DNA of 64,000 bases, from contig NZ_CP168900.1 of assembly GCF_041765605.1 (NCBI RefSeq), forward strand, positions 760,001-824,000. The letters are read 5' to 3'. Source of the stretch: Listeria monocytogenes (GTDB taxonomy: Bacteria; Bacillota; Bacilli; Lactobacillales; Listeriaceae). Of this stretch, positions 1-64,000 are shown piece after piece; position 1 is the first letter of the stretch, and every line of letters starts with the position of its first letter. The position numbers and the translations under genes are program-made. The notes beneath the pieces were generated by a model that saw nothing but the letters and a program-made list of their open reading frames with translations, did no database searches and had not been told where the DNA came from.

Positions 1-128
1 AAAAATACGATGGCGACCTAAGACTAGCTTTAGCAGCCTATAATGCTGGACCAGGAAACGTCCGCAAATACGGCGGCGTACCACCATTCAAAGAAACGCA
101 AAACTATTTAAAGAAAATTATCGGATAA
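1..128 (+). CDS. lytic transglycosylase, SLT family (3' end only)
   Basis: The reading frame starting at base 3 is open from the window edge to TAA at 126-128 and gives 41 residues. It contains the [12 protein letters not shown] motif typical of the C-terminal part of the soluble lytic transglycosylase (goose-lysozyme-like) fold, followed by YGGVPPF and an N-Y-x-K-K-I end. These enzymes cleave the MurNAc-GlcNAc bond of peptidoglycan. In Listeria this gene (lmo0717 by memory) closes the flagellar/motility cluster, so a role in flagellar assembly or wall remodelling is likely but inferred. The 5' part, including the catalytic glutamate, lies outside the window. Confidence 0.85.
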
Positions 129-141
129 GGGAGAATAAACC

Positions 142-786
142 ATGGGAAACTGGCAACAAAAGTGGGAATCGTGGCGCGATATGACCACGGCAATGCAACA
201 AGAAATTAAAATTGAAGCAGCCGAAAAAGTGACTTCCTACATAAAAAACGACCAATTTGAAGAAGCGATTAATGTTATCAGACAAACCGAAAATCTCCTA
301 AACGAACTTGACTTTGAAACAAAAATGAACCGCGTCGAAGAACAACTCCAAGCCTTCACATCCGACCAAGAAGCAGCTAAATCATTCGAGGCAAGCCAAC
401 TTCAAAACCTAGAAAAACCAAACACAACCGTAAGTTTCGATCTCGCTAGCGTAAAATCAGAAGCAATCAACCAGTTCACCAAACGCGACTTTAATCTAGT
501 AGATTCACACGATACCCACATGCAATTTCTGAAAGGAAACCGCAATTTTTACATGGACATTTTCAACCCCGAAGAAAGCGAAGAACATCACTACGCTAAC
601 CTCCATGAAAAATGCCAATACAAAAATATCGGATTTATTTGTCAAGATGATGCCGCAGCCGAAATTGCCACAAACCTAACAAATGAATGGCTTGAAACAT
701 TAGAAGCTCCTAAAAAGAAATTTTTAACAGTCAACATCGCCAATTTAACCGCGATGAAACAAAACCCAGAAGTACTATTTCAATAA
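142..786 (+). CDS. hypothetical protein at the end of the flagellar cluster
   Basis: A 214-residue soluble acidic protein with no signal peptide or membrane segment. It starts at an ATG preceded by GGGAGAA with normal spacing, 13 bp after the transglycosylase stop, so it is probably co-transcribed with it. The first ~130 residues look largely helical (many E, K, Q and N). I do not recognise a domain. The position corresponds to lmo0718, an uncharacterised protein following the last motility genes. A perfect-stem terminator follows directly, so this is the last gene of the operon. Function unknown; involvement in motility is only suggested by position. Confidence 0.8.
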   Translation: MGNWQQKWESWRDMTTAMQQEIKIEAAEKVTSYIKNDQFEEAINVIRQTENLLNELDFETKMNRVEEQLQAFTSDQEAAKSFEASQLQNLEKPNTTVSFDLASVKSEAINQFTKRDFNLVDSHDTHMQFLKGNRNFYMDIFNPEESEEHHYANLHEKCQYKNIGFICQDDAAAEIATNLTNEWLETLEAPKKKFLTVNIANLTAMKQNPEVLFQ

Positions 787-790
787 ACAA

Positions 791-820
791 AAAGAGAGAC
801 GCTATTATGCGTCTCTCTTT
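791..820 (+). terminator. rho-independent terminator (bidirectional)
   Basis: A 12-bp perfect stem (AAAGAGAGACGC / GCGTCTCTCTTT) with a TATTAT loop and flanking A and T runs. It ends the motility operon and could also serve the convergent gene at 835-1173. Confidence 0.85.
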
Positions 821-834
821 CTAATTTTATAAAG

Positions 835-1173
835 CTAATTTTGTGATGCATCGATTTTTCGATCATAAATAGTTGCGATAATCCCAGCTATAATATAAAG
901 TGCACCAGGAATCGGATTTATATATAGATCTTCTATTAGGTTGGCGCCTAACAATAGAATCCCACTAATAAATAGAAAGATAATTTTATTGTTAATAGTT
1001 AGAGAACGTGTGAGGATAATGCAACAAACACAATGAGCTAGCATAACAAATGCTGTCAAACTAATGACAGGGAATAAATTTATCGCGTCTCCCAGAGCTT
1101 TTAACGTATAAAAGGCAAAAATAAATTCTAAAAAACAGGCACACCATACTAAAGTTTTAATGAAAGATAACAT
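835..1173 (-). CDS. small four-helix membrane protein, hypothetical
   Basis: 112 residues with four hydrophobic stretches (about 5-27, 32-54, 62-80 and 85-104) and a short charged tail, so an integral membrane protein with both ends probably inside. An AAAGGAAT-type ribosome site precedes the ATG. It is transcribed towards the motility operon and away from lftR. I do not recognise a family. I do not remember this gene at this place in L. monocytogenes EGD-e, so it may be strain- or species-specific. It could equally be a minor Listeria-wide ORF missed in older annotations. Confidence 0.6.
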   Translation of the reverse strand: MLSFIKTLVWCACFLEFIFAFYTLKALGDAINLFPVISLTAFVMLAHCVCCIILTRSLTINNKIIFLFISGILLLGANLIEDLYINPIPGALYIIAGIIATIYDRKIDASQN

Positions 1174-1291
1174 ATTATTTATTCCTTTCTAAGAAGTATA
1201 AGTAGATAGGTTGGAATTTAATTCTATTTTAGTATACTTTTATTCCTGCTACAAATGCAATAAGAATTGCTATCTTTTTTCTAAAAATCAA

Positions 1292-1344
1292 TTGACAATC
1301 AATCTACTTTGTATTACTATATACTTGTACCTAGTAACAACTAG
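1292..1344 (+). promoter_or_regulatory. lftRS promoter with inverted repeat
   Basis: TTGACA (1292-1297), 17 bp, then TACTAT (1315-1320) make a good sigma-A promoter. Just downstream of the expected start (~1327), CTAGT-AACA-ACTAG (1331-1344) is an inverted repeat suited to a dimeric repressor; autoregulation by LftR is inferred. The ribosome site AGAGGAG follows immediately. Confidence 0.6.
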
Positions 1345-1361
1345 TAGAGGAGTGAATTCAA

Positions 1362-1688
1362 ATGAAAGGACTTACCGAGTTACTCAAAGGTAGTTTAGAA
1401 GGAATGATTTTGGAGCGAATTTCTAGAGGAGAAACTTACGGCTATGAAATCACCAAATACCTTAACGACCTAGGCTTTGATGAAATCGTCGAAGGAACCG
1501 TCTACACCATTCTCGTCCGCCTTGAGAAAAAAGGATTAGTCGAGATAGAAAAGAAAAAATCAGAATTAGGTCCACCACGAAAATTTTACAGATTAAGTCC
1601 GGCTGGAGAAGAAGAGTTAGCCATTTTTTGGAAGCGTTGGGACTTTATGCAAGGAAAAATCATGCAAGTTAAAGGAGGGCAAGCCTAA
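1362..1688 (+). CDS. lftR: PadR-family transcriptional regulator LftR
   Basis: 108 residues forming one PadR winged helix-turn-helix domain: ISRGETYGYEITKYL (helices 1-2), EGTVYTILVRLEKKGLVE (recognition helix and wing start), then GPPRKFYRLSPAG (wing) and a C-terminal dimerisation helix. The ATG follows AGAGGAG with good spacing. An upstream ORF extending into this gene in another frame is a shadow. From memory, LftR of L. monocytogenes is a PadR repressor needed for efficient host-cell invasion and controlling a multidrug exporter elsewhere in the genome. The last base of its stop overlaps the first base of the lftS start, so the two are translationally coupled. The IR in its promoter suggests autoregulation. 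Confidence 0.85.
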   Translation: MKGLTELLKGSLEGMILERISRGETYGYEITKYLNDLGFDEIVEGTVYTILVRLEKKGLVEIEKKKSELGPPRKFYRLSPAGEEELAIFWKRWDFMQGKIMQVKGGQA

Positions 1689-2011
1689 TGTTTAAATGGT
1701 ACACAAAATACCGCGAAGAAAAACGAGATTATAAGCAGTACAAAAAACGAATAGCTGCTTTGCCAGAAGATTACAAAACCGCAATGAAAGCAATCGAAAC
1801 CTATTTATGGAGCTTTGCAAAAGGCGCAGGGATGTTCGAAATCCTAAAAAATGTCCTCGAAATGTTCGAAAATGCCGCAGCTGACAACCTAGAACTAAAA
1901 GCTGTTGTTGGTGACGACCTAGCCGAATTCGCCGACAACTTACTAAGTGAATTTCCAGAAGAAACTTGGATGGATACTCAACGAAAAAAACTGCGTGATT
2001 CGATTAAATAA
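1688..2011 (+). CDS. lftS: LftS, DUF1048 partner of LftR
   Basis: A 107-residue cytosolic protein, strongly charged at the N-terminus (KYREEKRDYKQYKKR) and helical throughout. It matches the DUF1048 type that commonly follows a PadR regulator gene in Firmicutes. It is coupled to lftR by a 1-nt overlap, with the ribosome site (AAAGGAGGGC) inside the end of lftR. The partner relationship to LftR is known by gene pairing only; no enzymatic motif is visible. The operon ends in a strong terminator shared with the convergent FusB-like gene. Confidence 0.75.
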   Translation: MFKWYTKYREEKRDYKQYKKRIAALPEDYKTAMKAIETYLWSFAKGAGMFEILKNVLEMFENAAADNLELKAVVGDDLAEFADNLLSEFPEETWMDTQRKKLRDSIK

Positions 2012-2054
2012 AAACAGAAAGCCTCTCAAACAATAATGAGAGACTTTCTGTTTT
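2012..2054. terminator. bidirectional terminator between lftS and the FusB-like gene
   Basis: AAAACAGAAAG and CTCTCA pair with TGAGAG and CTTTCTGTTTT (one mismatch between the two stem parts), with A and T runs on the two sides, so it can stop transcription from both directions. Confidence 0.8.
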
Positions 2055-2702
2055 TTATTTACGTTTCTTAACAACCTCTATAAATTCATCTAACGTTTCG
2101 TGTGCTTTTATTTGCTCGTTACAAACATCGCTATCGTAGCAAATGTAATTGCCATTTGTCGTATAAATACCGTCGCTCGAAGATTTCGTTTTCGCCATAA
2201 AGAGCGATACTTTGGAATGCGAGTGACAAATCGAACAAACGCCCTTTTGAATCTCTGTAGAAATAGTTCCTTGTACGCCGACCAAATTTCCGTCCTCGTA
2301 AGTCACGATATACTTACGCTGCTGAGCGATATCGTTCCAGCCGTAAAAAGTATAGTCGCGCAAATTTAGTTTAGACCAGGCGGGAATTTTTAATTTTTTC
2401 GTTTTCGCAAAAAGTTTTTTAAGTTTCACATCACTAGGTGGCGCGAAAGGAATCACATAGGCTTTTACCCCCTCTAAAAACGGCTCTGCTTCTTTGGTTG
2501 AAGTAATCGCATGGAGCTCGCTAAACAGTTCCTTATGCTCCTCTAGTACACTTTCCGGGAATAATTCATTGATTTTCTCCTCTGTTAGCGATTTTAATGC
2601 CTTCAAAGTCGAAGTATCATTGGCGGACCGGTATGCGCGTGAAACATTGGCTAATTGATTTTTGATAAAATTATATTGGTATGGCTCGATAAACTCTTTC
2701 AT
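2055..2702 (-). CDS. FusB/FBP-family elongation factor G-binding protein
   Basis: 215 residues with the two-part layout of the FusB family: a helical N-terminal domain beginning MKEFIEPYQYNFIKNQL, and a C-terminal treble-clef zinc domain (about 130-205) with CSICH and YICYDSDVC supplying cysteine ligands. Staphylococcal FusB/FusC bind EF-G and free it from ribosomes stalled by fusidic acid. Listeria homologues (lmo0721 by memory) were first annotated as fibronectin-binding-like because of the Pfam name FBP. Whether this copy gives fusidic acid resistance cannot be read from sequence. The ribosome site AAGGAG (2710-2715) lies inside a predicted hairpin, and a leader peptide precedes it, so expression is probably inducible (see leader entries). 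Confidence 0.85.
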   Translation of the reverse strand: MKEFIEPYQYNFIKNQLANVSRAYRSANDTSTLKALKSLTEEKINELFPESVLEEHKELFSELHAITSTKEAEPFLEGVKAYVIPFAPPSDVKLKKLFAKTKKLKIPAWSKLNLRDYTFYGWNDIAQQRKYIVTYEDGNLVGVQGTISTEIQKGVCSICHSHSKVSLFMAKTKSSSDGIYTTNGNYICYDSDVCNEQIKAHETLDEFIEVVKKRK

Positions 2703-2710
2703 TATAATTC

Positions 2711-2806
2711 TCCTTTAATAGTTTAATGTTGGTTAAACTAGCTGAAGGATTGAAGAGTTTATTTCACTCTTACTTTCTAAACAATCCTAAAGCCATTGTT
2801 AGAAAG
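2711..2806 (-). promoter_or_regulatory. translational attenuator of the FusB-like gene
   Basis: On the minus strand two structures follow one another. Stem 1 (2773-2806) pairs CTTTCTAA-CAAT with ATTG-TTTAGAAAG and contains the end of the leader ORF. Stem 3 (2711-2749) pairs TAGTTTAA with TTAAACTA around a CCAACA loop, extended by TCCTT pairing with AAGGA, which is the Shine-Dalgarno sequence of the gene. A competing pairing of AGGATTG in the leader ORF with CAATCCT would open the second hairpin. There is no T-run, so control would be at translation, as in erm-type attenuators. Confidence 0.6.
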
Positions 2807-2833
2807 TCGAGAGCAGTGCAATTTTGTTTGCAT
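2777..2833 (-). CDS. 18-residue leader peptide upstream of the FusB-like gene
   Basis: ATG CAA ACA AAA ... GTT TAG on the minus strand encodes MQTKLHCSRLSNNGFRIV. A very strong ribosome site, AAGGTGGTG (2843-2851), stands 9 bases before the ATG. The last ten codons lie within stem 1 of the attenuator, so a ribosome stalled on the leader would rearrange the downstream RNA. Too short for ordinary ORF callers; called from its ribosome site, position and structure. Confidence 0.6.
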   Translation of the reverse strand: MQTKLHCSRLSNNGFRIV

Positions 2834-2857
2834 CTCTTTGATCACCACCTTGCCTTC

Positions 2858-2886
2858 ATTATAAGCACTTCTGAATAGTTCGTCAA
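2858..2886 (-). promoter_or_regulatory. sigma-A promoter of the FusB-like gene
   Basis: Minus strand TTGACG (2881-2886), exactly 17 bp, then TATAAT (2858-2863). Transcription would start near 2851, placing the leader ribosome site at the very 5' end of the mRNA. Confidence 0.65.
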
Positions 2887-2972
2887 TTCTCTTTTATGAA
2901 TACTCTTTTAAAAACAGGGTAAACGAAAACTATTGGACATTAGAGAAAACATCCATGGGAGGAGAAAGTAAA

Positions 2973-4703
2973 ATGAAAAAAGTAAAAGCAAGTGAAACAC
3001 TCGTACAAACATTAAAAAATTGGGGAATCGACCACGTATATGGTTTACCTGGTGATTCGATTGATACAGTAGTTGATGCCTTACGAAAAGAACAAGAAGC
3101 AATCGAATTTATTCACGTTCGGCACGAAGAAGTGGCGACACTAGCCGCCGCAGCATATACCAAATTAACAGGCAAAATTGGTGTCGCATTATCTATCGGC
3201 GGCCCCGGAGCAATTCATCTTCTAAACGGGATGTATGATGCAAAAATGGATCATGTGCCAATGCTCGTACTCGCTGGGCAGGTGACAACCGACGTCTTAA
3301 ACACCGGCTTTTTCCAAGAAGTCAATTTACCAGCGATTTTCGAAGATGTTGCCGTGTATAATAAACAAATTGATAATGCCGAAACACTTGCGGATGTGGT
3401 CGATGAAGCAATCCGCACCGCTTATAAAGAAAAAGGCGTCGCTGTCTTAACGATTCCAAATGATATCCCGTCACAAGTAATTAAAGCGAGCCTTGAAGCA
3501 AAATCAGTCAAATTCGAACAAGAAAATCCAAAACTAGATGAAGCAGCAATACAGGAAGCCGTAGCACTGATTGAAAAAGCGGAAAAACCAGTTATCTTAG
3601 CTGGATTAGGGACTAAACACGCTGGACCAGAACTAATCGCCTTCTCAGAAAAATTGAAAATCCCGATTATTCATTCCTTACCAGCAAAAACCATTGTTCC
3701 AGATAACCATCCAAATGCACTCGGAAACCTTGGTAAAATTGGAACCAAACCAGCATATGAAGCCATGCAAGAAACCGACTTACTATTAATGTTCGGGAAT
3801 GATTACCCTTATAGCGACTATTTACCAAAAAAAGCAGACTGCATCCAAATCGATATTGACCCAGCCAAAATCAGCAAACGTTTCCCCGCAACAGTTGGTT
3901 TAGTAGGCGATGCCGCGGAAATCATCGGTAATTTAACCGCGAAAACCGCACCTGTAGAAGAGCGTAAATTCCTTCAAGCATGCCAAGAAAACATGCAAGA
4001 ATGGTGGAAATGGTTAGAAGAAGACATCGCAAAAACAACAGATCCAATCGCTCCAGAAGTCGTGATGGCGAACATCCAAAAAATCGCTGAGAAAGATGCC
4101 ATTTTCTCTATCGACGTAGGAACTGCAACTGTTTGGAGCACTCGTTATTTACATTTAACCCCAGAAAATGACTTTATCGTTTCCGCGTGGCTTGGTACTA
4201 TGGGTTGCGGTTTACCTGGAGCTATCGCTGCCAAAAAAGCATTCCCAGACCGCCAAGCAATCGCCATCGTCGGTGATGGAGGCTTTTCCATGGTTATGCA
4301 AGATTTCGTCACAGCGGTAGGTTTAAACATGCCAATGATTGTCGTCGTGTTAAACAACCAACAACTTTCATTCATTAAATACGAACAACAATCAGCTGGT
4401 GAACTAAACTACGCCATCGACCTACCAGATATTAATTACGCAAAATTCGCCGAAAGTTGCGGAGGAATTGGTTTCCGAGTAGAAAAAATGGCGGACCTAG
4501 AAGCTGCTTTCGAAAACGCCAAACTAGCAACGAAACCAGTTATCATCGACGTTTCCGTAGATAGCGCAGCAGCTCCACTACCAGGGAAAATCGTGATGGA
4601 CGAAGCACTCGGTTATACTAAATTCGAAATCCAATCAGTCTTAGAAGACCATCGTTTCGCAAAAATGCCACCACTTAAAACCATTTTACGTAGATTTTTA
4701 TAA
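2973..4703 (+). CDS. pyruvate oxidase (thiamine diphosphate and FAD dependent)
   Basis: 576 residues with the three domains of the POX/acetolactate synthase family: PYR domain (~1-180, with GLPGDSID and the catalytic Glu in HVRHEE near residue 52), FAD-binding middle domain (~190-340) and PP domain with the ThDP motif GDGGF at 434-438 running to NN at 461-462. I chose ATG 2973 because GGGAGGAG sits 8 bases upstream; the in-frame ATG at 2955 lies before that site. The enzyme oxidises pyruvate to acetyl phosphate, CO2 and H2O2, or, as in E. coli PoxB, to acetate with electrons to quinone; sequence alone does not decide. Corresponds to lmo0722. It is divergent from the FusB-like gene. No clear terminator follows; the 150 bp downstream is AT-rich and featureless. 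Confidence 0.9.
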   Translation: MKKVKASETLVQTLKNWGIDHVYGLPGDSIDTVVDALRKEQEAIEFIHVRHEEVATLAAAAYTKLTGKIGVALSIGGPGAIHLLNGMYDAKMDHVPMLVLAGQVTTDVLNTGFFQEVNLPAIFEDVAVYNKQIDNAETLADVVDEAIRTAYKEKGVAVLTIPNDIPSQVIKASLEAKSVKFEQENPKLDEAAIQEAVALIEKAEKPVILAGLGTKHAGPELIAFSEKLKIPIIHSLPAKTIVPDNHPNALGNLGKIGTKPAYEAMQETDLLLMFGNDYPYSDYLPKKADCIQIDIDPAKISKRFPATVGLVGDAAEIIGNLTAKTAPVEERKFLQACQENMQEWWKWLEEDIAKTTDPIAPEVVMANIQKIAEKDAIFSIDVGTATVWSTRYLHLTPENDFIVSAWLGTMGCGLPGAIAAKKAFPDRQAIAIVGDGGFSMVMQDFVTAVGLNMPMIVVVLNNQQLSFIKYEQQSAGELNYAIDLPDINYAKFAESCGGIGFRVEKMADLEAAFENAKLATKPVIIDVSVDSAAAPLPGKIVMDEALGYTKFEIQSVLEDHRFAKMPPLKTILRRFL

Positions 4704-4864
4704 AAAATAAATAAAAAAATAACATTATCACCCATTTCATGCCAATTTCCGCTAATTATTATAACGTTTTTTTATTAAAACTAATTATTTTACAATAAAA
4801 TATGGAGTTTTTTTAAAAAATATGAGATAATAAATTAGAATTAGAGAATAGGAGTGTGGAATGG

Positions 4865-6670
4865 GTGAATTTAATTAAAAATCGTAAATTGAAAACAAAA
4901 TTAAGCATCAATATTGTTATAACGACCATCATGTTAATCGGACTTGGCGCGACTAGCTTTCTTGGCTTTCGTCATGTAGCAACACTTTCAGATAATATGG
5001 TTGATAATAATGTCGCACCGATGAAAGAAATCGCAAAAATCCAAACAAACATGGCGCAAATCAATATCGACATCCTGACCATGTTCGACACTATTAACGG
5101 AAAATCAGCCCTTATAAAAGATATTGATGATCTTTATGCCGAAAATGATCAAGCAATTCATAATTTCAAAAAAGCCAATTTAACAGCAGAAGATAAAAAA
5201 CAATTAGCGTATTTTGAAGAAAAACTAGCAGACATGAAATCATCCGCATCGTCAGTAATCAGTGACACATCAAGCGCACTAGACGACGCAGAACTACTTG
5301 GAGCGCAAAACAGATACTACCAAAACGTCAAAACAAAATTTGACGATGCAACTAAACAATTAAATGTTTTAAATGAAATGAACTACAAAGAAGTCGAAAA
5401 TTCTTCTCAAGCAATTTCTGACTTTGGTGTAAAAATCAGTATCATTTTCACAGCAGTTATTATTGCCGTGCTAATTTCTCTATTCATTTTTAATGCTTAT
5501 ATTACGAGAGTGATCCTAAAAGGAATCCGTCACTTGCAAACAGCTGTACATAAAGTAGCTAGTGGAGATTTGTCGTACCGCAGCACTTATAACGGTAGAG
5601 ACGAGCTTGGTGATATTACAAACGACTTGAATGAAATGAGCGAAAACCTAAGATTAATGATTGAAGACGTTAAAAAAGCTTCTACAGACGTTAAATCTTC
5701 CAGTGATAACGTTATTATTAGTTCGGAAATTATTTCTGCAATGACAACAGAAATGGACATCGAAATGAAAATGATGGGTGAACAGATCCAAACACAAATC
5801 GGCAGCATGAAAGAAAGCACGGATGCAATGGATCAAATGACTGGCGGCGTTCAAAATGTGGCTGAATACGCGCTTAAAGTATCTGACCTAACAAAAGATT
5901 CCGCAGAAAAAACGAACGATGGCATTGCCGTTATCAATAATCTCGTGTCCCAAATGGACCGTATCAGTGGCGTCATGCGTTCAAGTACAGACGTTGTTTC
6001 TCAATTAGTTAACCGCGTTGGCGAAGTGGAAAAAGCTTTGGATACCGTTACAAATATCGCTGACCAAACCAACTTGCTTGCCCTAAATGCGGCAATCGAA
6101 TCTGCTCGTGCCGGTGAACATGGTCGTGGGTTCGCAGTTGTAGCCGAAGAAGTCCGCAAACTAGCTGAACAATCACGTCTTGCTGTTGTTGACATTAATA
6201 CTGTCCTGAAAAAAATTCAAACAGAGTCAAAAACAACTATCGAAGTAATGAACACGGGGCTTTCTGAATCGGAAGCTGGTCAAAAAATCATTTCTGAAAC
6301 AGAAGCAACATTCACAGATTTACTCCACCGTGTCAATGATATTTCCGCTCAAATGCAAAATGTATCTCAAGAAACCGAAGAAATGGCTGCAGGAATTGAA
6401 GAAGTCAACACGTCAATTAGCGACGTAACAGAAATTTCCAACCAAATCGGTGAAAAATCCACAGCCGCACTTGAATTCGCGGAAGTAAACAAAATGAAAG
6501 TAGACGAGCTAGTCGTTATCTCCGAAGAAATGCAAAAAATTTCCGGCTCATTAGAAGGGTATATCGCCAACTTCAATACCGAAGTGAGCGAAGAAGCGGT
6601 CGAAGTAACAGAAGAGCCAGAATCAGAAACAAAAGATCCAGGAGAGCCAGTCCTAGCAGAAAATGTCTAG
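4865..6670 (+). CDS. methyl-accepting chemotaxis protein
   Basis: About 601 residues. Order: a first membrane helix (~residues 12-32), an extracellular helical sensor region of ~150 residues, a second membrane helix (~185-207), HAMP domain (~208-262) and a long cytoplasmic coiled-coil signalling domain. The latter has the conserved hairpin tip around [20 protein letters not shown] and [10 protein letters not shown]. The four-helix-bundle type sensor suggests small-molecule or redox signals, ligand unknown. I place the start at GTG 4865, 10 bases after AGGAG (4850-4854); an in-frame GTG at 4856 abuts that site and is less likely. It matches lmo0723, one of very few MCPs in Listeria, and lies close to the motility cluster. 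Confidence 0.9.
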
Positions 6671-6682
6671 GAAGCATGTATA

Positions 6683-7411
6683 ATGCGAATTTGGATAAAA
6701 TCACTGCTTGTCATTACAGCGTGTATATTTAGTTTGACCCTTCTAAATACGAAATATACCTTTTATTCACCAACCGTCAAACTCGAAAGCGCCAAAGTCG
6801 TTTATAAATTAGACAACGAACCTTTTAATGTAAGATTAGATGTGCCACTAGTGAATCAAATGGATGCTCCTACGCTTTTTAATGGCTGCGAAGTAACTAG
6901 TTTAGCGATGCTCTTGCAATTCACTGGGAAATACGTCACTAAAAATGAGTTAGCGAATAATCTCCCGACAACGCCAATCGAACAAAATGGTTTACACGGT
7001 AATCCGGATAAAGCATTTGTCGGGAGCATTAGCGGCGATAGCCCTGGTCTTGGCGTGAATCATGCGCCTATTGCTAAACTGGCTGCTAAATACGTTAATG
7101 AAGCACACGTCCACGATATTAGCGGGAATAGCATTCAAGACATCATTACCGTACTCAGCACAGGCGCACCAGTTTGGATTATCACTACCACGGACTATCA
7201 TGCACCCAAAAATTGGCAAACCGTCCAAACAAAAGAAGGTAAAAAGAAAATCACGTATTCGATGCACAGTGTGGTAATTACTGGATTTGATAAAGACAAT
7301 TTTTATATTAATGACCCATATGGACATAAAAACCGTGCAGTAAAAAGAAGTGTACTTGAAGAAGGTTGGTCTGCTATGGGAAAGCAAGCCATTTACCTAA
7401 GCCGCCCATAA
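6683..7411 (+). CDS. membrane-anchored C39-like cysteine peptidase
   Basis: 242 residues. An N-terminal membrane anchor or signal (residues 5-22) precedes a Peptidase_C39_2-type domain: LDVPLVNQ, NGCEVTSLAMLL with the presumed nucleophile Cys69, the His in MHSVVITGF (residue 195) and INDPYG supplying the third catalytic residue. Such secreted C39-like proteins are common in Firmicutes and act outside the membrane; substrates are mostly unknown. It begins 12 bp after the chemotaxis-receptor stop, with a possible ribosome site (TAGGAAG) spanning that stop, so the pair is likely co-transcribed. No ABC transporter domain is attached, so it is not a bacteriocin exporter. Confidence 0.85.
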   Translation: MRIWIKSLLVITACIFSLTLLNTKYTFYSPTVKLESAKVVYKLDNEPFNVRLDVPLVNQMDAPTLFNGCEVTSLAMLLQFTGKYVTKNELANNLPTTPIEQNGLHGNPDKAFVGSISGDSPGLGVNHAPIAKLAAKYVNEAHVHDISGNSIQDIITVLSTGAPVWIITTTDYHAPKNWQTVQTKEGKKKITYSMHSVVITGFDKDNFYINDPYGHKNRAVKRSVLEEGWSAMGKQAIYLSRP

Positions 7412-7457
7412 AAAAATCGTTTGAAAGCATATCTCATGCTCTCAAACGATTTTTTTA
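7410..7457. terminator. bidirectional terminator
   Basis: AAAAAAATCGTTTGA(A)AGCAT pairs with ATGCTCTCAAACG followed by ATTTTTTT. It serves both the peptidase gene and the convergent mini-LPXTG gene, whose stop codon touches it. Confidence 0.85.
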
Positions 7458-7667
7458 TATTTTCTTCTTAATAAATAGAACAACCGCAAGCGCGACAAGC
7501 ACTACTCCAATAACAATCGGCCAGACCGAAAATGCGTCTCCGGTAGAAGGAAGAAGGGAAGCATTACTTGTATTTTCAAATGCGACAGCTGTGCTTACTC
7601 GGAAATAAATGAATCCAAGTGAAATGAAAACAGCAATACTAGCAACTATTTTTTTGGCAAAAACCAT
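7455..7667 (-). CDS. miniature LPXTG sortase substrate
   Basis: 70 residues that are almost only sorting signals: an N-terminal signal peptide (KK then a hydrophobic core, likely cleavage after VSTAVA), about a dozen residues (FENTSNAS), the sortase motif LPSTG at 39-43, a hydrophobic anchor and the tail KKKI. After signal cleavage and sortase A cutting between Thr and Gly, only about 12-13 residues would remain bound to peptidoglycan. The ribosome site AAGGAGCG precedes the ATG and TTGACA lies ~60 bp upstream. It corresponds to lmo0725, annotated as an LPXTG peptidoglycan-bound protein. The role is unknown; it may be a remnant C-terminus of a larger surface protein that kept or gained a signal peptide. 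Confidence 0.75.
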   Translation of the reverse strand: MVFAKKIVASIAVFISLGFIYFRVSTAVAFENTSNASLLPSTGDAFSVWPIVIGVVLVALAVVLFIKKKI

Positions 7668-7765
7668 TCAGCTCGCTCCTTTTTATATCATATCTATATT
7701 ATTAGTCATTTGTTATTTTTTGTCAATGTATAGACCAATTTTAATTAAACGGCTATATATAATGC

Positions 7766-7794
7766 TTGACCTAGTATACATATTATTGTAAAAT
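7766..7794 (+). promoter_or_regulatory. glmS promoter
   Basis: TTGACC (7766-7771), 17 bp, TAAAAT (7789-7794). The start near 7801 leaves about 45 nt ahead of the ribozyme cleavage site. Confidence 0.6.
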
Positions 7795-7834
7795 GAATTT
7801 GTTTCCTTGAAAAGTAGTGAAGGAGGATCGTACA

Positions 7835-8027
7835 ATTAAATAGAAGCGCCAGAACTGATTGGGACGAAAATGCTTGAAGGTGAAATCCCTGAAAAGTATC
7901 GGTCAGTTGACGAGGAGGAGATTAATCGAAATTTCGGCGGGAGTCTCCCGGCTGTGCATGCAGTCGTTAAGTCTTACTTACAAATCACTTGGGTGACCAA
8001 GTGGACAGAGTAGTAATGAAACATGTT
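7835..8027 (+). ncRNA. glmS ribozyme riboswitch
   Basis: The class is recognised from its conserved elements in order: GCGCCAGAAC at the cleavage site (G1 at 7846, self-cleavage between 7845 and 7846), GACGAGGAGGAGATTAATCG, TTTCGGCGGGAGTCTCCCGG, the AAGTCTTAC region and the final ACTTGGGTGACCAAGTGG hairpin with ACAGAGTAGTAATG. It binds glucosamine-6-phosphate as a cofactor, cleaves the mRNA 5' of itself and so lowers glmS expression when the product of GlmS is abundant. It lies 85 bp upstream of glmS, as in B. subtilis. A short CCCTC/GAGGG stem lies between ribozyme and start codon. Confidence 0.95.
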
Positions 8028-8113
8028 TTTTACCCTCCAAGGAAACCAAAAAATGTAGAGGGCTTGAAATTGGATAAGTCTGCCCTCAAGTTAATTATTG
8101 GAGGAGTTTTATT

Positions 8114-9919
8114 ATGTGTGGAATCGTTGGATATATTGGAACAAATAATGCAAAAGGCATTTTATTAGAAGGTCTTGAAAAATTAGAATACCGCGGCTAT
8201 GACTCTGCGGGAATCGCTTTGCAAAACAAAGACCTAGTAACAGTAGTTAAAGAAAAAGGACGGATTGCAGACCTTGCGAGCCTTGTACCAAGTGATGCAT
8301 TCGGTACAACCGGAATCGGACATACACGCTGGGCAACACACGGTAAACCAAATCACGAAAACGCCCACCCGCACCAAAGCAAATCTGGTCGTTTTACAAT
8401 GGTTCATAACGGCGTAATCGAAAACTATACCCTTTTAAAAGAAGAATACTTAAAAAATCATTCATTTGTTAGTGATACGGATACAGAAGTAATTGTTCAG
8501 CTTATTGAACTCTTTGCAGCAGAACTTTCGACTAAAGAAGCATTCAAAAAAGCGTTGTCGTTACTTCATGGTTCTTACGCAATCTGCTTAATTGACCAAA
8601 CCGATACAGAAACACTATACGCAGCAAAAAATAAAAGCCCATTATTAATCGGAAAAGGCGAAAACTTCAACGTTATCGCAAGTGATGCCATGGCTGTTCT
8701 TAAAGAAACAGACGAGTTCGTGGAAATTATGGATAAAGAAATCGTGATTGTGACAAAAGATGGCTTCACTTTAGAAACGCTAGAAGGTGAAGAAATCACT
8801 CGCGCAAGCTACACAGCCGAACTAGATGCGTCCGACATCGAAAAAGGCACATACCCGCACTATATGTTAAAAGAAATCGACGAACAACCAGCTGTAACAC
8901 GTAAAATCATCCAAGCTTATCAAAATGAAGCTGGCGAAATCAATGTCGACAAAACTATCATTGACGAAATTTTATCATCTGACCGCATTCATATCGTTGC
9001 TTGTGGAACGAGCTATCATGCTGGTTTAGTCGGAAAAAATTTAATCGAAAAAATGGCAAAAATCCCTGTAGAAGTACATGTTTCCAGCGAATTTGCTTAT
9101 AATTTACCATTAATGTCTAAAAAACCGCTATTTATTTTTATTACGCAAAGTGGTGAAACTGCCGACAGCCGTCAATGCCTTGTTAAAGTGAAAGAACTTG
9201 GCTACCGGACATTAACATTAACAAACGTACCAGGCTCGACGCTAGACCGTGAAGCGGATCATTCGATGTATTTATACGCAGGTCCAGAAATCGCTGTCGC
9301 TTCAACAAAAGCTTATACAGCCCAAATTTCTGTGTTGGCGGTACTTGCCGTTTCTCTTGGTCGCGAAATTGGTGACGAAGAAGCACTTAACATTAATTTA
9401 GCTGCTGAATTAGGAATTGTCGCAACAGCAATGGAAGCAATGGTTTCTAGCAAAGAAGTGATTGAGCACATCGCCGGTGAATACTTAGCAACTTCTCGTA
9501 ACGCGTTCTTCCTAGGTAGAAATATCGATTATTTCGTAGCGATGGAAGCTGCTCTTAAACTAAAAGAAATTTCTTATATTCAAGCTGAAGGTTTTGCTAG
9601 TGGCGAATTAAAACATGGAACAATCGCGCTTATCGAAGACGGCACACCAGTTTTAACGCTTATCACGCAAGAATCTATCAACTGGAATATTCGCGGAAAT
9701 GTCAATGAAGTATTAGCACGTGGAGCAAAAACTTGTGTATTCGCAATGGAAAACGTCGCACAACCAGGCGACCGCTTTGTTATTCCGCAAGTGCATCCAT
9801 TATTAACGCCACTGGCAAGCGTCATTCCGTGCCAACTACTAGCTTATTACGCAGCACTTCACCGTGATTGCGACGTCGACAAACCAAGAAACTTAGCAAA
9901 AAGTGTGACAGTAGAATAA
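8114..9919 (+). CDS. glmS: glutamine-fructose-6-phosphate aminotransferase
   Basis: 601 residues, full length for the family. The N-terminal class II glutamine amidotransferase domain starts MCGIVGYIG, so Cys becomes the N-terminal nucleophile after Met removal; [11 protein letters not shown] and HNGVIENY are its substrate loops. Two SIS sugar-isomerase domains follow (about 285-420 and 455-595), with CGTSYHAG and TQSGETADS binding fructose-6-phosphate. The C-terminal [12 protein letters not shown] is the conserved end that closes over the active site. It makes glucosamine-6-phosphate for peptidoglycan and teichoic acids. Ribosome site TTGGAGGAG. Controlled by the upstream ribozyme; a strong terminator follows, so it is monocistronic. 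Confidence 0.97.
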
Positions 9920-9927
9920 ATTTTTTC

Positions 9928-9962
9928 AAGACCTTTTCGAAACTAGAAAAGGTCTTTTTTTA
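9928..9962 (+). terminator. glmS terminator
   Basis: AAGACCTTTTC / GAAAAGGTCTT, 11-bp perfect stem with a 7-nt loop followed by a T run. Confidence 0.9.
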
Positions 9963-10032
9963 TGCAATCAATAAATTTGCACGAGCCCCTTGTTATGCTT
10001 TAAACTTAGAGAGGAATGGGGGAAATCAGCCA

Positions 10033-10770
10033 ATGGAAGTATCACATGTAACGCTCGCACCAAATAAGGATAGTCGTCCCGCGGTTTTAACAATCGGCAA
10101 ATTCGACGGGGTACATATCGGCCATCAGACCATTTTAAATACAGCCTTATCCATAAAAAAAGAAAATGAAATATTAACCGCTATTAGTTTCAGTCCACAT
10201 CCACTTTGGGCTTTAAAACAAATCGAAATATATCGCGAAATGCTTACACCAAGAATGGAAAAGGAACGCTGGCTCGCGCATTACGGTGTCGATCATTTAA
10301 TCGAAACAGCATTCACACCTCGGTATGCGGAAACGACACCAGAAGAGTTTGTCAGAGACCATTTAACCAATTTGAATTTATCGCATATCGTCGTTGGTTC
10401 CGAATTTAATTTTGGGAAAGGGCGCGATTCTGACGTAGATTTACTCCGGGACCTATGTAAGCCCTATGATATTGGTGTCACATCCGTCCCAGTAATTGAA
10501 ACGAATCAAACTAAAATAAGTTCCACTAACATTCGAGCGTTTATTAGACGCGGACATTTTCAAGAAGCAGAACAACTCCTCGGCCACCCTTGGTATATTA
10601 CAGGCAACGTTGAAAACGGCGAGATGATTGGCTTAGATGATTACGTTCTCCCGGCAACAGGCACGTATCAAACCGACTCAGGCATGGTAAACGTAACGAA
10701 TCAGCGCACTATCCTAGTTGAATTATCAGATGGCTTGCAACAATTACATATGAAAAACGAACTTTCCTAA
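10033..10770 (+). CDS. FAD synthetase without riboflavin kinase domain (type II FADS)
   Basis: 245 residues. The N-terminal nucleotidyltransferase domain is complete: GKFDGVHIGHQ (FMN/ATP-binding HxGH site), SFSPHP, VGSEFNFGKGR and KISSTNIR. After residue ~190 only a ~55-residue module remains where bifunctional RibF has a ~120-residue kinase domain, and the kinase motif GxPTAN is absent. I chose ATG 10033; the longer upstream frame overlaps the glmS terminator. This fits what I remember of L. monocytogenes Lmo0728, described as a type II FAD synthetase that adenylylates FMN and coexists with a normal bifunctional enzyme in this riboflavin auxotroph. The function of the C-terminal module is unknown. 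The terminator hairpin overlaps its stop codon. Confidence 0.85.
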   Translation: MEVSHVTLAPNKDSRPAVLTIGKFDGVHIGHQTILNTALSIKKENEILTAISFSPHPLWALKQIEIYREMLTPRMEKERWLAHYGVDHLIETAFTPRYAETTPEEFVRDHLTNLNLSHIVVGSEFNFGKGRDSDVDLLRDLCKPYDIGVTSVPVIETNQTKISSTNIRAFIRRGHFQEAEQLLGHPWYITGNVENGEMIGLDDYVLPATGTYQTDSGMVNVTNQRTILVELSDGLQQLHMKNELS

Positions 10771-10788
10771 TAGCTGGGAAAGTTTTTC
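10761..10788 (+). terminator. terminator overlapping the FADS stop codon
   Basis: ACTTTCC / GGGAAAGT stem with the TAA stop inside the 8-nt loop, followed by TTTTT. Confidence 0.75.
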
Positions 10789-10822
10789 TTTACATTTTAT
10801 AAAATTAGTAATATACTAATTT
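10789..10822 (+). promoter_or_regulatory. promoter with overlapping operator palindrome
   Basis: TTTACA (10789-10794), 17 bp, TATACT (10812-10817) is a near-consensus promoter. AAATTAGTA-ATA-TACTAATTT (10802-10822) is a perfect 9-bp inverted repeat covering the -10 box, the position expected for a repressor. The regulator is not obvious in the neighbourhood. Confidence 0.65.
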
Positions 10823-10855
10823 AGTAAATTAATAAAATTTAAAAGGAGAAATCTC

Positions 10856-11335
10856 ATGAAGATTCCAACTACCTTAAAACATAAACCAGTAATCGTTGTT
10901 GAAAATTATGAAGAAGTAGACGGCAAGAACGCTTATCATTCAGATGCTAAGGGACTTTCACTTGGACTTGCGCAGTGGAATGATCGTGGCAAAGTAGATA
11001 TTTCCGCTAAAGTTTGGCGTCACACGGGTGATAAATGGTCGCGCCAATCTGAAGAACTTCCGCTACATCGTGTGCTCGACTTGGCCATTTTAATCGCTAG
11101 AACCAAAGTTCATTTTAAAGATGCTTACCGTTTACCTCATTTGTATGACAAAGAGAATCCCACGCTTGATCGTATTGGTTTGCAAGGGGATGCGCTGACT
11201 ATTGCCGTTTGTGAAGATAACGAATATATTGATGAGGACATGCAATTATTCGAACAAGCTTTAAAAAACGATGATGAACTCCTCAGTGAACGCCTCAAAA
11301 CATTAAGCAAACTATTACAAGAAGCAGGTTATTAA
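10856..11335 (+). CDS. DUF6530-type hypothetical protein
   Basis: 159-residue soluble acidic protein beginning MKIPTTLKHKPVIVVENYEEVDG, followed by a segment rich in aromatic residues (LGLAQWNDRGKVDISAKVW) and a helical C-terminus. I associate this with the uncharacterised family DUF6530 from the opening residues; there are no catalytic motifs I can name. Strong ribosome site AAAAGGAG. First gene of a two-gene unit whose promoter carries a palindrome over the -10 box, so expression is probably repressible. It corresponds to lmo0729. Confidence 0.75.
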   Translation: MKIPTTLKHKPVIVVENYEEVDGKNAYHSDAKGLSLGLAQWNDRGKVDISAKVWRHTGDKWSRQSEELPLHRVLDLAILIARTKVHFKDAYRLPHLYDKENPTLDRIGLQGDALTIAVCEDNEYIDEDMQLFEQALKNDDELLSERLKTLSKLLQEAGY

Positions 11336-11348
11336 GGACGTGAAATAA

Positions 11349-11687
11349 ATGAATAAAGACAATCGTAAAGAACTAATTCGCGCATACAAAGAAAAAGCCC
11401 CCGATGCCGGCGTTTACCGTTTTATCAGTACAAAAAGTGGTAAATACTTAATTGATAACACAATGGACTTAAAAGGAATCGCCAATAAACTTGCATTTGG
11501 AATAAAAATTGGAGCAGGAAACATGCTACCACCAGAAATGGCAAAAGAAGCAAAGGAACATGGCATTGAGACCATTCAATTTGAAATTCTTGAAAAAGTA
11601 GACATTAAACCTGAAATGACAAAAGAAGATATTAAAGAAGAAAACGATGTACTTCTCAGTTTATGGCTAGAACGCGAAGATATTTGA
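11349..11687 (+). CDS. degenerate GIY-YIG-like small protein
   Basis: 112 residues. GVY at 21-23 and YLI at 33-35 have the sequence and spacing of the GIY-YIG nuclease core, and the context AGVYRFISTKSGKYLID is typical, but the second motif lacks its glycine and I cannot find the catalytic Arg and metal-binding Glu with confidence. It is therefore probably a non-nuclease relative or a very diverged member. It follows the DUF6530 gene by 13 bp with its own ribosome site (AAGGACG), so the two are probably co-expressed; their products may act together, which is inference from the operon only. A strong terminator overlaps the stop codon. Confidence 0.7.
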   Translation: MNKDNRKELIRAYKEKAPDAGVYRFISTKSGKYLIDNTMDLKGIANKLAFGIKIGAGNMLPPEMAKEAKEHGIETIQFEILEKVDIKPEMTKEDIKEENDVLLSLWLEREDI

Positions 11688-11714
11688 GACCTTTCTAAGT
11701 GAAAGGTCTTTTTT
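11687..11714 (+). terminator. terminator of the two-gene hypothetical operon
   Basis: AGACCTTTC / GAAAGGTCT with a TAAGT loop, followed by TTTTTT. Confidence 0.85.
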
Positions 11715-11834
11715 ATAAATTAAAATTGTACAATAAAAAGATAATTGCAATAAAATACACGAAATGTCTACATTTTCCGAGCAAAATAATGGTATACTAA
11801 TAAATGACTATTTAAAAAGGGAGGTTTTATCATA

Positions 11835-12230
11835 ATGAATCCAAGAAAGCCAGAATTTATCTTAACATTAATCGCAGGAATTACAGGTATTATCGCTGGT
11901 ATTACAGGAATCGCAAGTGGAGGTCTTCTTGCTGCTCTTTCTGGGAGTGAAGAATTATCCGAAACAGCGGCTATGACTACTGCTGACACTGAAGCACTTG
12001 CTGCTATGGGTGGCTTAACAGTAATTTTATCTGGAGTTGCTTTAGTAATTGGGATTGCGCTTATTATTTTTGCAGTATTAATCAAACGTAATGCAAAGGT
12101 ATTTGGAATCTTAACGCTAGTAGCTGGTATTGGTGGTTTCTTCTTAGTTAACTTACTATGGATCGTTCCAGGCGTACTTGCAGTTATTGCAGGAATTATG
12201 TGCCTAGCGAGAAAAGTACAAACGATTTAA
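11835..12230 (+). CDS. DUF4064-type small membrane protein
   Basis: 131 residues with an N-terminal RKPEFIL motif, a glycine-rich first helix (TLIAGITGIIAGITGIASGG), an extracellular acidic loop (SEELSETAAMTTADTEALAA) and three further helices. The layout is that of DUF4064 proteins, small Firmicute membrane proteins of unknown function. Ribosome site AAAGGGAGG. Monocistronic, with a possible -10 TATACT at 11794-11799. The terminator downstream is shared with the convergent LPXTG gene. Confidence 0.75.
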   Translation: MNPRKPEFILTLIAGITGIIAGITGIASGGLLAALSGSEELSETAAMTTADTEALAAMGGLTVILSGVALVIGIALIIFAVLIKRNAKVFGILTLVAGIGGFFLVNLLWIVPGVLAVIAGIMCLARKVQTI

Positions 12231-12303
12231 AAGAGAGTTTAGAAAAGATGGATTGTAACAATTTGAGAAATCATTTTGTATACAGTCTATTTTTTTATCC
12301 ATT

Positions 12304-12337
12304 AAAAAGACGATAAACATCAGTTTATCGTCTTTTT
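12304..12337. terminator. bidirectional terminator
   Basis: A 15-bp perfect stem, AAAAAGACGATAAAC / GTTTATCGTCTTTTT with an ATCA-type loop, between the DUF4064 gene and the convergent LPXTG gene. Confidence 0.9.
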
Positions 12338-12340
12338 GTA

Positions 12341-14131
12341 TTAATGGCTATTTTTTCTCCATAATATGATAGTTGAAGCTAGAAGAAATAGGCCTGCTAG
12401 TGTTGAATCTAATGGTTTTGTATCGCCTGTCTTAGGTAATTTCGGCTTATTTGCAGCGCTTATTTCTGTTGGAGCAGAAGTTGAATTATTCCGCTTTACA
12501 CTTAAAGTGGAGCCTTTTTTTAGTAAATTTTTCTTTTTTTCATAAACATACTCAATCGTTTGTGTTTTATCGGAGAATGTCCCTTTTGCATTAGTTGGGG
12601 TTGTTTTTAGTTTGTAACCCGTAATTGTTTCGGGTGAAGTAGAAAAAGGGTCTCCAATATTCCCTTTTAATAAGGTTTGGTCGGCTAGTTTTTCGCCGGT
12701 ATCACTAATGTAATTGACTGTTACGGGTTCGGCCGGAATGAGTATTTTTTGATAAATGTAATTAACTGTTTGCGCATTCGCTGTTAATTTTCCGTTGGCA
12801 TTTGTAGGTGCGCTGACTAATGAATAACCGTCAATTGTTTTTTCAAGAGATACATAAGGGTCATCAATAAACCCAGTAAATGTTTCGGATGGCGCTAGTT
12901 CTTTGCCTTTATCATCCACGTAATTAACAGTGACTGGCTCCGCGGGAACGGGATCTTTGGAATAAATGTATGTGACTGTTTGTGGTTCTTTCAAAAAAGT
13001 ACCGTTCGCATTTGCAGGCGTTTCCGTTAGAGTATAGCCAGTAATGGTTTTAGGATTAGACGTGTAATTTGCATCCAGTAAACCTTCTAATGTGTCGATG
13101 GGTGCAAGCGTTTCGCCAGTAGTGCTTTTATATTCCACTGTAATATCAGCGCCTTTTGGGGGAGCTTCCACAACAATCGGAACGCGAACTTTAGCGAATG
13201 GATTGGATTTGGTAGACAAAGTGCTTTTGATTGTGATGAAACCGGGACCTTCTTTTGTCGCCACACCGTTTTCGAGAGTGGAGGAGCCGTCATCGTAGTA
13301 TTCAAATTCATGTGCGTCAAAAAGGGCTTTATTGGAAGCGAGTCCTAGCTTAGATTCATCGGGACTTAGTTGCTTAAAGTCTGTATTAAAAGGTACGGTA
13401 ATAGGTTCGCCGTTATAAACTAATTGATCTTGACCTTGTTTATAAGAATAATGTTCCAGCATATTTCCACCATTGTTGTAATTATCGAGATAGTCTGCGG
13501 GAATATCTGATGTAATTTGATTTCCTGCAAGGGAAGTAAGTAATGGTCTAAGCCCAAGTGGTGGCCAGTAGCCACTTGCCCAATCAATAGTGAAAAATTC
13601 AGTAGGGATAGAAATCAATTGATTATTTTGAAGCCCTAAGCTACTTAAATGAGAGGACATAGAAGTGAGTTCAGGCGGTATTTCCTTAATGGAATTATTG
13701 GCTAATTGCAATGAATCTAAAACTGGCAGCTGGAAAACCACCATAGGAAATTCAGTCAAATTATTTTTATATAAATTCAAAGTAGTAATCTTTTTTAATT
13801 CAGCTAAGTTATCTGGTACTTCCGTAATCGTTCCCATCTGTACAGTTAATGTGGTCAAATTTTTAAAATCAGTAATTTTTTCAGGGAATGAAGAAGCGTT
13901 TTCGACATCTAATGTCGTCATGCTTTCCAAATCTTGTAAATTTACTTCTTCGCGGCTTTTATTTAACCGGCGTTCGACAGCGTTAATAAATGGTTCGTTG
14001 CCGTCAAGTTCTTGTTCTAGCCATGAAGTAGATTGTTCCGCATAAACATTCGAAAAAATAAGGGAAATTAGCGTTGCAAATATTGTGAAGCTAGTGAGGA
14101 TTAGAAAAGTTTTTCTCAAGAAGTGTCGCAC
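12341..14131 (-). CDS. LPXTG surface protein with LRRs and three MucBP domains
   Basis: 596 residues, GTG start (MRHFLRKTF). Signal peptide to about residue 32 (SNVYA); N-terminal cap ~35-70; four to five leucine-rich repeats ~70-200 with Listeria-type LxxLxL and N-x-L motifs (LTTLNLYKNNLTEFP, LDSLQLANNSIKEIP); an Ig-like/linker region ~215-325; three MucBP repeats (~330-395, 397-463, 465-530), each starting with a V-x-Y-x-[DS] strand and ending in TV-x-YIY-like; then a basic linker and LPKTG with membrane anchor and RRKNSH-like tail. Sortase A would link it to peptidoglycan. Proteins of this internalin/MucBP class bind mucin or host surfaces; the ligand here is unknown. No good Shine-Dalgarno precedes the GTG (only GGGAT). 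Divergent from a second LPXTG gene. Confidence 0.85.
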   Translation of the reverse strand: MRHFLRKTFLILTSFTIFATLISLIFSNVYAEQSTSWLEQELDGNEPFINAVERRLNKSREEVNLQDLESMTTLDVENASSFPEKITDFKNLTTLTVQMGTITEVPDNLAELKKITTLNLYKNNLTEFPMVVFQLPVLDSLQLANNSIKEIPPELTSMSSHLSSLGLQNNQLISIPTEFFTIDWASGYWPPLGLRPLLTSLAGNQITSDIPADYLDNYNNGGNMLEHYSYKQGQDQLVYNGEPITVPFNTDFKQLSPDESKLGLASNKALFDAHEFEYYDDGSSTLENGVATKEGPGFITIKSTLSTKSNPFAKVRVPIVVEAPPKGADITVEYKSTTGETLAPIDTLEGLLDANYTSNPKTITGYTLTETPANANGTFLKEPQTVTYIYSKDPVPAEPVTVNYVDDKGKELAPSETFTGFIDDPYVSLEKTIDGYSLVSAPTNANGKLTANAQTVNYIYQKILIPAEPVTVNYISDTGEKLADQTLLKGNIGDPFSTSPETITGYKLKTTPTNAKGTFSDKTQTIEYVYEKKKNLLKKGSTLSVKRNNSTSAPTEISAANKPKLPKTGDTKPLDSTLAGLFLLASTIILWRKNSH

Positions 14132-14649
14132 ATCCCATCTGTTATTCTTGTTTTTGTCATTTATTAGTCAATTATAGTATGTTTTTGACATAATTAAGTA
14201 CTAAAAATAGACTTGCGATACAGGTTGGCGCGGTTTAAATGTGACAATTTATTGACAGAAACTCAAAAACGAAGAAAAGTGGAAGTTTGTTCAAAAATAA
14301 GTTGAATTTAAGTGATTTTTAACGTTTTTGGATGCGTTTGAAAAAGGTGTTGGGGATTTTTAGGATGTTTATTTTGATTTTTATTTTGTTGTAAAACAAG
14401 TAATATCAATCGTTTTGAGTGATTTTGGTTTTGTTTCCATGTTTATTTCCAATAAATTATTTTCGATGTTTTTTGTTGAAATGTGTCAAAAATAATTGCT
14501 TGGAAATGGAGGTGGAAGCTGTTTTTATGATATAAAACGTTCGAAAAATGTTCACAAATAGGAAATTTCGCTACTTAGGAAGGCATTTTTGAGTGGCTGT
14601 TTAGCGTATAATTTTAGGCGTAATAAATATTACTGGAGGTTATACACGA
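14132..14649. other. long intergenic region between two divergent surface-protein genes
   Basis: 518 bp without a convincing gene, unusually AT-rich with T runs. On the minus strand TATAAT (14171-14176) could be the -10 for the 12341-14131 gene. On the plus strand GCGTATAAT near 14605 lies ~45 bp before the other gene. No PrfA box was seen. The length leaves room for several regulators. Confidence 0.5.
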
Positions 14650-16581
14650 ATGAAAAAAGCATTTCTATGCCTATCCGCTGTTGTTTTGTCATTAAATTTT
14701 GTGTGGGTTAACCCACTTTCTGGGTTGGCATCCAAAATCGAAACAACAAAATTGAAATCAACAATGGATACAAACCAACAAGTTAATTTGAAAAATAATG
14801 CAACCGATATTGTTACTTCGGAAGATTTAGGAGGGCAGACGTGGTTGATTAATGAAGTAAACAGACAATTAGCACCTAAAAAGGTCGGTGTGGATTTAAC
14901 ATTTGACGATTTGGCTAAAATTAAGATCATTTCATTGAGTAATAAATCGCTTACTGGTGAAGTACCACCAGAGATTAAAAATTTAGTATCTCTTGAGAAA
15001 TTGCTTTTATATTCTAATAAGCTATCTGGAGAGATTCCTGCTGAATTAGGAGAATTAACGAATTTATCAGAACTTCGATTAGACTACAATCAATTCACTG
15101 GAAAAATTCCTGATGGACTTGGAAATATTTCTGAAATCGCCTTACAAAGTAATCGTTTAGTTGGGCAAATCCCTTTAAGTCTCTATGAAAATAGAACTGG
15201 TGAAAATGAAGTGAATGTTTCGGGAAATCAAGTGACAATTAACAGTAAACAATCAGAGCCAAGTGTTTACTCAGCCTATACGTTTGTCTATCCAAGTTCA
15301 ACGCCTGAGTATAGCGGGCATATTAAAGCAAATAATTCTTTTATTTCTAATCTAACTAATGATATGAATCTTACACCGTTTTTAAAAAACAGTCCTACAT
15401 TTATTAATTTACAAGCAGTATATATGTTTAACTCGGAATTGTTTGATGGGCATGATGTGACGATTACCGATACGAATGATGGCAAGGTGCTTTATGACGG
15501 AGCTCTGACGTCGGATATTAGCATTCCGTTAACGAATTTTAAATCAGGCATACATGTGATTAATGTGATGCTTGATAATGCACCCAATAATCCTCAAAAT
15601 CAAACTACTTTCTTAATCGATATTTTACCTGTCGCTGCTCATGATTTGACGGTGAATTATGTGGACAAAGCAGGAGCAGAAATCCATGAACCACAAACGG
15701 TAAGTGGCAATGTGGGGGATGATTATGATGTAACAACGCCAGAATTTGAACTCTCTATTGATAAATATGAATTAGATACGGAACAAATGCCGACAAATGG
15801 AATTGGAACGCTCAGCTCTGAAGCGCAAACAGTCACGTATGTCTATAAAAAAATGGAAGGCGCACCTGTCACAGTAAAATACGTAGATGAAAACGGCAAC
15901 GAAATAACTACTTCTGACACTTTAACCGGAAAACTAGATGACTCTTATCAAGCAAAAGCGAAAGAAATTGCTGGATTTACCTTAGATAATAGTAAACTAC
16001 CAGCCAATGCAAGCGGCGTTTTCGAAACAAATCCACAAACAGTTACCTATGTGTATCAAGCCGTTCTAGCCACAATTAAAGCGCATGATTCTACGATTTA
16101 TGTAGGGGATAAATGGAGTGCAGAGGATAATTTTGATAGCGCAGTAAATTCTGTTGGAGCTGCAGTTTCCTTTGATGATTTAGAAGTAGAAGGGACTGTG
16201 GATACGACGAAAGCTGGCGTTTACCCAGTTACTTATAGTTTTGCTGGAGAATCTGTGACTATTAACGTAACCGTAAAAGCAAAAGACCTTCCAGCACCAC
16301 CAGTGACACCTACAAAACCAGTGGCGCCTATCCAACCAACTCATCCAGACCAACCAAACATTCAAGCGGCACCAGGTGAACATCAAGCTTCCACCGATAA
16401 GCCGGAAGCATTAAAAGTAACCGCAGCACAAAAGGAACAACCTACAGTAGCGGGAAATTTAAAACTGCCAACTACTGGGGATAATCTCTGGGATAGTGTG
16501 CTGTATAGTGTATTTGGTTTAATAGCAGTATGTGTCGCATTCAGTTTATTCTTCAGGCGTAAAAAACAAAAGCATAGCTGA
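14650..16581 (+). CDS. LPXTG surface protein with plant-type LRRs
   Basis: 643 residues. Signal peptide to ~28; N-terminal cap with WLINEVNRQLAPKK and an LTFDDLAKI-type adaptor; about four LRRs at 90-180 of the plant-specific kind (LTGEVPPEI, LSGEIPAEL, FTGKIPDGL, LVGQIP); a β-rich region ~190-325; two MucBP domains (~332-400, 405-470); a bacterial Ig-like domain (~472-545, TIYVGDKWSAEDNF to NVTVKAK); a Pro/Thr/Gln-rich spacer and LPTTG with anchor and RRKKQKHS tail. Ribosome site TGGAGG at 14634-14639. It matches lmo0732. The LRR type differs from the internalin repeats in the neighbouring protein. Adhesin role inferred from architecture. Confidence 0.88.
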   Translation: MKKAFLCLSAVVLSLNFVWVNPLSGLASKIETTKLKSTMDTNQQVNLKNNATDIVTSEDLGGQTWLINEVNRQLAPKKVGVDLTFDDLAKIKIISLSNKSLTGEVPPEIKNLVSLEKLLLYSNKLSGEIPAELGELTNLSELRLDYNQFTGKIPDGLGNISEIALQSNRLVGQIPLSLYENRTGENEVNVSGNQVTINSKQSEPSVYSAYTFVYPSSTPEYSGHIKANNSFISNLTNDMNLTPFLKNSPTFINLQAVYMFNSELFDGHDVTITDTNDGKVLYDGALTSDISIPLTNFKSGIHVINVMLDNAPNNPQNQTTFLIDILPVAAHDLTVNYVDKAGAEIHEPQTVSGNVGDDYDVTTPEFELSIDKYELDTEQMPTNGIGTLSSEAQTVTYVYKKMEGAPVTVKYVDENGNEITTSDTLTGKLDDSYQAKAKEIAGFTLDNSKLPANASGVFETNPQTVTYVYQAVLATIKAHDSTIYVGDKWSAEDNFDSAVNSVGAAVSFDDLEVEGTVDTTKAGVYPVTYSFAGESVTINVTVKAKDLPAPPVTPTKPVAPIQPTHPDQPNIQAAPGEHQASTDKPEALKVTAAQKEQPTVAGNLKLPTTGDNLWDSVLYSVFGLIAVCVAFSLFFRRKKQKHS

Positions 16582-16734
16582 AATATATAAGAACTAGGCT
16601 GTCTATTTTAGAAGAGTGATGTGCCAAACAGCATATCATGGGTGTAAATTTGAATGTTAATATGCGTTGCTTGTAGCAATGGACGGGTTCTCATACAATA
16701 GTGATAACAACTGAAAGAAAGGCGGTTATCTCTA

Positions 16735-17244
16735 ATGTTAAACGAAAATATTAAAGCAATCAGAAAATCAAAAGGACTTTCGCAAGAAGAAATTGCCATC
16801 AAACTGAATGTGGTGCGACAAACAATCTCTAAATGGGAGCAAGGATTGTCAGTTCCTGATTCCGATATGTTAATCTCCATATCGGAAGTGCTTGAAACAC
16901 CAGTAAGCACTTTGCTTGGAGAAACTGTTATGGTTTCAAAGGTTGATGACGTAAAAGCAATCTCCGAAAAACTGGAGATTATAAACTTACAGCTTGCACA
17001 AAGAAAGACAGCCAGACGAAAATTGCTTTATTGGCTATTTGTCTCGTTGTGTGCCATTATAGCAACAATTTCAGCGGTCTTTATAATACTAAATAGTCCT
17101 TACCTAGGGTGGGATTATAGTGACCCTGAAACTAGCGTTATCGGAGTAGCTTTTCATACATTTGAATGGTTGTTTGTCAGATTAGCACCGATTATCCTTA
17201 TAGGAGGAGTCGTTGGAATTTTTTTAACGCGGAAGAACGTATAA
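16735..17244 (+). CDS. XRE-family regulator with membrane tail
   Basis: 169 residues: an HTH_3 domain at 5-60 (IKAIRKSKGLSQEEIA ... VVRQTISKWEQGLSVPD), a linker helix and two membrane helices (about 100-120 and 138-165). Membrane-bound XRE proteins of this layout are frequent in Firmicutes and may sense envelope state; the ligand is unknown. TTGTAG-17 bp-TACAAT lies just upstream and AAAGGCGG is the ribosome site. It may correspond to lmo0733. It is convergent with the Crp/Fnr gene, and its terminator is inside the 3' end of that gene on the other strand. Confidence 0.8.
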   Translation: MLNENIKAIRKSKGLSQEEIAIKLNVVRQTISKWEQGLSVPDSDMLISISEVLETPVSTLLGETVMVSKVDDVKAISEKLEIINLQLAQRKTARRKLLYWLFVSLCAIIATISAVFIILNSPYLGWDYSDPETSVIGVAFHTFEWLFVRLAPIILIGGVVGIFLTRKNV

Positions 17245-17347
17245 AATCGTACTATCTTTGATGCTTTGAAGAAGAAAAGTTTCTATTGGTATAAAAATGT
17301 AATTGAAACTAATGGAAATGATTTAAGTTATTAAATTAATATAAATC

Positions 17348-18016
17348 TCATATATCCAAAGAGTCCTTATCAATTCGATAAGGGCTTTTTTTGTTGACCA
17401 AAAATTCTTCTTCTACAAGTTCGGTTAGCAAATTGGATATGTTTGGCTGCGTTGTGCGGCAATATCTGGCAAGGACTGACTGGTTGATAAAGTTTGGTAA
17501 CACGATTTCATTTTTTTCCTCATCTTCTGAGCCCATCTCGACGGCAAGATTTTCCAAAGCCATGTAAATCCGTTCTTTCGGCGTTTTGGCAATCATTCCA
17601 AGAAGTGCATAGTGGCGAGCGAAAACATCCGCAATACTCGTCAAAAGAAAATCATTCACATCAGGTTTGATCGATAATATGTTGAGTAAAAAGTCAGTAT
17701 CTATTTTATAAAGCACCAGACTTTTACTCATAACAGTAATACTATGTTTTTTCTTTGGATAAGAGGAGAATGCATCAATTCCTAAAATATTATATGGAAG
17801 AACAAATATCGAAATATAGTTCGTTTTTCTCAAATTATCCTCTAATTCGACTGCAGCATAACCCTCTAATACGAAAAAGATATGTTTTGCCTTTTCTTCC
17901 TCAAAAATTATTTTTTCATTCATTGTATAGGTTTGCTTTTTTACATGTTTATAGTAATCCGGAAATTCTTTTAAATAGCCAAGTACGGTATCAAGTTTTT
18001 CTGACATTAGCGCCAC
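17348..18016 (-). CDS. Crp/Fnr-family transcriptional regulator
   Basis: 222 residues: cyclic-nucleotide-binding-like β-roll (~20-115), dimerisation helix (~120-150) and a C-terminal winged helix (NFINQSVLARYCRTTQPNISNLLTELVEEEFLV, given here in outline at ~172-205). Listeria has many Crp/Fnr paralogues related to PrfA; this one has no Fe-S cysteine cluster, so it is not an Fnr-type oxygen sensor. Ribosome site AAAGGAGTGG; -10 TATAAT near 18040. No GTAAC-type box (as found near 24.9 kb) is seen upstream. Targets unknown. I do not recall this gene at this place in EGD-e, where a sugar PTS cassette lies. Confidence 0.82.
   Translation of the reverse strand: MALMSEKLDTVLGYLKEFPDYYKHVKKQTYTMNEKIIFEEEKAKHIFFVLEGYAAVELEDNLRKTNYISIFVLPYNILGIDAFSSYPKKKHSITVMSKSLVLYKIDTDFLLNILSIKPDVNDFLLTSIADVFARHYALLGMIAKTPKERIYMALENLAVEMGSEDEEKNEIVLPNFINQSVLARYCRTTQPNISNLLTELVEEEFLVNKKSPYRIDKDSLDI
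17365..17392 (+). terminator. terminator of the XRE gene, embedded in the antisense 3' end of the Crp/Fnr gene
   Basis: CCTTATC-AATTC-GATAAGG followed by GCTTTTTTT on the plus strand. The hairpin lies within the last codons of the opposite-strand gene. Confidence 0.75.
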
Positions 18017-18268
18017 TCCTTTGCGGATTTGTTTACCCTTTATTATACGCTATTTATGTAGAAAAAGATTTTTGAACAGTTTGTGACGTTCTCTAAAGTA
18101 GCGCTTAGTATATATTCCTGAATAGAAAATATTTTTTAACGAAGCAAAAAAGCTTTTTTTCTATATTGAATATATAAATCGTGTCAGAATCCTTTGATAT
18201 AGTACATTCATAGCCAGTGTGACCCAGATGGTACGGTGATACGGACAGACAGGCGGAAGGAGGAAATG

Positions 18269-18646
18269 ATGAAGTTTGATGATAGTAAACCCATTTATAA
18301 ACAAATCGTTCATTATATTCATACAGAAATTGTTACAGGAATTTACAAAGCTGGTGACAAGCTACTATCTGTAAGAGAGCTAGCAACAAAGTTAGAAGTA
18401 AATCCGACAACCATCCAGCGAGCTTATGCAGAACTGGAAGAAGCGGGGATTATTTTCACCGTTCGCGGTACTGGTAAATATTTGACAGAAGATAAGAGGA
18501 GAATGGAGCAATTGGAAAATGACATCGCAAAACAACTTACCGAAAATTTTATTAGTGAAATGAGTAAATTAGGAATTAATAAAGAAAAAATCATCGCTTG
18601 GGTGAAAAAAGTAGAGGAGGTAAAAGTAAATGTTAGTGGGGAATAA
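18269..18646 (+). CDS. GntR/YtrA-family repressor of the ABC operon
   Basis: 125 residues: a GntR winged helix (FDDSKPIYKQIVHYI ... LLSVRELATKLEVNPTTIQRAYAELEEAGII) plus a short ~50-residue helical tail, the YtrA subfamily layout. I chose ATG 18269 because AAGGAGG (18257-18263) is 5 bases upstream; the ATG at 18266 is also possible. YtrA-type regulators usually repress the ABC transporter operon they head and respond to cell-envelope stress. It overlaps the next gene by 17 nt. Corresponds to lmo0741. Confidence 0.85.
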   Translation: MKFDDSKPIYKQIVHYIHTEIVTGIYKAGDKLLSVRELATKLEVNPTTIQRAYAELEEAGIIFTVRGTGKYLTEDKRRMEQLENDIAKQLTENFISEMSKLGINKEKIIAWVKKVEEVKVNVSGE

Positions 18647-19319
18647 TATCGCTAAATCCTATCCAAATAAATTAGTCTTACAAAATGTGGACTTCGAAGC
18701 AAAACCAGGCGACATGATCGTGCTCTCTGGTGAAAATGGTAGCGGGAAAACGACTTTGCTAGATATGTTAGCAAATTTGAAGAAAACGGATAGTGGCACA
18801 TTACAACTAGATAATGAAGTTTTCATAAAAAATGAAATCCGTCAGCAAATCGCTTATTTAAATAATGAACTTTACGCTAAAAAAAGTACTACTATAGAAG
18901 AATTTATGAAACAACATGCGCTTCTTTTTGAAAATATGGAGTTAGATAAGTGGGACCAATTACTTGCTGGATGGCGAATTAACAAACGCCTAAAACTTGG
19001 CGAACTATCAACAGGCATGTTAATGAAAGTGAAAATTGGTAGTGTTTTAGCAAGAAAAGCCAAATTGTATCTTTATGATGAACCTTTTGCGAGTATCGAT
19101 ATTGTGGCTCGTTCAGAAGTAATGAAAGCTATTATTAGCGAAACAGAGCCAGACGCTATCACGATTATTTCTTCGCACCATTTAGAAGGAACCGAAAAAC
19201 TATACAACAAACTTTGGTTAATTAAAGATAATACATTAAAAACAATAGAAACAGAAACTTATCGCGAGGCAACAGGCAACTCATTAATCGATTTCTATAA
19301 GGAGGAAATGAACAAATGA
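18630..19319 (+). CDS. ABC transporter ATP-binding protein
   Basis: 229-residue single nucleotide-binding domain: Walker A GENGSGKTT (~36-44), a signature at LGELSTGMLMKVKIG (~131-145, LSTGM in place of the canonical LSGGQ), Walker B LYLYDEP and the switch His in SSHHLEG. The weakened signature is normal for YtrB/NatA-type exporters. The start overlaps the end of the regulator gene and its ribosome site AGAGGAGG lies inside it. It pairs with the permease that starts 4 nt before its stop. Substrate unknown; export of an antimicrobial or envelope component is inferred from the YtrA-type regulator. Confidence 0.88.
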   Translation: MLVGNNIAKSYPNKLVLQNVDFEAKPGDMIVLSGENGSGKTTLLDMLANLKKTDSGTLQLDNEVFIKNEIRQQIAYLNNELYAKKSTTIEEFMKQHALLFENMELDKWDQLLAGWRINKRLKLGELSTGMLMKVKIGSVLARKAKLYLYDEPFASIDIVARSEVMKAIISETEPDAITIISSHHLEGTEKLYNKLWLIKDNTLKTIETETYREATGNSLIDFYKEEMNK

Positions 19320-20020
19320 CAAAAATGATTACTTTTTATTTAAAACAAATTAGTCCTATTCTTTTGATTGGACTTGCACTTATCTTCGGGCTGAACTTTC
19401 TAGGATTCACGATAAATCTGCTGGAGGGAGCGGATTTGCTTTTTAGAGCAATTCGAGGGACGACGGTGATGAGCTTGATTCTCGTTCTTATCACGACTTG
19501 GAAAATCACGAAACTAGACACATCGAAAGAAAATGTAACACTTGCTTCTCTTTCTGGATTTTCAGAAACAAAGAAATTTTTCGGAAAACTATTTGCTGCT
19601 TATTTATCAGCAATTTGCGTTATTTTACTTCAAAGTGCCTTTATTTGGTATTACGGTTTTGAAACAGGGCGGATTGAAGCAGGCGATGCGTTATCATTTG
19701 TATCTGGAACGCTGATGATGTTTTTGTTTATCGCTATGTTTGTTTGTTACTTTGTCATTCCAGTAGGTTGGTTAAAAGATCATGTAAAGGCGAGTTCTCT
19801 TCAAAAAGCGGCGGTCGTTTTACTTCTTTTTGCTATCCTAATTGTCAATTTACTAGCTGAATATTACTTGCATATTTATAACAGTGCGGGAATTATCTCT
19901 ATTTTGCCAAATGGTCATTTTGAGATTTCGCTTCTTTCTATTATTTGGAATGTAGGATTATGTTCAGTTATTGCAGGCAGCTATATCTACATGAAGTCTA
20001 AAAAAATGGATACTATTTGA
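19316..20020 (+). CDS. ABC transporter permease subunit
   Basis: 234 residues with six predicted membrane helices (about 15-35, 45-62, 88-110, 125-148, 158-180 and 200-222) and no other domain, partner of the preceding ATPase (ATGA overlap). Its ribosome site AAGGAGG lies in the end of the ATPase gene. It belongs to no family I can name precisely; the overall form resembles YtrC/YtrD-type or ABC-2 permeases. The operon continues after 14 bp. Confidence 0.8.
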   Translation: MTKMITFYLKQISPILLIGLALIFGLNFLGFTINLLEGADLLFRAIRGTTVMSLILVLITTWKITKLDTSKENVTLASLSGFSETKKFFGKLFAAYLSAICVILLQSAFIWYYGFETGRIEAGDALSFVSGTLMMFLFIAMFVCYFVIPVGWLKDHVKASSLQKAAVVLLLFAILIVNLLAEYYLHIYNSAGIISILPNGHFEISLLSIIWNVGLCSVIAGSYIYMKSKKMDTI

Positions 20021-20034
20021 AAGTAGGAGAATAA

Positions 20035-22035
20035 ATGTTAGAAGTTAAACACCTTAAAAAATCTTATAAGTTAGGAAAGAAAAGCGAAACACCAGTTTTG
20101 AAAAATATCAATGTAACCATTCAAGACGGGGAATTTGCAGCAATTATAGGAAAAAGTGGTAGTGGGAAGTCTACGTTACTGAATATTATAAGTGGGCTAG
20201 ATACCGACTATTCCGGACAAGTTTTATACAATGGCGATGATTTACAAGATATAGACTTAGACGCCTATCATCTTAATCATATTGGTTTTATTTTTCAAAG
20301 CTTTCACCTAGTTAACCACATGTCTGTTATTGAAAATGTCAAAATTCCTTTATATTTGAATGCTGAATTATCGGAAAGTGACCGAAATGCGAGAGCACTC
20401 GATTTGCTGAGACAAGTCGGATTAGACGAATTTGCTAGTAAAAAACCAACACAACTTTCTGGCGGACAAAAGCAACGAGTAGCAATTGCGAGATCACTTG
20501 CCAACAATCCAGATATGATTATTGCGGATGAACCAACCGGAGCACTGGATAGCGTTACTTCAGCTGAAATTATTCAACTGCTTAAAGATTTGGCCGCAAA
20601 AGGTACAACCGTCATTATCGTCACCCATGATTTAAACATTGCAGACCAAACTGATGCGGTATTGCGGCTAGCAGATGGAGAAGTAATTTCATTTGAACGA
20701 AAAAAAGAAGTTACACAAAAAGTTACCCACAAAAATGAAAAAAAGTTACGTCTAAACTGGTGGGCGACTGCTAAAATTTCTTTTAAAAGTTTTTTCAATA
20801 GAAAGTTTAGGAATTTGCTTGTAGCACTTGGAACCTCGATTGGTATTATCGCTATTTTGTTAGCATTTGGACTTGGAAATGGAGTGAATCAAAGTCTTTC
20901 AAAGATTTTTGGAACAACTTTTTCACCTAACCAGATTACAACTTATTATAAAGAAGATGGTGGCTCGAGATCACCTGAACCAACTACTCCGCTAACGAGT
21001 AGTGAAATTAAGAAAATTAAGCAATTGTATGAAGCTGAAAATATTACTGAAATTTATGAACGAACTACTATCCAAGGAATTAAATTTGAATATGATGGTC
21101 AATATTTGAAAGATATTTCTGCCGAGATGCAAGAAGCTAATTTTAAAGCATCACGCTATGAAGATTTGACTGTGAAAGATGAGTACCTTCTAAGCGGGAA
21201 AATGGTGACAAATAATGAAACCGGAGCAGTCATCCCGTCAAGTGTAGCAAGAGCTATTCTTGGAAAAAAGGATTCTGATGAATTAACAAAAAGTGACGGT
21301 GATAAACTGATTGGTAAAACAATAACCTTAGTTTATGCCGGAAGAAACAGCGATACAAAAAATACGGTCAAAATAGAAACAACCATTTCTGGTATTACAA
21401 ATCCATCTAAGGAAGGTTTTGCTAGAGGATTTGATGTTTCCACAAAAACAATGAACGATTTTATTAAAACGACCGGTATTGAAAAACCGATTTTATCTGT
21501 AGATGCATTCACAAAAACGACAGCAGAAGCAGAAGAAATCGTTGAGAAATATGAGGATAACAAAGATTGGGCGAATTATTCGATTACAAACGCGAATGCT
21601 TTCGTAGATACATTTAGCCAGTTTACCGATATTATTGTGTACTTGATTGCCTTTATTGCAGGTCTTTCACTTGCAGTAGCTGGCGTGATGATTGCTATTG
21701 TGCTTTATATCGGTGTGGTGGAACGAACAAGAGAAATCGGTGTATTCCGAGCAATTGGTTATCGTAAACGCCATATTCGCGGACTTTTCATGATGGAAGC
21801 AAGTTATATTATTATTTTAGCTAATGTGCTATCAAGTCTTGTCGCTGTGACAATTGCAAAAATAGCTAGTCCTATTTTAGAAACGAAAATTGGCTTTGAA
21901 GATATGATTCATATTTCGTTCTGGAATTTCCTTGTTACACTCGCAATAACAATAACAATTGGCTTTATTTTCTCGATTTATCCAAGTAATAAAGCAGCAA
22001 AATTAGATGCAGCAGAAGCTTTAAGATCAGAATGA
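20035..22035 (+). CDS. MacB-like fused ABC ATPase-permease
   Basis: 666 residues. Residues 1-225 are an ABC ATPase of the MacB/LolD type (GKSGSGKST ~38-46, LSGGQKQRVAIARSL ~141-155, IIADEPTGALDS). After a charged linker, a first membrane helix (~255-280) is followed by a large extracellular MacB_PCD-type domain (~290-520) and three C-terminal helices with the FtsX signature (RTREIGVFRAIGYRKRHIRGLF between the second and third). Such mechanotransmission transporters act on extracytoplasmic substrates and often give peptide-antibiotic resistance. It is 14 bp from the upstream permease. With the small anchored protein after it, it may form a tripartite system. Confidence 0.88.
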   Translation: MLEVKHLKKSYKLGKKSETPVLKNINVTIQDGEFAAIIGKSGSGKSTLLNIISGLDTDYSGQVLYNGDDLQDIDLDAYHLNHIGFIFQSFHLVNHMSVIENVKIPLYLNAELSESDRNARALDLLRQVGLDEFASKKPTQLSGGQKQRVAIARSLANNPDMIIADEPTGALDSVTSAEIIQLLKDLAAKGTTVIIVTHDLNIADQTDAVLRLADGEVISFERKKEVTQKVTHKNEKKLRLNWWATAKISFKSFFNRKFRNLLVALGTSIGIIAILLAFGLGNGVNQSLSKIFGTTFSPNQITTYYKEDGGSRSPEPTTPLTSSEIKKIKQLYEAENITEIYERTTIQGIKFEYDGQYLKDISAEMQEANFKASRYEDLTVKDEYLLSGKMVTNNETGAVIPSSVARAILGKKDSDELTKSDGDKLIGKTITLVYAGRNSDTKNTVKIETTISGITNPSKEGFARGFDVSTKTMNDFIKTTGIEKPILSVDAFTKTTAEAEEIVEKYEDNKDWANYSITNANAFVDTFSQFTDIIVYLIAFIAGLSLAVAGVMIAIVLYIGVVERTREIGVFRAIGYRKRHIRGLFMMEASYIIILANVLSSLVAVTIAKIASPILETKIGFEDMIHISFWNFLVTLAITITIGFIFSIYPSNKAAKLDAAEALRSE

Positions 22036-22063
22036 CCCAACTAACAGAAAAGAGGAATTTAAC

Positions 22064-22567
22064 ATGAAAAAACCACTAAAAATCAGCTTAATCGTCGTAG
22101 GAATCGCCGTAGTCATATTTGCAGGAGTGATGCTATCCTACCGTTTTATTAAATCAATGGATGTTACTGAAAATGCTGAAATAAATAAATCAGCTACAGG
22201 AGATCATGTATTACTTGCAACTCAAGGTAGTAAATTCAAAGACAGTGTAATGGACCAAGTGAAAAAAGACATGGAAGGCAAAAACGTGCATGTTTCCATT
22301 ATCGATACAACAAAATTAGACAAAGTAAAAGCAGATGATTATGACAAAGTAGTTCTATTCACTACAGTGCAGTCCGATGATATCCCAGAAAACGTATCGA
22401 CTTTTATGAATGATAATAAAGATAAAAGTATCCATATTGCGGTAACAGCAGATTCTGGCCGTTGGGATGATAAACCGAAAGATATTGATGCAATTTCCGA
22501 AGCATCGAAAGCAGAAAACAAACAAGATTTCGTGGACGATTTGACAAAAGCAATCGTGGCGGAATAA
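22064..22567 (+). CDS. membrane-anchored protein ending the ABC operon
   Basis: 167 residues: a membrane anchor (residues 7-28), then an extracellular domain with alternating strands and helices (VLLATQGSKFKDSVMDQVKKD, HVSIIDTT, DKVVLFTTV, SIHIAVTADSG). The pattern resembles a flavodoxin-like fold, but the flavin loop of a true flavodoxin is not evident. The position after a MacB-like transporter suggests an accessory role. Ribosome site AAGAGGAA. Corresponds to lmo0745. Confidence 0.75.
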   Translation: MKKPLKISLIVVGIAVVIFAGVMLSYRFIKSMDVTENAEINKSATGDHVLLATQGSKFKDSVMDQVKKDMEGKNVHVSIIDTTKLDKVKADDYDKVVLFTTVQSDDIPENVSTFMNDNKDKSIHIAVTADSGRWDDKPKDIDAISEASKAENKQDFVDDLTKAIVAE

Positions 22568-22654
22568 GACTAACAGAAACACCCATCCTTAGGCAGTGGC
22601 TCATAAGGAAGTAAATGAACTTATTGATAGTGACAGCTAACAAACAGATAATGT

Positions 22655-22706
22655 AAAAGCGTAATATGATGGAATAAAAATTCCTCGTATTGCGCTTTTA
22701 TTTTTT
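22655..22706. terminator. terminator of the ABC operon
   Basis: AAAAGCG-TAATA-(TGAT)-GGAA pairs with TTCC-(TCGT)-ATT-GCGCTTTT, followed by ATTTTTTG. Also usable for the convergent small gene. Confidence 0.7.
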
Positions 22707-22717
22707 GAATTATTTTT

Positions 22718-23017
22718 CTAATTCGCGATAAAATCTTCCGTTATCCGTTGTCTTTTCTTTGCTAAGTAAGTAATTGCTATCAGTAAAATAACTATTATCA
22801 GGAATATGCTGGAAACGAGCAATCTGAAATTTCTAAGGGTAGTAATTCCTTTTAATTCTTTTTCTGCCAATTTATTTAGTAATGTTGAATAGCCTTCGCG
22901 ATTTTTTTTAACCTCTTCAACAATTGTAGTGGTACTAATTCCAAAATCTAGTTTCATTTTTTCATTGGTGAAATAATAGCAAATGATGATTATGATGGAA
23001 ATACAACAGTATTTCAT
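22718..23017 (-). CDS. possible small membrane protein, start uncertain
   Basis: 99 residues at most, with a hydrophobic N-terminus (CCISIIIIICYYF), a charged middle and one clear membrane helix (VSSIFLIIVILLIAITYLA) before a basic tail. No ribosome site is seen at the first ATG; a shorter version from MKLDFGIST also lacks one. It overlaps the 5' end of the fragment on the other strand. It may be a real small gene or part of the decayed stretch; I favour low weight. Confidence 0.35.
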   Translation of the reverse strand: MKYCCISIIIIICYYFTNEKMKLDFGISTTTIVEEVKKNREGYSTLLNKLAEKELKGITTLRNFRLLVSSIFLIIVILLIAITYLAKKRQRITEDFIAN

Positions 23018-23422
23018 ATTATTAACATTGAGACCTTAGTAACAAGTAACTTCCTCTTTGAAAATAAAGATGGTAAAAATATGTATCAATCATTAAGTAA
23101 CATAATAATAAACTTGCAAGCAAATAAGGATTTATTGTTACAGCAAGATAATGAAGTTGATAGAATTAAATCTATTTTACCACTTGTGGTTGCTAGGAAC
23201 AGTATTATTGAAACATTAGGTAGAAATCCAGTTTGGGGTATTTCATTAACTGATGATGTGAACAACTTAAAGATTGATAATCAACTAGTTACTGAAGTTA
23301 TTCCGTTTGATTGGAACAACGAAACATTGTACCTATGCTACTTTAGTGGCCTGGAAAGTAGTAATAGTCCTAGTGAGATGGGAATAAGTTTTCAGTTAGT
23401 AAATATTTTTTCTTTGTCATAA
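22952..23422 (+). pseudogene. 5'-truncated gene fragment, hypothetical
   Basis: The frame is open from after TAG 22949 to TAA 23422. The translated sequence reads as coherent protein from ANDDYDGNTTVFHIINIE onward, but the first ATG is only at 23081 and has no ribosome site. This suggests the C-terminal ~145 residues of a protein whose beginning is lost. The family is not recognised. If the ATG at 23081 is used, a 113-residue product is possible. Confidence 0.45.
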
Positions 23423-23528
23423 AACCTAATATATGTAAAATAAAACATTTTTCATGTCAAGTATATTTGACATAATGTAAAGTGGGTGCTATGATAAATT
23501 TACAAACAAAAGAAAAGGAGCATGTTTT

Positions 23529-23816
23529 ATGGAAATGAACGCTAGTTTTATTGGGTTATATGCAATTACAGTCTATTATCTATATGGGTATTTGGAAAAA
23601 CGTGAACGGTTAGAGTGGTTGTTACTATTACCTGTTTTGATGGCACTTACTATAACAATTACAAATACAAACGCTTATTATGAGAACATAGTGACGAATC
23701 CCTTAGAACAAAATATTGTAAGCTTTATCGCAAGTTTTATAATTTTGGTAGTATGTCTCACTATTCCAGTTAGTATTGTACTATTTTTCAGAAAAAGAAA
23801 AGGTGAGGTACAATGA
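23529..23816 (+). CDS. small membrane protein, first gene of an XRE operon
   Basis: 95 residues with three hydrophobic segments (about 5-20, 30-45 and 62-88) and a basic tail (FRKRKGEVQ). Ribosome site AAAAGGAG with a 9-base spacer. Its stop overlaps the ATG of the XRE gene (ATGA), so the two are translationally coupled. I do not know the family. The three genes from 23529 to 24527 form a compact unit preceded by a possible -10 TATAAT-like box. Confidence 0.7.
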   Translation: MEMNASFIGLYAITVYYLYGYLEKRERLEWLLLLPVLMALTITITNTNAYYENIVTNPLEQNIVSFIASFIILVVCLTIPVSIVLFFRKRKGEVQ

Positions 23817-24019
23817 AAAATATTAAGATGAAAGTTGCTCGAGTGGAAAAGGATATTTCACAGGAAGAGCTCGCAAAACTTATTCATGTGTCTAGGCAAA
23901 CGATTAGTTCAGTGGAAGCGGGAAATTATAATCCCACGCTGAATTTATGTATTGCTATTTGCAAGGCGTTAGGAAAAACGCTTGATGATTTATTTTGGGA
24001 GGAAGATGACAATGTTTAA
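23813..24019 (+). CDS. small XRE-family regulator
   Basis: 68 residues that are one HTH_3 domain: MKVARVEKDISQEELAKLI, VSRQTISSVEAGNYNPTLNLCIAICKALGKTLDDLFWEE. This is the YgzD/YvaO-like small repressor type often coupled to membrane proteins. It overlaps the upstream gene by 4 nt and the downstream gene by 8 nt. It probably regulates its own operon. Confidence 0.88.
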   Translation: MKNIKMKVARVEKDISQEELAKLIHVSRQTISSVEAGNYNPTLNLCIAICKALGKTLDDLFWEEDDNV

Positions 24020-24527
24020 GAATTTATTTAAAAAGCCGAAAATGAAGGATGAAATGCTTGAAATGAAGCAAAATCAATACGGCGCACGAGCTTTTAATAT
24101 GATGATTATAATAGTAGCAATCGTTATACTTATCAAAGCAGTGGTATTAGAAGCGAGCATCAGTGAGCTTTGGGTTGAATTATTATTGCTCATCGTTGGT
24201 GGTGGCTATTATTTTTACTCAGTGCTGAAAAACAATGTTCCATTTATGCCAACAATTTCGCTGAAACAAACAATCAGATTGGTTTTCTTGATATCAGCGA
24301 TTTTCGGTATAAGCGTTGGTATCCGCAATGTCTTTTTCCTTTACGCAGATAATATGTCGGGAACCGAATTGAGTTATCAAATGATGATGTTTTTCTTTAT
24401 TAGCTTGTTTACTGCAATTGGGAGTGGTGTTATATTTGGTGCCTTAGCTTATTGCTTATACCAATTATCGAAATGGCAAGAAAAAAATATTATGAAAAAA
24501 ATTGAAGTAGAAAATGCTGAAGATTAA
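24012..24527 (+). CDS. DUF6773-type membrane protein
   Basis: 171 residues from ATG 24012, chosen because GGGAGGA (23998-24004) is well placed; a longer frame from 23982 lies inside the XRE gene. A basic N-terminus (KNLFKKPKMKDEMLEMKQNQYGARAF) precedes four membrane helices. The DEM-x-x-MKQNQYGARAF opening resembles DUF6773 proteins, which commonly follow small XRE regulators. Function unknown. Confidence 0.75.
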   Translation: MFKNLFKKPKMKDEMLEMKQNQYGARAFNMMIIIVAIVILIKAVVLEASISELWVELLLLIVGGGYYFYSVLKNNVPFMPTISLKQTIRLVFLISAIFGISVGIRNVFFLYADNMSGTELSYQMMMFFFISLFTAIGSGVIFGALAYCLYQLSKWQEKNIMKKIEVENAED

Positions 24528-24545
24528 AAATAATAGAAGTCCTGA

Positions 24546-24878
24546 ATAAGATGGAATTATTTTACTGCAACTGGAAATTGTTTGGATATTGCCAAGTGGT
24601 TTGACAATGCCGAACTTTATTCAATTTCACAAGTTTTAAAAGAAAATGCGGCTCGCTTTGAAGACGATTGTATTGGAATTATTTTTCCTTGTTATAATTT
24701 TGCCGCATCTCGCATGGTTTGCGAGTTTAATGAGAGAATACAATTAGTTAGTCAATACATTTTTGTTATTGTCACTTATAGTAATACGGCGCTAATGTGC
24801 GCCTCTACCGAACTATATGAACACTTCCTTATGAGCACCTACCATTTGGTGGGTGTTTTTTGGAAAATAAATCCATAA
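24546..24878 (+). pseudogene. remnant of an EFR1-type flavodoxin/ferredoxin protein
   Basis: The frame opens after TGA 24543 and reads WNYFTATGNCLDIAKWF at once, which is the phosphate-binding start of a flavodoxin domain (consensus YFTATGNS). It continues through IGIIFPCYNFAASRMVCEF and VIVTYSNTALMCA. The normal Met start is missing. The C-terminus diverges after HFLMS, where a terminator hairpin interrupts, so the ferredoxin half is lost. The longest start-codon version begins at TTG 24582. I call it a pseudogene truncated at both ends. Confidence 0.65.
24835..24861 (+). terminator. terminator within the flavodoxin remnant
   Basis: CACCTACC-ATTT-GGTGGGTG followed by TTTTTT; the stem is complete with one T-G pair. 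Confidence 0.75.
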
Positions 24879-24893
24879 CAGCTTTCTCCTTTC

Positions 24894-24935
24894 GTAACCA
24901 CGGTTACAGACGAAATCACAAAAGCTATCTATACT
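24894..24935 (+). promoter_or_regulatory. PrfA-box-like palindrome and promoter of the alpha/beta hydrolase gene
   Basis: GTAACCACGGTTAC (24894-24907) is a 14-bp palindrome with the TAAC-N4-GTTA core of a PrfA box. TATACT (24930-24935) follows, giving a start near 24942, so the palindrome centre is at about -41.5: the class II activator position. A matching site lies before btlB. Confidence 0.65.
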
Positions 24936-24973
24936 AAAGTTAGATTTTAGATAAATTAGAGGAGATGGTCATA

Positions 24974-25810
24974 ATGAGCGTTTTAAACATTGAAGGAGCA
25001 AAATTATCGTATCAGAAAGTCGGACAAGGTCCTATTCTTATTTTTATACCGGGAGCAAATGGAACTGGAGATATCTTTTTACCACTGGCAGAGCAATTGA
25101 AAACATCTTTTTCTGTTGTAATGGTAGATCGTCGTGGGTATGGGGACAGTGAGTTAACAGCAGCTATACCGGAGCGCGCTAGTCATGCATATGATGATTA
25201 CCGAGTGACTAGAGATGCTGCTGATATTGCTGCACTCGCAAAAGCGTTAAGCGACGTGCCTGTTTATATTTTAGGGTCAAGCTCTGGTTCAATTGTTGCT
25301 ATGCATGTCTTGAAAAATCACCCAGAAGTTGTAAAAAAAATAGCCTTTCATGAGCCACCAATCAATACATTCTTACCAGATTCGGAGATGTGGCAAGAAG
25401 CGAATGAAAAGATTGTACAAACTGCCCTAACTAAAAATATGGCAGAAGCAATGCAACTTTTTGGCGAAACACTTCATATTGCCACCATTGACGCAGAAAG
25501 CATGTCGAAACCAGCCGTAACAATAGACGAAGTGACAAAAGATTCAACCACGCAACAAATGAAATACTGGTTCGCTTATGAAATCCGCCAATATACTAGC
25601 TCTAATATATCTTTAGACGATTTCAAACCATATGTTCATCAGATTACGTTACTTAATGGTACCGATTCAAAAGGCTCATTCCCACAAGATGTTAATGCCT
25701 TTATAGCCAAACAACTCGGATTAACTATCGTGGATATTCCAGGCGGTCATTTAGGTTATATTCAAAAACCAGCCGGATTTGCTAAAGTACTTTTGTCAAT
25801 CTGGGGATAA
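24974..25810 (+). CDS. alpha/beta hydrolase
   Basis: 278 residues from ATG 24974 (GAGGAG 10 bases upstream; the ATG at 24965 touches that site). Alpha/beta-hydrolase fold: oxyanion loop [18 protein letters not shown], the nucleophile elbow LGSSSGS (GxSxG-like with serine second position) and a C-terminal GGHLGY histidine. Substrate unknown. Corresponds to lmo0752. It has its own activator-type promoter and terminator, and neighbours a PrfA-like regulator and btlB, suggesting a shared regulon. Confidence 0.85.
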
Positions 25811-25817
25811 AAATAAA

Positions 25818-25854
25818 AAATTCTGCTAAAGGTTAAATTTAGCAGAATTTTTTT
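25818..25854 (+). terminator. terminator of the hydrolase gene
   Basis: AAATTCTGCTAAA / TTTAGCAGAATTT, 13-bp perfect stem and T run. Confidence 0.9.
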
Positions 25855-25935
25855 GATGCAGTCGTAATTGCTATTTAAAAGAAAGTGGTCTATGCTTATC
25901 GTTAAAAGTAACTTTCATTTTAGAGGAGAAGCAAA

Positions 25936-26616
25936 ATGAACATTCGAACTGAACTACAAAATAGCCAATTATGCGAAGGATTAACAGAAGCTCAATTAAG
26001 TGAACTGATGAATAAAATTACGGTTAAAGAAAAGCACTATAAAAATAATGAGATTTTATTTTATACAGACGAAGTAACGAAAGTATATATTTTAGTTAAA
26101 GGAAATGCGGCCATTGCTAAAAATACAAGTAGCGGTAAGCGGATTCTAGGTAAAAATGTCACAGAACCTGGAGAACTGGCTGGGGAGATTTATTATTTCT
26201 CGCATCGTAATCCATTTTGGGACTACGCGATCGTGCTTGAACCGACAACAGTACTAGAAATTAGCGGCATTGACCAAGGAACTCTTCAAACCTTAGATTT
26301 AGCTTTACAAAACCAACTATTAGTCAATTTATTAAAAAGTGTTACTAGAAAATTTGAATATATAGGTGAAAAGGTACGAATGGTTTCAGAAGACTCTGTT
26401 CGTGCAAAAATAAGCAATTATTTATTTGGCATCCAAGACGATGATGGCAGTATCGAATTAACAGAAACAAGAGAAGAAATTGCCGACTATCTTGATATTA
26501 CAAGACCTTCACTTTCGAGAGAACTTGGCAGAATGCAAAAAGAAAATATTATTCGTATCGAAGGAAGTAGCGTTATTATTTTAGATGCGATTATATTTGA
26601 TACTTTTATTGAGTAA
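25936..26616 (+). CDS. PrfA-like Crp/Fnr regulator (Lmo0753 type)
   Basis: 226 residues: N-terminal β-roll (~15-115; KNNEILFYTDEVTKVYILVKGNAAI), long dimer helix (~120-150) and a winged HTH (~168-215; TETREEIADYLDITRPSLSRELGRMQ). From memory it is the Crp/Fnr protein closest to PrfA in L. monocytogenes, reported to matter for attachment to plant tissue rather than classical virulence. Ribosome site AGAGGAG. No GTAAC box was found in front of this gene itself, but good ones stand before both flanking genes, so it is the likely activator of the hydrolase and btlB. Effector ligand unknown. Confidence 0.88.
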   Translation: MNIRTELQNSQLCEGLTEAQLSELMNKITVKEKHYKNNEILFYTDEVTKVYILVKGNAAIAKNTSSGKRILGKNVTEPGELAGEIYYFSHRNPFWDYAIVLEPTTVLEISGIDQGTLQTLDLALQNQLLVNLLKSVTRKFEYIGEKVRMVSEDSVRAKISNYLFGIQDDDGSIELTETREEIADYLDITRPSLSRELGRMQKENIIRIEGSSVIILDAIIFDTFIE

Positions 26617-26619
26617 CTA

Positions 26620-26661
26620 GTAACCAGCGTTACATCTTTTCGTATGCGGTAATGGTAAGCT
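26620..26661 (+). promoter_or_regulatory. PrfA-box-like palindrome and promoter of btlB
   Basis: GTAACCAGCGTTAC (26620-26633), nearly identical to the site at 24894. Applying the same 29-bp geometry puts TAAGCT at the -10 (26656-26661), a weak hexamer as expected for an activator-dependent promoter. Confidence 0.6.
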
Positions 26662-26696
26662 ATTCGTATTAAAAGAATGAATACGGAGGAGATTAC

Positions 26697-27308
26697 ATGT
26701 TATTAACTAGAAACGAACCTTTTACCGCAGAAAAAATACAAGCAAAGGCAGACATCCTTGAGCTAGTTCAATTTGAACGATTTTGCCGCGATAATGCACT
26801 TTGGGACGCAATGGAAACCTGTTTTACAAAAGATTCAAACGTAAAAATTTCCTGGTTTCAAGGAACTGGGCATGGCTTTATTGAGGCATCAAAGAAAATG
26901 ACCAACCCTGCACCACATAAAATATACAATATCCAAGTTTGGATTAAGAACGACCGAGCTGTGGCGATAATGCAAGCCACTATCCAAACACGCACCATCA
27001 TAAATGGAGTAGAAATGGAACTTAATTCTGACGCCAAATTAGTGACACGAGTAGAACGAATCGATGGCAAATGGTACATTAATGCATTTGAAGGAGTTTA
27101 TGAGAAAGACTCATTGATGCCAGTGGTTCCAAGTAAAAATGCTGATGTTCCTGCTGAGTTGTTAGCTAATTTTAGAAAAAGCTATGCTTGCCTAGCACTT
27201 TCATTAACATTAAACGGTTATGAGATTGATAATAATCTTCCCGGCATTGATCGCCCGGAGCAAGTGACTCAATTTTTCAAAGAAGCTGATGAGTGGTTGC
27301 TCCAATAA
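26697..27308 (+). CDS. btlB: SnoaL/NTF2-like protein BtlB
   Basis: 203 residues. Residues ~15-140 form a SnoaL_4/NTF2-like cone domain (LVQFERFCRDNALWDAM, ISWFQGTGHGFIE, DAKLVTRVERIDGKWYINAFEGVYEKDSLMP), the fold of BaiE bile-acid 7α-dehydratase and relatives; the C-terminal ~60 residues are a helical extension. By memory lmo0754 is btlB, a bile-tolerance locus. The enzymatic activity is not established. Ribosome site ACGGAGGAG. It has a single-gene transcript with a strong palindromic terminator, and a PrfA-box-like site upstream. Confidence 0.82.
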   Translation: MLLTRNEPFTAEKIQAKADILELVQFERFCRDNALWDAMETCFTKDSNVKISWFQGTGHGFIEASKKMTNPAPHKIYNIQVWIKNDRAVAIMQATIQTRTIINGVEMELNSDAKLVTRVERIDGKWYINAFEGVYEKDSLMPVVPSKNADVPAELLANFRKSYACLALSLTLNGYEIDNNLPGIDRPEQVTQFFKEADEWLLQ

Positions 27309-27311
27309 TTT

Positions 27312-27347
27312 AAAAAGGATAGCTAGTTTTTACTAGCTATCCTTTTT
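27312..27347. terminator. btlB terminator
   Basis: A 16-bp perfect stem AAAAAGGATAGCTAGT / ACTAGCTATCCTTTTT with a TTTT loop. Confidence 0.92.
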
Positions 27348-27422
27348 AAATGAAGGAGTCTCATTTTAAAATATGCTATACTTAGTGAAATATAAACCTC
27401 ATGAAACGGTAGGTGGTTGTCA

Positions 27423-28244
27423 GTGAAAAAGAGTAAGACGGTTCAAATTCTATTAGTTTTTTCCGTTGTTGCGTTAATTTTGAGCATGGTTGGGGTGGTA
27501 TCAATTTGGTATGGGCAGAAAAATCATCAAACGAATAATGCGAAAACCACCGCCAAAAAAGAGACTACAGTAACGAAAAAACAAGATATGTTTAAAATAA
27601 CGGCGCTCGGTGATTCGCTTACATATGGCGTTGGCGATACAGAAGGCGGCGGGTATGTCCGAGTGGTGGAGAATTTCTACAAACAAAAAGAGAAAAATGT
27701 CGAGAATGTCAATCTTGCTATTAGCGGGGCGAAATCAGACCAGCTTCTCAAACAATTAGATCAAAAAGAAGTGCAAAACCAAATAAAATCAGCAGATGTT
27801 ATTTTAATGACGATTGGCGGAAATGATTTGTTTCGCGGCGGGGAAGCGCTAGATGATTTTAAAAGCGATGCGATTAAACAAGCCGAAGCAAGTTATACGA
27901 GCAATCTAAAACAAATTTACCAAACGATACGGAATTTAAATCCATCCGCGCCAGTTTTTCATATTGGGCTGTATAATCCGTTTATGTCGTTAGAAAATGC
28001 GAGCGAAATGTCGGCAGTTGCGAATGAGTGGAACATGCAAAGTCAAAATCTATCTCAAAACGAGAAAAATATCATTTATGTTCCGACTTTTGATTTATTT
28101 CAGCAAAATGGGGATGCATATTTAGCGACTGATAAATTCCATCCAAATCATGCCGGATATCAGTTTATCGGTAATCGGGTGACGGAGGTTATAGAGACGG
28201 GAGGAGGAGAAGGCGATGACGGAGCGAGCACTTCAAGTAACTAA
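27423..28244 (+). CDS. SGNH/GDSL-type esterase, membrane-anchored
   Basis: 273 residues from GTG 27423 (AGGTGG six bases upstream; TTG 27417 abuts that site). An N-terminal membrane anchor (~8-30), then a GDSL-lipase domain: block I GDSLTYGVGD, block II Gly in AISGAKS, block III GGND and block V DKFHPNHAGY with catalytic Asp and His. This resembles YpmR-type secreted lipase/esterases. It acts outside the membrane; the substrate may be an O-acetyl group or a lipid, unknown. It overlaps the next ABC gene by 29 nt, suggesting a functional link. Corresponds to lmo0755. Confidence 0.88.
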   Translation: MKKSKTVQILLVFSVVALILSMVGVVSIWYGQKNHQTNNAKTTAKKETTVTKKQDMFKITALGDSLTYGVGDTEGGGYVRVVENFYKQKEKNVENVNLAISGAKSDQLLKQLDQKEVQNQIKSADVILMTIGGNDLFRGGEALDDFKSDAIKQAEASYTSNLKQIYQTIRNLNPSAPVFHIGLYNPFMSLENASEMSAVANEWNMQSQNLSQNEKNIIYVPTFDLFQQNGDAYLATDKFHPNHAGYQFIGNRVTEVIETGGGEGDDGASTSSN

Positions 28245-29121
28245 TCTGCATAAAAAAATTCGTAAACGAGAAATTATCAAAGGTATTTCTTTTGAAGTAA
28301 TGCCCGGGGAAGTTTTTGGGTTTCTTGGACCGAATGGAGCTGGGAAAACGACGACGATTCGAATGATTGTCGGCTTAATCAAACCAACGTCTGGAACGAT
28401 TTTAATTGGTGGCAAAGATATTCGCAAAAATTTCACCGAAGCAATGCGAGGTCTTGGTTCGATCGTTGAAAACCCGGAATTTTATAGCTTTTTAACAGGA
28501 CAAGAAAATTTGGCGTATTTTGCCCGAATGGATTCTTCGATTAAAAAAGAACGTATTCAAGAAGTAACCGAGCTAGTTGGGCTAGAAAAGCGGATAAACG
28601 ACCGAGTTTCTACGTATTCACTTGGTATGCGCCAACGTTTAGGGATTGCTCAAGCATTACTTTCGAATCCGAAATTATTAATTCTTGATGAACCAACAAA
28701 CGGTCTCGATCCATCTGGAATTCATGAAATGCGCGACTTTATCCGTGCTCTGGCTAGAAATGAAGGTATTAGTGTACTTGTTTCTTCCCATTTATTAAGT
28801 GAAATTGAACTTTTATGTGATCGGGTGGCGATTATGACGGACGGGACGATTATTAAAACCGACCAAGTTGCGCACCTGCTCAGTTCTCGTGCGCAATTAC
28901 GCTGGCGGGTGACTCCAATAGAACAAGCCAAAGCCTTTTTGGAAAGTGTGACCGAAGTGGAAGTGGACGGGGAGTACCTAGTGACAGCTATGAATGAGGA
29001 AAGTGCAGAGTGGAACGAACAACTCGTTGCAAAAGGCATCAAAGTCCATGAAATCGACAAGCGAAAACCATCCCTTGAAGATCTATTCCTTGAGTTAACG
29101 GGAGGTCAGTCTATTGATTAA
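28216..29121 (+). CDS. ABC-2 type transporter ATP-binding protein
   Basis: 301 residues: NBD with Walker A GPNGAGKTT (~39-47), YSLGMRQRLGIAQALL (signature), LLILDEPTNGLDP, and a ~70-residue C-terminal domain of the DrrA/BcrA type. Starts inside the esterase gene at an ATG after GGGAGGAGAAGG. It works with the adjacent permease. BcrA-type transporters commonly give bacitracin or lantibiotic resistance, but no substrate is shown here. Confidence 0.9.
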   Translation: MTERALQVTNLHKKIRKREIIKGISFEVMPGEVFGFLGPNGAGKTTTIRMIVGLIKPTSGTILIGGKDIRKNFTEAMRGLGSIVENPEFYSFLTGQENLAYFARMDSSIKKERIQEVTELVGLEKRINDRVSTYSLGMRQRLGIAQALLSNPKLLILDEPTNGLDPSGIHEMRDFIRALARNEGISVLVSSHLLSEIELLCDRVAIMTDGTIIKTDQVAHLLSSRAQLRWRVTPIEQAKAFLESVTEVEVDGEYLVTAMNEESAEWNEQLVAKGIKVHEIDKRKPSLEDLFLELTGGQSID

Positions 29122-30094
29122 TTTAGTGTATAATGAGCAATTAAAACTTTGGCGCAAAAAGCGACTCATCGTTATTTTAGCGTTGGTGGCAATTATTGTA
29201 GCGATTTTCACGTATGCGCAATTCAGACATCATCAAGAAGATGAAAAGCAAGCTGGGACAAGCGATTGGCATGTACAGACTCAGCAACAAATCGTCGACC
29301 TTGAAAATCGACTTGGCACAGGGCGGCTTCCCGAAGAATATCAAAAATATTTTAAAGTGCTTGTCGGGCAACTACAATATTATTTAGATCATGACATCAA
29401 CCCAAATGCACCTGGAGCACCAACTTTCCTAAAAACGTTTGTTGAAAATGGTATTAGTTTATTGTTTCCACTTTTTATCATGGTTATAGCAGCCGATTTA
29501 ATCAGTGCTGAAACAAGTGCGGGAACGATGAAGTTCTTGCTGACAAGACCTGTGAAGCGATGGCGGATTTTGACGAGTAAATATGTTTCAATGTTGCTTT
29601 CGATTTCCGCGATTATGGTGTTGTCTGCCGTTATTGCCTATCTGATTTCTGGGATTGTCTTTGGCTACGGTGGCTGGGACGCGCCAGTTCTCACCGGATT
29701 TGGCATGAAAGATGGTGCTGTGACAACAACAGATGTGTACCAGCTTCCAGTTTGGCAATTACTACTCATGGAATTTGGACTTGCGTGGTTTGTCAGTATG
29801 GTGGTCGGCGTGTTAACGATGTTTGTATCGGTGCTCGTCCGCTCTACAGCCGCTGTAATGGGGATTATGCTTGCTTCCCTTATTACCGGAACGATTCTAA
29901 CCAACCTTGTCAGCTCTTGGCCAAGCGCGAAATATTTATTTATGGTTAATTTACAACTAACGAATTACTTAAACGGCTCCAGCCCACCCGTCGAAGGCAT
30001 GACATTGAATTTCTCGATGCTCGTGTTAACCGCGTGGATGCTAGTCGCATTCGTTTTATCCTATTTTATTTTCACCAAAAGAGATGTGTATTAA
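29114..30094 (+). CDS. ABC-2 type permease
   Basis: 326 residues, TTG start after GGGAGG, overlapping the ATPase by 8 nt. An amphipathic N-terminus (VYNEQLKLWRKKR) precedes a first membrane helix, a long extracellular loop (~40-110), five further helices and the motif SAGTMKFLLTRPVKRWRILTSKY typical of ABC2_membrane_2/BcrB-like permeases. It is the membrane partner of the preceding ATPase. Corresponds to lmo0757. Terminator immediately follows. Confidence 0.88.
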   Translation: MINLVYNEQLKLWRKKRLIVILALVAIIVAIFTYAQFRHHQEDEKQAGTSDWHVQTQQQIVDLENRLGTGRLPEEYQKYFKVLVGQLQYYLDHDINPNAPGAPTFLKTFVENGISLLFPLFIMVIAADLISAETSAGTMKFLLTRPVKRWRILTSKYVSMLLSISAIMVLSAVIAYLISGIVFGYGGWDAPVLTGFGMKDGAVTTTDVYQLPVWQLLLMEFGLAWFVSMVVGVLTMFVSVLVRSTAAVMGIMLASLITGTILTNLVSSWPSAKYLFMVNLQLTNYLNGSSPPVEGMTLNFSMLVLTAWMLVAFVLSYFIFTKRDVY

Positions 30095-30119
30095 AGAGCG
30101 CTTAGTGGCGCTCTTTTTT
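30093..30119 (+). terminator. terminator of the esterase-ABC operon
   Basis: AAAGAGCGC-TTAGTG-GCGCTCTTTTTT. Confidence 0.9.
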
Positions 30120-30170
30120 GCGGTCTTTAAAAGTTACTTACTTTTTGTGAGCATAAAACTTTTCTTTTTA

Positions 30171-30190
30171 ATAGTTTAGTTATAAACTAT
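30171..30190 (+). promoter_or_regulatory. operator-like palindrome before the dioxygenase operon
   Basis: ATAGTTTA-GTTA-TAAACTAT, 8-bp half sites with a 4-bp spacer, ~30 bp before the first start codon and overlapping a plausible -10 region. A MarR-type repressor (MhqR-like) is the obvious candidate, by analogy only; none is encoded nearby. Confidence 0.55.
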
Positions 30191-30220
30191 AGTTAGTAAT
30201 CAAGAAGGAGGTACAAACAA

Positions 30221-31111
30221 ATGATTAAAGGCATTCATCACGTATCCGCGCTAACGAAATCATTTAGCGAGAACCATCATTTTTATTCAGACATATTAGG
30301 GCTACGGCTCGTAAAAAATACAGTAAATCAAGACAATATTCACATGCGCCACCTATTTTACGGGGACTATACAGGAAGCCCGGGTACCTTGTTAACATTT
30401 TTCGAAGTACCTCGCATCGGCTCAAGCTACAACGAACGCGCCTTTTTCGGCAATATCACCCTAGGAATACCAAAAGACACAAACTCTTACTGGGAAAAAA
30501 GGCTAAACGATTTTGCCATTTCTTTCATAAAACAAGGCCAGACTTTAACCTTACAAGATCCCGATACAATGGGCATCATCCTAACGGAAATACCAGAAAC
30601 CATTTCTAACCCAACCATCCACACCGATATCCCAGCCGAAAAACAAATTGTTCGGATTATCGGCGCTGACTATCACGTGCCAGATCCGGCCGCGACCAGC
30701 CAGTTTTTCACGGATTTATTTGGCTTAGAAAGTCAGAATGGGGTATTAGTAGATATGAGTGAGATGAGTTTTGCGAAACTTCACGCCACAAGTTCAGACA
30801 AAAAATCCCGAACAGGCCGCGGAACAATTGATCACATTGCCTATACCGTTGAAACCAAAGAAGCAGTTGATGAACTTCACGATATAGCCGTTCGAAACGA
30901 TTTGGAAATTGAAGAATTCGTTGACCGCGAGTATTTTAAAAGTTTATATATCCGCGAACCAGGTGGTCTTAGGATTGAATTTGCAAGTGCTGGCCCCGGT
31001 TTTACAATAGACGAACCACTAGAAACAATGGGCGATAGACTAGCTTTACCAAGCTTTTTAGAAGAAAAAAGAACAGAAATAGAAACTTATTTTGGAGGAG
31101 ATTTATCATGA
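30221..31111 (+). CDS. ring-cleaving dioxygenase/glyoxalase-family protein (first of a tandem pair)
   Basis: 296 residues with two vicinal-oxygen-chelate halves: IKGIHHVSALTKS...HFYSDILGLRLVKNTVNQD at the start and GTIDHIAYTVETKEAVDELHD with REPGGLRIEFASAGPGF at the end. Metal ligands (His in GIHHVS, His in TIDHIAY, Glu in LRIEFA) are present. This is the MhqO/LinE-type subfamily that in B. subtilis confers resistance to hydroquinones and catechols. Ribosome site AAGGAGG. ATGA overlap with its paralogue downstream; the two share the VKNTVNQD-D/N-IH motif. Corresponds to lmo0758. Confidence 0.87.
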   Translation: MIKGIHHVSALTKSFSENHHFYSDILGLRLVKNTVNQDNIHMRHLFYGDYTGSPGTLLTFFEVPRIGSSYNERAFFGNITLGIPKDTNSYWEKRLNDFAISFIKQGQTLTLQDPDTMGIILTEIPETISNPTIHTDIPAEKQIVRIIGADYHVPDPAATSQFFTDLFGLESQNGVLVDMSEMSFAKLHATSSDKKSRTGRGTIDHIAYTVETKEAVDELHDIAVRNDLEIEEFVDREYFKSLYIREPGGLRIEFASAGPGFTIDEPLETMGDRLALPSFLEEKRTEIETYFGGDLS

Positions 31112-32067
31112 TTAAAGATTTAAAAGGAATTCACCACGTAACAGCAATGACAAGTAGTGCGGAGAAAAATTATGCGTTTTTTACAGAAGTTTTAGGAATG
31201 CGTTTAGTGAAAAAAACCGTTAACCAAGACGATATTCATACGTATCATTTGTTTTTCGCCGATGACAAAGGTTCAGCAGGAACGGATATGACATTTTTTG
31301 ACTTCCCTAATTTACCAAAAGGACGTCACGGGACAGATAGTATTTCTCGCGTAGCTTTCCGAGTACCTAGTGATGCGGCGCTTGAATACTGGCTTGACCG
31401 TTTTGAACAATTAGAAGTTCCTCATAGCGATATCAAAACTCTATTTGGCAAAAAATATCTGACATTCCAAGATTTTGACGACCAACAATTACAACTGATT
31501 TCTGATGAAAATAACGAAGGGGTTGCAGCTGGAACTCCATGGAAAAACGGACCAGTTCCAGAAAAATATGCAATTTACGGTTTAGGACCAGTATTTTTAA
31601 CGGTAGTTTCGCTCAAAAACATGGAAGCGATTTTGCAAACGATTTTTGGCTTTAGAAAAGTGACAGAAGAAGACGGTCTTCATTTATATGAGGTTGGCGA
31701 AGGTGGTAACGGGGCGCAAGTGATTGTCGAAGAGCGTACCGATATCCCAGCTGCAATGCAAGGCTACGGCGGCGTGCACCATGTAGCTTTCCGAGTAGAA
31801 GACCACGAAGAATTACAAAAATGGATTGATCGCATGAATACAATTGAAGCACCTAATTCTGGCTATGTAAACCGCTTCTACTTTGAATCATTGTATGTAC
31901 CAGTTTCAGAACGAATTTTGTTTGAATTTGCAACAGATGGTCCGGGCTTTGCAAGTGATGAACCATACGAAACACTCGGTGAAAAATTAGCCTTGCCACC
32001 ATTTTTAGAACCAAAACGAGCAGAAATTGAAAAAATGGTACGTCCGATTAATACGAAACGGAGCTGA
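31108..32067 (+). CDS. ring-cleaving dioxygenase/glyoxalase-family protein (second of a tandem pair)
   Basis: 319 residues with the same two-half VOC architecture (LKGIHHVTAMTSS, VKKTVNQDDIHTYHLFF, YGGVHHVAFRVEDHEE, ERILFEFATDGPGF). Metal ligands are all kept. It is longer and closer to MhqO than its neighbour, which it overlaps by 4 nt; the pair must come from a tandem duplication followed by divergence. Likely substrate: a quinone or catechol adduct (inferred from the B. subtilis mhq genes). Corresponds to lmo0759. Confidence 0.88.
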   Translation: MIKDLKGIHHVTAMTSSAEKNYAFFTEVLGMRLVKKTVNQDDIHTYHLFFADDKGSAGTDMTFFDFPNLPKGRHGTDSISRVAFRVPSDAALEYWLDRFEQLEVPHSDIKTLFGKKYLTFQDFDDQQLQLISDENNEGVAAGTPWKNGPVPEKYAIYGLGPVFLTVVSLKNMEAILQTIFGFRKVTEEDGLHLYEVGEGGNGAQVIVEERTDIPAAMQGYGGVHHVAFRVEDHEELQKWIDRMNTIEAPNSGYVNRFYFESLYVPVSERILFEFATDGPGFASDEPYETLGEKLALPPFLEPKRAEIEKMVRPINTKRS

Positions 32068-32073
32068 TAAACG

Positions 32074-32682
32074 ATGGAACACATTTATATTCCAGGGAAA
32101 AATAAGGATTTAGCCCCACTATTACTACTTCACGGGACAGGCGGCGATGAAAAGTCGCTTGTCGAAGTGGCGGAATTTATCGCAGGTGACGCGGCTGTTT
32201 TATCGTTGCGCGGTGATATTAAAGAAGGCGGAGCAAATCGGTTTTTTAAAAGATTTCATGATGGTAGCTTAGATTTAGAAGACTTGGAAAGTAAAACCGC
32301 AGAATTAATCACTACAACACGCGAACTGGCTGAAAAATATCAATTGGATTTTGAACGAATGATTGCAGTAGGGTATTCAAATGGCGCAAACATCGCAGCC
32401 AACGCGCTACTACAAGCAGAAGATAGTTTCCATAAAGCGATTTTGTTTCATGCGATGCCAGCTGGAAATAAACAACCCGAATTTTCTATTAGCCACCGCA
32501 ACGTATTTCTGTCCGCGGGCTTAAATGATCCCCTTATTACTGCGAAAGCCTCCGAAGAATTGGTGGAAATACTCGAAAAACGGGGCGCGAAAGTCGAGAC
32601 AGTTTGGACAGCAGCTGGGCATTCTCTTACTATGGAAGAACTTGAAGAAGCAAAAAAATGGTATCAAAATAACCAGAAATGA
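32074..32682 (+). CDS. carboxylesterase/phospholipase, MhqD-like
   Basis: 202 residues, alpha/beta hydrolase of the LysoPLA2/carboxylesterase group: LLLLHGTGGDE (oxyanion), GYSNGANIA (nucleophile Ser), LNDPLI (Asp) and AAGHSL (His). Only 6 bp after the dioxygenase gene. In B. subtilis the same pair of functions (MhqO and MhqD) is controlled by MhqR and handles quinones. Corresponds to lmo0760. Confidence 0.87.
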   Translation: MEHIYIPGKNKDLAPLLLLHGTGGDEKSLVEVAEFIAGDAAVLSLRGDIKEGGANRFFKRFHDGSLDLEDLESKTAELITTTRELAEKYQLDFERMIAVGYSNGANIAANALLQAEDSFHKAILFHAMPAGNKQPEFSISHRNVFLSAGLNDPLITAKASEELVEILEKRGAKVETVWTAAGHSLTMEELEEAKKWYQNNQK

Positions 32683-32691
32683 GGGAAGTAG

Positions 32692-33312
32692 ATGACTATT
32701 TTTAAAAGTGCTGATTTATCTCAAAAAGAAAACTACAAATTTTTAACTGGAAGTATTATTCCGCGACCAATTGCTTTTGTAACAACGCTTGCTGAAGACG
32801 GGGTGACGGTTAACGCCGCCCCGTTCAGTTTTTTTAATGTTGTTTCAAGCGAGCCAGCGATAGTTTCGATAGCTGTTCAACGCGCGAATGGCGAGCAAAA
32901 AGATACAGCGAGGAATGCGGCTTTTACGAAAGAATTAAATATTCATATTGTTAGTGAGTCTTTTGTGGGAGAAATGAATAAAACCGCCGCTCGACTGGCA
33001 CCAGATGTGAGCGAAATCGATAAGACAAGCTTGTATTTAGAGCAAGTTCCTGGAATGAAAACACCGAAGATTTCCGAGGCCAATATCGTGCTTACAGCTA
33101 AACTAGAACAAATTATTCCGATTAAAAATGATGCTGATGAAATTGTTTCTGATTTAATTCTGGCACGTATTTTGACATATGATTTCGCAGACGAAGTGTT
33201 TGATTCTGAGCATCACTATATTTTGCCAGAAAAGCTTGAACCAGTTGCCAGACTCGCTGGAAATGACTATACAAAACTTGGCGATATTTTCCGGATTGAA
33301 AGGCCAAATTAA
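32692..33312 (+). CDS. flavin reductase-like FMN-binding protein
   Basis: 206 residues of the flavoredoxin/flavin_reduct split-barrel type: FLTGSIIPRPIAFVTTLAEDG at the N-terminus binds FMN, followed by VNAAPFSFFNVVSSEPAIVSIAV. Ribosome site GAGGGAAG. Last gene of the four-gene operon; it could supply reduced flavin or reduce quinones itself. No terminator was found before the hflX leader, so some read-through into that leader is possible. Confidence 0.85.
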   Translation: MTIFKSADLSQKENYKFLTGSIIPRPIAFVTTLAEDGVTVNAAPFSFFNVVSSEPAIVSIAVQRANGEQKDTARNAAFTKELNIHIVSESFVGEMNKTAARLAPDVSEIDKTSLYLEQVPGMKTPKISEANIVLTAKLEQIIPIKNDADEIVSDLILARILTYDFADEVFDSEHHYILPEKLEPVARLAGNDYTKLGDIFRIERPN

Positions 33313-33353
33313 CGAGAAATAGTTGCGAAACAAAAGCGACCATGTTAAACTAG

Positions 33354-33639
33354 GGGCAACTTAAATGAACGGAGGGTTGCCCATCATGCGTTATATTAGA
33401 CTACGTTTCCCAAAAAATCTATGCAACTAATTTAATAGTGCGGGAATATCCATGCTTATTTAGTATGGGTAACGGGATTGGTCTTGCGTGCATGTATGGC
33501 ACCCAAAATAAATATGGGTAGAATGAAGGTGGAATGCGCTTCATTTGAAAGCAAGCTAGTATCTTTGGATGCTATTTTTGTGTTTTCTTCTACTCAAAAA
33601 CCCTGACCGCGCTGAATCTATTTCAGGAGGTCCTTTTTT
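33354..33639 (+). promoter_or_regulatory. hflX leader with attenuation-type structures
   Basis: The leader holds, in order: a GGGCAAC/GTTGCCC stem (33354-33382) with the leader-ORF ribosome site GGAGGG at its 3' end; the leader ORF; a CCATGC/GTATGG stem (~33451-33470); a TAGTATC-TTTG-GATGCTA stem with TTTTTG after it (33557-33579), a weak terminator; and GACC..CTGAA / TTCAG..GGTC (33605-33632) followed by CTTTTTT up to the hflX ATG. The last hairpin contains the hflX ribosome site AGGAGG in its 3' arm, so it could act as terminator and as ribosome-site sequester. Drug-stalled ribosomes on the leader ORF would shift these structures. Confidence 0.65.
33386..33430 (+). CDS. 14-residue hflX leader peptide
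   Basis: ATG CGT TAT ... AAC TAA encodes MRYIRLRFPKNLCN. Ribosome site GGAGGG (33371-33376) with a 9-base spacer. Arg-rich leader peptides of this kind precede antibiotic-responsive genes in Firmicutes. By memory an upstream ORF controlling hflX by premature termination has been reported in L. monocytogenes. Confidence 0.7.
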   Translation: MRYIRLRFPKNLCN

Positions 33640-34896
33640 ATGGAGAGAAAAGTATTAATCGTTGGTATAAGTCAAAAACAAAAAGATTTTGATTATTCAA
33701 TGGAAGAATTAGCCAATTTAGCGGCTGCAAATAATATGGAAGTAGTAGGTGAAATACGGCAAAATATCGATCGTGAAAATCGCGCCACGTATGTTGGGAA
33801 AGGAAAAGTGGATGAAATCAAAGGGCTCGCAGAAATGCAGGATGCTCGCTTGATTATTTTTAACGATGAGCTTTCGCCGTCGCAAATTAGGAACCTAGAA
33901 GAAGCGTTGGAACTGGATGTAATGGACAGAACAGGCTTGATTTTAGCTATTTTTGCGAACCGAGCAAAAACAAAAGAAGCCCAACTTCAAGTCCAAATCG
34001 CCAAATTACAATATGAACTTCCGCGGATTTTTGGACAAGGGGAAGATATGGACCAACAAAGCGGAAAGGGCGGGCTTAGCAACCGTGGTTCAGGTGAAAA
34101 GAAAATCGAAACCGACCGCCGTACCATCAAACATCAAATCCGCCATTTACAAAAAGAGTTAGACATGCTCGTAGATGATCGTGAAGTACGTCGTCGCAAA
34201 CGGAAGAAAAATGAGATTCCTGTAGTATCGCTCGTTGGTTATACGAATGCTGGAAAATCAACGACAATGAATGGCTTAGTACGTGCATATAGCGAAACTG
34301 CAGACAAGCAAGTTTTTGAGAAAGACATGCTGTTTGCCACGCTTGAAACGAGTGTGCGCGAGATTGTTTTACCGGATAACAAGCAATTTTTACTCACAGA
34401 TACGGTTGGCTTTGTTAGTAAACTGCCACATCAATTAGTGAAAGCATTCCGTTCCACTTTAGAAGAAGCGCGCGATGCCGATTTGCTCATTCATGTGGTA
34501 GATTATTCGGATCCGCATTACAAAACAATGATGAAGACGACGGAAGAAACGTTGAAAGCAGTTGGAGTGGAAGATGTTCCAGTCATTTATGCATACAATA
34601 AAGCGGATCTTTTAGAAGACGAAATATATCCAAAACAGACGGAAAATACGATTGTCTTTTCAGCGAGGGAAGAAGAAAGTTTAGTCTTTTTAACCGAAGT
34701 GATTCGCAAAGAATTGTTTGCCAGCTATGAAAAAGCAACCTTCTTAATTCCGTTTGAAGCGGGGCAAGTTGTCGCTTATTTAAATGAGCATGCCGATGTT
34801 TTAGAAACCGAATACTTGGAGAATGGTACGCAGATTGTGGCGGAAGTAAGCCCGGCTGATTTACAAAAACTAGCAGAATACCAAATTGCTGAATAA
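33640..34896 (+). CDS. hflX: ribosome-splitting GTPase HflX
   Basis: 418 residues: N-terminal HflX domain (~1-165, with RENRATYVGKGKVDEI and DELSPSQIRNLE), coiled-coil linker with the conserved RRTIKHQIRHLQKELD, and a G domain from ~195 with G1 GYTNAGKST, G3 DTVGF, G4 YNKADL and SARE, plus a short C-terminal domain. HflX dissociates stalled 70S ribosomes and, in Listeria, contributes to macrolide/lincosamide tolerance (recalled). Its ribosome site is embedded in a terminator-like hairpin. Corresponds to lmo0762. Confidence 0.95.
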   Translation: MERKVLIVGISQKQKDFDYSMEELANLAAANNMEVVGEIRQNIDRENRATYVGKGKVDEIKGLAEMQDARLIIFNDELSPSQIRNLEEALELDVMDRTGLILAIFANRAKTKEAQLQVQIAKLQYELPRIFGQGEDMDQQSGKGGLSNRGSGEKKIETDRRTIKHQIRHLQKELDMLVDDREVRRRKRKKNEIPVVSLVGYTNAGKSTTMNGLVRAYSETADKQVFEKDMLFATLETSVREIVLPDNKQFLLTDTVGFVSKLPHQLVKAFRSTLEEARDADLLIHVVDYSDPHYKTMMKTTEETLKAVGVEDVPVIYAYNKADLLEDEIYPKQTENTIVFSAREEESLVFLTEVIRKELFASYEKATFLIPFEAGQVVAYLNEHADVLETEYLENGTQIVAEVSPADLQKLAEYQIAE

Positions 34897-34961
34897 AGCG
34901 AGTTGCCCCTTAATTTGCTATAATGAAACATACAGCAAATTTAGTGAGGAGATTTCTAGCT

Positions 34962-35834
34962 ATGAAAAAAACTGGATGGGGTATACTTGGCGCAGTTGCT
35001 GCTTTTACAGGCTATGCATACTGGTCAACCAAACATTTAACTGTAACAGATTATGAAATAGTATCAGATAAAATTCCAGCAGAATGGGACGGCGCAACTT
35101 TTGTTCAGTTGTCTGATCTGCATAGTGCAAGTTTTGGTTTATATAATAATCCTTTGCTTAGTATGGTGAATGAACTAGCGCCGGATGCTGTTTTTCTAAC
35201 AGGAGATATGATTGATGGAGATGAGTCGCCGTTTGTTGCGATGGCAGTTGTGCGCAAGTTGGCAAAAGAATTTCCCGTCTTTTATGTGAGCGGAAATCAT
35301 GAGGGAAGAAGCGCTTTTTATGAAGATTTTAAAGCAGATATGGAAAAACACCATGTCGCTGTCCTTGAAAATGAACGCTATTTTCTAAAAAAAGATGGCG
35401 CCGCAATTATGGTAGCAGGCGTCCGGGATCCTCGTTTTGTAAGAGAAGACTGGGCTGAAAAAGAACTGCCAAAAGAAGTATGGGAAGAAGCGGCATTAAA
35501 AGAAGCTTTAGACGATGCGACAGCTAATTTATCACCGGATTACTTTACGATATTACTGGCGCATCGTCCGGAGTTTTGGCCACTATACCAAGCCTATCCA
35601 ATTGATTTAGTATTATCTGGACATGCGCACGGCGGTCAATTTAGACTACCTTTAACAGAAGGCCTTTTCGCGCCGGGGCAAGGTCTCATGCCAAAATGGA
35701 CAGCAGGGATTCACCGTGCTGGCGGTAAAGCACTTATTGTGAGCCGCGGCTTAGGAAATGTCACGAAACTACCGCGTTTATTTAATGACCCAGAAATCAT
35801 TCGAATGACACTTAGAGCAAAAGGGGATGCTTAG
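34962..35834 (+). CDS. metallophosphoesterase, YkuE-like, membrane-anchored
   Basis: 290 residues from ATG 34962 (AGTGAGGAG ten bases upstream; an ATG at 34923 is before that site). An N-terminal membrane segment (KKTGWGILGAVAAFTGYAYW) anchors an extracytoplasmic calcineurin-like domain: QLSDLHS (DxH), TGDMIDGD, SGNHEGR and SGHAHGGQFRLP. YkuE-type enzymes are cell-wall-associated phosphodiesterases. The substrate, perhaps a lipid or teichoic-acid precursor, is not shown. Corresponds to lmo0763. Confidence 0.88.
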   Translation: MKKTGWGILGAVAAFTGYAYWSTKHLTVTDYEIVSDKIPAEWDGATFVQLSDLHSASFGLYNNPLLSMVNELAPDAVFLTGDMIDGDESPFVAMAVVRKLAKEFPVFYVSGNHEGRSAFYEDFKADMEKHHVAVLENERYFLKKDGAAIMVAGVRDPRFVREDWAEKELPKEVWEEAALKEALDDATANLSPDYFTILLAHRPEFWPLYQAYPIDLVLSGHAHGGQFRLPLTEGLFAPGQGLMPKWTAGIHRAGGKALIVSRGLGNVTKLPRLFNDPEIIRMTLRAKGDA

Positions 35835-35839
35835 GAAAA

Positions 35840-36829
35840 GTGATTTATTTAGATAATGAAGATGTACTCGATCAAGCGTACAACTTTGCAATGGAAGAAT
35901 ATGCGCTTCGTTCTTTAGATGAAAATGAAACGTATTTTATGTTTTACCGGATGAAGCCGACGATTATTGTTGGTAAAAATCAAAACACGCTGGAAGAAAT
36001 CAACCATGCTTTTGTCAAAGAACATCATATCGACGTTCTCCGCCGTTTATCTGGTGGTGGGGCTGTCTATAACGATGAAGGCAACATAAGCTTTAGTATG
36101 ATCACAAAAGATGACGGGAATAGTTTTCAAAATTTCGCAAAGTTCACAGAACCAGTTATTCGAGCGCTCCGCAAGCTTGGTGTAAATGCAGAACTGAGCG
36201 GTCGGAATGATATTGAAGTGAATGGCAAAAAGATAAGTGGCAATGCGCAATTTGCAACAAAAGGTCGACTATATAGCCATGGCACTTTACTTTTCGATGT
36301 CGATTTATCCATGCTCGAAAAAGCATTACAAGTGGATCCAGAGAAATACTTGTCCAAGGGTGTTAAATCTGTACGCAGTCGTGTAACAACAATTCGCGAA
36401 CATTTAGCAGAAGATATCGATATTCTAACCTTTAAACAAATTCTACTGGAATCTATTTTTGAAACGAAAGATATCCCACGTTATACTTTTACGGAAGCTG
36501 ACAAGCAAGGAATCGAAAAATTACGCACAGAACGTTACCGGAATTGGGATTGGACATATGGTAAATCACCAAAAGCTACCATAAAATGCAAAAAAAGATT
36601 TCCAGCCGGAACCATTGAATTCCAGGTATCACTTGAAAAAGGTCAAGTCAAAGAAGCAACTATTTATGGCGACTTTTTTGGTACAGAGGATGTGGCTGAA
36701 TTAGCTGGGAAAATAATCGGCTGCCGTTTTGAACGAGAAGAAGTTGAAAAAGCTTGGAATGCAATTGATACAAAAGCCTATTTTGGCGGAATTGAAAAAG
36801 AAGCGATTTTAGCGATGTTATTTGAATAA
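35840..36829 (+). CDS. lplA2: lipoate-protein ligase
   Basis: 329 residues, GTG start. The LplA catalytic domain has RRLSGGGAVYNDEGN (lipoyl-AMP loop), SGNAQFATKGR with the reactive Lys, and HGTLLFDVDL; the accessory C-terminal domain (~255-329) is present, so it can make lipoyl-AMP and transfer it. Listeria cannot make lipoate and has two ligases; this position corresponds to lmo0764 (LplA2 by memory; LplA1 is the one needed for intracellular growth on host lipoyl peptides). It is 5 bp from the upstream phosphoesterase gene. A terminator follows. Confidence 0.88.
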   Translation: MIYLDNEDVLDQAYNFAMEEYALRSLDENETYFMFYRMKPTIIVGKNQNTLEEINHAFVKEHHIDVLRRLSGGGAVYNDEGNISFSMITKDDGNSFQNFAKFTEPVIRALRKLGVNAELSGRNDIEVNGKKISGNAQFATKGRLYSHGTLLFDVDLSMLEKALQVDPEKYLSKGVKSVRSRVTTIREHLAEDIDILTFKQILLESIFETKDIPRYTFTEADKQGIEKLRTERYRNWDWTYGKSPKATIKCKKRFPAGTIEFQVSLEKGQVKEATIYGDFFGTEDVAELAGKIIGCRFEREEVEKAWNAIDTKAYFGGIEKEAILAMLFE

Positions 36830-36840
36830 AAGACGTCTAA

Positions 36841-36873
36841 AAAACTCTAAGAAGAAATTTCTTAGAGTTTTGT
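36841..36873 (+). terminator. terminator after lplA2
   Basis: AAAACTCTAAG / CTTAGAGTTTT around a GAAGAAATTT-type loop. Confidence 0.8.
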
Positions 36874-36961
36874 TGTTACTACAGCAAAAAGAGGTTACAA
36901 ACTTTAATAAATCTAGAACTCGTGTTAAACTTAGATTTAGAAAAAAGGAAAAGGTGTAGAA

Positions 36962-37714
36962 ATGGCTATAAAAAAATTAAACGATTTTTATTTTAAAAAA
37001 CTTGGCAGTTGGAATTTAGTACATAGCTTTATAAAGGGTTTTTGGAGAGCGTTTTTTTTAGTAGTGCTACTTTTAATTATTGCTAACATTATAGTCGTTT
37101 ATTTGTTGGATAATGTGTTTTTGATTCCAGTGATTTTAATTAGTTTACTTTGTATACCTCTCTTTTATTACGTATTGATTTATAGTCGTGCGAAAAAGTT
37201 CATTCGTACCAGATATCAACTACGAAATTTTAAAGAGTTGACTGTAATGCGGCGTTATTTATTATTTGCCTATTTAGAAAAAAGCGGTTTTAGCTCAAGA
37301 GATGATTTAGATAAATTACTTCGATTTATTCATTCAGAAATGGCAGAAGAACAAAAGAACCATAAACCACTTAGTACGATAATTGGCGTTTTTATAGCAG
37401 CATTTTTAGCAATTTTAGGTGGGACATTTCTATTCTTGATGGATGATGTAGTAGAGCGGCTTATTGCAGCCGTGATTATCATTGTGATGGCTGTTGTTTT
37501 CTATTTTATCGGTCTTACGTTGATGTCGATTATTCGCTCGAAATCAGAAAAAAACACAAGAAAAGAGCATGAGCTAACAAAAGAAATTATAGCGATTCAA
37601 ACGGCAATGCTTGTCAGTGAAAATACAAGTTACCACCCATTTTTAGCAATGGAGAAAAAAGTGAATGAAAACGATTTTTTGAAAGAGATTATTACATCAC
37701 GGTCCTTTTTATAA
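36962..37714 (+). CDS. four-helix membrane protein, hypothetical
   Basis: 250 residues with two pairs of membrane helices (about 27-50 and 55-78; 138-160 and 165-190), a basic cytoplasmic segment between them (~80-135) and a charged C-terminal tail. No recognised domain. Ribosome site AAAGGTGTAG is modest. Corresponds to lmo0765; downstream in EGD-e I recall a sugar ABC cassette which is not here. Function unknown. Confidence 0.75.
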   Translation: MAIKKLNDFYFKKLGSWNLVHSFIKGFWRAFFLVVLLLIIANIIVVYLLDNVFLIPVILISLLCIPLFYYVLIYSRAKKFIRTRYQLRNFKELTVMRRYLLFAYLEKSGFSSRDDLDKLLRFIHSEMAEEQKNHKPLSTIIGVFIAAFLAILGGTFLFLMDDVVERLIAAVIIIVMAVVFYFIGLTLMSIIRSKSEKNTRKEHELTKEIIAIQTAMLVSENTSYHPFLAMEKKVNENDFLKEIITSRSFL

Positions 37715-37748
37715 CATAATTTTTTAGGCACACTTAGGAGGCAAAGTC

Positions 37749-38396
37749 ATGACAACTAAACGCAAAGAGACGAGAGAAAGTGTTTGTTATCGGGAAATAA
37801 AAAAGAAGATTAGAAACGGGGAACTAAAGCCAGGCGATCGTTTAATTGAAAATACATTATCACAACAATTAGAAATTAGTCGTACGCCGATTCGAAAAGC
37901 AATTGGGATGCTTGCTGCAGATGGATATGTGGAATACAACGATTTCCGCGGTGCTTTTGTTCGAGATAGCATTATTAATAAAGAACGTTACTTTGAAATG
38001 ACAGAAATTATTGGTTTGTTTTTAAAGCAAGCTATTCAAAAAATCCGTACGAAAAAAATCACTTTCAATAAAATGCGAGTTGTTGCAAAATTAGTCGAAA
38101 TTGAACGCGAACAACCAACCGACCCAGCAACTTATTTCGAATACGAAAAATGGTTCGTGAGTGATTTATTAACCTATATGAAAAACAATTACTATTTGAA
38201 AATTAGTGATGATTTTTTCAATAATATTCAAGAATTTGGTGACGAAGAAGTCATTAAAATTGCGCAAAATGCTTGTGTTAAAACAATCGCTAACATTCAA
38301 CGTTTTATTGATGCGTTGGATGCACAAGATTATGACAAGTGCATAGCGATTATTGATCAAGTCATTGATGCCCATGTTTTAGTCGCTTATCGTTAA
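37749..38396 (+). CDS. GntR-family transcriptional regulator
   Basis: 215 residues: a GntR winged helix (~10-75, ESVCYREIKKKIRNGELKPGDRLIENTLSQQL in outline, SRTPIRKAIGMLAADGYVE) and a helical C-terminal effector domain (~80-215) of FCD/FadR-like size, without an obvious metal-binding His set. Ribosome site TAGGAGG. It precedes a convergent quinone oxidoreductase gene. Target and ligand unknown. Corresponds to lmo0772. Confidence 0.85.
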   Translation: MTTKRKETRESVCYREIKKKIRNGELKPGDRLIENTLSQQLEISRTPIRKAIGMLAADGYVEYNDFRGAFVRDSIINKERYFEMTEIIGLFLKQAIQKIRTKKITFNKMRVVAKLVEIEREQPTDPATYFEYEKWFVSDLLTYMKNNYYLKISDDFFNNIQEFGDEEVIKIAQNACVKTIANIQRFIDALDAQDYDKCIAIIDQVIDAHVLVAYR

Positions 38397-38436
38397 AAAA
38401 AGCATTGTCCTTACTACTTAAGGACAATGCTTTTTA
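38397..38436. terminator. bidirectional terminator
   Basis: AAAAAGCATTGTCCTTA / TAAGGACAATGCTTTTT, 17-bp perfect stem with a CTACT-type loop, between two convergent genes. Confidence 0.93.
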
Positions 38437-38437
38437 C

Positions 38438-39427
38438 TTATTTTATTTTCACTAAATATCTACCAGTCACGCCACCGTTCATTACTTGGTGAAGAGCTTC
38501 AGGTAACTCAGAAAAGACCACTTCTGTTACTAGGCTTTCTAAATTAGTTAATTTAAAATCTGTCGCAAGTCTATTCCAAATTCGTTCTCGTTTTGGCATC
38601 GGACATAAAACGGAATCAATACCGAATAATTGAATACCGCGCAAAATAAACGGAAAGACGGTTGTATCCAATTTTCCGCCAGCAGACATTCCGCATGTAG
38701 TCACTGCGCCGCCATATTGAACCGCCGTTAAAAGGTACGCAAGGGGTTTGCCACCAACACAATCAATCGCGCCAGCGTATAGTTGTTTGTCTAATGCACG
38801 TACTTTTTCAGGTTGAAAAGCTTCTCTTGAAACGACTTCAGAAACGCCAAATTTTTCTAAGAATTCCTTCGCATCCCTTTTTCCGGAAGAAGCAACTACA
38901 GAATAGCCTCGTTTAGCAAGGATAGCTGAGCTCAAACTACCTACACCGCCTGTTGCACCACTTACAGCGATTTTTCCAGCATCGGGTGTTACGCCACTAA
39001 ATTCAAGTGCATCGACCGAGAGCGCTGCTGTAAAGCCTGCTGTTCCAAGTATCATCGCTTCTTTTAGCGACAGACCATCCGGCAAAGGAACAACCCAATC
39101 AGCTGGAACGCGAATAAACTCACTATATCCGCCAAAATAGCTCACTCCAAAATCATAACTAGTGACAATAACCTCATCACCTACTTGAAAACGGTCAGAT
39201 TTAGAGTGGGTGACCACGCCACTTGCATCAATACCAGGAATAAAAGGATATTCGCTTACAATTTTCCCGTCTGGAAGTACAGCCAGTCCATCTTTGTAAT
39301 TAATACCAGAATAGTGTACCTCGATAGTTACTTCATTTTCTGGCAAGTTATCTATAGTAGTTTCTCTAAAATGAAGGGAAGTATTATCGGCTTCTTTTTC
39401 AATGAAAAGTGCTTGAAATGATTTCAT
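38438..39427 (-). CDS. zinc-free quinone oxidoreductase, YhdH/AcuI type
   Basis: 329 residues of the medium-chain dehydrogenase family: GroES-like N-terminal domain (YSGINYKDGLAVLP, PFIPGIDASGVV), Rossmann domain (SGATGGVGSLSSAILAKRGY). There are no zinc ligands. The YhdH/YhfP subfamily reduces acryloyl-CoA or enones with NADPH; a detoxifying role is inferred. Ribosome site GGAGG before the ATG. Corresponds to lmo0773, annotated alcohol dehydrogenase. Confidence 0.87.
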   Translation of the reverse strand: MKSFQALFIEKEADNTSLHFRETTIDNLPENEVTIEVHYSGINYKDGLAVLPDGKIVSEYPFIPGIDASGVVTHSKSDRFQVGDEVIVTSYDFGVSYFGGYSEFIRVPADWVVPLPDGLSLKEAMILGTAGFTAALSVDALEFSGVTPDAGKIAVSGATGGVGSLSSAILAKRGYSVVASSGKRDAKEFLEKFGVSEVVSREAFQPEKVRALDKQLYAGAIDCVGGKPLAYLLTAVQYGGAVTTCGMSAGGKLDTTVFPFILRGIQLFGIDSVLCPMPKRERIWNRLATDFKLTNLESLVTEVVFSELPEALHQVMNGGVTGRYLVKIK

Positions 39428-39605
39428 TTTTTAAATTCCTCCACAACTCAATTTTGTGTTCTCCTTCACTTTACGACTTTTTTCGCCATTTTACAAGGCT
39501 GTGACTGGTACAAATCCCCATTTCAAGGTAAACTAGAATAGAGAAGATGCCGATATTATGTGTGAATTTATAAATAGAATTTTTTGGCAAGAAAGGGTGA
39601 GTGCG

Positions 39606-40535
39606 ATGGGGAAGGCACTATTGATTGTGAATCCATCATCAGGTAAAGAAAAAGGAAAAATCTACCAAGGGAAGACAGAAGAAGTATTAAAAAAACGTTA
39701 TGACGAGGTGGAAGTTCGTTTAACTGAAAAAGCAGGGGATGCGACAGAATTTGCTTCCTGGGCTTCTGAGCAAGGATTTGAAGCAGTAATTGCGATGGGC
39801 GGAGACGGGACTTTAAATGAAACCATAAACGGTCTTGCAATCCATGAAAAACGACCTGACTTTGGCTTCATTCCTCTTGGAACAGTCAATGATTTGGCTC
39901 GTTCGGTAGGCATACCATTAAAACCCGAAAAAGCGATTCAAGCATTAGAAAAAGCTATTGCAGTGCCGATGGATATTGGCCGGATTGGCGACCAATACTT
40001 TATGAACGTCCTAGCTATCGGTATGATTGCGCAAGCTGTCGACCAAGTTAGCGTCGAACAAAAAACCAAATTTGGCTCCGTAGCATACTTTTTAGAAGGC
40101 CTGAAAGCATTTAACCGCAATGAATTACTTCATTTTAAACTCGAATATGACGAGGAAGTTTGGGAAGGGGAAGCTGCGCTAGTTGTGGCTGGCTTAACTA
40201 ATTCAGTTGGTGGGATGGAATCATGGGCGCCAGATGCTAAAATTGACGACGGCTACCTTCACATTATTATTCTAACGAAACTCGGCTTGCTCGATGCAGC
40301 CAATATGATCCCGCAACTAATTCGCGGTAATTTAAAAAATAGTGACGGTGTAGTCTATATTAAAACCAAGAAACTTACCATAGATGCAAGTGGGGATGAT
40401 TTAAGCATCAACGTCGATGGCGACCCAGGTCCAGGCGTACCAGCAGAAATCGAAGTCCTTGGCAGTCATTTGAATATCCTTGCACCTAAAAAAAGCAGCA
40501 AGAAGCGCTTCGGCCCATTCATACTTAAAAAGTAA
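39606..40535 (+). CDS. diacylglycerol/lipid kinase, DagK/YegS family
   Basis: 309 residues from ATG 39606 (GAAAGGGTGA upstream). DAGK catalytic domain: VNPSSGKEKG, MGGDGTLNE at 64-72, PLGTVNDLARS; C-terminal β-sandwich with DIGRIGDQYFMNVLAIG and NVDGDPGP. Soluble DagK-type kinases phosphorylate diacylglycerol and recycle it after lipoteichoic-acid synthesis; other lipids are possible. The following PH-like gene, 39 bp on, is probably co-transcribed. Corresponds to lmo0774. Confidence 0.88.
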   Translation: MGKALLIVNPSSGKEKGKIYQGKTEEVLKKRYDEVEVRLTEKAGDATEFASWASEQGFEAVIAMGGDGTLNETINGLAIHEKRPDFGFIPLGTVNDLARSVGIPLKPEKAIQALEKAIAVPMDIGRIGDQYFMNVLAIGMIAQAVDQVSVEQKTKFGSVAYFLEGLKAFNRNELLHFKLEYDEEVWEGEAALVVAGLTNSVGGMESWAPDAKIDDGYLHIIILTKLGLLDAANMIPQLIRGNLKNSDGVVYIKTKKLTIDASGDDLSINVDGDPGPGVPAEIEVLGSHLNILAPKKSSKKRFGPFILKK

Positions 40536-40574
40536 CCTACAATAATTGTAGAAGAATAAGGAGATGAAAGCTTT

Positions 40575-40907
40575 ATGGAAGAAGAATTAGAAGTCATTCA
40601 TAAAGGTCTTGCCAATGCGAAAAATGGTTTTAAAGCAGTCCCCGGAAAACTCTATTTAACAGCAACATATATTGTCCACAAACCAAATGATTACTTTGAC
40701 GAAGAAATCAATATTCCGCTTAATCGAGTGGCGAAAATTCGGGGTGTCCGCACCAAAATCCTTGGAAAAGAATTACTCTCCAACATTTTAGAAATAGACA
40801 TGATATCTGGAGTAAAGTACCAATTCGTTGTAAACAAACAGAAAAAGTGGCTGGAAGCAGTTTCCAAAGTGTTAGAAAGCCGCGGTGAATCAGAAAAATT
40901 AGCATAG
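40575..40907 (+). CDS. PH/GRAM-like domain protein
   Basis: 110 residues that look like one bacterial PH (GRAM) domain: AVPGKLYLTATYIVHKPNDYF, INIPLNRVAKIRGV, LEIDMISGVKYQFVV and a C-terminal helix with KKWLEAVSKVLESRG. Such domains bind lipids or act as membrane-protein adaptors. It follows the lipid kinase, consistent with a membrane-lipid context (inference). Ribosome site AAGGAGATG. Confidence 0.78.
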   Translation: MEEELEVIHKGLANAKNGFKAVPGKLYLTATYIVHKPNDYFDEEINIPLNRVAKIRGVRTKILGKELLSNILEIDMISGVKYQFVVNKQKKWLEAVSKVLESRGESEKLA

Positions 40908-40909
40908 AA

Positions 40910-40948
40910 AGAAGCTGGCACGAAAAAAGTGACCAGCTTCTTTTTTTA
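40910..40948. terminator. bidirectional terminator
   Basis: GAAGCTGGCAC / GTGACCAGCTTC (one mismatch) then TTTTTTT, between convergent genes. Confidence 0.82.
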
Positions 40949-41812
40949 CGCTAAATGAAATGCCGTCGCACCAATAAGATTGGCATCATTTCCAAATTGA
41001 CAGCCAACAACAGTAGGACTAATCGTCGCAATTGGCACAGTTGCTTTTACTTTTGCCACATATTCGTTTAGCTCTTGAATGAAATCAGCCCGCTCACTCA
41101 CGCCGCCACCAATGACAACTAATTCAGGATCAAGCGCATATTGTAAATTAAAAATACTGCGCGCAAGATAATAAAACATCGTATCCAGCTCTTCTTTCGC
41201 GATCTTATTTCCTTCCGCACGTAATTCAAAAGCCCGAAGACCATCTATACTAGCTTTCGGAACGTCTAAACGCTCGGCTATTCTCGTCGCAGCATTTACG
41301 ACTGTACCTAGCTCGCTAAGTGTGTGTCCGTCGCGGTCCATCAACATATAACCAAATTCACCACCATGCAAATTGGCCCCGTGATGTACCTTGCCACCGC
41401 GAATAACTGCGCCACCAACTCCAGTACCAAGAATCATAAAAATAATATCTTGCTTGTCTTTTGCAGCGCCAATCCAAACCTCTGCTAAAGCTGCACAGTT
41501 AGCGTCATTTTCCATCGTAACAGGAAGTCCCAGTTTTTCTTCAAGTAATTGTTTAAAAGGGAAATTATGTATGTAGGGGATGGCACTCGCGCCGCCAATG
41601 ATACCGGTTTCATTATTAACTGCACCTGGACAACTAAACGCAGCTCCTTGGAATGTATAATCGTAATTTGCTTTTACATCCACAAGTGATTGTATCATTT
41701 CCTCCAAAGAATCTGGAGTTTTGAATTTACCTTTTTCTAGTATTTCTCCAGCAGTAGTTAATACGCCAAACTTCACTGCTGTTCCACCTAAATCAAATGC
41801 AAGTATCGTCAT
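40946..41812 (-). CDS. ROK-family sugar kinase
   Basis: 288 residues: phosphate-binding motif LAFDLGGTAVKFG at 4-16, NDANCAALAEVWIGAAK, GTGVGGAVIRGG and the ROK block VIGGGVSERADF. The zinc-binding CxCGxxGC motif of true glucokinases is absent (the region reads HHGANLHGGEFGYM), as in BglK-type members. It phosphorylates a hexose or disaccharide, identity unknown. Ribosome site AAGGAGA. Monocistronic. Close to lmo0776 in order. Confidence 0.85.
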   Translation of the reverse strand: MTILAFDLGGTAVKFGVLTTAGEILEKGKFKTPDSLEEMIQSLVDVKANYDYTFQGAAFSCPGAVNNETGIIGGASAIPYIHNFPFKQLLEEKLGLPVTMENDANCAALAEVWIGAAKDKQDIIFMILGTGVGGAVIRGGKVHHGANLHGGEFGYMLMDRDGHTLSELGTVVNAATRIAERLDVPKASIDGLRAFELRAEGNKIAKEELDTMFYYLARSIFNLQYALDPELVVIGGGVSERADFIQELNEYVAKVKATVPIATISPTVVGCQFGNDANLIGATAFHLA

Positions 41813-41969
41813 TACTCAATCTCCTTTTTATAAAAAAGTATATACTTATCATACTTTTAAACAATACAAATGACAAATAAAAAGTGAAAATACTTTGCTA
41901 AAAATTAACGTCCTTTTCTATTTTGTGCTATAATAAAGCAAGAATTTGAAGCGCAGGAGGAAATGGTTA

Positions 41970-42353
41970 GTGGAGATAAAGGTTCAAAAGAAATTGACTG
42001 ACGGCAGAATCGCTTTTAGTAGTGAATATGGTGAATGCGTTGGGATATGGGCCGATGAAGACCCAGAACCAAGTAGGATTTACACAGTAGAAATTACGAT
42101 ACCGGACATGATTAGCGCAGAACTACTACACGAGAGCGAAGAGAAACATTGTGTGCTAGAAATAGACGAAGAAGGCTTAGTTCACGTAATTGGGAAGTTA
42201 GAGGATTACGAGGAAGATGGCTTTGCAGTGCTCCGCTTAGAAGAAAGTATTATTTGTTTTGACACGAAATTCAGTGAAGAAATCGAAATGCTCCATGGAA
42301 GATTTGTTGAATTTGTTATTCCGGAAATAAAATTAAGTAACGTTGGTATATAG
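41970..42353 (+). CDS. hypothetical protein
   Basis: 127 residues from GTG 41970, nine bases after AGGAGG (41955-41960); an ATG at 41963 in another frame gives only a dozen codons. Acidic and β-rich. The last 60 residues (GKLEDYEEDGFAVLRLEESIICFD ... GRFVEFVIPEI, in outline) match in pattern the C-terminal part of the 43427-43798 protein, so the two may be distant paralogues. Function unknown; a small stand-alone immunity-type protein is one possibility. Confidence 0.72.
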   Translation: MEIKVQKKLTDGRIAFSSEYGECVGIWADEDPEPSRIYTVEITIPDMISAELLHESEEKHCVLEIDEEGLVHVIGKLEDYEEDGFAVLRLEESIICFDTKFSEEIEMLHGRFVEFVIPEIKLSNVGI

Positions 42354-42356
42354 AAA

Positions 42357-42407
42357 AACGCCATGCTTCATTTCCCTAAAAACAGGGAAGTAAGCGTGGC
42401 ATTTTTT
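42357..42407. terminator. bidirectional terminator
   Basis: ACGCCATGCTT...TTCCCT / AGGGAA...AAGCGTGGCATTTTTT, long interrupted stem between convergent genes. Confidence 0.8.
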
Positions 42408-42885
42408 AGCTATATGTAGTAAATACAGCGAGCATTTTTTCTAAATCTTTTTCGGATCTTGCAAAGAGCATCAAGCGTTGGCGATTGGTTTCAATCACGA
42501 GCACGCCATCCTCAGACAAATTCATTCGCTCAATTTTGGCATAGGGGAAGAATAACAGGGCGTAAAAAAGTCCAGATTCTTTGAAAACAGCTTTCGAACT
42601 GCGGAAGAAGCAGATATAGATGAATAACACACCCATAATTCCAAGCAGAACAGAAGTGGAAAATGGTCCTTCACGAAAGAACGTATTGGAAACGAATAAC
42701 AGAACGATAATCCCAACAAAAATATAACCGTCCCAACGTCCACGAGAACGCAATTTGACACTTAAAACCGTCTTCCCTTTCCAAAGTGGAATTACTGCAT
42801 CATTATACAAAATATACAGTACCGTCAAGATGTTTGCCGCGAACAAAAAGATATTAGTAGCATCCCAAACCATTTTAGCTATCAC
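42406..42885 (-). CDS. membrane protein with YcxB-like cytoplasmic end, hypothetical
   Basis: 159 residues with an N-terminal helix (residues 8-26), two adjacent helices (~52-70 and 76-95) and a C-terminal ~60-residue soluble domain ([38 protein letters not shown] in outline) that looks like a small PH-like β-domain. No operon partner. Function unknown. Confidence 0.7.
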
Positions 42886-43042
42886 TCACAATCTATCATT
42901 GATATAGTTTAGTAATATTGTAACATAATTATGCGGGGAAGAGGGAGAACTGGGTTTGAGGATGTTGTAGCGAAATACAATCTACTGCTGAGTATTCATA
43001 AAAATGTAAAGATACGAATCAATATAGGAGGAAGGGTACTAA

Positions 43043-43390
43043 ATGACAGAAAAAAATGTAGAAGAACTCATGCTAATGCATAAAAGAATTATTGAAAATT
43101 TAGAAGAATTTTCTATGCCTGCCAAACAACAAATGGAAAAATTAAAAGATTTTGTAGTTACTGATGAATTGGCATCAGACTTTTCCGATATTGCATTACA
43201 ATATGCAAAAATATTATTTGACCACGGTTGGTTAACAAAAGAACAGCTAGATATGTTTCTTGTTGTAGACAAAAAATTAGAAGGTATGTCAAACAACGAA
43301 GATTTGTGGAGTGATGAAGCATTAGAAACTAGTATTGAGTGGGCTGAATGTAGGGAACAAGGGAAAGAAATATTGAAAACTTTTGAGTAA
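43043..43390 (+). CDS. hypothetical helical protein
   Basis: 115 residues, acidic and almost fully helical by composition (EELMLMHKRIIENLEEF, LKDFVVTDELASDFSDIALQYAKILFD). Ribosome site GGAGGAAGG. It is followed after 36 bp by another hypothetical gene in the same direction. No motif recognised. Small acidic single-domain proteins like this pair are often orphan immunity proteins in Listeria, but no toxin gene is near. Confidence 0.68.
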   Translation: MTEKNVEELMLMHKRIIENLEEFSMPAKQQMEKLKDFVVTDELASDFSDIALQYAKILFDHGWLTKEQLDMFLVVDKKLEGMSNNEDLWSDEALETSIEWAECREQGKEILKTFE

Positions 43391-43426
43391 TAGCTTTTTA
43401 TTGTCAGTACAGGTGGTGAAGAAAAA

Positions 43427-43798
43427 ATGATAAAAGTAAAATCAATCCATTGGTTAGATGAAGATGCAAGGGAAGCGGATGTCGTTTTAACTGATGGAGA
43501 ATATAATGTAGTTTGTTTCTCTCATCCATGTGAACTTACTCTAAATGGTGTATATAATAAGCTTATTTATTGCTTTGATCCATTTGATATTTTTAAACTT
43601 AATCAAGCAGAATATAGCATGGAAAAACCTAATGACAATCAAGAACTATCCATTTTAAAAGGAAAGCTAATAGATGCAACAGATTCAATCATACAAATTG
43701 GTGAATTCAGAATAGATATATCTGAGGGTGATATTGCTCAAGATATTCATGAAGGTGATTTTGTAGAATTGAAGGTTCATAGAATAGATACTGAATGA
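43427..43798 (+). CDS. hypothetical protein, possible paralogue of the 41970 gene
   Basis: 123 residues, acidic, β-rich: IKVKSIHWLDEDAREADVVLTDGEYN at the start, and KGKLIDATDSIIQIGEFRIDI ... IHEGDFVELKVHRID at the end. The end shares a G-K-L-x-D, I/L-rich strands, G-x-F-V-E pattern with the protein at 41970-42353. Ribosome site AGGTGGTGA. Terminator follows. Function unknown. Confidence 0.68.
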   Translation: MIKVKSIHWLDEDAREADVVLTDGEYNVVCFSHPCELTLNGVYNKLIYCFDPFDIFKLNQAEYSMEKPNDNQELSILKGKLIDATDSIIQIGEFRIDISEGDIAQDIHEGDFVELKVHRIDTE

Positions 43799-43822
43799 GA
43801 AAAAAGTTCAGATAATCCATAA

Positions 43823-43852
43823 AAAAGAACCGGGATTAATCCCGGTTCTTTT
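43823..43852. terminator. bidirectional terminator after the mpo operon and the hypothetical pair
   Basis: AAAAGAACCGGGATT / AATCCCGGTTCTTTT, 15-bp perfect palindrome. Confidence 0.92.
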
Positions 43853-43872
43853 CATATTATCATAATCACCCA

Positions 43873-44751
43873 TTACCCAAGCGGTGAATAACCAGCTGGT
43901 GGAAGTCCTAAGATACCAGACCAGTAACCCAGAATACCAACAACGAATAGTCCTAAAATCAACCATAAAGCATTGACTTTTTTCTTGAGTATCCACATAC
44001 AAGCGAATGTGAGTAGAAGGGCAAGAAGACCTGGCATTAATTGGTCCAAGATACTTTGAACAGTAGTTGGAACGTCTTTACCAGTTTTAGAGTCTTCTGT
44101 TGTATAAGCTACTAGTGGAACATAGATTGTGGTCCATTTATTAACAAGGGCACCCATGACGAATAGTCCGAGAATGGAAGCTCCTTCTGTTAGTTTTTGA
44201 AGCAGACCGCCAGACATATCAGATACAACATCTGTACCTTTTGTATATCCGTAGAACACGCCCCAATAACGGAAACCTAGACGAATTGCATTAAATAGTA
44301 CGAAGAATAAAATTGGTCCGATGATACTACCGTCAGTCGCAAAACCTGCACCTAAAGCGGCAAGTACTGGACGAACCGTTCCCCAGAAAATTGGATCCCC
44401 AACGCCGGCAAGCGGTCCCATTAGACCTACTTTAATACCGTTGATAGCACCGTCGTCGATATCAGCACCATTGGCTTTTTGTTCTTCCATCGCAGTTGTT
44501 ACACCTAAGATAGGAGCGGCCATATATGGATGTGTATTAAAGAACTCTAGGTGACGTTTGATAGCTTGTTCTCTTTCAGGTCCTTTTTCAGGATAAAGAC
44601 GTTTGATTACTGGAATTACTGAGAAACAGAATCCTAGAGATTGCATACGTTCAAAGTTCCACGACCCTTGGAAGAGGTTGGAACGAATGAAAACGCCCAT
44701 TAAATCACTTTTCGTTATTTTCTTTTCATTAACTGTAATTTGTTCACTCAT
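43873..44751 (-). CDS. mpoD: mannose-family PTS EIID component MpoD
   Basis: 292 residues with the EIID-man start (ITKSDLMGVFIRSNLFQGSWNFERMQSLGFCFSVIPVIKRLY, in outline), GPLAGVGDPIFWGTVRPVLAALGA and C-terminal membrane helices. EIID and EIIC together form the membrane channel of the PTS. Last gene of the mpoABCD operon; in L. monocytogenes this permease is a minor sugar transporter and mainly a sensor whose EIIB controls ManR phosphorylation (recalled). Ribosome site GGGGGAG. Confidence 0.92.
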   Translation of the reverse strand: MSEQITVNEKKITKSDLMGVFIRSNLFQGSWNFERMQSLGFCFSVIPVIKRLYPEKGPEREQAIKRHLEFFNTHPYMAAPILGVTTAMEEQKANGADIDDGAINGIKVGLMGPLAGVGDPIFWGTVRPVLAALGAGFATDGSIIGPILFFVLFNAIRLGFRYWGVFYGYTKGTDVVSDMSGGLLQKLTEGASILGLFVMGALVNKWTTIYVPLVAYTTEDSKTGKDVPTTVQSILDQLMPGLLALLLTFACMWILKKKVNALWLILGLFVVGILGYWSGILGLPPAGYSPLG

Positions 44752-44768
44752 ATTTTTCTCCCCCTTCC

Positions 44769-45584
44769 TTAGTCGTCAAGGTCGTCGTCGAGATCATCAT
44801 CCGCTGATCGTCCGCCGCCGCCCCCGCCGTATTGTTGGATAGCTTCTTTTAATTGATATTTAGGGTTTAGTTGGATGTAAATGATTGCTGCAACTAGTCC
44901 TAAAACACCTAGTGCTACTAAGTTAAAAGCAGTAAATGCTGCGACAACAAAACCTAAGAAGAAGAAAGGCATTAAATATTTAGCGGACATCATGTTAATA
45001 ACCATGGCGTAACCAACAACAACGATAAATCCACCAGCTACGTTTAGACCATTAACAATAACGTCCGGAATGGCATTGAGTAAATTTTCTACGGCGCTAG
45101 TACCAACTGTTACCGCAACGATAACGGCTGGAATCGCGATACGCATAGCTTGAAGTAGTAGTGCTGTAACATGTATCCAGTCGAGACTTCGCAGATTACC
45201 TTCCTTACCAGCTTTATCAGCCATGTGTTGGAATGCAACTGTAATTGTACGAACTAGAATTGTAAGTACTTGACCAAGAGCAGCTAGAGGAATCGCAAGC
45301 GAAATACCTACGCTGATATCTTGTCCCCCCGTAATAACTAAGATAGTAGAAATAATGGATGCAAGGGCAGCATCTGGAGCAACCGCAGCTCCGATATTCA
45401 TCCATCCAAGCGCGATCATTTCAAGTGTTCCCCCAATAATAATACCAGTTGTAATATCCCCAAGAACAAGACCAATTAACGTACAGGCAATTAATGGACG
45501 GTGCGTTTGCCACTCATCCAAAATACTACCCATACCACTAATACAGGATACGAGGAATACAAGGATTAATTGTATTGCTGACAT
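44769..45584 (-). CDS. mpoC: mannose-family PTS EIIC component MpoC
   Basis: 271 residues from ATG 45584 (GGGAGGG upstream at 45591-45597); the longer frame has no ribosome site. EIIC-man/sorbose type: FLVSCISGMGSILDEWQTHRPL, LGDITTGIIIGGTLEMIALGWMNIGAAVAPDAALAS in outline, and seven to eight membrane helices. An unusual Gly/Asp tail (YGGGGGGRSADDDLDDD) ends the protein. Partner of MpoD, 17 bp before it in the operon. A 174-bp gap with hairpins separates it from mpoB. Confidence 0.92.
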   Translation of the reverse strand: MSAIQLILVFLVSCISGMGSILDEWQTHRPLIACTLIGLVLGDITTGIIIGGTLEMIALGWMNIGAAVAPDAALASIISTILVITGGQDISVGISLAIPLAALGQVLTILVRTITVAFQHMADKAGKEGNLRSLDWIHVTALLLQAMRIAIPAVIVAVTVGTSAVENLLNAIPDVIVNGLNVAGGFIVVVGYAMVINMMSAKYLMPFFFLGFVVAAFTAFNLVALGVLGLVAAIIYIQLNPKYQLKEAIQQYGGGGGGRSADDDLDDDLDD

Positions 45585-45682
45585 ATATTTCCCTCCCAAT
45601 TTTTCTTTAGAATGATAAAAAAAGATAATTTCATTATGATGACTGAATAAATTAAGCATCTATTACATAGACTTTTATTCAT
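45566..45682 (-). CDS. possible 38-residue membrane peptide overlapping the mpoC start
   Basis: In the mpoB-mpoC gap a small ORF starts at 45682 with AGGGGTGA four bases upstream and encodes MNKSLCNRCLIYSVIIMKL... with a hydrophobic stretch (IYSVIIMKLSFFIIL). It ends 18 nt inside mpoC in another frame. A 9-bp hairpin (~45692-45712) lies just before it. It may serve translational coupling to mpoC or be chance. Confidence 0.25.
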   Translation of the reverse strand: MNKSLCNRCLIYSVIIMKLSFFIILKKNWEGNICQQYN

Positions 45683-45758
45683 GAATCACCCCTTTAAAGG
45701 TCTTCCTTTAAACGTTTGCATTTTCGGGGCTCTAAAAAACAAGCGAGCCGCGGATGAA

Positions 45759-46244
45759 TTATTTATCTTTATCTAGTAATGGGATAAGTTTGACTTTATT
45801 GTCAGAAGCGACTTTACGAATTTCAAGTTCGATTCCTTTTTCATCTAATTTGCGGAATGCTGCTTCATCCGTTTCGTCCACAGATACAGCATTTGTAATC
45901 ATGTGTTTGCCTTCGCGGAATGCCATACCACCAATGTTTACTGTAGTAATATTTACACCAGCTTCTACGAGTGTTAGTACATCTGTAGGGTTAGTGAATA
46001 ATAGCATGACTGGGGTTGTAGCATATTTAGGATTGTTGTATACGCGGATACCTTTTTGGACATCCACAACGCTTGCTTTAACTCCTGGAGGTGCTACTTG
46101 AGTAAGAAGTGTTTTACGCACTTCATCTTTTGCTACATCGTCACTAATAACGATGATACGTTCTACCTGCGTTTCTTTTGTCCAAACTGTTGCTACTTGA
46201 CCATGAATTAAGCGATCATCAATACGTGCTAAGCGAATTTCCAT
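45759..46244 (-). CDS. mpoB: mannose-family PTS EIIB component MpoB
   Basis: 161 residues: RIDDRLIHGQVATVW with the phosphorylated His14, VISDDVAKDE, and TNPTDVLTLVEAGV, the usual EIIB-man/sor fold. It carries phosphate from MpoA to sugar and, by memory, to His871 in PRD2 of ManR. Starts 1 nt within the MpoA stop, so translationally coupled. Confidence 0.93.
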   Translation of the reverse strand: MEIRLARIDDRLIHGQVATVWTKETQVERIIVISDDVAKDEVRKTLLTQVAPPGVKASVVDVQKGIRVYNNPKYATTPVMLLFTNPTDVLTLVEAGVNITTVNIGGMAFREGKHMITNAVSVDETDEAAFRKLDEKGIELEIRKVASDNKVKLIPLLDKDK

Positions 46245-46678
46245 TATAAATCGTCCTCCCCGACTTCGGTTTCTATTTTTGGTAATGATTGTTTGAGTGA
46301 CTTAACGCCACCTGATCCTGCTGTAAGAGCTGTTTCAACTAGATCTTTTTGATTACTTGCAGCCCGCATTGAGAGCGTTTCAAGTAACATTGGAATATTG
46401 ACCCCCGTGACAACATCCATATTGTCTTCTGGAAGGGCGATTTGGCTAGATGCGTTATAAGGACTGCCGCCAAATAAATCAACCATAAAAATAACGCCTT
46501 CAGAAGTATCCAATTTGTCTAGTTTTTCTTTGTATTTGGTAATAAGCGTATCAGTGTTTTCTCCAGGAACAAAAGTAATAAATTCTACGTTGTCCTGTTT
46601 GCCGATAATCATTTCAGTTGATTTCAACAATTCACGCGCAGCTTCACCATGTGTGCCAATGATAATTCCAACTGGCAT
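46244..46678 (-). CDS. mpoA: mannose-family PTS EIIA component MpoA
   Basis: 144 residues from ATG 46678, which follows AAGGAGGAG; the longer frame from 46711 starts at the transcription start. GIIIGTHGEAARELL carries the phospho-accepting His10, and FMVDLFGGSPYNA is the EIIA-man active-site loop. It is a separate EIIA rather than an EIIAB fusion. First gene of the operon, behind a sigma-54 promoter. Confidence 0.93.
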   Translation of the reverse strand: MPVGIIIGTHGEAARELLKSTEMIIGKQDNVEFITFVPGENTDTLITKYKEKLDKLDTSEGVIFMVDLFGGSPYNASSQIALPEDNMDVVTGVNIPMLLETLSMRAASNQKDLVETALTAGSGGVKSLKQSLPKIETEVGEDDL

Positions 46679-46725
46679 AGGTATCTCCTCCTTAAGCGTG
46701 GATATAATCATCCATTAATACTAAC

Positions 46726-46741
46726 GCAAAAACTGTGCCAA
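46726..46741 (-). promoter_or_regulatory. sigma-54 promoter of mpoABCD
   Basis: Minus strand TTGGCACAGTTTTTGC matches the -24/-12 consensus TTGGCAC-N4-TTGC with GG and GC at the right distance. Start expected near 46714, 36 nt before mpoA. Confidence 0.88.
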
Positions 46742-46822
46742 CATTTCTGTATTAAACAACCTCCTTTGCTAATAGAAGCGGTTCAAGGCTTTTGTAAGCG
46801 AGAACTAGCAGAAGCGGCGCGC

Positions 46823-46855
46823 CTTAATACGCTAGATACGTAGCTTAATACACTA
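46823..46855 (-). promoter_or_regulatory. candidate ManR upstream activating sequence
   Basis: CTTAATACGCTA (46823-46834) and CTTAATACACTA (46844-46855) are direct repeats exactly 21 bp apart (two helical turns), 80-115 bp upstream of the sigma-54 promoter. A second repeat, AGAAGCGG at 46774 and about 46810, lies closer. An enhancer for ManR is expected here; which repeat it binds is inference. The rest of the 46742-47047 stretch holds no gene. Confidence 0.5.
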
Positions 46856-47047
46856 AGTACTAATCTTAGACATACATACAACATTACCCTAAAAGATTAG
46901 ACAGAAAACGCAATTGCTGAAAATAAAACATTCCCTTAGGACGGTTATTTAAAAAAGGTATACAATTCTCAATAGGAATATCTATTTTTTATCGCACATA
47001 GCCATTCTTTGTTATAATTAGTCTTAACACAATTCTAGGAGGAAGGT

Positions 47048-47425
47048 ATGAAGCAATATCAAAATTTAAACATATGGATCGAAGCTGAAGTATGGGATGA
47101 ATATAATTGGGATATGGAAGATTCTAATCTAGATGTCATCGTTACTTTTTCAAATCGTTCTAAATGGATAGCTACATTTTTTACTTATAAAAATATTCAA
47201 AGCTTGCAAGCCAAAAATAAGCAAACCGGTGAATGTATGAATGGCACTTATTTTTTTGCCAGTGATATGATTCTTATTGATAATACGAGTCGAGAGCGTG
47301 TCTATGAAGTTATTGCTCAACTAATGGAGCAAGAAGAATTTGAGACAGCTTTTACAAAATACCCAGATGTGGATAAAAGCGAAGACTATCTTTATCCAAC
47401 TAATTTTTTTAAAGATAGTTATTAA
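47048..47425 (+). CDS. hypothetical protein
   Basis: 125 residues, acidic, aromatic-rich (NIWIEAEVWDEYNWDMED), no membrane segment. Pattern: β-strands in the first half, then an ERVYEVIAQLMEQEEFETAF helix. Strong ribosome site TAGGAGGAAGG. It stands alone between the mpo operon control region and manR, with a terminator shared with manR. It resembles small immunity-like proteins in size and composition, but I recognise no family. Confidence 0.68.
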   Translation: MKQYQNLNIWIEAEVWDEYNWDMEDSNLDVIVTFSNRSKWIATFFTYKNIQSLQAKNKQTGECMNGTYFFASDMILIDNTSRERVYEVIAQLMEQEEFETAFTKYPDVDKSEDYLYPTNFFKDSY

Positions 47426-47460
47426 ATGATTGTTTAATAATTGAGATGAAACCAAGTAAT

Positions 47461-47497
47461 AAAAAAGCCCTTTTTTTAATTAGAAAAAGGGCTTTTT
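47461..47497. terminator. bidirectional terminator between the hypothetical gene and manR
   Basis: AAAAAAGCCCTTTTT / AGAAAAAGGGCTTTTTT around TTAATT. Confidence 0.88.
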
Positions 47498-47502
47498 TGA
47501 TA

Positions 47503-50319
47503 TTATGAAAGTACTTCTGGTTGGATTTCGTTCAAAATATCGTACAAATAACAGAGTTCATCATTCGTGAGTTTTAAGTTCATTTTGTAGATTACTTCTT
47601 TGTTTGTTTGTTCTAGTGCTTTAAAAATATCTGTTTCAAGCATGTTTTTTGGTTCGCGGTAAATTAAGCCATCGTTTAAAACCATACGTTCTAATGCGCA
47701 ACCAACATGAATGAGTAGATTAATCTTAAAGGTGTTATCAAGTTTGTAACCTAGTTTTTTCTCTAGCACGCTAGCAAACGAGCTAAGAATTTCAATCGTT
47801 TTCTTCGGATTGAGATAGGTAAGAAATTCATTAAGACTTTCTTCGATAATTTCTTTTGCGATGCGACCAGTTTCGCCTTTTTTAACGATAATGTTGCGTT
47901 GTTTCACGAGGCTAACAAGTTGCTCCTCGCCATCAATTCCGAAAAGTCGTTCGAGCGGGATGAAGGGGATTTGGATTTTCGGATCTTGAATACCGACCGC
48001 CATCAAAATATCATTTTCTTCTTGTAGCTGCTCCAACTTCGTATCCATTTCATGCAAGCCAATCGGGATTACTTTAATAGCATCGGTTGTGATTGTATCT
48101 AAAATATTTTCGATAAACAGTTGTAATTTTTCTGCAGTACCTTCGCCAGTTGCGCAAATCGTAACGATAGCATGTGGTTTTTGATTGGAGTCGAGTGTAT
48201 CGTCATCCGAATTATAGCCACCATAGCCGCGGAAATCTTTCAAGGAATCGTAAATACTGTCGAGTTCCATGTCAAGAATATTAGATTTGCGAACTGCTTC
48301 GATAACGGTAGCCGTAGATACCATATCAATCGAGCGAACCGGAATACCAGTGCGTTCCGAAATGACCGGAGCAAAACTTGTAAGAGAGCCCATGTCGACT
48401 AGAAGAAGTAGACCACGCCCCATATCCATTTCTCTCGCACGCTCGGTTAATTTATCAAGCACGATTTTCGGACTTTGATCAAGTGGCATATCGATTCCTT
48501 CCACAAGTCCTTCACCAAGTAGTTTTTTCGCAACACTAACCATGCTACTCGCTGTATTGTTCCCATGTGTTGCCACAAGTACGGCGACGCGAGCATTTTC
48601 CTGTTCTTTTAAAAGAGAACTAATTAGAAGCGTTAAATACATCACTTCCATATTGGGAACGCGAATGTGGAAAGTAGCCTCGATATCATCCTTAATTTCA
48701 CGTGATAATTCATAAGCTTCCGGTTGATCATTGACTACATTTTCGATATTCGTATATTTTAACGGTTTGTTACTTTCAATTCGTTTAATAAAAGAAGTCA
48801 GATGCAGGCTAAATGCCAGTAAGAAGCGCTCATTTAGCTTTTTGCCAAGCTGATGTTCAATGCGTAGCTCAATACCCTCCGCAAAATTCAGGATTTCTTC
48901 ATTGACAATTTTTAAAATATTTTCCCGATTGTGGATTGTATTTTTAAACTTGTTGTAAAAGCTATTAAGGTGAATATCAATGTCCATCTTAATAAATTTC
49001 TTAATATCATCATCTTCCACACCTTGATCCATTAAAATCGATGCTTTATCTTCAATGATTTTGTAAAGGTTGAAATTCGGTTCATATTCATCCGACGTAA
49101 TCAACGTATTATTCATTTCAGGGAAAATAGTCGTATATGGCTCCAAGTATTCCGCAATTGCTTGAAGTTCCTTACGGCGGTTACTAAAGTGGAAGAAACC
49201 ATCTTTAATATTAATCGGTAACGTTTTAAAATCAATCAAAATCTCTTCGTCTTTGTCAAAACTATTAAGGAAACCTTGTGCGCAAACGAGTTGGATGTTG
49301 GATTTTAATTGCCCAATATTTCCGTAAGTCGTATTACCAATCAGCGCTTTGGCAGCTTCATCTTCAATACGAATCGGTTTATTAACGCGATGTGCTTCGC
49401 TAGAAAGTAAGTATTTAAGCAGTTCGACACGCTCAAACGCCGTACGTTCTTCCAAACTTGGCAGCGTAATAATAATCGGAATACGACGCATAAATGTTTT
49501 TAAAAGCGAAGATTCCGGATTTTCGGTAGTAGCTCCGATAATTAAAACGTTTGATTTTCGGGTCCGGTCGGTTTCGCCGAGTTTATTATACGTACCAGAA
49601 TCCATCAAGTAAAAAATCATTTCTTGACCTTCTGGGGGGAGACGATGAATTTCATCAAGGAACAAAATTCCACCTTCCGCTTTTTCTACAAGTCCACCTT
49701 TGTCATTGTCAGCACCGGTAAAAGCACCTTTCACATGACCAAAAATATGGGACATCAAAAGTTGCGGATTATTATAGTAATCGGCGCAGTTAAAAATAAT
49801 AAATGGTGCATCGGCAGGAAGACGTTTGGCATGTTGCGAAAAACGATACATTAAATTAGCAAAAAGTGTCTTACCAACACCAGTTTGTCCGAGAATCATT
49901 GTATGTAAACCATTTGGTGGATAGAGTACAGCAGCTTTGGCCTGCTCTACAGGGGTTTTAAGGCTGTCATTAACGCCAATTAAATCATCAAAAGGGCTTC
50001 TTTCGACAATGCTTGGTTTCAGCATTTTTAAAAGGGACTCACAGCTATCAAACTCCAATTCATTATCGGAAAGAGTGCGTCCAATTTCATCTTCAACAGC
50101 TCTTTTAGGAAAATAAAGCACTGGTCGGCCAACGATTTTAATGATTTTTCCTTGTCTGTGAAGTTCGTTCAATTCCATGCTGACGTTATTTCTCAAAATA
50201 GACAATGTTTCTGAAATAGTACTAGCTGTAAAGCCTTCATTCTTCTCTAATTGCTCGCGAATGGTCTTAGTGGAAGGATTTTCTAAAATAAATTCATAAA
50301 TACGGTCAATACGCTTCAT
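47503..50319 (-). CDS. manR: sigma-54 activator ManR (LevR family)
   Basis: 938 residues: N-terminal HTH (~1-75), AAA+ domain with Walker A GQTGVGKT (~145), the sigma-54 contact loop GAFTGA (~198) and LFLDEIHRLP; PRD1 (~440-555), EIIA-man-like domain (VLVATHGNNTASSM), EIIB-gat-like domain (~720-810, VTICATGEGTAEKL) and PRD2. The PRD2 His in LLIHVGCALERM is residue 871, the numbering I remember for L. monocytogenes ManR, where MpoB-dependent phosphorylation at this site shuts ManR off. It activates the sigma-54-dependent mpt and mpo operons. Encoded next to its mpo target. Confidence 0.95.
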   Translation of the reverse strand: MKRIDRIYEFILENPSTKTIREQLEKNEGFTASTISETLSILRNNVSMELNELHRQGKIIKIVGRPVLYFPKRAVEDEIGRTLSDNELEFDSCESLLKMLKPSIVERSPFDDLIGVNDSLKTPVEQAKAAVLYPPNGLHTMILGQTGVGKTLFANLMYRFSQHAKRLPADAPFIIFNCADYYNNPQLLMSHIFGHVKGAFTGADNDKGGLVEKAEGGILFLDEIHRLPPEGQEMIFYLMDSGTYNKLGETDRTRKSNVLIIGATTENPESSLLKTFMRRIPIIITLPSLEERTAFERVELLKYLLSSEAHRVNKPIRIEDEAAKALIGNTTYGNIGQLKSNIQLVCAQGFLNSFDKDEEILIDFKTLPINIKDGFFHFSNRRKELQAIAEYLEPYTTIFPEMNNTLITSDEYEPNFNLYKIIEDKASILMDQGVEDDDIKKFIKMDIDIHLNSFYNKFKNTIHNRENILKIVNEEILNFAEGIELRIEHQLGKKLNERFLLAFSLHLTSFIKRIESNKPLKYTNIENVVNDQPEAYELSREIKDDIEATFHIRVPNMEVMYLTLLISSLLKEQENARVAVLVATHGNNTASSMVSVAKKLLGEGLVEGIDMPLDQSPKIVLDKLTERAREMDMGRGLLLLVDMGSLTSFAPVISERTGIPVRSIDMVSTATVIEAVRKSNILDMELDSIYDSLKDFRGYGGYNSDDDTLDSNQKPHAIVTICATGEGTAEKLQLFIENILDTITTDAIKVIPIGLHEMDTKLEQLQEENDILMAVGIQDPKIQIPFIPLERLFGIDGEEQLVSLVKQRNIIVKKGETGRIAKEIIEESLNEFLTYLNPKKTIEILSSFASVLEKKLGYKLDNTFKINLLIHVGCALERMVLNDGLIYREPKNMLETDIFKALEQTNKEVIYKMNLKLTNDELCYLYDILNEIQPEVLS

Positions 50320-50511
50320 TATAAAACCTCCATTTAGTGTATCGGTGAACGATTAGTGTATTATAAACGAGCAATACACTCTAGAATTCTGTATTTATCT
50401 TAGCATGACTAGTGAAAATGTCAATGTTTATTTACTGAAAATCAAATTGACTAGCTCCCTAGATAGTACTATTATATAGAAGGAACAAATAAAATCGATG
50501 AGGTGTTCATA

Positions 50512-51147
50512 ATGTCAAAAGTACTATTTATTAAAGCGTCACCACTTCCAAATGAAGTATCAAGAAGCTCGCAAGTTGCCGAAACATTTATGGCTGAATA
50601 TAAAGCCAAAAATCCTTCTGATACAGTAGAAGAATTAGTTCTATATAATACAGAAGTACCACTATTAGATTTAGAATTAATGACAGCTGGCAGAGAATTA
50701 CAAGCTGGAAAAGCTTTCACTGATTTAGCGCCAGATGTACAAAAAAAATTAAACGCCTATAATTCGCTTACAGAGCAATTCCTAGCAGCGGACAAATATG
50801 TATTTGTGTTCCCACTTTGGAACCTTGGAATTCCGCCATTATTAAAAGCTTATATTGATACTTTTGTAGTTGCTGGAAAATCTTTCCGTTATACTGACCA
50901 CGGTCCAGAAGCACTTTTAAAAGATAAAAAAGCAATCCTAATCCATGGTAGCGGTGGTATTTATTCTGCTGGACCAACAAGTTCATTTACTCACGGAGAA
51001 CCTTATTTACGTACTATTTTACAATTTATCGGCATTAACGTTGTACCATCCATCTTTGTAGAAGGAATTGATCACAATCCGAGCAAAGAAGCGGAAATCG
51101 TTGCAGCTGCTAAAGCGGTAGCGCAGGAAAGTGCTGCAGAATTCTAA
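50512..51147 (+). CDS. azoR: FMN-dependent NADH-azoreductase
   Basis: 211 residues from ATG 50512 (GAGGTG six bases upstream; a GTG at 50503 is inside that site). Flavodoxin-2/AzoR fold: KASPLPNEVSRSSQVAE (phosphate loop), FVFPLWNLGIPPLLKAYIDTF (FMN loop), HGSGGIYSAG. It reduces quinones and azo compounds by two electrons. EGD-e lmo0786 is annotated as acyl carrier protein phosphodiesterase, an old name for AzoR. Upstream manR is divergent. Confidence 0.9.
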   Translation: MSKVLFIKASPLPNEVSRSSQVAETFMAEYKAKNPSDTVEELVLYNTEVPLLDLELMTAGRELQAGKAFTDLAPDVQKKLNAYNSLTEQFLAADKYVFVFPLWNLGIPPLLKAYIDTFVVAGKSFRYTDHGPEALLKDKKAILIHGSGGIYSAGPTSSFTHGEPYLRTILQFIGINVVPSIFVEGIDHNPSKEAEIVAAAKAVAQESAAEF

Positions 51148-51280
51148 AAAGTTTGTGAAAAAATTATTTCTTACTAATGATATTAAGATAGTATTATCAA
51201 CTGTCTAGACCAATACAAACACATAAAAAGATTGCTAATCCCTTTATAAATTGGTAAAGTAGAGAAGTAGATTGATCGAT

Positions 51281-51315
51281 AAAGTGCTGAATTAACTCGG
51301 CACTTTATTTTGTTA
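51281..51315 (+). terminator. terminator upstream of the amino-acid permease
   Basis: AAAGTGCTGA / TCGGCACTTT, a 10-bp stem with one T-G pair and ATTAAC loop, followed by ATTTTG. It is only 25-30 bp before the permease start but ~130 bp after azoR, so it may be the azoR terminator or an attenuator of the permease. Confidence 0.65.
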
Positions 51316-51339
51316 ATTACTCGAAAGGGATGAATTAGG

Positions 51340-52716
51340 ATGGAAGAGCAAAAAGAAGAATTGCAAAGAGGACTGAAAAATAGACACATTCAGTTAATCG
51401 CGATTGGCGGAGCAATTGGTACAGGGCTTTTTCTAGGAGCAGGGAAGTCAATTCATTTAGCCGGACCTTCTATCATGTTAGTTTACTTAATTATTGGGGC
51501 TATTTTATTCTTTGTTATGAGAGCTTTGGGTGAATTATTAATACATAACCCAACAACAGGATCATTTACAGAATTTGCAGAGCAATTTATTGGACCGTGG
51601 GCTGGCTTTATTACTGGTTGGACCTATTGGTTCTGTTGGATTGTGACAGGTATTGCAGAAATTACAGCAGTTGGCATGTACGTAAAATTTTGGGTGCCAG
51701 ACTTACCGCAATGGATTCCAGCACTTGCATGTGTTTTAATACTTCTATTGTTCAACTTAGCAACCGTTAAAGCTTTTGGTGAAATCGAATTTTGGTTTGC
51801 GATTATTAAAGTGGTTGTTATTATTGCCTTAATTGTTATTGGATTTGTACTCGTATTCATTGGTTACAAACATGGCACAAGTACAGCATCATTTTCTAAT
51901 TTAGTTGATTATGGTGGCTTTTTCCCGAATGGAATTGCCGGGTTCTTGCTAGCATTCCAAATGGCGACATTTTCTTTTGTCGGAATTGAGCTTGTTGGGG
52001 TTACTGCAGGAGAAGCGGATGATCCAGAACGTACACTTCCAAAAGCCATTAATAATATTCCGATTCGGATTTTAATCTTTTATATTGGTGCGTTACTCGT
52101 ATTAATGTCGATTTATCCGTGGAGCAATATTGATCCAAACACAAGCCCATTCGTAAGCGTCTTTTCGATGATCGGGATTCCTGCAGCTGCCGGCATTATT
52201 AATTTTGTGGTGTTAACGGCTGCTATGTCTTCCTGTAATAGTGGGATTTTCAGTACAAGCCGGATGCTTTACACTCTTTCAGCAGAAGGAAAAGCACCGA
52301 AAAAAATGCATCATTTGAGCTCTAATGGGGTTCCAGCAACGGCATTAATTACTTCTACAGCATGTTTACTTATCGGTGTGTTTTTAAATTATTTCTTACC
52401 AGAACAAGTATTTATTTTAGTAACAAGTATCGCGACGATTTGCTTTATCTGGGTTTGGGGTATTATTTTAGTGGCGCATTTACGTTTTCGCCATAAACAT
52501 CCAGAAATCGCAGAAAAAAGTAAATTCAAAATGCCTTTATCGCCTTTAATGAACTGGGTTAGCTTGATTTTCTTCGGAGGATTACTAGTTATCCTCGGTT
52601 TTGCCGCAGATACAAGAATAGCACTTTTCGTTACACCAGTATGGTTCTTGATTTTAGCTATCGCTTATCAAGTTTTAAAAGCATCCAACCGAAAGACAAA
52701 AATTCGACATAATTAA
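51340..52716 (+). CDS. amino-acid permease, APC family
   Basis: 458 residues with 12 predicted membrane helices. The amino-acid-transporter signature starts at NRHIQLIAIGGAIGTGLFLGAG; GFLLAFQMATFSFVGIELVG and AMSSCNSGIFSTSRMLYTLS are the AAT-family motifs in helices 6 and 8. Most like GABA/proline/aromatic permeases of the GabP/RocE group; substrate not determined. Corresponds to lmo0787. Terminator follows. Confidence 0.9.
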   Translation: MEEQKEELQRGLKNRHIQLIAIGGAIGTGLFLGAGKSIHLAGPSIMLVYLIIGAILFFVMRALGELLIHNPTTGSFTEFAEQFIGPWAGFITGWTYWFCWIVTGIAEITAVGMYVKFWVPDLPQWIPALACVLILLLFNLATVKAFGEIEFWFAIIKVVVIIALIVIGFVLVFIGYKHGTSTASFSNLVDYGGFFPNGIAGFLLAFQMATFSFVGIELVGVTAGEADDPERTLPKAINNIPIRILIFYIGALLVLMSIYPWSNIDPNTSPFVSVFSMIGIPAAAGIINFVVLTAAMSSCNSGIFSTSRMLYTLSAEGKAPKKMHHLSSNGVPATALITSTACLLIGVFLNYFLPEQVFILVTSIATICFIWVWGIILVAHLRFRHKHPEIAEKSKFKMPLSPLMNWVSLIFFGGLLVILGFAADTRIALFVTPVWFLILAIAYQVLKASNRKTKIRHN

Positions 52717-52722
52717 TAACTG

Positions 52723-52771
52723 AGCAAGCATTCGCTAAATGGAGCTATTTTAGGGAATGCTTGCTTTTTTT
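52723..52771 (+). terminator. permease terminator
   Basis: AGCAAGCATTC / GAATGCTTGCT with an inner CTAAA/TTTAG helix, followed by TTTTTT. Confidence 0.88.
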
Positions 52772-52797
52772 CGGCATGAAAATGCTCCGCGAAATTC

Positions 52798-52950
52798 TTT
52801 ACAAATGAAAAAAATCGTGTAGAATGAGAGGTGTTTAGAGCATTTTGTCGTATTCTCGCATATCGAGTGAGTACTCACTCATTTTTAAAAATAACTATTT
52901 ATGTGAAGCAACGTACAAATGACGGATAATATGTGAAGTTACATACATAT
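52798..52950 (+). promoter_or_regulatory. promoter, TetR-type palindrome and direct repeats before the activase gene
   Basis: TTTACA (52798-52803), 16 bp, TAGAAT (52820-52825). GAGTGAGTACTCACTC (52865-52880) is a perfect 16-bp palindrome of TetR-operator type, downstream of that promoter. ATGTGAAGCAACGTACAAAT (52901) and ATGTGAAGTTACATACATAT (52931) repeat at 30-bp spacing with 15 of 20 bases equal. No regulator gene is nearby. Confidence 0.6.
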
Positions 52951-52980
52951 TAAGTAGTGCGTAATGAAAGGGATGAGAAA

Positions 52981-55900
52981 ATGATTCATGCAGGATTAGA
53001 TGTGGGATCAACAACAGCAAAGGCCGTAGCACTTAATGACCAGGGGGATATTTTATTTCAAACCTACAGAAGACATTATTCAGACATTAAAAAAGTTACA
53101 TTAGAAATCATGCAGGATATGCAAAAAAAATGTGGTATGACAGAAATGACATTCAAAATTACGGGATCATCCGGATTAGCGATTTCTAAATTCTTGAATG
53201 TACCTTTTGTGCAGGAAGTAATTGCTTGTACGGAAGCAGTGGAGCAAGTAATTCCAGAGACAGACGTAGTAATCGAGCTGGGCGGGGAAGATGCGAAGAT
53301 TATTTATTTCAGTGGTGGAATTGAGCAAAGAATGAATAATGCCTGCGCGGGTGGAACGGGTGCTTTTATTGACCAAATCGCCACGCTACTTCAAACAGAT
53401 CCAACAGGTTTAAACGAACTGGCGCAAAATGCGAATACGATTTATCCGATTGCTTCCAGATGTGGCGTATTCGCCAAAACAGATGTGCAACCGTTACTTA
53501 ATGAAGGGGCCAGAAAAGAAGATATAGCCGCTTCCATTTTCCAAAGTGTCGTGACACAAACGATTAGTGGGCTTGCTTGTGGACGTCCAATCCGCGGAAA
53601 AGTAGCGTTTCTTGGAGGACCACTTACTTTCCTTGATCAGTTGCGCTATCGTTTTACAGAAACATTGAAGATGAAAGATAGTGATATTATTGCGCCTCAA
53701 AACGCGGAATATTTTATTGCACTTGGAACAGCTTTTACTGGATTAAATGATGTACCTTTAAAAGTAGATGATATGATTTACCGACTTTCCAATATGGATA
53801 TGACCACGATGGCGACGGATACGGTCATTTTACCAGCACTTTTTGAAAAGCAAGAAGACTTAGAAGATTTTCGTGCGCGTCATAATCAAATGAAAGCCAA
53901 ACGAACAAAACTGGAAGATTATGAAGGGGATGCTTATTTAGGCATTGATGCAGGATCAACCACGACCAAATTAATCTTAATGAGCCAAACCAATGAAATT
54001 CTTTACTCGTTTTATTCTAGTAATAATGGGAATCCGCTTCAATCAGTTATTGACGCAACGAGTGATTTATATGAAATTTTACCGGAAAAAGTTCGAGTTG
54101 CGCAGTCTGGAATTACAGGCTACGGCGAGTCGCTTATTAAAGCCGCGCTAAAAATTGATGTTGGCGAAATTGAAACAGTGGCGCATTATCGTGCTGCTCG
54201 TGAATTTTTACCTGATGTTGATTTTATTTTAGACATTGGCGGACAAGATATGAAATGTATGAAAATTAAGAAAGGCGCACTGGATAGCTTGATGCTTAAT
54301 GAAGCTTGCTCGGCCGGGTGTGGTTCGTTTCTTGAAACATTTGCGCAAACACTTAATTTATCCATTGAAGAGTTTGCGGCTCGGGCGTTGGAAGCAAAAG
54401 CTCCTGTAGACCTAGGTTCCCGTTGTACCGTTTTCATGAATTCCAAAGTGAAACAAGTGCAAAAAGAAGGCGTGAGCATGGAAGATTTATCTGCGGGTCT
54501 TGCTTATTCAGTCGTAAAAAACGCGTTACAAAAAGTAATCAAACTCCGCAGTCCGAAAGACATTGGCGAAAAAGTAATCGTTCAAGGTGGAACTTTTTAC
54601 AACGAATCAGTCTTGCGTGCTTTTGAACTGTTAACTGGACGTGAAGTAGTTCGACCGGATATCGCCGGAATGATGGGCGCATACGGGGCCGCTTTAATTG
54701 CCCGCGAACATTACGAAACTGGCGAAGTAACGGAGATGCTCGTATTAGAAAAATTACGTGAATTTAGCGCAGAAACTTCGCAGTCGCGCTGCAATCTTTG
54801 TAGTAACACGTGTCAGCTTACAGTGACAAGATTTGGCGATGACCGGATGTTTGTTAGTGGAAATCGTTGTGAACGCGGGGAACGTGTCGAAACGAAGCGT
54901 AATTTACTGCCCAATTTATATGCGTATAAACTAAAACGTACCTTTGATTACAAATCGCTGAAAAAATCAGAAGCAACTAGAGGGACCATTGGTATTCCAC
55001 GCGCATTGAACGTTTTTGAAAACTATCCACTATGGCATACGATTTTAACGAACTTAGGTTTCCGAGTGGTTTTATCATCGAAATCATCCAAAAACCTATA
55101 CGACAAAGGTATCGAAACGATTGCCTCCGAAGCAGTTTGTTTTCCAGCCAAATTAACACACGGTCATATTATGGATTTAATCAAGAAAAAAGCAGATCGC
55201 ATTTTCTACCCATCTGTCGTTTACGAAAAACCGGAATTTGGTGAAGCAACGAATAACTTTAACTGTCCAGTTGTGGCTGGTTACCCAGAAGTTATTCGTG
55301 TCAATGTGGATGCTTTAGAAGAGAAAAATATTCCAATGATTAGTCCGTTTTTAACTTTAGATAATGAAAAAGCATTAATCGAACAAATGAGTCTCGCTTT
55401 CCCAGAAGTCCCAGCCGCAGATATGGAAAAAGCAGTTCAAGCAGGGCTAGAGGAAGCAGAACTTTGCCGTAAAGACATTCAAGCAGAAGGCGAAGCGGCA
55501 CTTACTTACATTAAGAAAAACAAAATCAAAGGGATTGTTCTTGCAGGGCATCCATATCATATTGATCCAGAAGTAAACCACGGAATTCCAGAACTCATTA
55601 CAATGAACGGCATGGCGGTTCTTACCGAAGATTCGATTTCTCATCTTGGAGAAATGGACCATAAACTTCGGGTTGAAAATCAGTGGAAATATCACGCAAG
55701 ACTGTATCGTGCAGCCAGCTTTACTGCTAAAAGTGAAGATTTAGAATTTGTGCAATTGACCTCTTTTGGTTGTGGACTTGATGCGATTACAACAGATATG
55801 TGCCAAGAAATCATTGAAGGGCATAACAAAGTGTACACATTACTAAAAATCGATGAAATCAACAACCTTGGTGCCGCACGTATCCGAGTTCGTTCCTTAA

Positions 55901-57408
55901 AAGCAGCCATGGAAGAACGTGAGAAAAACAACGTGAAACCAGGGATTATGTCGAAACCAAAAGAACGTCCATTATTTACAAAGGAAATGAAGAAAACATA
56001 TACTATTTTAGCGCCACAGCTAGCTCCAACCCATTTTGAAATGTTAGAGGCTGCTTGTAAAGTGGGCGGTTATAACTTGGAAGTGTTACCAGCAGTTACA
56101 CCGCGCGCAGTGGATGAGGGCTTACGTTACGTCAATAATGACGCTTGTTATCCAGCAATTTTAACGATTGGACAAATGATGGATGCACTGAAACACGGCG
56201 ATTATGATGTAAATAATTTAGCTGTATTGATGACGCAAACAGGTGGTGGATGTCGGGCTACCAACTATATTTCGATGCTGAAAAAAGCACTCGGAGAAGC
56301 TGGCCTGGATCATATCCCAGTTATTTCTCTTAACGCCAACGGTTTAGAAAAACAACCAGGCTTTAAAATGACGCCAAAAGTTCTTGTTCGTTTCCTAGCC
56401 GGAATTAGCTTAGGTGACGCGCTCGACCGGATGCTTTACCGCACTAGACCATATGAAGTGGAGCCAGGGAGCGCGAATAAAATGTTCCGTCATTATCTCG
56501 ATGCTGGTCGTGCGTTAATGGAAAATTACTCTTTTGGAGCATATAAAAAATTAGCAAATGAAATGGTTCGCGCCTTTGACAACTTACCAATAACAAATGA
56601 AGTGAAGCCTAGAGTTGGTGTCGTTGGAGAAATTCTCGTGAAATTCCATCCGGGTGCTAATAACAATATTGTTGATGTTATTGAAGACGAGGGCGGAGAA
56701 GCGGTTGTTCCCGATTTAACAGATTTCATTTTATATTGTTGTTATGACGATCACTTTGCAGCCAATACATTTGGTCGTTCCAAAGTAAAATCATTCGCGA
56801 AACAAAGCGTTGCGATTCCACTCATTAATCAATTCCGCAAACCAGTAACTGATGCACTGAAGAAAAGTGAACGCTTTGAAGCACCAGCAAGTATCGAATC
56901 TATCGCTGAAAAAGCGAGTCAATTACTATCACTCGGAAATAAAATGGGTGAGGGCTGGTTCTTAACAGGGGAAATGTTTGAATTACTCGATAGTAACGTA
57001 CCAAATATCGCATGTTTACAACCATTTGCTTGCCTGCCAAACCATATTACTGGTCGAGGCATGATTAAAGGGCTTAAAAAAATGTATCCAGAAGCTAACA
57101 TCATGTCCATTGACTACGATGCCGGCTCAAGCTCTGTGAACCAACTAAATCGAATCAAATTAATGCTCTCTATAGCAAGAAAACAACTAGAAACGACAGA
57201 AGTAGTCACAGAGAAAGAAACAAACACACGATTCAACCCAAGAGAAAAAATCCTTGGTAAAGCAAAACAAGTACGAGAAAGCGCCCCAGTCGAAATGATT
57301 GGAAACAAAGTAAAACAAGCGCGGGATGCAGATCCAGTTGGCGCCATTGCACAAAAAGTGAAACATGTTGCATCAAGTAGCGAGCATGTTCAAACAGATA
57401 ATGACTAA
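52981..57408 (+). CDS. 2-hydroxyacyl-CoA dehydratase activase/dehydratase fusion protein
   Basis: 1475 residues from ATG 52981, just after AAAGGGATGAG. Two activase (BcrAD/BadFG) ATPase domains: GLDVGSTTAK (5-14), GGED (101-104), NACAGG (Cys122) and SRCGVF (Cys161); then GIDAGSTTTK (from 321), GGQD (420-423), EACSAGCGS (Cys443, Cys447) and SRCTVF (Cys482). A cysteine cluster (604, 607, 611, 630) follows, then a DUF2229/dehydratase D-component region (~660-1400). The tail (~1405-1465) holds about three imperfect KVKQxR-D/E-x-x-PV repeats. Activases use ATP and a [4Fe-4S] cluster to inject an electron into a dehydratase. Here all parts are on one chain. Substrate unknown. Corresponds to lmo0788. 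Confidence 0.88.
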   Translation: MIHAGLDVGSTTAKAVALNDQGDILFQTYRRHYSDIKKVTLEIMQDMQKKCGMTEMTFKITGSSGLAISKFLNVPFVQEVIACTEAVEQVIPETDVVIELGGEDAKIIYFSGGIEQRMNNACAGGTGAFIDQIATLLQTDPTGLNELAQNANTIYPIASRCGVFAKTDVQPLLNEGARKEDIAASIFQSVVTQTISGLACGRPIRGKVAFLGGPLTFLDQLRYRFTETLKMKDSDIIAPQNAEYFIALGTAFTGLNDVPLKVDDMIYRLSNMDMTTMATDTVILPALFEKQEDLEDFRARHNQMKAKRTKLEDYEGDAYLGIDAGSTTTKLILMSQTNEILYSFYSSNNGNPLQSVIDATSDLYEILPEKVRVAQSGITGYGESLIKAALKIDVGEIETVAHYRAAREFLPDVDFILDIGGQDMKCMKIKKGALDSLMLNEACSAGCGSFLETFAQTLNLSIEEFAARALEAKAPVDLGSRCTVFMNSKVKQVQKEGVSMEDLSAGLAYSVVKNALQKVIKLRSPKDIGEKVIVQGGTFYNESVLRAFELLTGREVVRPDIAGMMGAYGAALIAREHYETGEVTEMLVLEKLREFSAETSQSRCNLCSNTCQLTVTRFGDDRMFVSGNRCERGERVETKRNLLPNLYAYKLKRTFDYKSLKKSEATRGTIGIPRALNVFENYPLWHTILTNLGFRVVLSSKSSKNLYDKGIETIASEAVCFPAKLTHGHIMDLIKKKADRIFYPSVVYEKPEFGEATNNFNCPVVAGYPEVIRVNVDALEEKNIPMISPFLTLDNEKALIEQMSLAFPEVPAADMEKAVQAGLEEAELCRKDIQAEGEAALTYIKKNKIKGIVLAGHPYHIDPEVNHGIPELITMNGMAVLTEDSISHLGEMDHKLRVENQWKYHARLYRAASFTAKSEDLEFVQLTSFGCGLDAITTDMCQEIIEGHNKVYTLLKIDEINNLGAARIRVRSLKAAMEEREKNNVKPGIMSKPKERPLFTKEMKKTYTILAPQLAPTHFEMLEAACKVGGYNLEVLPAVTPRAVDEGLRYVNNDACYPAILTIGQMMDALKHGDYDVNNLAVLMTQTGGGCRATNYISMLKKALGEAGLDHIPVISLNANGLEKQPGFKMTPKVLVRFLAGISLGDALDRMLYRTRPYEVEPGSANKMFRHYLDAGRALMENYSFGAYKKLANEMVRAFDNLPITNEVKPRVGVVGEILVKFHPGANNNIVDVIEDEGGEAVVPDLTDFILYCCYDDHFAANTFGRSKVKSFAKQSVAIPLINQFRKPVTDALKKSERFEAPASIESIAEKASQLLSLGNKMGEGWFLTGEMFELLDSNVPNIACLQPFACLPNHITGRGMIKGLKKMYPEANIMSIDYDAGSSSVNQLNRIKLMLSIARKQLETTEVVTEKETNTRFNPREKILGKAKQVRESAPVEMIGNKVKQARDADPVGAIAQKVKHVASSSEHVQTDND

Positions 57409-57410
57409 TT

Positions 57411-57443
57411 AAAAATCCGCCCCTTGCTCGGGGCGGATTTTTT
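57411..57443. terminator. bidirectional terminator
   Basis: AAAATCCGCCCC / GGGGCGGATTTT, 12-bp GC-rich stem with a TTGCTC loop, between convergent genes. Confidence 0.93.
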
Positions 57444-58292
57444 CTATTCAATACTTAAATATTTAGTTTCACTATAATACCCATTGCCGCCTACATATAC
57501 ACGAGCTATTTCGTTATTACCAGTTACATCTAATTTAACTAAAATCTCGGAAGGGGAGTGTAGCGAGTGTCCTTGTTCAAATACATAAAGTTCTTTTTGT
57601 AAGTATTGATGTTGATAAAGATAACAAGCTAAAGCACCATTAGAGGTCCCAGTCGCAGCTTCTTCATTAATGTCAAAAAGAGGAGCAAGATTCCGACAAA
57701 TAATCCGGTCATCACTAAAAGTATACAGATGCATTCCAACAACTTCATACTGCTTACTGACCTCTTTAACCTTTTCAAAATTTGGCTCTAGGGCATATAA
57801 ATCTGCTTCACTTTTAACTGGAATTAATATATCTTTTAAACCAGTTGACACAATTTGAATAGGGTAGTTAGTATTTAGTAAATTTAAGTCAAAACAACCT
57901 GTTAATTTATTGGGGGGAATTGTATCATAAAAAGTTGGTTGATTTTGTTCCATGAAGATAGTATCCTCTTTTATCGTAATCGTAAGGACACCGCTATTTG
58001 TTTCAATTGTATACCGGCTCTTATGAATTTTATTTAAATGCATCAAAATCGCGAAAGTACCGATTGTCGCATGACCACATAAAGCAACTTCTTCTTTTGG
58101 GGTAAAATATTCTAATTTAAAATCAGCGCAGTTAGATTCTGTTAGGAAGGCAGTTTCCGCATAGCCTAGTTGTTTAGCGATGGTCATTTTTTGAGCGGTG
58201 GTGAGTGTTGGTTCGTTTAATACGACACCAGCTTTATTGCCACCTTTATTATTCTTACTAAATGCACTTGCAACATAAACAGATATATCCAT
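57444..58292 (-). CDS. PhzF-family isomerase/epimerase
   Basis: 282 residues: VYVASAFSKNNKGGNKAGVVL, LGYAETAFL with the conserved catalytic Glu near 47, ALCGHATIGTFAIL, and GTSNGALACYL for the second half of the pseudosymmetric diaminopimelate-epimerase fold. The substrate is unknown; most non-phenazine members are uncharacterised. The gene corresponds to lmo0790-type order. Ribosome site AAGGGAG. YbaK gene 26 bp upstream is probably in the same operon. Confidence 0.87.
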   Translation of the reverse strand: MDISVYVASAFSKNNKGGNKAGVVLNEPTLTTAQKMTIAKQLGYAETAFLTESNCADFKLEYFTPKEEVALCGHATIGTFAILMHLNKIHKSRYTIETNSGVLTITIKEDTIFMEQNQPTFYDTIPPNKLTGCFDLNLLNTNYPIQIVSTGLKDILIPVKSEADLYALEPNFEKVKEVSKQYEVVGMHLYTFSDDRIICRNLAPLFDINEEAATGTSNGALACYLYQHQYLQKELYVFEQGHSLHSPSEILVKLDVTGNNEIARVYVGGNGYYSETKYLSIE

Positions 58293-58318
58293 AAAAATGA
58301 AACTCCCTTGTAAAAACT

Positions 58319-58804
58319 TTATTCTTCCGTAATCATCGCAAACTCCGCACGTACTACTTTTTTCAAATCAGTAGGGGCTAGTTCGATTTGTAATCCTCTT
58401 TTTCCAGCCGAAATCAGTATGGTATCAAGCGATTCAGCGCTGTTATCAATAAACGTTGGAAATAATTTCTTCATTCCAATCGGTGAACATCCACCGCGAA
58501 TATAGCCAGTCAGCTTCTCTAGCGTATCCACCGCAATCAATTCACATTTTTTATTGCCGCTAATCTTTGCCAAATGTTTTAAATGCAAAGTCTTATTGGC
58601 AGGTATACACGCAACGATATTTCCTGTTTTGTCACCAGTCAGGACTAAGGTTTTAAAAATTTGTGCGGGATTATTCCCTGTTTCTTCCGCAACATGAAGC
58701 GCATCAAGGGCATCCTCGCTCCACGCATACTCACGTAGTTCATAGTTTACCTTCTGTTTATCTAAAATCCGACACGCATTTGTTTTTTTATTCAAGTCTT
58801 TCAC
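58319..58804 (-). CDS. YbaK/EbsC-type aminoacyl-tRNA deacylase
   Basis: 161 residues: KTNACRILDKQKVNYELREY at the N-terminus, VFKTLVL-like FKTLVLTG, CIPANKTLHLKHLAK with the conserved substrate-binding Lys, and GYIRGGCSPIGMKK. YbaK removes Cys from mischarged tRNA-Pro. It acts in trans in the cytosol. First gene of a two-gene unit with PhzF. Confidence 0.9.
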   Translation of the reverse strand: MKDLNKKTNACRILDKQKVNYELREYAWSEDALDALHVAEETGNNPAQIFKTLVLTGDKTGNIVACIPANKTLHLKHLAKISGNKKCELIAVDTLEKLTGYIRGGCSPIGMKKLFPTFIDNSAESLDTILISAGKRGLQIELAPTDLKKVVRAEFAMITEE

Positions 58805-58918
58805 CTCAATTAATTCAGAAATATGTACAATTTATGACACTTTTTGTGAAATAGTTGGCTTTTCCCTTTTCATTCTGTACAATGAAGTGGAATTCAAATA
58901 AGAAAGGGAGATTTACTA

Positions 58919-59572
58919 ATGAAAAAAGGGTTATTTAGTATGGTTCTTGTGCTAGCAATGGTACTTGTATTAAGTGCATGTGGCGGCGCATCAAGGGTAG
59001 AACCAAAAAAAGCAGGGGAAATCACTGTTAATGCCGTAGTTTACAATAAAGATACGGATAAAGTAAAAGATGTATACGGTGAAGATGGTTCTAAATTCGA
59101 AAAAGAATTTGAAACTAGTTTTAAAGAAAGCTTTATCAGTACATTTACAGCAAGCTTTTCTAGTGATGTAAACTTAGACAAACAAGTGGATGAGTTTTAT
59201 GATGCACTTCGCAAACAAGTAAACGAAAAAACTTCGTATACTACTAAAGTAACAAATGACGACAAAGAAAGTCCAGAAATTCAATTCGCTGTTAAAGGGC
59301 TTGATATGAAAGGCGTTCAAACAGAATTAGTAGAAGAATTAACAAAAGCAGCAACAGCTGATCCATCTCTTGCAACAGATGATCAAAAAATGGCTGAAAA
59401 AACAATGGAGATCTATACGAAAGCTGTTCAAAACGCAGATGCAGTATCAGAAGCTAAAACAGTTACACTTAAATTAAAAGCAGATCCAGATGACGATTCT
59501 TTATGGAAAATGGAAAACGATATGGCATTCATGCAAGAACTAACAACAGCATTCTTTATGGGTGGCATGTAA
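58919..59572 (+). CDS. DUF5105-type lipoprotein
   Basis: 217 residues: lipoprotein signal with lipobox LSAC (Cys21), then an extracytoplasmic domain (NAVVYNKDTDKVKDVYG, helical ~50-190) ending AFFMGGM. DUF5105 lipoproteins are a Firmicute family of unknown role. TTGGCT-17 bp-TACAAT precedes it and GAAAGGGAG is its ribosome site. Lgt/LspA processing is inferred. Confidence 0.85.
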   Translation: MKKGLFSMVLVLAMVLVLSACGGASRVEPKKAGEITVNAVVYNKDTDKVKDVYGEDGSKFEKEFETSFKESFISTFTASFSSDVNLDKQVDEFYDALRKQVNEKTSYTTKVTNDDKESPEIQFAVKGLDMKGVQTELVEELTKAATADPSLATDDQKMAEKTMEIYTKAVQNADAVSEAKTVTLKLKADPDDDSLWKMENDMAFMQELTTAFFMGGM

Positions 59573-59585
59573 GTTTTTATATGGC

Positions 59586-59622
59586 AAACACCAATAACTT
59601 TCGGGTTGTTGGTGTTTTTTTG
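59586..59622 (+). terminator. lipoprotein-gene terminator
   Basis: AAACACCAA / TTGGTGTTT stem, followed by TTTTTT. Confidence 0.85.
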
Positions 59623-59676
59623 TTTCCAAGAATAAATGTTATAATAACATGAAGATTTAATAATGGGAGGCGCTAT

Positions 59677-60567
59677 ATGACTACTATAAAAATCGCATTA
59701 ATCCAACAAAAAGCAGTACCAAATAATAAGGAAGCCAATTTAAAATTAGCCATTAAATATATAAGAGAAGCACATAAAAAAGGAGCAGATTTAGTACTTT
59801 TCCCAGAAATGTGGTCAAACGGTTATGCACCACCTTTTGAAGATGCTTTTAATCATCCACTAGCTACTGGTTTTGGTGCAGAACGATTCAAGTGGTTAAA
59901 TGAAGCAATCGAAGCAGACAGTGCATATGTCTCAACGCTGAAAAAACTTGCCAAAGAGTTGCAGATTGGCATTTGCGCTACGTATTTGTCTAAAACGGAA
60001 CAAAAAATACAAAATACTGCTATTATTATTGACCGAAAAGGAGAAATAATTTTAGACTATGCCAAAGTCCATACGTGTGATTTTTCTTTAGAAATATTAC
60101 TACAAAGTGGCGAGGAATTTAAAGTTTGTGAGTTTGATGGTATTAAGCTGGGGGTCATGATTTGCTATGATCGCGAGTTTCCAGAAAGCGCCAGAGTTCT
60201 CATGCTAAAAGGTGCAGAAATTATCCTCGTTCCAAATGCATGCGATATGAATCCAGCCAGATTGAATCAACTAAATTCTCGTGCTTTTGAAAACATGGTT
60301 GGCGTAGCGATGGCAAACTATCCTGGCGAAAAATGGGGCAGATCCACTGCTTTTTCCCCGATTGTTTTTGATGAAAATGGGGATTACCGCGATAATACGA
60401 TTATTGAAACAGACGACGTTTCAGAAGGTATTTTTATTGCTGAATTTAATTTAGACGAGATTCGAACTTACCGGGAAAATGAAACGTGGGGAAATGCCTA
60501 CCGAAAACCGCAAACATATACAGATTTAATAAGTTTAGATGTAGAAGCGCCATTTAAACGAAATTAA
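59677..60567 (+). CDS. carbon-nitrogen hydrolase, nitrilase superfamily
   Basis: 296 residues. Catalytic triad visible: Glu44 in VLFPEMWSNG, Lys130 in DYAKVHTCDF, Cys163 in MICYDREFPES. This is the N-carbamoylputrescine amidase/ω-amidase branch. Substrate unknown; amide or carbamoyl hydrolysis is inferred. Ribosome site GGGAGGCG. Monocistronic, with terminator. Corresponds to lmo0792. Confidence 0.9.
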   Translation: MTTIKIALIQQKAVPNNKEANLKLAIKYIREAHKKGADLVLFPEMWSNGYAPPFEDAFNHPLATGFGAERFKWLNEAIEADSAYVSTLKKLAKELQIGICATYLSKTEQKIQNTAIIIDRKGEIILDYAKVHTCDFSLEILLQSGEEFKVCEFDGIKLGVMICYDREFPESARVLMLKGAEIILVPNACDMNPARLNQLNSRAFENMVGVAMANYPGEKWGRSTAFSPIVFDENGDYRDNTIIETDDVSEGIFIAEFNLDEIRTYRENETWGNAYRKPQTYTDLISLDVEAPFKRN

Positions 60568-60601
60568 AAAAACAGAGATGAGCGATTCTCTGTTTTTTTC
60601 T
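60565..60601. terminator. bidirectional terminator
   Basis: AAAAAACAGAGA / TCTCTGTTTTTT with a TGAGCGAT loop, between convergent genes. Confidence 0.9.
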
Positions 60602-60602
60602 T

Positions 60603-61304
60603 TTAAAAATAATAAAGTCCGGTAACAATCAGCGCAACGACCAAAATCCCCGGAACAAGATTCGCGACCCGAATCTTGGTTAAACCAAGCAAGTTTAGAC
60701 CAATTGCTAAAATCATAATCCCACCTGTAGCTGTTAATTCTTTTATAATTAGTGTCATCAGGTCTGCCGGAACGAATTGATTAATCTGGGTTGCGAATAA
60801 CGCGATAATACCTTCAAAGAGAAACACTGGAATCGCCGATAGCATAACGCCCCAACCAAGTGTCGTACTAAGAAGAAGGGCGATAAACCCATCCATTACT
60901 GATTTCGTGTAAAGCACATCATGATTTCCGCGAATGCCGCTATCAAGCGCACCGATAATTCCCATCGCACCAATTACGAAAATAAGTGTAGCTGTCACAA
61001 ATCCTTTGGAAACATTACTTTTTCCTTTGGCACCGACTTTACGTTCAATCCAGTGCCCGAGTTGATTCAGATGGTAATCTATATTAAGCCATTCCCCAAT
61101 AACGGCTCCAAAACAAATACTTAAAATGACAATAAGCGAGTTGCTCGTTTTAAATGCCATTTGAATGCCAAGGACGATAACGGATAACCCCATCCCTTTC
61201 ATGACCGTGTCTTTCATACGTTCAGGGATATTATGTAGTTTCATGCCAATAACAGAGCCAATCAAAATCCCAAGCCCATTCACTAGCGCACCAAGTAGAA
61301 CCAT
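60603..61304 (-). CDS. DUF554 membrane protein
   Basis: 233 residues from ATG 61304 (GGGAGG upstream; the longer frame has no such site). Seven or so membrane helices: LLGALVNGLGILIGSVIGM at the start, then MGLSVIVLGIQMAFK, GKSNVSKGFVTATLIFVIGAMGIIGALDSG (typical of DUF554/YdfK). Conserved but of unknown function; putative transporter. Confidence 0.86.
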   Translation of the reverse strand: MVLLGALVNGLGILIGSVIGMKLHNIPERMKDTVMKGMGLSVIVLGIQMAFKTSNSLIVILSICFGAVIGEWLNIDYHLNQLGHWIERKVGAKGKSNVSKGFVTATLIFVIGAMGIIGALDSGIRGNHDVLYTKSVMDGFIALLLSTTLGWGVMLSAIPVFLFEGIIALFATQINQFVPADLMTLIIKELTATGGIMILAIGLNLLGLTKIRVANLVPGILVVALIVTGLYYF

Positions 61305-61374
61305 TTTCTTCCTCCCTTTTTTGCATATAGCAATAGTATACAGGAAGTTTTCGCCAATTGGGAGTTTTATTTCG

Positions 61375-61413
61375 TACAAAAAAGTCGAAGGATCACTTTG
61401 ATCCTTCGACTTT
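61375..61413 (-). terminator. terminator of the NAD-binding protein gene
   Basis: AAAGTCGAAGGATC / GATCCTTCGACTTT, 14-bp perfect stem with AAAGT loop; T run on the minus-strand side. Confidence 0.9.
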
Positions 61414-61417
61414 AAGT

Positions 61418-62059
61418 CTATTTTCCGGCTACTGTAAAGCGTTCATTTAAGTGATTAGGTCGTTCAATTTCATCTAAAACAGCAATTGCATAGTCTTCCA
61501 TACTGATAAAACTATTGCCATCGCTACCAAACAGGAGATGATCTTTTCCTATTTGATAGTCTCCAGTGCGTTCGCCGGGCTCAAACATGGCAGAAGGGCT
61601 AATATACGTCCAACTGAATTCTGCTTGATGTGATCTTAAATGCTCTAATTGTTTCGCTTGCGCACGTGCAGTTGGATAGTAAGGCGCTTCCCGTAGGCCC
61701 TTAGACTCTAAAAGCGTGTTTCCGTCTTCATCAATTTGCAGACTAGCTGCTCCACCAACGACAAGTAAGCGCGGAGACACAGTTCCATTTAAAACAGAAA
61801 TTAAGTGATCAAGGGAAGTGACATGTTTTTCTGCTTCGTCTGGACTGACGCCATAAGCATCAACAACGACATTTTGGTCTGATAAATCTGAAAGAGTTAC
61901 ATCAAAAATATCTTTTTGTAAAATATTAATATCTTTGTGTGTTTGCGTGATTTTCCCGGCGTTTCTAACAATGGCTGTTACTTCGTGACCACGATTTTTT
62001 GCTTCTTCTAAAATTCTCGAACCAGCTCGGCCCGTAGCACCAATGATACCAATTTTCAT
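61418..62059 (-). CDS. NAD(P)-binding atypical SDR
   Basis: 213 residues with Rossmann start IGIIGATGRAGSRI (GxxGxxG at 6-12), VVGGAASLQID and YYPTARAQAKQLE. YwnB/YtfG-like atypical short-chain proteins; quinone reductase or reductase of unknown substrate. Corresponds to lmo0794, which I recall as part of the sigma-B regulon; a good sigma-B promoter is visible upstream. Confidence 0.87.
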   Translation of the reverse strand: MKIGIIGATGRAGSRILEEAKNRGHEVTAIVRNAGKITQTHKDINILQKDIFDVTLSDLSDQNVVVDAYGVSPDEAEKHVTSLDHLISVLNGTVSPRLLVVGGAASLQIDEDGNTLLESKGLREAPYYPTARAQAKQLEHLRSHQAEFSWTYISPSAMFEPGERTGDYQIGKDHLLFGSDGNSFISMEDYAIAVLDEIERPNHLNERFTVAGK

Positions 62060-62114
62060 GAAAAAAGCCCCCTATTCATTTTTATGGAATAGATTCTCGT
62101 TTGATAGAAGAATT

Positions 62115-62140
62115 ATTCCCGAAAGAGGGGACTGGGAAAC
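62115..62140 (-). promoter_or_regulatory. sigma-B type promoter
   Basis: Minus strand GTTTCC (62135-62140), 14 bp, GGGAAT (62115-62120), matching the Listeria sigma-B consensus GTTTNN-N12-15-GGGWAW. Start expected near 62107, ~48 nt before the gene. Confidence 0.65.
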
Positions 62141-62142
62141 AT

Positions 62143-63063
62143 TTATTTTTTTGCGGCGTTTGCTAATTGTTTGATTTTGGCTGCGGAATAAATGTGAGAA
62201 ATCGTGAAAATAATCAGTGCTAACCAAATGAACATGAATGCAAACAATTGCATATGATCGAAACTTTCTTTAAATAGTAATACGCCGAGTGCGAGCATTA
62301 ATGTTGGTCCGATATATTGCAGGAAGCCAACCATTGTATAGCTGATTTTTTTCGCAGCAGTGGCAAACAGAAGGAGTGGTATAGCTGTAACGACACCAGC
62401 GCCAACTAAAATAATATTGGTTTGTGCCGCGTACTGCATTAATCCATTGGTCGCGAAAAAGATTACATAAATAAGCGCGAATGGCGTAATAATCATTGTC
62501 TCAAGGGTTAAACCAGTCCAAACAGATACGGAAACGACTTTTTTAATTAGCCCGTAAAGCGAGAAAGTAACAGCCATACCGATTGCCGCCCAAGGAACAG
62601 ATCCAAGATGCCATGTGAGGATTAAAACACCGATAGTAGCAGAAATAACAGCAATAATTTCGCCACGACTCAAGCGTTCTTTTAAGATAACTGTTGCGAG
62701 AAGTACGTTTACAAGTGGATTGATGTAATAACCAAGACTTGCTTCGGTCACATGCCCACTATTCACCGTATAAATGAATAAATACCAGTTCGCTGTCACT
62801 AAAAAAGCTGCCGCAATAATCGCAATCAGCGTTTTTGGTTTAAGCAATACGTCCTTTGTTTCTTGAAAAACCATCGAAGCTTTTCGCAAACAAACGATCA
62901 AAAATAACATAAAAATAAAAGACCATATAATTCTATAGGCCAAAATCTCCATTGGTGGGACATTTGTGACTAGCTTCCAGTAAATCGGAAGGACACCCCA
63001 ACATACATAAGCGAGAGCGCCAGCGATAATTCCGCCTAGCTGTCCATTTTGTTTATTTTCCAT
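62143..63063 (-). CDS. rarD: EamA-family transporter, RarD type
   Basis: 306 residues with ten membrane helices in two EamA halves. GALAYVCWGVLPIYWKLV, ILAYRIIWSFIFMLF and LGYYINPLVNVLLA are the RarD motifs. Probably exports a small metabolite or drug; substrate unknown. Ribosome site GGGGGC. Confidence 0.88.
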   Translation of the reverse strand: MENKQNGQLGGIIAGALAYVCWGVLPIYWKLVTNVPPMEILAYRIIWSFIFMLFLIVCLRKASMVFQETKDVLLKPKTLIAIIAAAFLVTANWYLFIYTVNSGHVTEASLGYYINPLVNVLLATVILKERLSRGEIIAVISATIGVLILTWHLGSVPWAAIGMAVTFSLYGLIKKVVSVSVWTGLTLETMIITPFALIYVIFFATNGLMQYAAQTNIILVGAGVVTAIPLLLFATAAKKISYTMVGFLQYIGPTLMLALGVLLFKESFDHMQLFAFMFIWLALIIFTISHIYSAAKIKQLANAAKK

Positions 63064-63128
63064 AGCGATGTTAGCCCCCTTTTTTAAACAATAGAACTAT
63101 TTTAGCTTAAAAGGGGGAATAAAGCTAC

Positions 63129-63160
63129 AAAAAAAAATACGAATAGGCTAGCTATTCGTA
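63129..63160 (-). terminator. terminator of the YceI gene
   Basis: TACGAATAG-GCTAG-CTATTCGTA with a T run on the minus-strand exit side. Confidence 0.85.
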
Positions 63161-63170
63161 GTTTCCACCA

Positions 63171-63701
63171 TTATTTGCTTGCTTCGATTTGGATGTTTAA
63201 TTTCACTTCGTCGCCGATAAGTACGCCACCAGTTTCTAACGCAGCATTGTAATTAAGGCCAAAGTCTTTGCGGTTGAATTTACCTTTTGCTTCAAAGCCA
63301 GCTACCATGTTGCCAGTATTTGGATCTTTTCCTGTTCCTTCGTAGCTTACTTCTAGTGTAAGAGGTTTGGTTACGTCGCGAATAGTTAAGTCACCAGTCA
63401 CTTCGTATTCATCATCGCCGTCCGCTGTGATTTTTGTTGCCGTGAAAGTCACGTTTGGATATTTTTCTACATTAAAGAAGTCTTCGCTTTTCAAATGTCC
63501 ATCACGTTGCGCTTGACGAGTGTCAACAGAAGCGGCTGCAACGGAGAAGTTTAATTTTGCAGAAGTTAAATCTTCTGGATCCATTTCGATATCCGCTGTG
63601 AAATCGCTAAATGCACCTTTTACTTTTGATACCATCATGTGTTTTACTTGAAATTCGATTGAACTATGTGCTGGGTCTACGTTCCATTTTTCTACTGTCA
63701 T
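63171..63701 (-). CDS. YceI-family lipid-binding protein
   Basis: 176 residues, one YceI domain without signal peptide: WNVDPAHSSIEFQVKHMMVSKVKG, HLKSEDFFNVEKYPNVTF, LTIRDVTKPLTLEV, and FNRKDFGLNYNAALETGGVLIGDEV. YceI proteins form a lipocalin-like barrel that binds polyisoprenoid chains. Corresponds to lmo0796. Ribosome site TTTGGAGG. Confidence 0.9.
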   Translation of the reverse strand: MTVEKWNVDPAHSSIEFQVKHMMVSKVKGAFSDFTADIEMDPEDLTSAKLNFSVAAASVDTRQAQRDGHLKSEDFFNVEKYPNVTFTATKITADGDDEYEVTGDLTIRDVTKPLTLEVSYEGTGKDPNTGNMVAGFEAKGKFNRKDFGLNYNAALETGGVLIGDEVKLNIQIEASK

Positions 63702-63953
63702 TGTTTCATTCCTCCAAATATGTTTTTTTATAAAAGCATTCTCTTATAATCTAGCCTAAATCCTAAGAAATTAAACCTGAGAAAAAATACTTTTACGCCT
63801 TAGAAAAGCAATTGCTTAACTGTTTATAAGTAAACTATATCATACTTACTTTTAATAAGCAACTATAAAATCGTACTATAAATATATTTTTTTCGTAAAT
63901 ATGATTGAGTTTTTCGGTTAAAGTGCGTAGAATAGGTTACAAGAGGAGGTTGG
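63702..63953. other. intergenic region with palindromes
   Basis: 252 bp between divergent genes. AAGCAATTGCTT (63806-63817) is a perfect 12-bp palindrome, and TAAGTA...TACTTA (about 63828-63849) an inverted repeat. A GTTT-N16-GGCTAG arrangement before the YceI gene may be a poor sigma-B promoter. No gene seen. Confidence 0.45.
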
Positions 63954-63956
63954 ATG

Positions 63957-64000
63957 ATGGTAGGAATTAATACAGATACAGAAAATATTAGTGAACTATT
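63957..64000 (+). CDS. 5' end of an unidentified gene
   Basis: ATG 63957 (or 63954) follows AGGAGG (63944-63949); the first 15 residues read MVGINTDTENISELL-like and then leave the window. Too short to identify. Confidence 0.55.
   Translation, partial: MVGINTDTENISEL

What the first reader, a model, noticed from the sequence alone, without database searches (positions are those of the whole stretch)
2711..2886. Leader-peptide attenuator in front of a FusB-like EF-G-binding protein
Seen: sigma-A promoter (TTGACG-17-TATAAT, minus strand), an mRNA that would begin at its own strong ribosome site, an 18-codon leader ORF, one stem that includes the end of that ORF, a second hairpin that pairs AAGGA of the gene's ribosome site with TCCTT, and a competing AGGATTG/CAATCCT pairing. 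This is the logic of erm-type translational attenuation, applied to a gene whose family rescues fusidic-acid-blocked EF-G. Established: FusB proteins act on EF-G. Inference: ribosome stalling on the leader, by fusidic acid or another translation block, exposes the ribosome site. I do not recall a description of this for the Listeria gene.
Basis: partly seen in the sequence, partly recalled or inferred. Interest (0 to 1): 0.78.

Follow-up and report, generated by a model that had tools for sequence, protein, structure and literature searches.

The report
Stall-sensing RNA switch before Listeria FusB
The start of this Listeria messenger RNA looks like a switch that turns on a protein thought to free a jammed translation factor, and a similar layout recurs before related genes in other bacteria, so a known plasmid drug-response trick may be a native one.

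Summary
On the minus strand, 2886-2689 carries a promoter, a strong ribosome site at the likely mRNA start, an 18-codon leader ORF, and two competing folds; one hides the ribosome site of a FusB-family gene. The region folds better than all 200 shuffles. In a ribosome-mask model, opening that site costs 6.3 kcal with a free leader, 2.1-2.0 with a ribosome at codons 6-8 and 0.2 at codon 9; 0 of 25 shuffles switch as deeply. All 15 Listeria genomes with the close orthologue, of 25 searched, carry the leader. Attenuation of plasmid fusB in S. aureus is already published, so this is a new member of a known kind. The new point is breadth: by a strict rule, 57 of 75 regions in three other families of the same order have such a leader, while a 2025 review says regulation of FusB homologs 'remains unknown' (PMC12493156, passage). 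A start-codon hairpin is favoured across 39 leaders as a group, not significantly in this one. Covariation within Listeria is uninformative, the peptide is not conserved, four Listeria leaders switch weakly, and induction by fusidic acid is inferred.

The parts
2858..2886 (-). sigma-A type promoter, TTGACG-17-TATAAT
   Evidence: both hexamers in all 15 Listeria orthologues, TATAAT also in Vagococcus L036
2840..2851 (-). extended Shine-Dalgarno of the leader ORF, AAGGTGGTGATC, at the predicted 5' end of the mRNA
   Evidence: identical in 15 Listeria and in Vagococcus L036; the pattern AAGGNGGTGATC has 5 matches in the own genome, this is the only one with T
2777..2833 (-). leader ORF, 18 codons + stop, MQTKLHCSRLSNNGFRIV
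   Evidence: 18 codons and no indels in 11 distinct Listeria leaders
2810..2837 (-). start hairpin (called P0 here): AGAG/CTCT and TGCAA/TTGCA around the leader ATG; the CTCT arm competes with stem 1:2
   Evidence: predicted; in this leader alone not significant (energy p 0.10, ATG pairing p 0.145)
2766..2814 (-). stem 1:2 (leader codons 7-13 with codons 17-stop and the sequence after it)
2689..2762 (-). stem 3:4, sequesters the gene's SD, start codon and codons 2-5
2746..2788 (-). alternative helix 2:3, AGGATTG/CAATCCT plus AAGAGT/ACTCTT, predicted when segment 1 is covered
   Evidence: one both-side change (G-C to U-A) in Vagococcus L036
2710..2715 (-). AAGGAG Shine-Dalgarno of the FusB-family gene
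2055..2702 (-). FusB-family EF-G-binding protein, 215 aa
   Evidence: PF07299 99.4 bits, PF16571 49.5 bits; PDB Far1 E 1.6e-47; 41.0% identical to pUB101 FusB over residues 1-209

Best explanation
A ribosome-mediated translational attenuator. With free-running translation, stems 1:2 and 3:4 form and the ribosome site and start codon of the FusB-family gene are buried (predicted). When a ribosome halts at about codons 6-9 of the leader it covers segment 1; segment 2 then pairs with segment 3 and the ribosome site opens (predicted). The protein, by homology to FusB, would pull stuck EF-G off the ribosome, relieve the block and so shut the switch again (inferred). The likely signal is a block that acts through EF-G, such as fusidic acid or a natural agent of similar action: this is the published trigger for pUB101 fusB, and leader peptides across the family differ widely while an early stall window recurs, which suits a stall that does not depend on the nascent peptide (inferred).
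For: Fold z -3.6, 0 of 200 shuffles as stable. SD-opening cost in 7 of 11 distinct Listeria leaders is 6.2-6.3 kcal free and falls to a minimum of 0.1-0.9 at codons 7-9. For the window's leader the opening well is 6.0 kcal against 0.2 in shuffles, 0 of 25 as deep. For 4 of 4 leaders tried the result is stable to footprints +10 to +19 and to 30 or 37 C. Leader present in all 15 Listeria genomes with the close orthologue, of 25 searched. A covariance model from 12 leaders, searched in 395 genomes, gave 20 hits below E 0.01, all beside a FusB-family gene; 4 (G451, G487, G511, G638) are not in the model's own set. Over 45 non-redundant leaders of the family the well averages 2.46 kcal against 0.21 in shuffles (Wilcoxon p 6e-11) and 24 of 45 beat all 25 of their shuffles; the published pUB101 leader scores 4.9 against -0.1. 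No terminator.
Against: No expression, toeprint or probing data. Covariation within Listeria is inconclusive: one both-side change in each structure, which shuffles reach 286 and 47 of 500 times. L013-L016 keep 3 of the 5 SD-pairing bases (L014's third pair lost only to a gap in the alignment), open only from 4.1-5.7 to 1.3-2.2 kcal, and their SD is about half unpaired already and does not become more so. Opening the whole stretch from SD to start codon still costs 2.2-4.1 kcal at best. Vagococcus L036 does not open in this model (4.2 throughout). Of the 45 leaders 11 have a well under 0.5, and 13% of all shuffles reach their leader's depth. The title of a 2013 paper seen in a reference list says fusidic acid is effective against L. 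monocytogenes in vitro (paper not held), which sits badly with strong intrinsic protection. Fusidic acid as inducer in Listeria is untested.
Confidence: 0.75

Rival explanations
1. The same switch, but triggered mainly by drugs that stall at the peptidyl-transferase centre or exit tunnel (macrolides, lincosamides, chloramphenicol) through a specific nascent peptide.
For: Other Listeria attenuators respond to such drugs: rli53/lmo0919, rli59/lmo1652, rli80/hflXr (passages of PMC8079631 and PMC6310831). A window at codons 6-9 would fit a short arrest peptide.
Against: No RLR motif; codon 9 is R, L or V among Listeria. Peptides across the family are unlike each other. The protein family acts on EF-G.
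Confidence: 0.13
2. An amino-acid-starvation attenuator: uncharged tRNA-Ser (or His/Cys) stalls the ribosome at the recurrent Ser codon.
For: 34 of 39 leaders have Ser in codons 4-9, and TCT makes 38 of the 58 Ser codons there against 2 of 30 elsewhere (leaders are related, so the p of 6e-8 is too small).
Against: 34 of 38 such TCT codons pair with bases at or upstream of codon 3 in the predicted start hairpin, which can explain the codon. 5 of 39 leaders lack Ser there, among them pUB101 fusB, described as fusidic-acid induced. No run of one codon.
Confidence: 0.06
3. Autoregulation: the FusB-family protein or another factor binds the leader, and the small ORF is incidental.
For: [quoted passage not shown] Strong RNA structure.
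Against: An ORF with strong SD recurs at a similar distance while the rest diverges, and opening depends on ribosome position. In Listeria the ORF has no gapped columns while the stretch after it has 8.
Confidence: 0.04

Closest known systems
fusB of S. aureus plasmid pUB101, translational attenuation (primary paper, by recall O'Neill & Chopra 2006, not held; seen as described in passages of PMC3352095, PMC12008383, PMC12493156)
   Same: FusB-family gene; 20-codon leader ORF with strong SD, start 138 nt upstream; predicted SD-opening cost 7.5 kcal free and 2.6-3.4 at codons 5-10; predicted start hairpin; same clade of the protein tree
   Different: The Listeria gene is chromosomal and present in 15 Listeria genomes; leader and peptide unlike (MLKDITYLKLLDLEYKMLCS); proteins 41% identical; induction not tested
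ermC-type translational attenuators (recalled)
   Same: 1:2 / 3:4 versus 2:3 logic, leader ORF, gene SD hidden
   Different: No arrest-peptide motif recognised; target gene acts on EF-G; extra predicted start hairpin
Listeria rli53-lmo0919 and rli80-hflXr attenuators
   Same: Ribosome stalling on a small ORF controls a ribosome protection or rescue gene
   Different: Those work by premature transcription termination (passages of PMC6310831, PMC8079631); no terminator is seen here

Membership tests
FusB family of EF-G-binding proteins | EF-G-binding_N and FBP_C domains above curated cut-offs | tested here: met
   PF07299 99.4 bits (cut-off 27.1), PF16571 49.5 (27.2)
FusB family of EF-G-binding proteins | four cysteines of the treble-clef zinc finger | tested here: met
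   CSIC and CYDSDVC align with CTIC and CRDSIHC of FusB
FusB family of EF-G-binding proteins | releases fusidic-acid-locked EF-G | not testable with these tools
   needs biochemistry
Named resistance alleles fusD, fusB, fusF, fusC (NCBIfam) | score above the curated cut-off | tested here: not met
   166.9, 166.3, 162.5, 124.5 bits against 450, 375, 435, 400
Translational attenuator (pUB101 fusB / erm type) | short leader ORF with its own ribosome site | tested here: met
   in sequence
Translational attenuator (pUB101 fusB / erm type) | gene's SD sequestered in the uninduced fold | tested here: met
   by prediction only: 6.3 kcal to open; weaker in L013-L016
Translational attenuator (pUB101 fusB / erm type) | alternative fold frees the SD when a ribosome stalls in the leader | tested here: met
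   by prediction only: 0.2 kcal at codon 9, 0 of 25 shuffles as deep; not met in Vagococcus L036
Translational attenuator (pUB101 fusB / erm type) | compensatory base changes in the stems | tested here: inconclusive
   stems nearly invariant in Listeria; one both-side change in helix 2:3
Translational attenuator (pUB101 fusB / erm type) | drug-inducible expression | not testable with these tools
   needs reporter or protein measurement
Transcription attenuator (rli53/rli80 type) | intrinsic terminator between leader and gene | tested here: not met
   no terminator-like site there
Macrolide-type arrest leader | RLR motif in the leader peptide | tested here: not met
   MQTKLHCSRLSNNGFRIV; codon 9 varies R/L/V
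Any Rfam family | match at gathering score | tested here: not met
   only the glmS ribozyme elsewhere in the window

The most novel reading that the evidence does not exclude
Chromosomal FusB-family genes of the clade that holds Listeria, Vagococcus, Enterococcus-like genera and pUB101 are not housekeeping genes that protect by chance but dedicated, normally-off rescue genes that sense blocked elongation. They share a peptide-independent attenuator: an extended SD, a start-codon hairpin, and a chain of mutually exclusive purine/pyrimidine segments that opens only for a ribosome halted near codons 5-11.
Probability: 0.42. Interest if true: 0.72.

Novelty: new member of a known kind. Interest (0 to 1): 0.57.

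Why it matters
[quoted passage not shown] in Listeria and enterococci, may be housekeeping proteins that by chance give resistance (PMC12008383, passage). A leader of the pUB101 type in all 15 Listeria genomes with the close orthologue, and in 57 of 75 regions of three other families of the same order, argues for a stall-responsive role and names exact RNA segments on which this can be tested.

Tried and rejected
Covariation inside Listeria: too little variation to decide. Structural alignment from model hits: 20 matches for 17 sources, three of them second hits in a source, so I did not count pairs on it. Transcription attenuation: no terminator. Arrest-peptide motif and conserved peptide: rejected on divergence. 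Serine-codon sensing: the TCT codon can be explained by the start hairpin. A weak FusB-like hit at about 1.5 Mb of the own genome (E 2.6e-4): the matching loci of two relatives (L029, L031) hold a YqeY-like protein (name recalled), so I take it as chance; the own copy was not translated. The model hit in G588 (E 0.084) has no FusB match listed and is taken as chance. Rows dropped: 5 of 157 FusB regions had no gene start called (L132, L137, L139, L144, L160) and count as lacking a leader. 6 of 45 representatives (L169, L183, L205, L040, L056, L065: long-leader type or outliers) were left out but kept. L085, L086 and L089 were labelled leader-bearing in the tree by hand, because the model had found them. 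The output was cut in the middle.

Full report
What is there. The window belongs to a Listeria genome (own genome G000, one contig of 2.98 Mb) close to L. monocytogenes: two L. monocytogenes records carry the gene at 97-98% protein identity. On the minus strand, 2886-2858 holds TTGACG-17-TATAAT. About 7 nt downstream begins AAGGTGGTGATC (2851-2840), complementary to the 16S tail (recalled) at 11 of 12 positions. The ORF MQTKLHCSRLSNNGFRIV follows at 2833-2777, and the FusB-family gene starts at 2702. Neighbours are a pyruvate oxidase gene and a PadR-DUF1048 pair; the PadR gene is annotated lftR in a L. monocytogenes record. The protein has both FusB-family domains above cut-off and matches solved FusB chains at E 1.6e-47, but lies far below the curated cut-offs of the named resistance alleles.

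Is it more than chance. The region 2851-2680 folds at -43.3 kcal against -29.3 for shuffles, 0 of 200 as stable. In the minimum-energy fold stem 1:2 takes in codons 7-13 and the end of the ORF. Stem 3:4 takes in the gene's SD (TCCTT/AAGGA), its start codon and codons 2-5. The alternative 2:3 helix is AGGATTG/CAATCCT plus AAGAGT/ACTCTT. AGAG-type and CTCT-type segments alternate along the leader, so that each could pair with its neighbour on either side.

Does it switch. I forced unpaired every base up to 16 nt past the first base of a P-site codon and computed the cost of opening the gene's SD. For the window's leader the cost is 6.3 kcal free, 4.0 at codon 5, 2.0-2.1 at codons 6-8, 0.2 at codon 9, 2.9 at codon 10, 4.0 at codon 11, and 6.2-6.3 from codon 12 on. 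Of 11 distinct Listeria leaders, 7 (L002, L005, L006, L007, L010, L011, L012) go from 6.2-6.3 to a minimum of 0.1-0.9 at codons 7-9. The other 4 (L013-L016) go from 4.1-5.7 to 1.3-2.2, and their SD is about half unpaired with or without the mask. Vagococcus L036 shows no opening. For 4 of 4 leaders tried the result holds for footprints +10 to +19 and at 30 and 37 C, only the codon shifting between 7 and 11; opening the whole stretch from SD to start codon falls from 7.5-10.1 to 2.2-4.1 kcal.

Conservation. Of 25 Listeria genomes searched, 24 have some match to the protein and 15 have an orthologue at 86-100% identity. All 15 carry the leader, in 11 distinct versions. In those 11 the ORF has 10 variable and no gapped columns of 57; the stretch from the stop to the gene's SD has 9 variable and 8 gapped columns of 68. 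Of 7 variable codons 6 change the amino acid. The ORF is thus kept as an ORF, not obviously as a peptide. Pair counts on 12 leaders are close to uninformative because the stems hardly vary: 94.6% and 96.8% of cells pair in the two structures, each with one both-side change, which shuffles reach 286 and 47 of 500 times. The both-side change in helix 2:3 is G-C to U-A in Vagococcus. Most of stem 1:2 of Vagococcus does not pair column by column, but that RNA folds a stem of its own there.

Reach of the Listeria-type leader. A covariance model from those 12 leaders, searched in 395 genomes drawn from the order, gave 21 hits at E up to 0.1. Twenty are below 0.01 and all of these lie at a FusB-family gene: 15 Listeria, 4 of one other genus (g162) and G638. 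The Listeria hits and G573 (its protein is identical to that of L036) match by construction. G451, G487, G511 and G638 are independent.

Reach of the arrangement. I examined 157 FusB-family upstream regions: 100 fetched already held; this is a selection of mostly full-length matches, not all of the 113 of 395 order genomes and 161 of 398 class genomes with matches. f4 includes an Enterococcus-like genome whose leader peptide equals that of an E. faecalis record (L109, L067). f15 is probably Staphylococcus (inferred). With a strict rule (SD energy, ORF of 11-22 codons, set distances) leaders are found in 42 of 54 regions of f4, 8 of 12 of f2, 7 of 9 of f5, 6 of 14 of f15, 3 of 3 of the close Listeria orthologues put in, 2 of 2 Enterococcus plasmid-collection records, and pUB101. 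They are found in 0 of 13 of f28, 0 of 7 of g148, 0 of 6 distant Listeria, 1 of 14 of f9 and 1 of 22 other regions of the class. Reversed upstream stretches gave 3 of 152: 1 of 14 in f9, 2 of 13 in f28, none elsewhere. A looser rule gave 3 of 64 ORFs in the window (one being this leader) against 78 of 152 FusB regions. Some regions counted as lacking a leader do show one on inspection: L050, L134, L152. A tree of 60 proteins splits the family in two (100/100). The clade with Listeria, Vagococcus, f2, f4, f15 and pUB101 has 39 rows, 31 labelled leader-bearing (three by hand). The other clade has 21 rows, 7 so labelled under a loose rule, and holds the 6 distant Listeria genes, none with a leader. 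This genome's gene groups with the Vagococcus-like genes with modest support (95/62).

Shared behaviour. On 45 non-redundant leaders the ribosome-mask well is 2.46 kcal on average against 0.21 for dinucleotide shuffles (Wilcoxon p 6e-11); 24 of 45 beat all 25 of their shuffles, and 13% of all shuffles reach their leader's depth. The free SD-opening cost is 4.57 against 2.95 (p 4e-5; 28% of shuffles reach it). pUB101 fusB scores 4.9 against -0.1. Eleven of 45 have a well under 0.5: L036, L040, L064, L106, L109, L113, L121, L125, L143, L145, L205. Leaders are related by descent, so these p values are lower bounds on chance.

A further element. In 39 representatives (6 of the 45 left out, see Tried and rejected) the leader's start codon tends to lie in a small hairpin whose 3' arm falls in codons about 4-8. 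Local ensemble energy is -7.36 against -4.98 in shuffles (p 4e-10); 14 of 39 pass p 0.05 singly. The start codon is paired above 0.5 in 33 of 39, mean 0.80 against 0.64 in shuffles (p 0.002); 11 of 39 pass p 0.05 singly. The window's own leader does not (p 0.10 and 0.145). By a loose rule without a shuffle control, at least one pair of this kind is in the local fold of 39 of 39, and 34 of 38 TCT codons in codons 4-9 pair back to codon 3 or upstream. This can explain the excess of TCT serine codons there, 38 of 58 against 2 of 30 elsewhere. I infer that the hairpin limits loading on the leader, so that only a long-lived, stalled ribosome throws the switch; that role is a guess.

Known work. I saw passages only, no whole paper. 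PMC3352095, PMC12008383 and PMC12493156 say that FusB (pUB101) is induced by translational attenuation when fusidic-acid-stalled ribosomes sit on a leader; PMC12190993 says 'probably'. The primary paper is not held. PMC12493156 says that regulation of FusB homologs remains unknown; PMC12008383 suggests that chromosomal homologs may be housekeeping proteins. PMC11611940 reports no fusB, fusC or fusD in E. faecalis and E. faecium genomes, though E. faecalis has this more distant family member (46% identical to the Listeria protein). A reference-list title says fusidic acid is effective against L. monocytogenes in vitro (not held). In the open library, searches for the locus tag lmo0721 (tag recalled) and for Listeria with fusidic acid, attenuator and leader found no paper; subscription papers were not searched.

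Verdict. By the sequence evidence available, a real and conserved translational attenuator, and a new member of a known kind. The wider point is that this control looks native and widespread for one clade of FusB-family genes. The inducer in Listeria remains to be shown.

Noticed in passing
L095, L100, L104 (genomes G508, G626, G721), ~190 nt upstream of the FusB gene: The leader part differs from that of close relatives and no leader ORF was called, while the last ~40 nt before the gene are alike; a natural loss or replacement of the leader.
   Followed up: partly
L040, L052, L056, L058, L065, L169 (family f9): A longer leader type (about 30 codons, with a CATGCAAAG / CTTTGCATG-like inverted pair) precedes FusB-family genes of the other clade; wells in the model range from 0.3 to 2.2 in the four put to shuffles.
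   Followed up: partly
L042, L043, L046, L048 (family f15): FusB-family genes of the leader-bearing clade with no leader ORF called upstream.
   Followed up: no
G001, G006, G007 (Listeria genomes): FusB-family matches split over two pieces each, some with stop codons inside: broken genes or assembly errors.
   Followed up: no
window 1362-2011 (+): PadR-DUF1048 gene pair beside the gene; the PadR gene is annotated lftR in a L. monocytogenes record.
   Followed up: no
window 7834-8028 (+): glmS ribozyme, 150 bits.
   Followed up: no
NZ_CP030101.1 and NZ_LR134399.1 in the plasmid collection: Listeria records of 2.9 Mb and 394 kb listed as plasmids carry this locus; they look like chromosomes or chromosome pieces mislabelled.
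   Followed up: no
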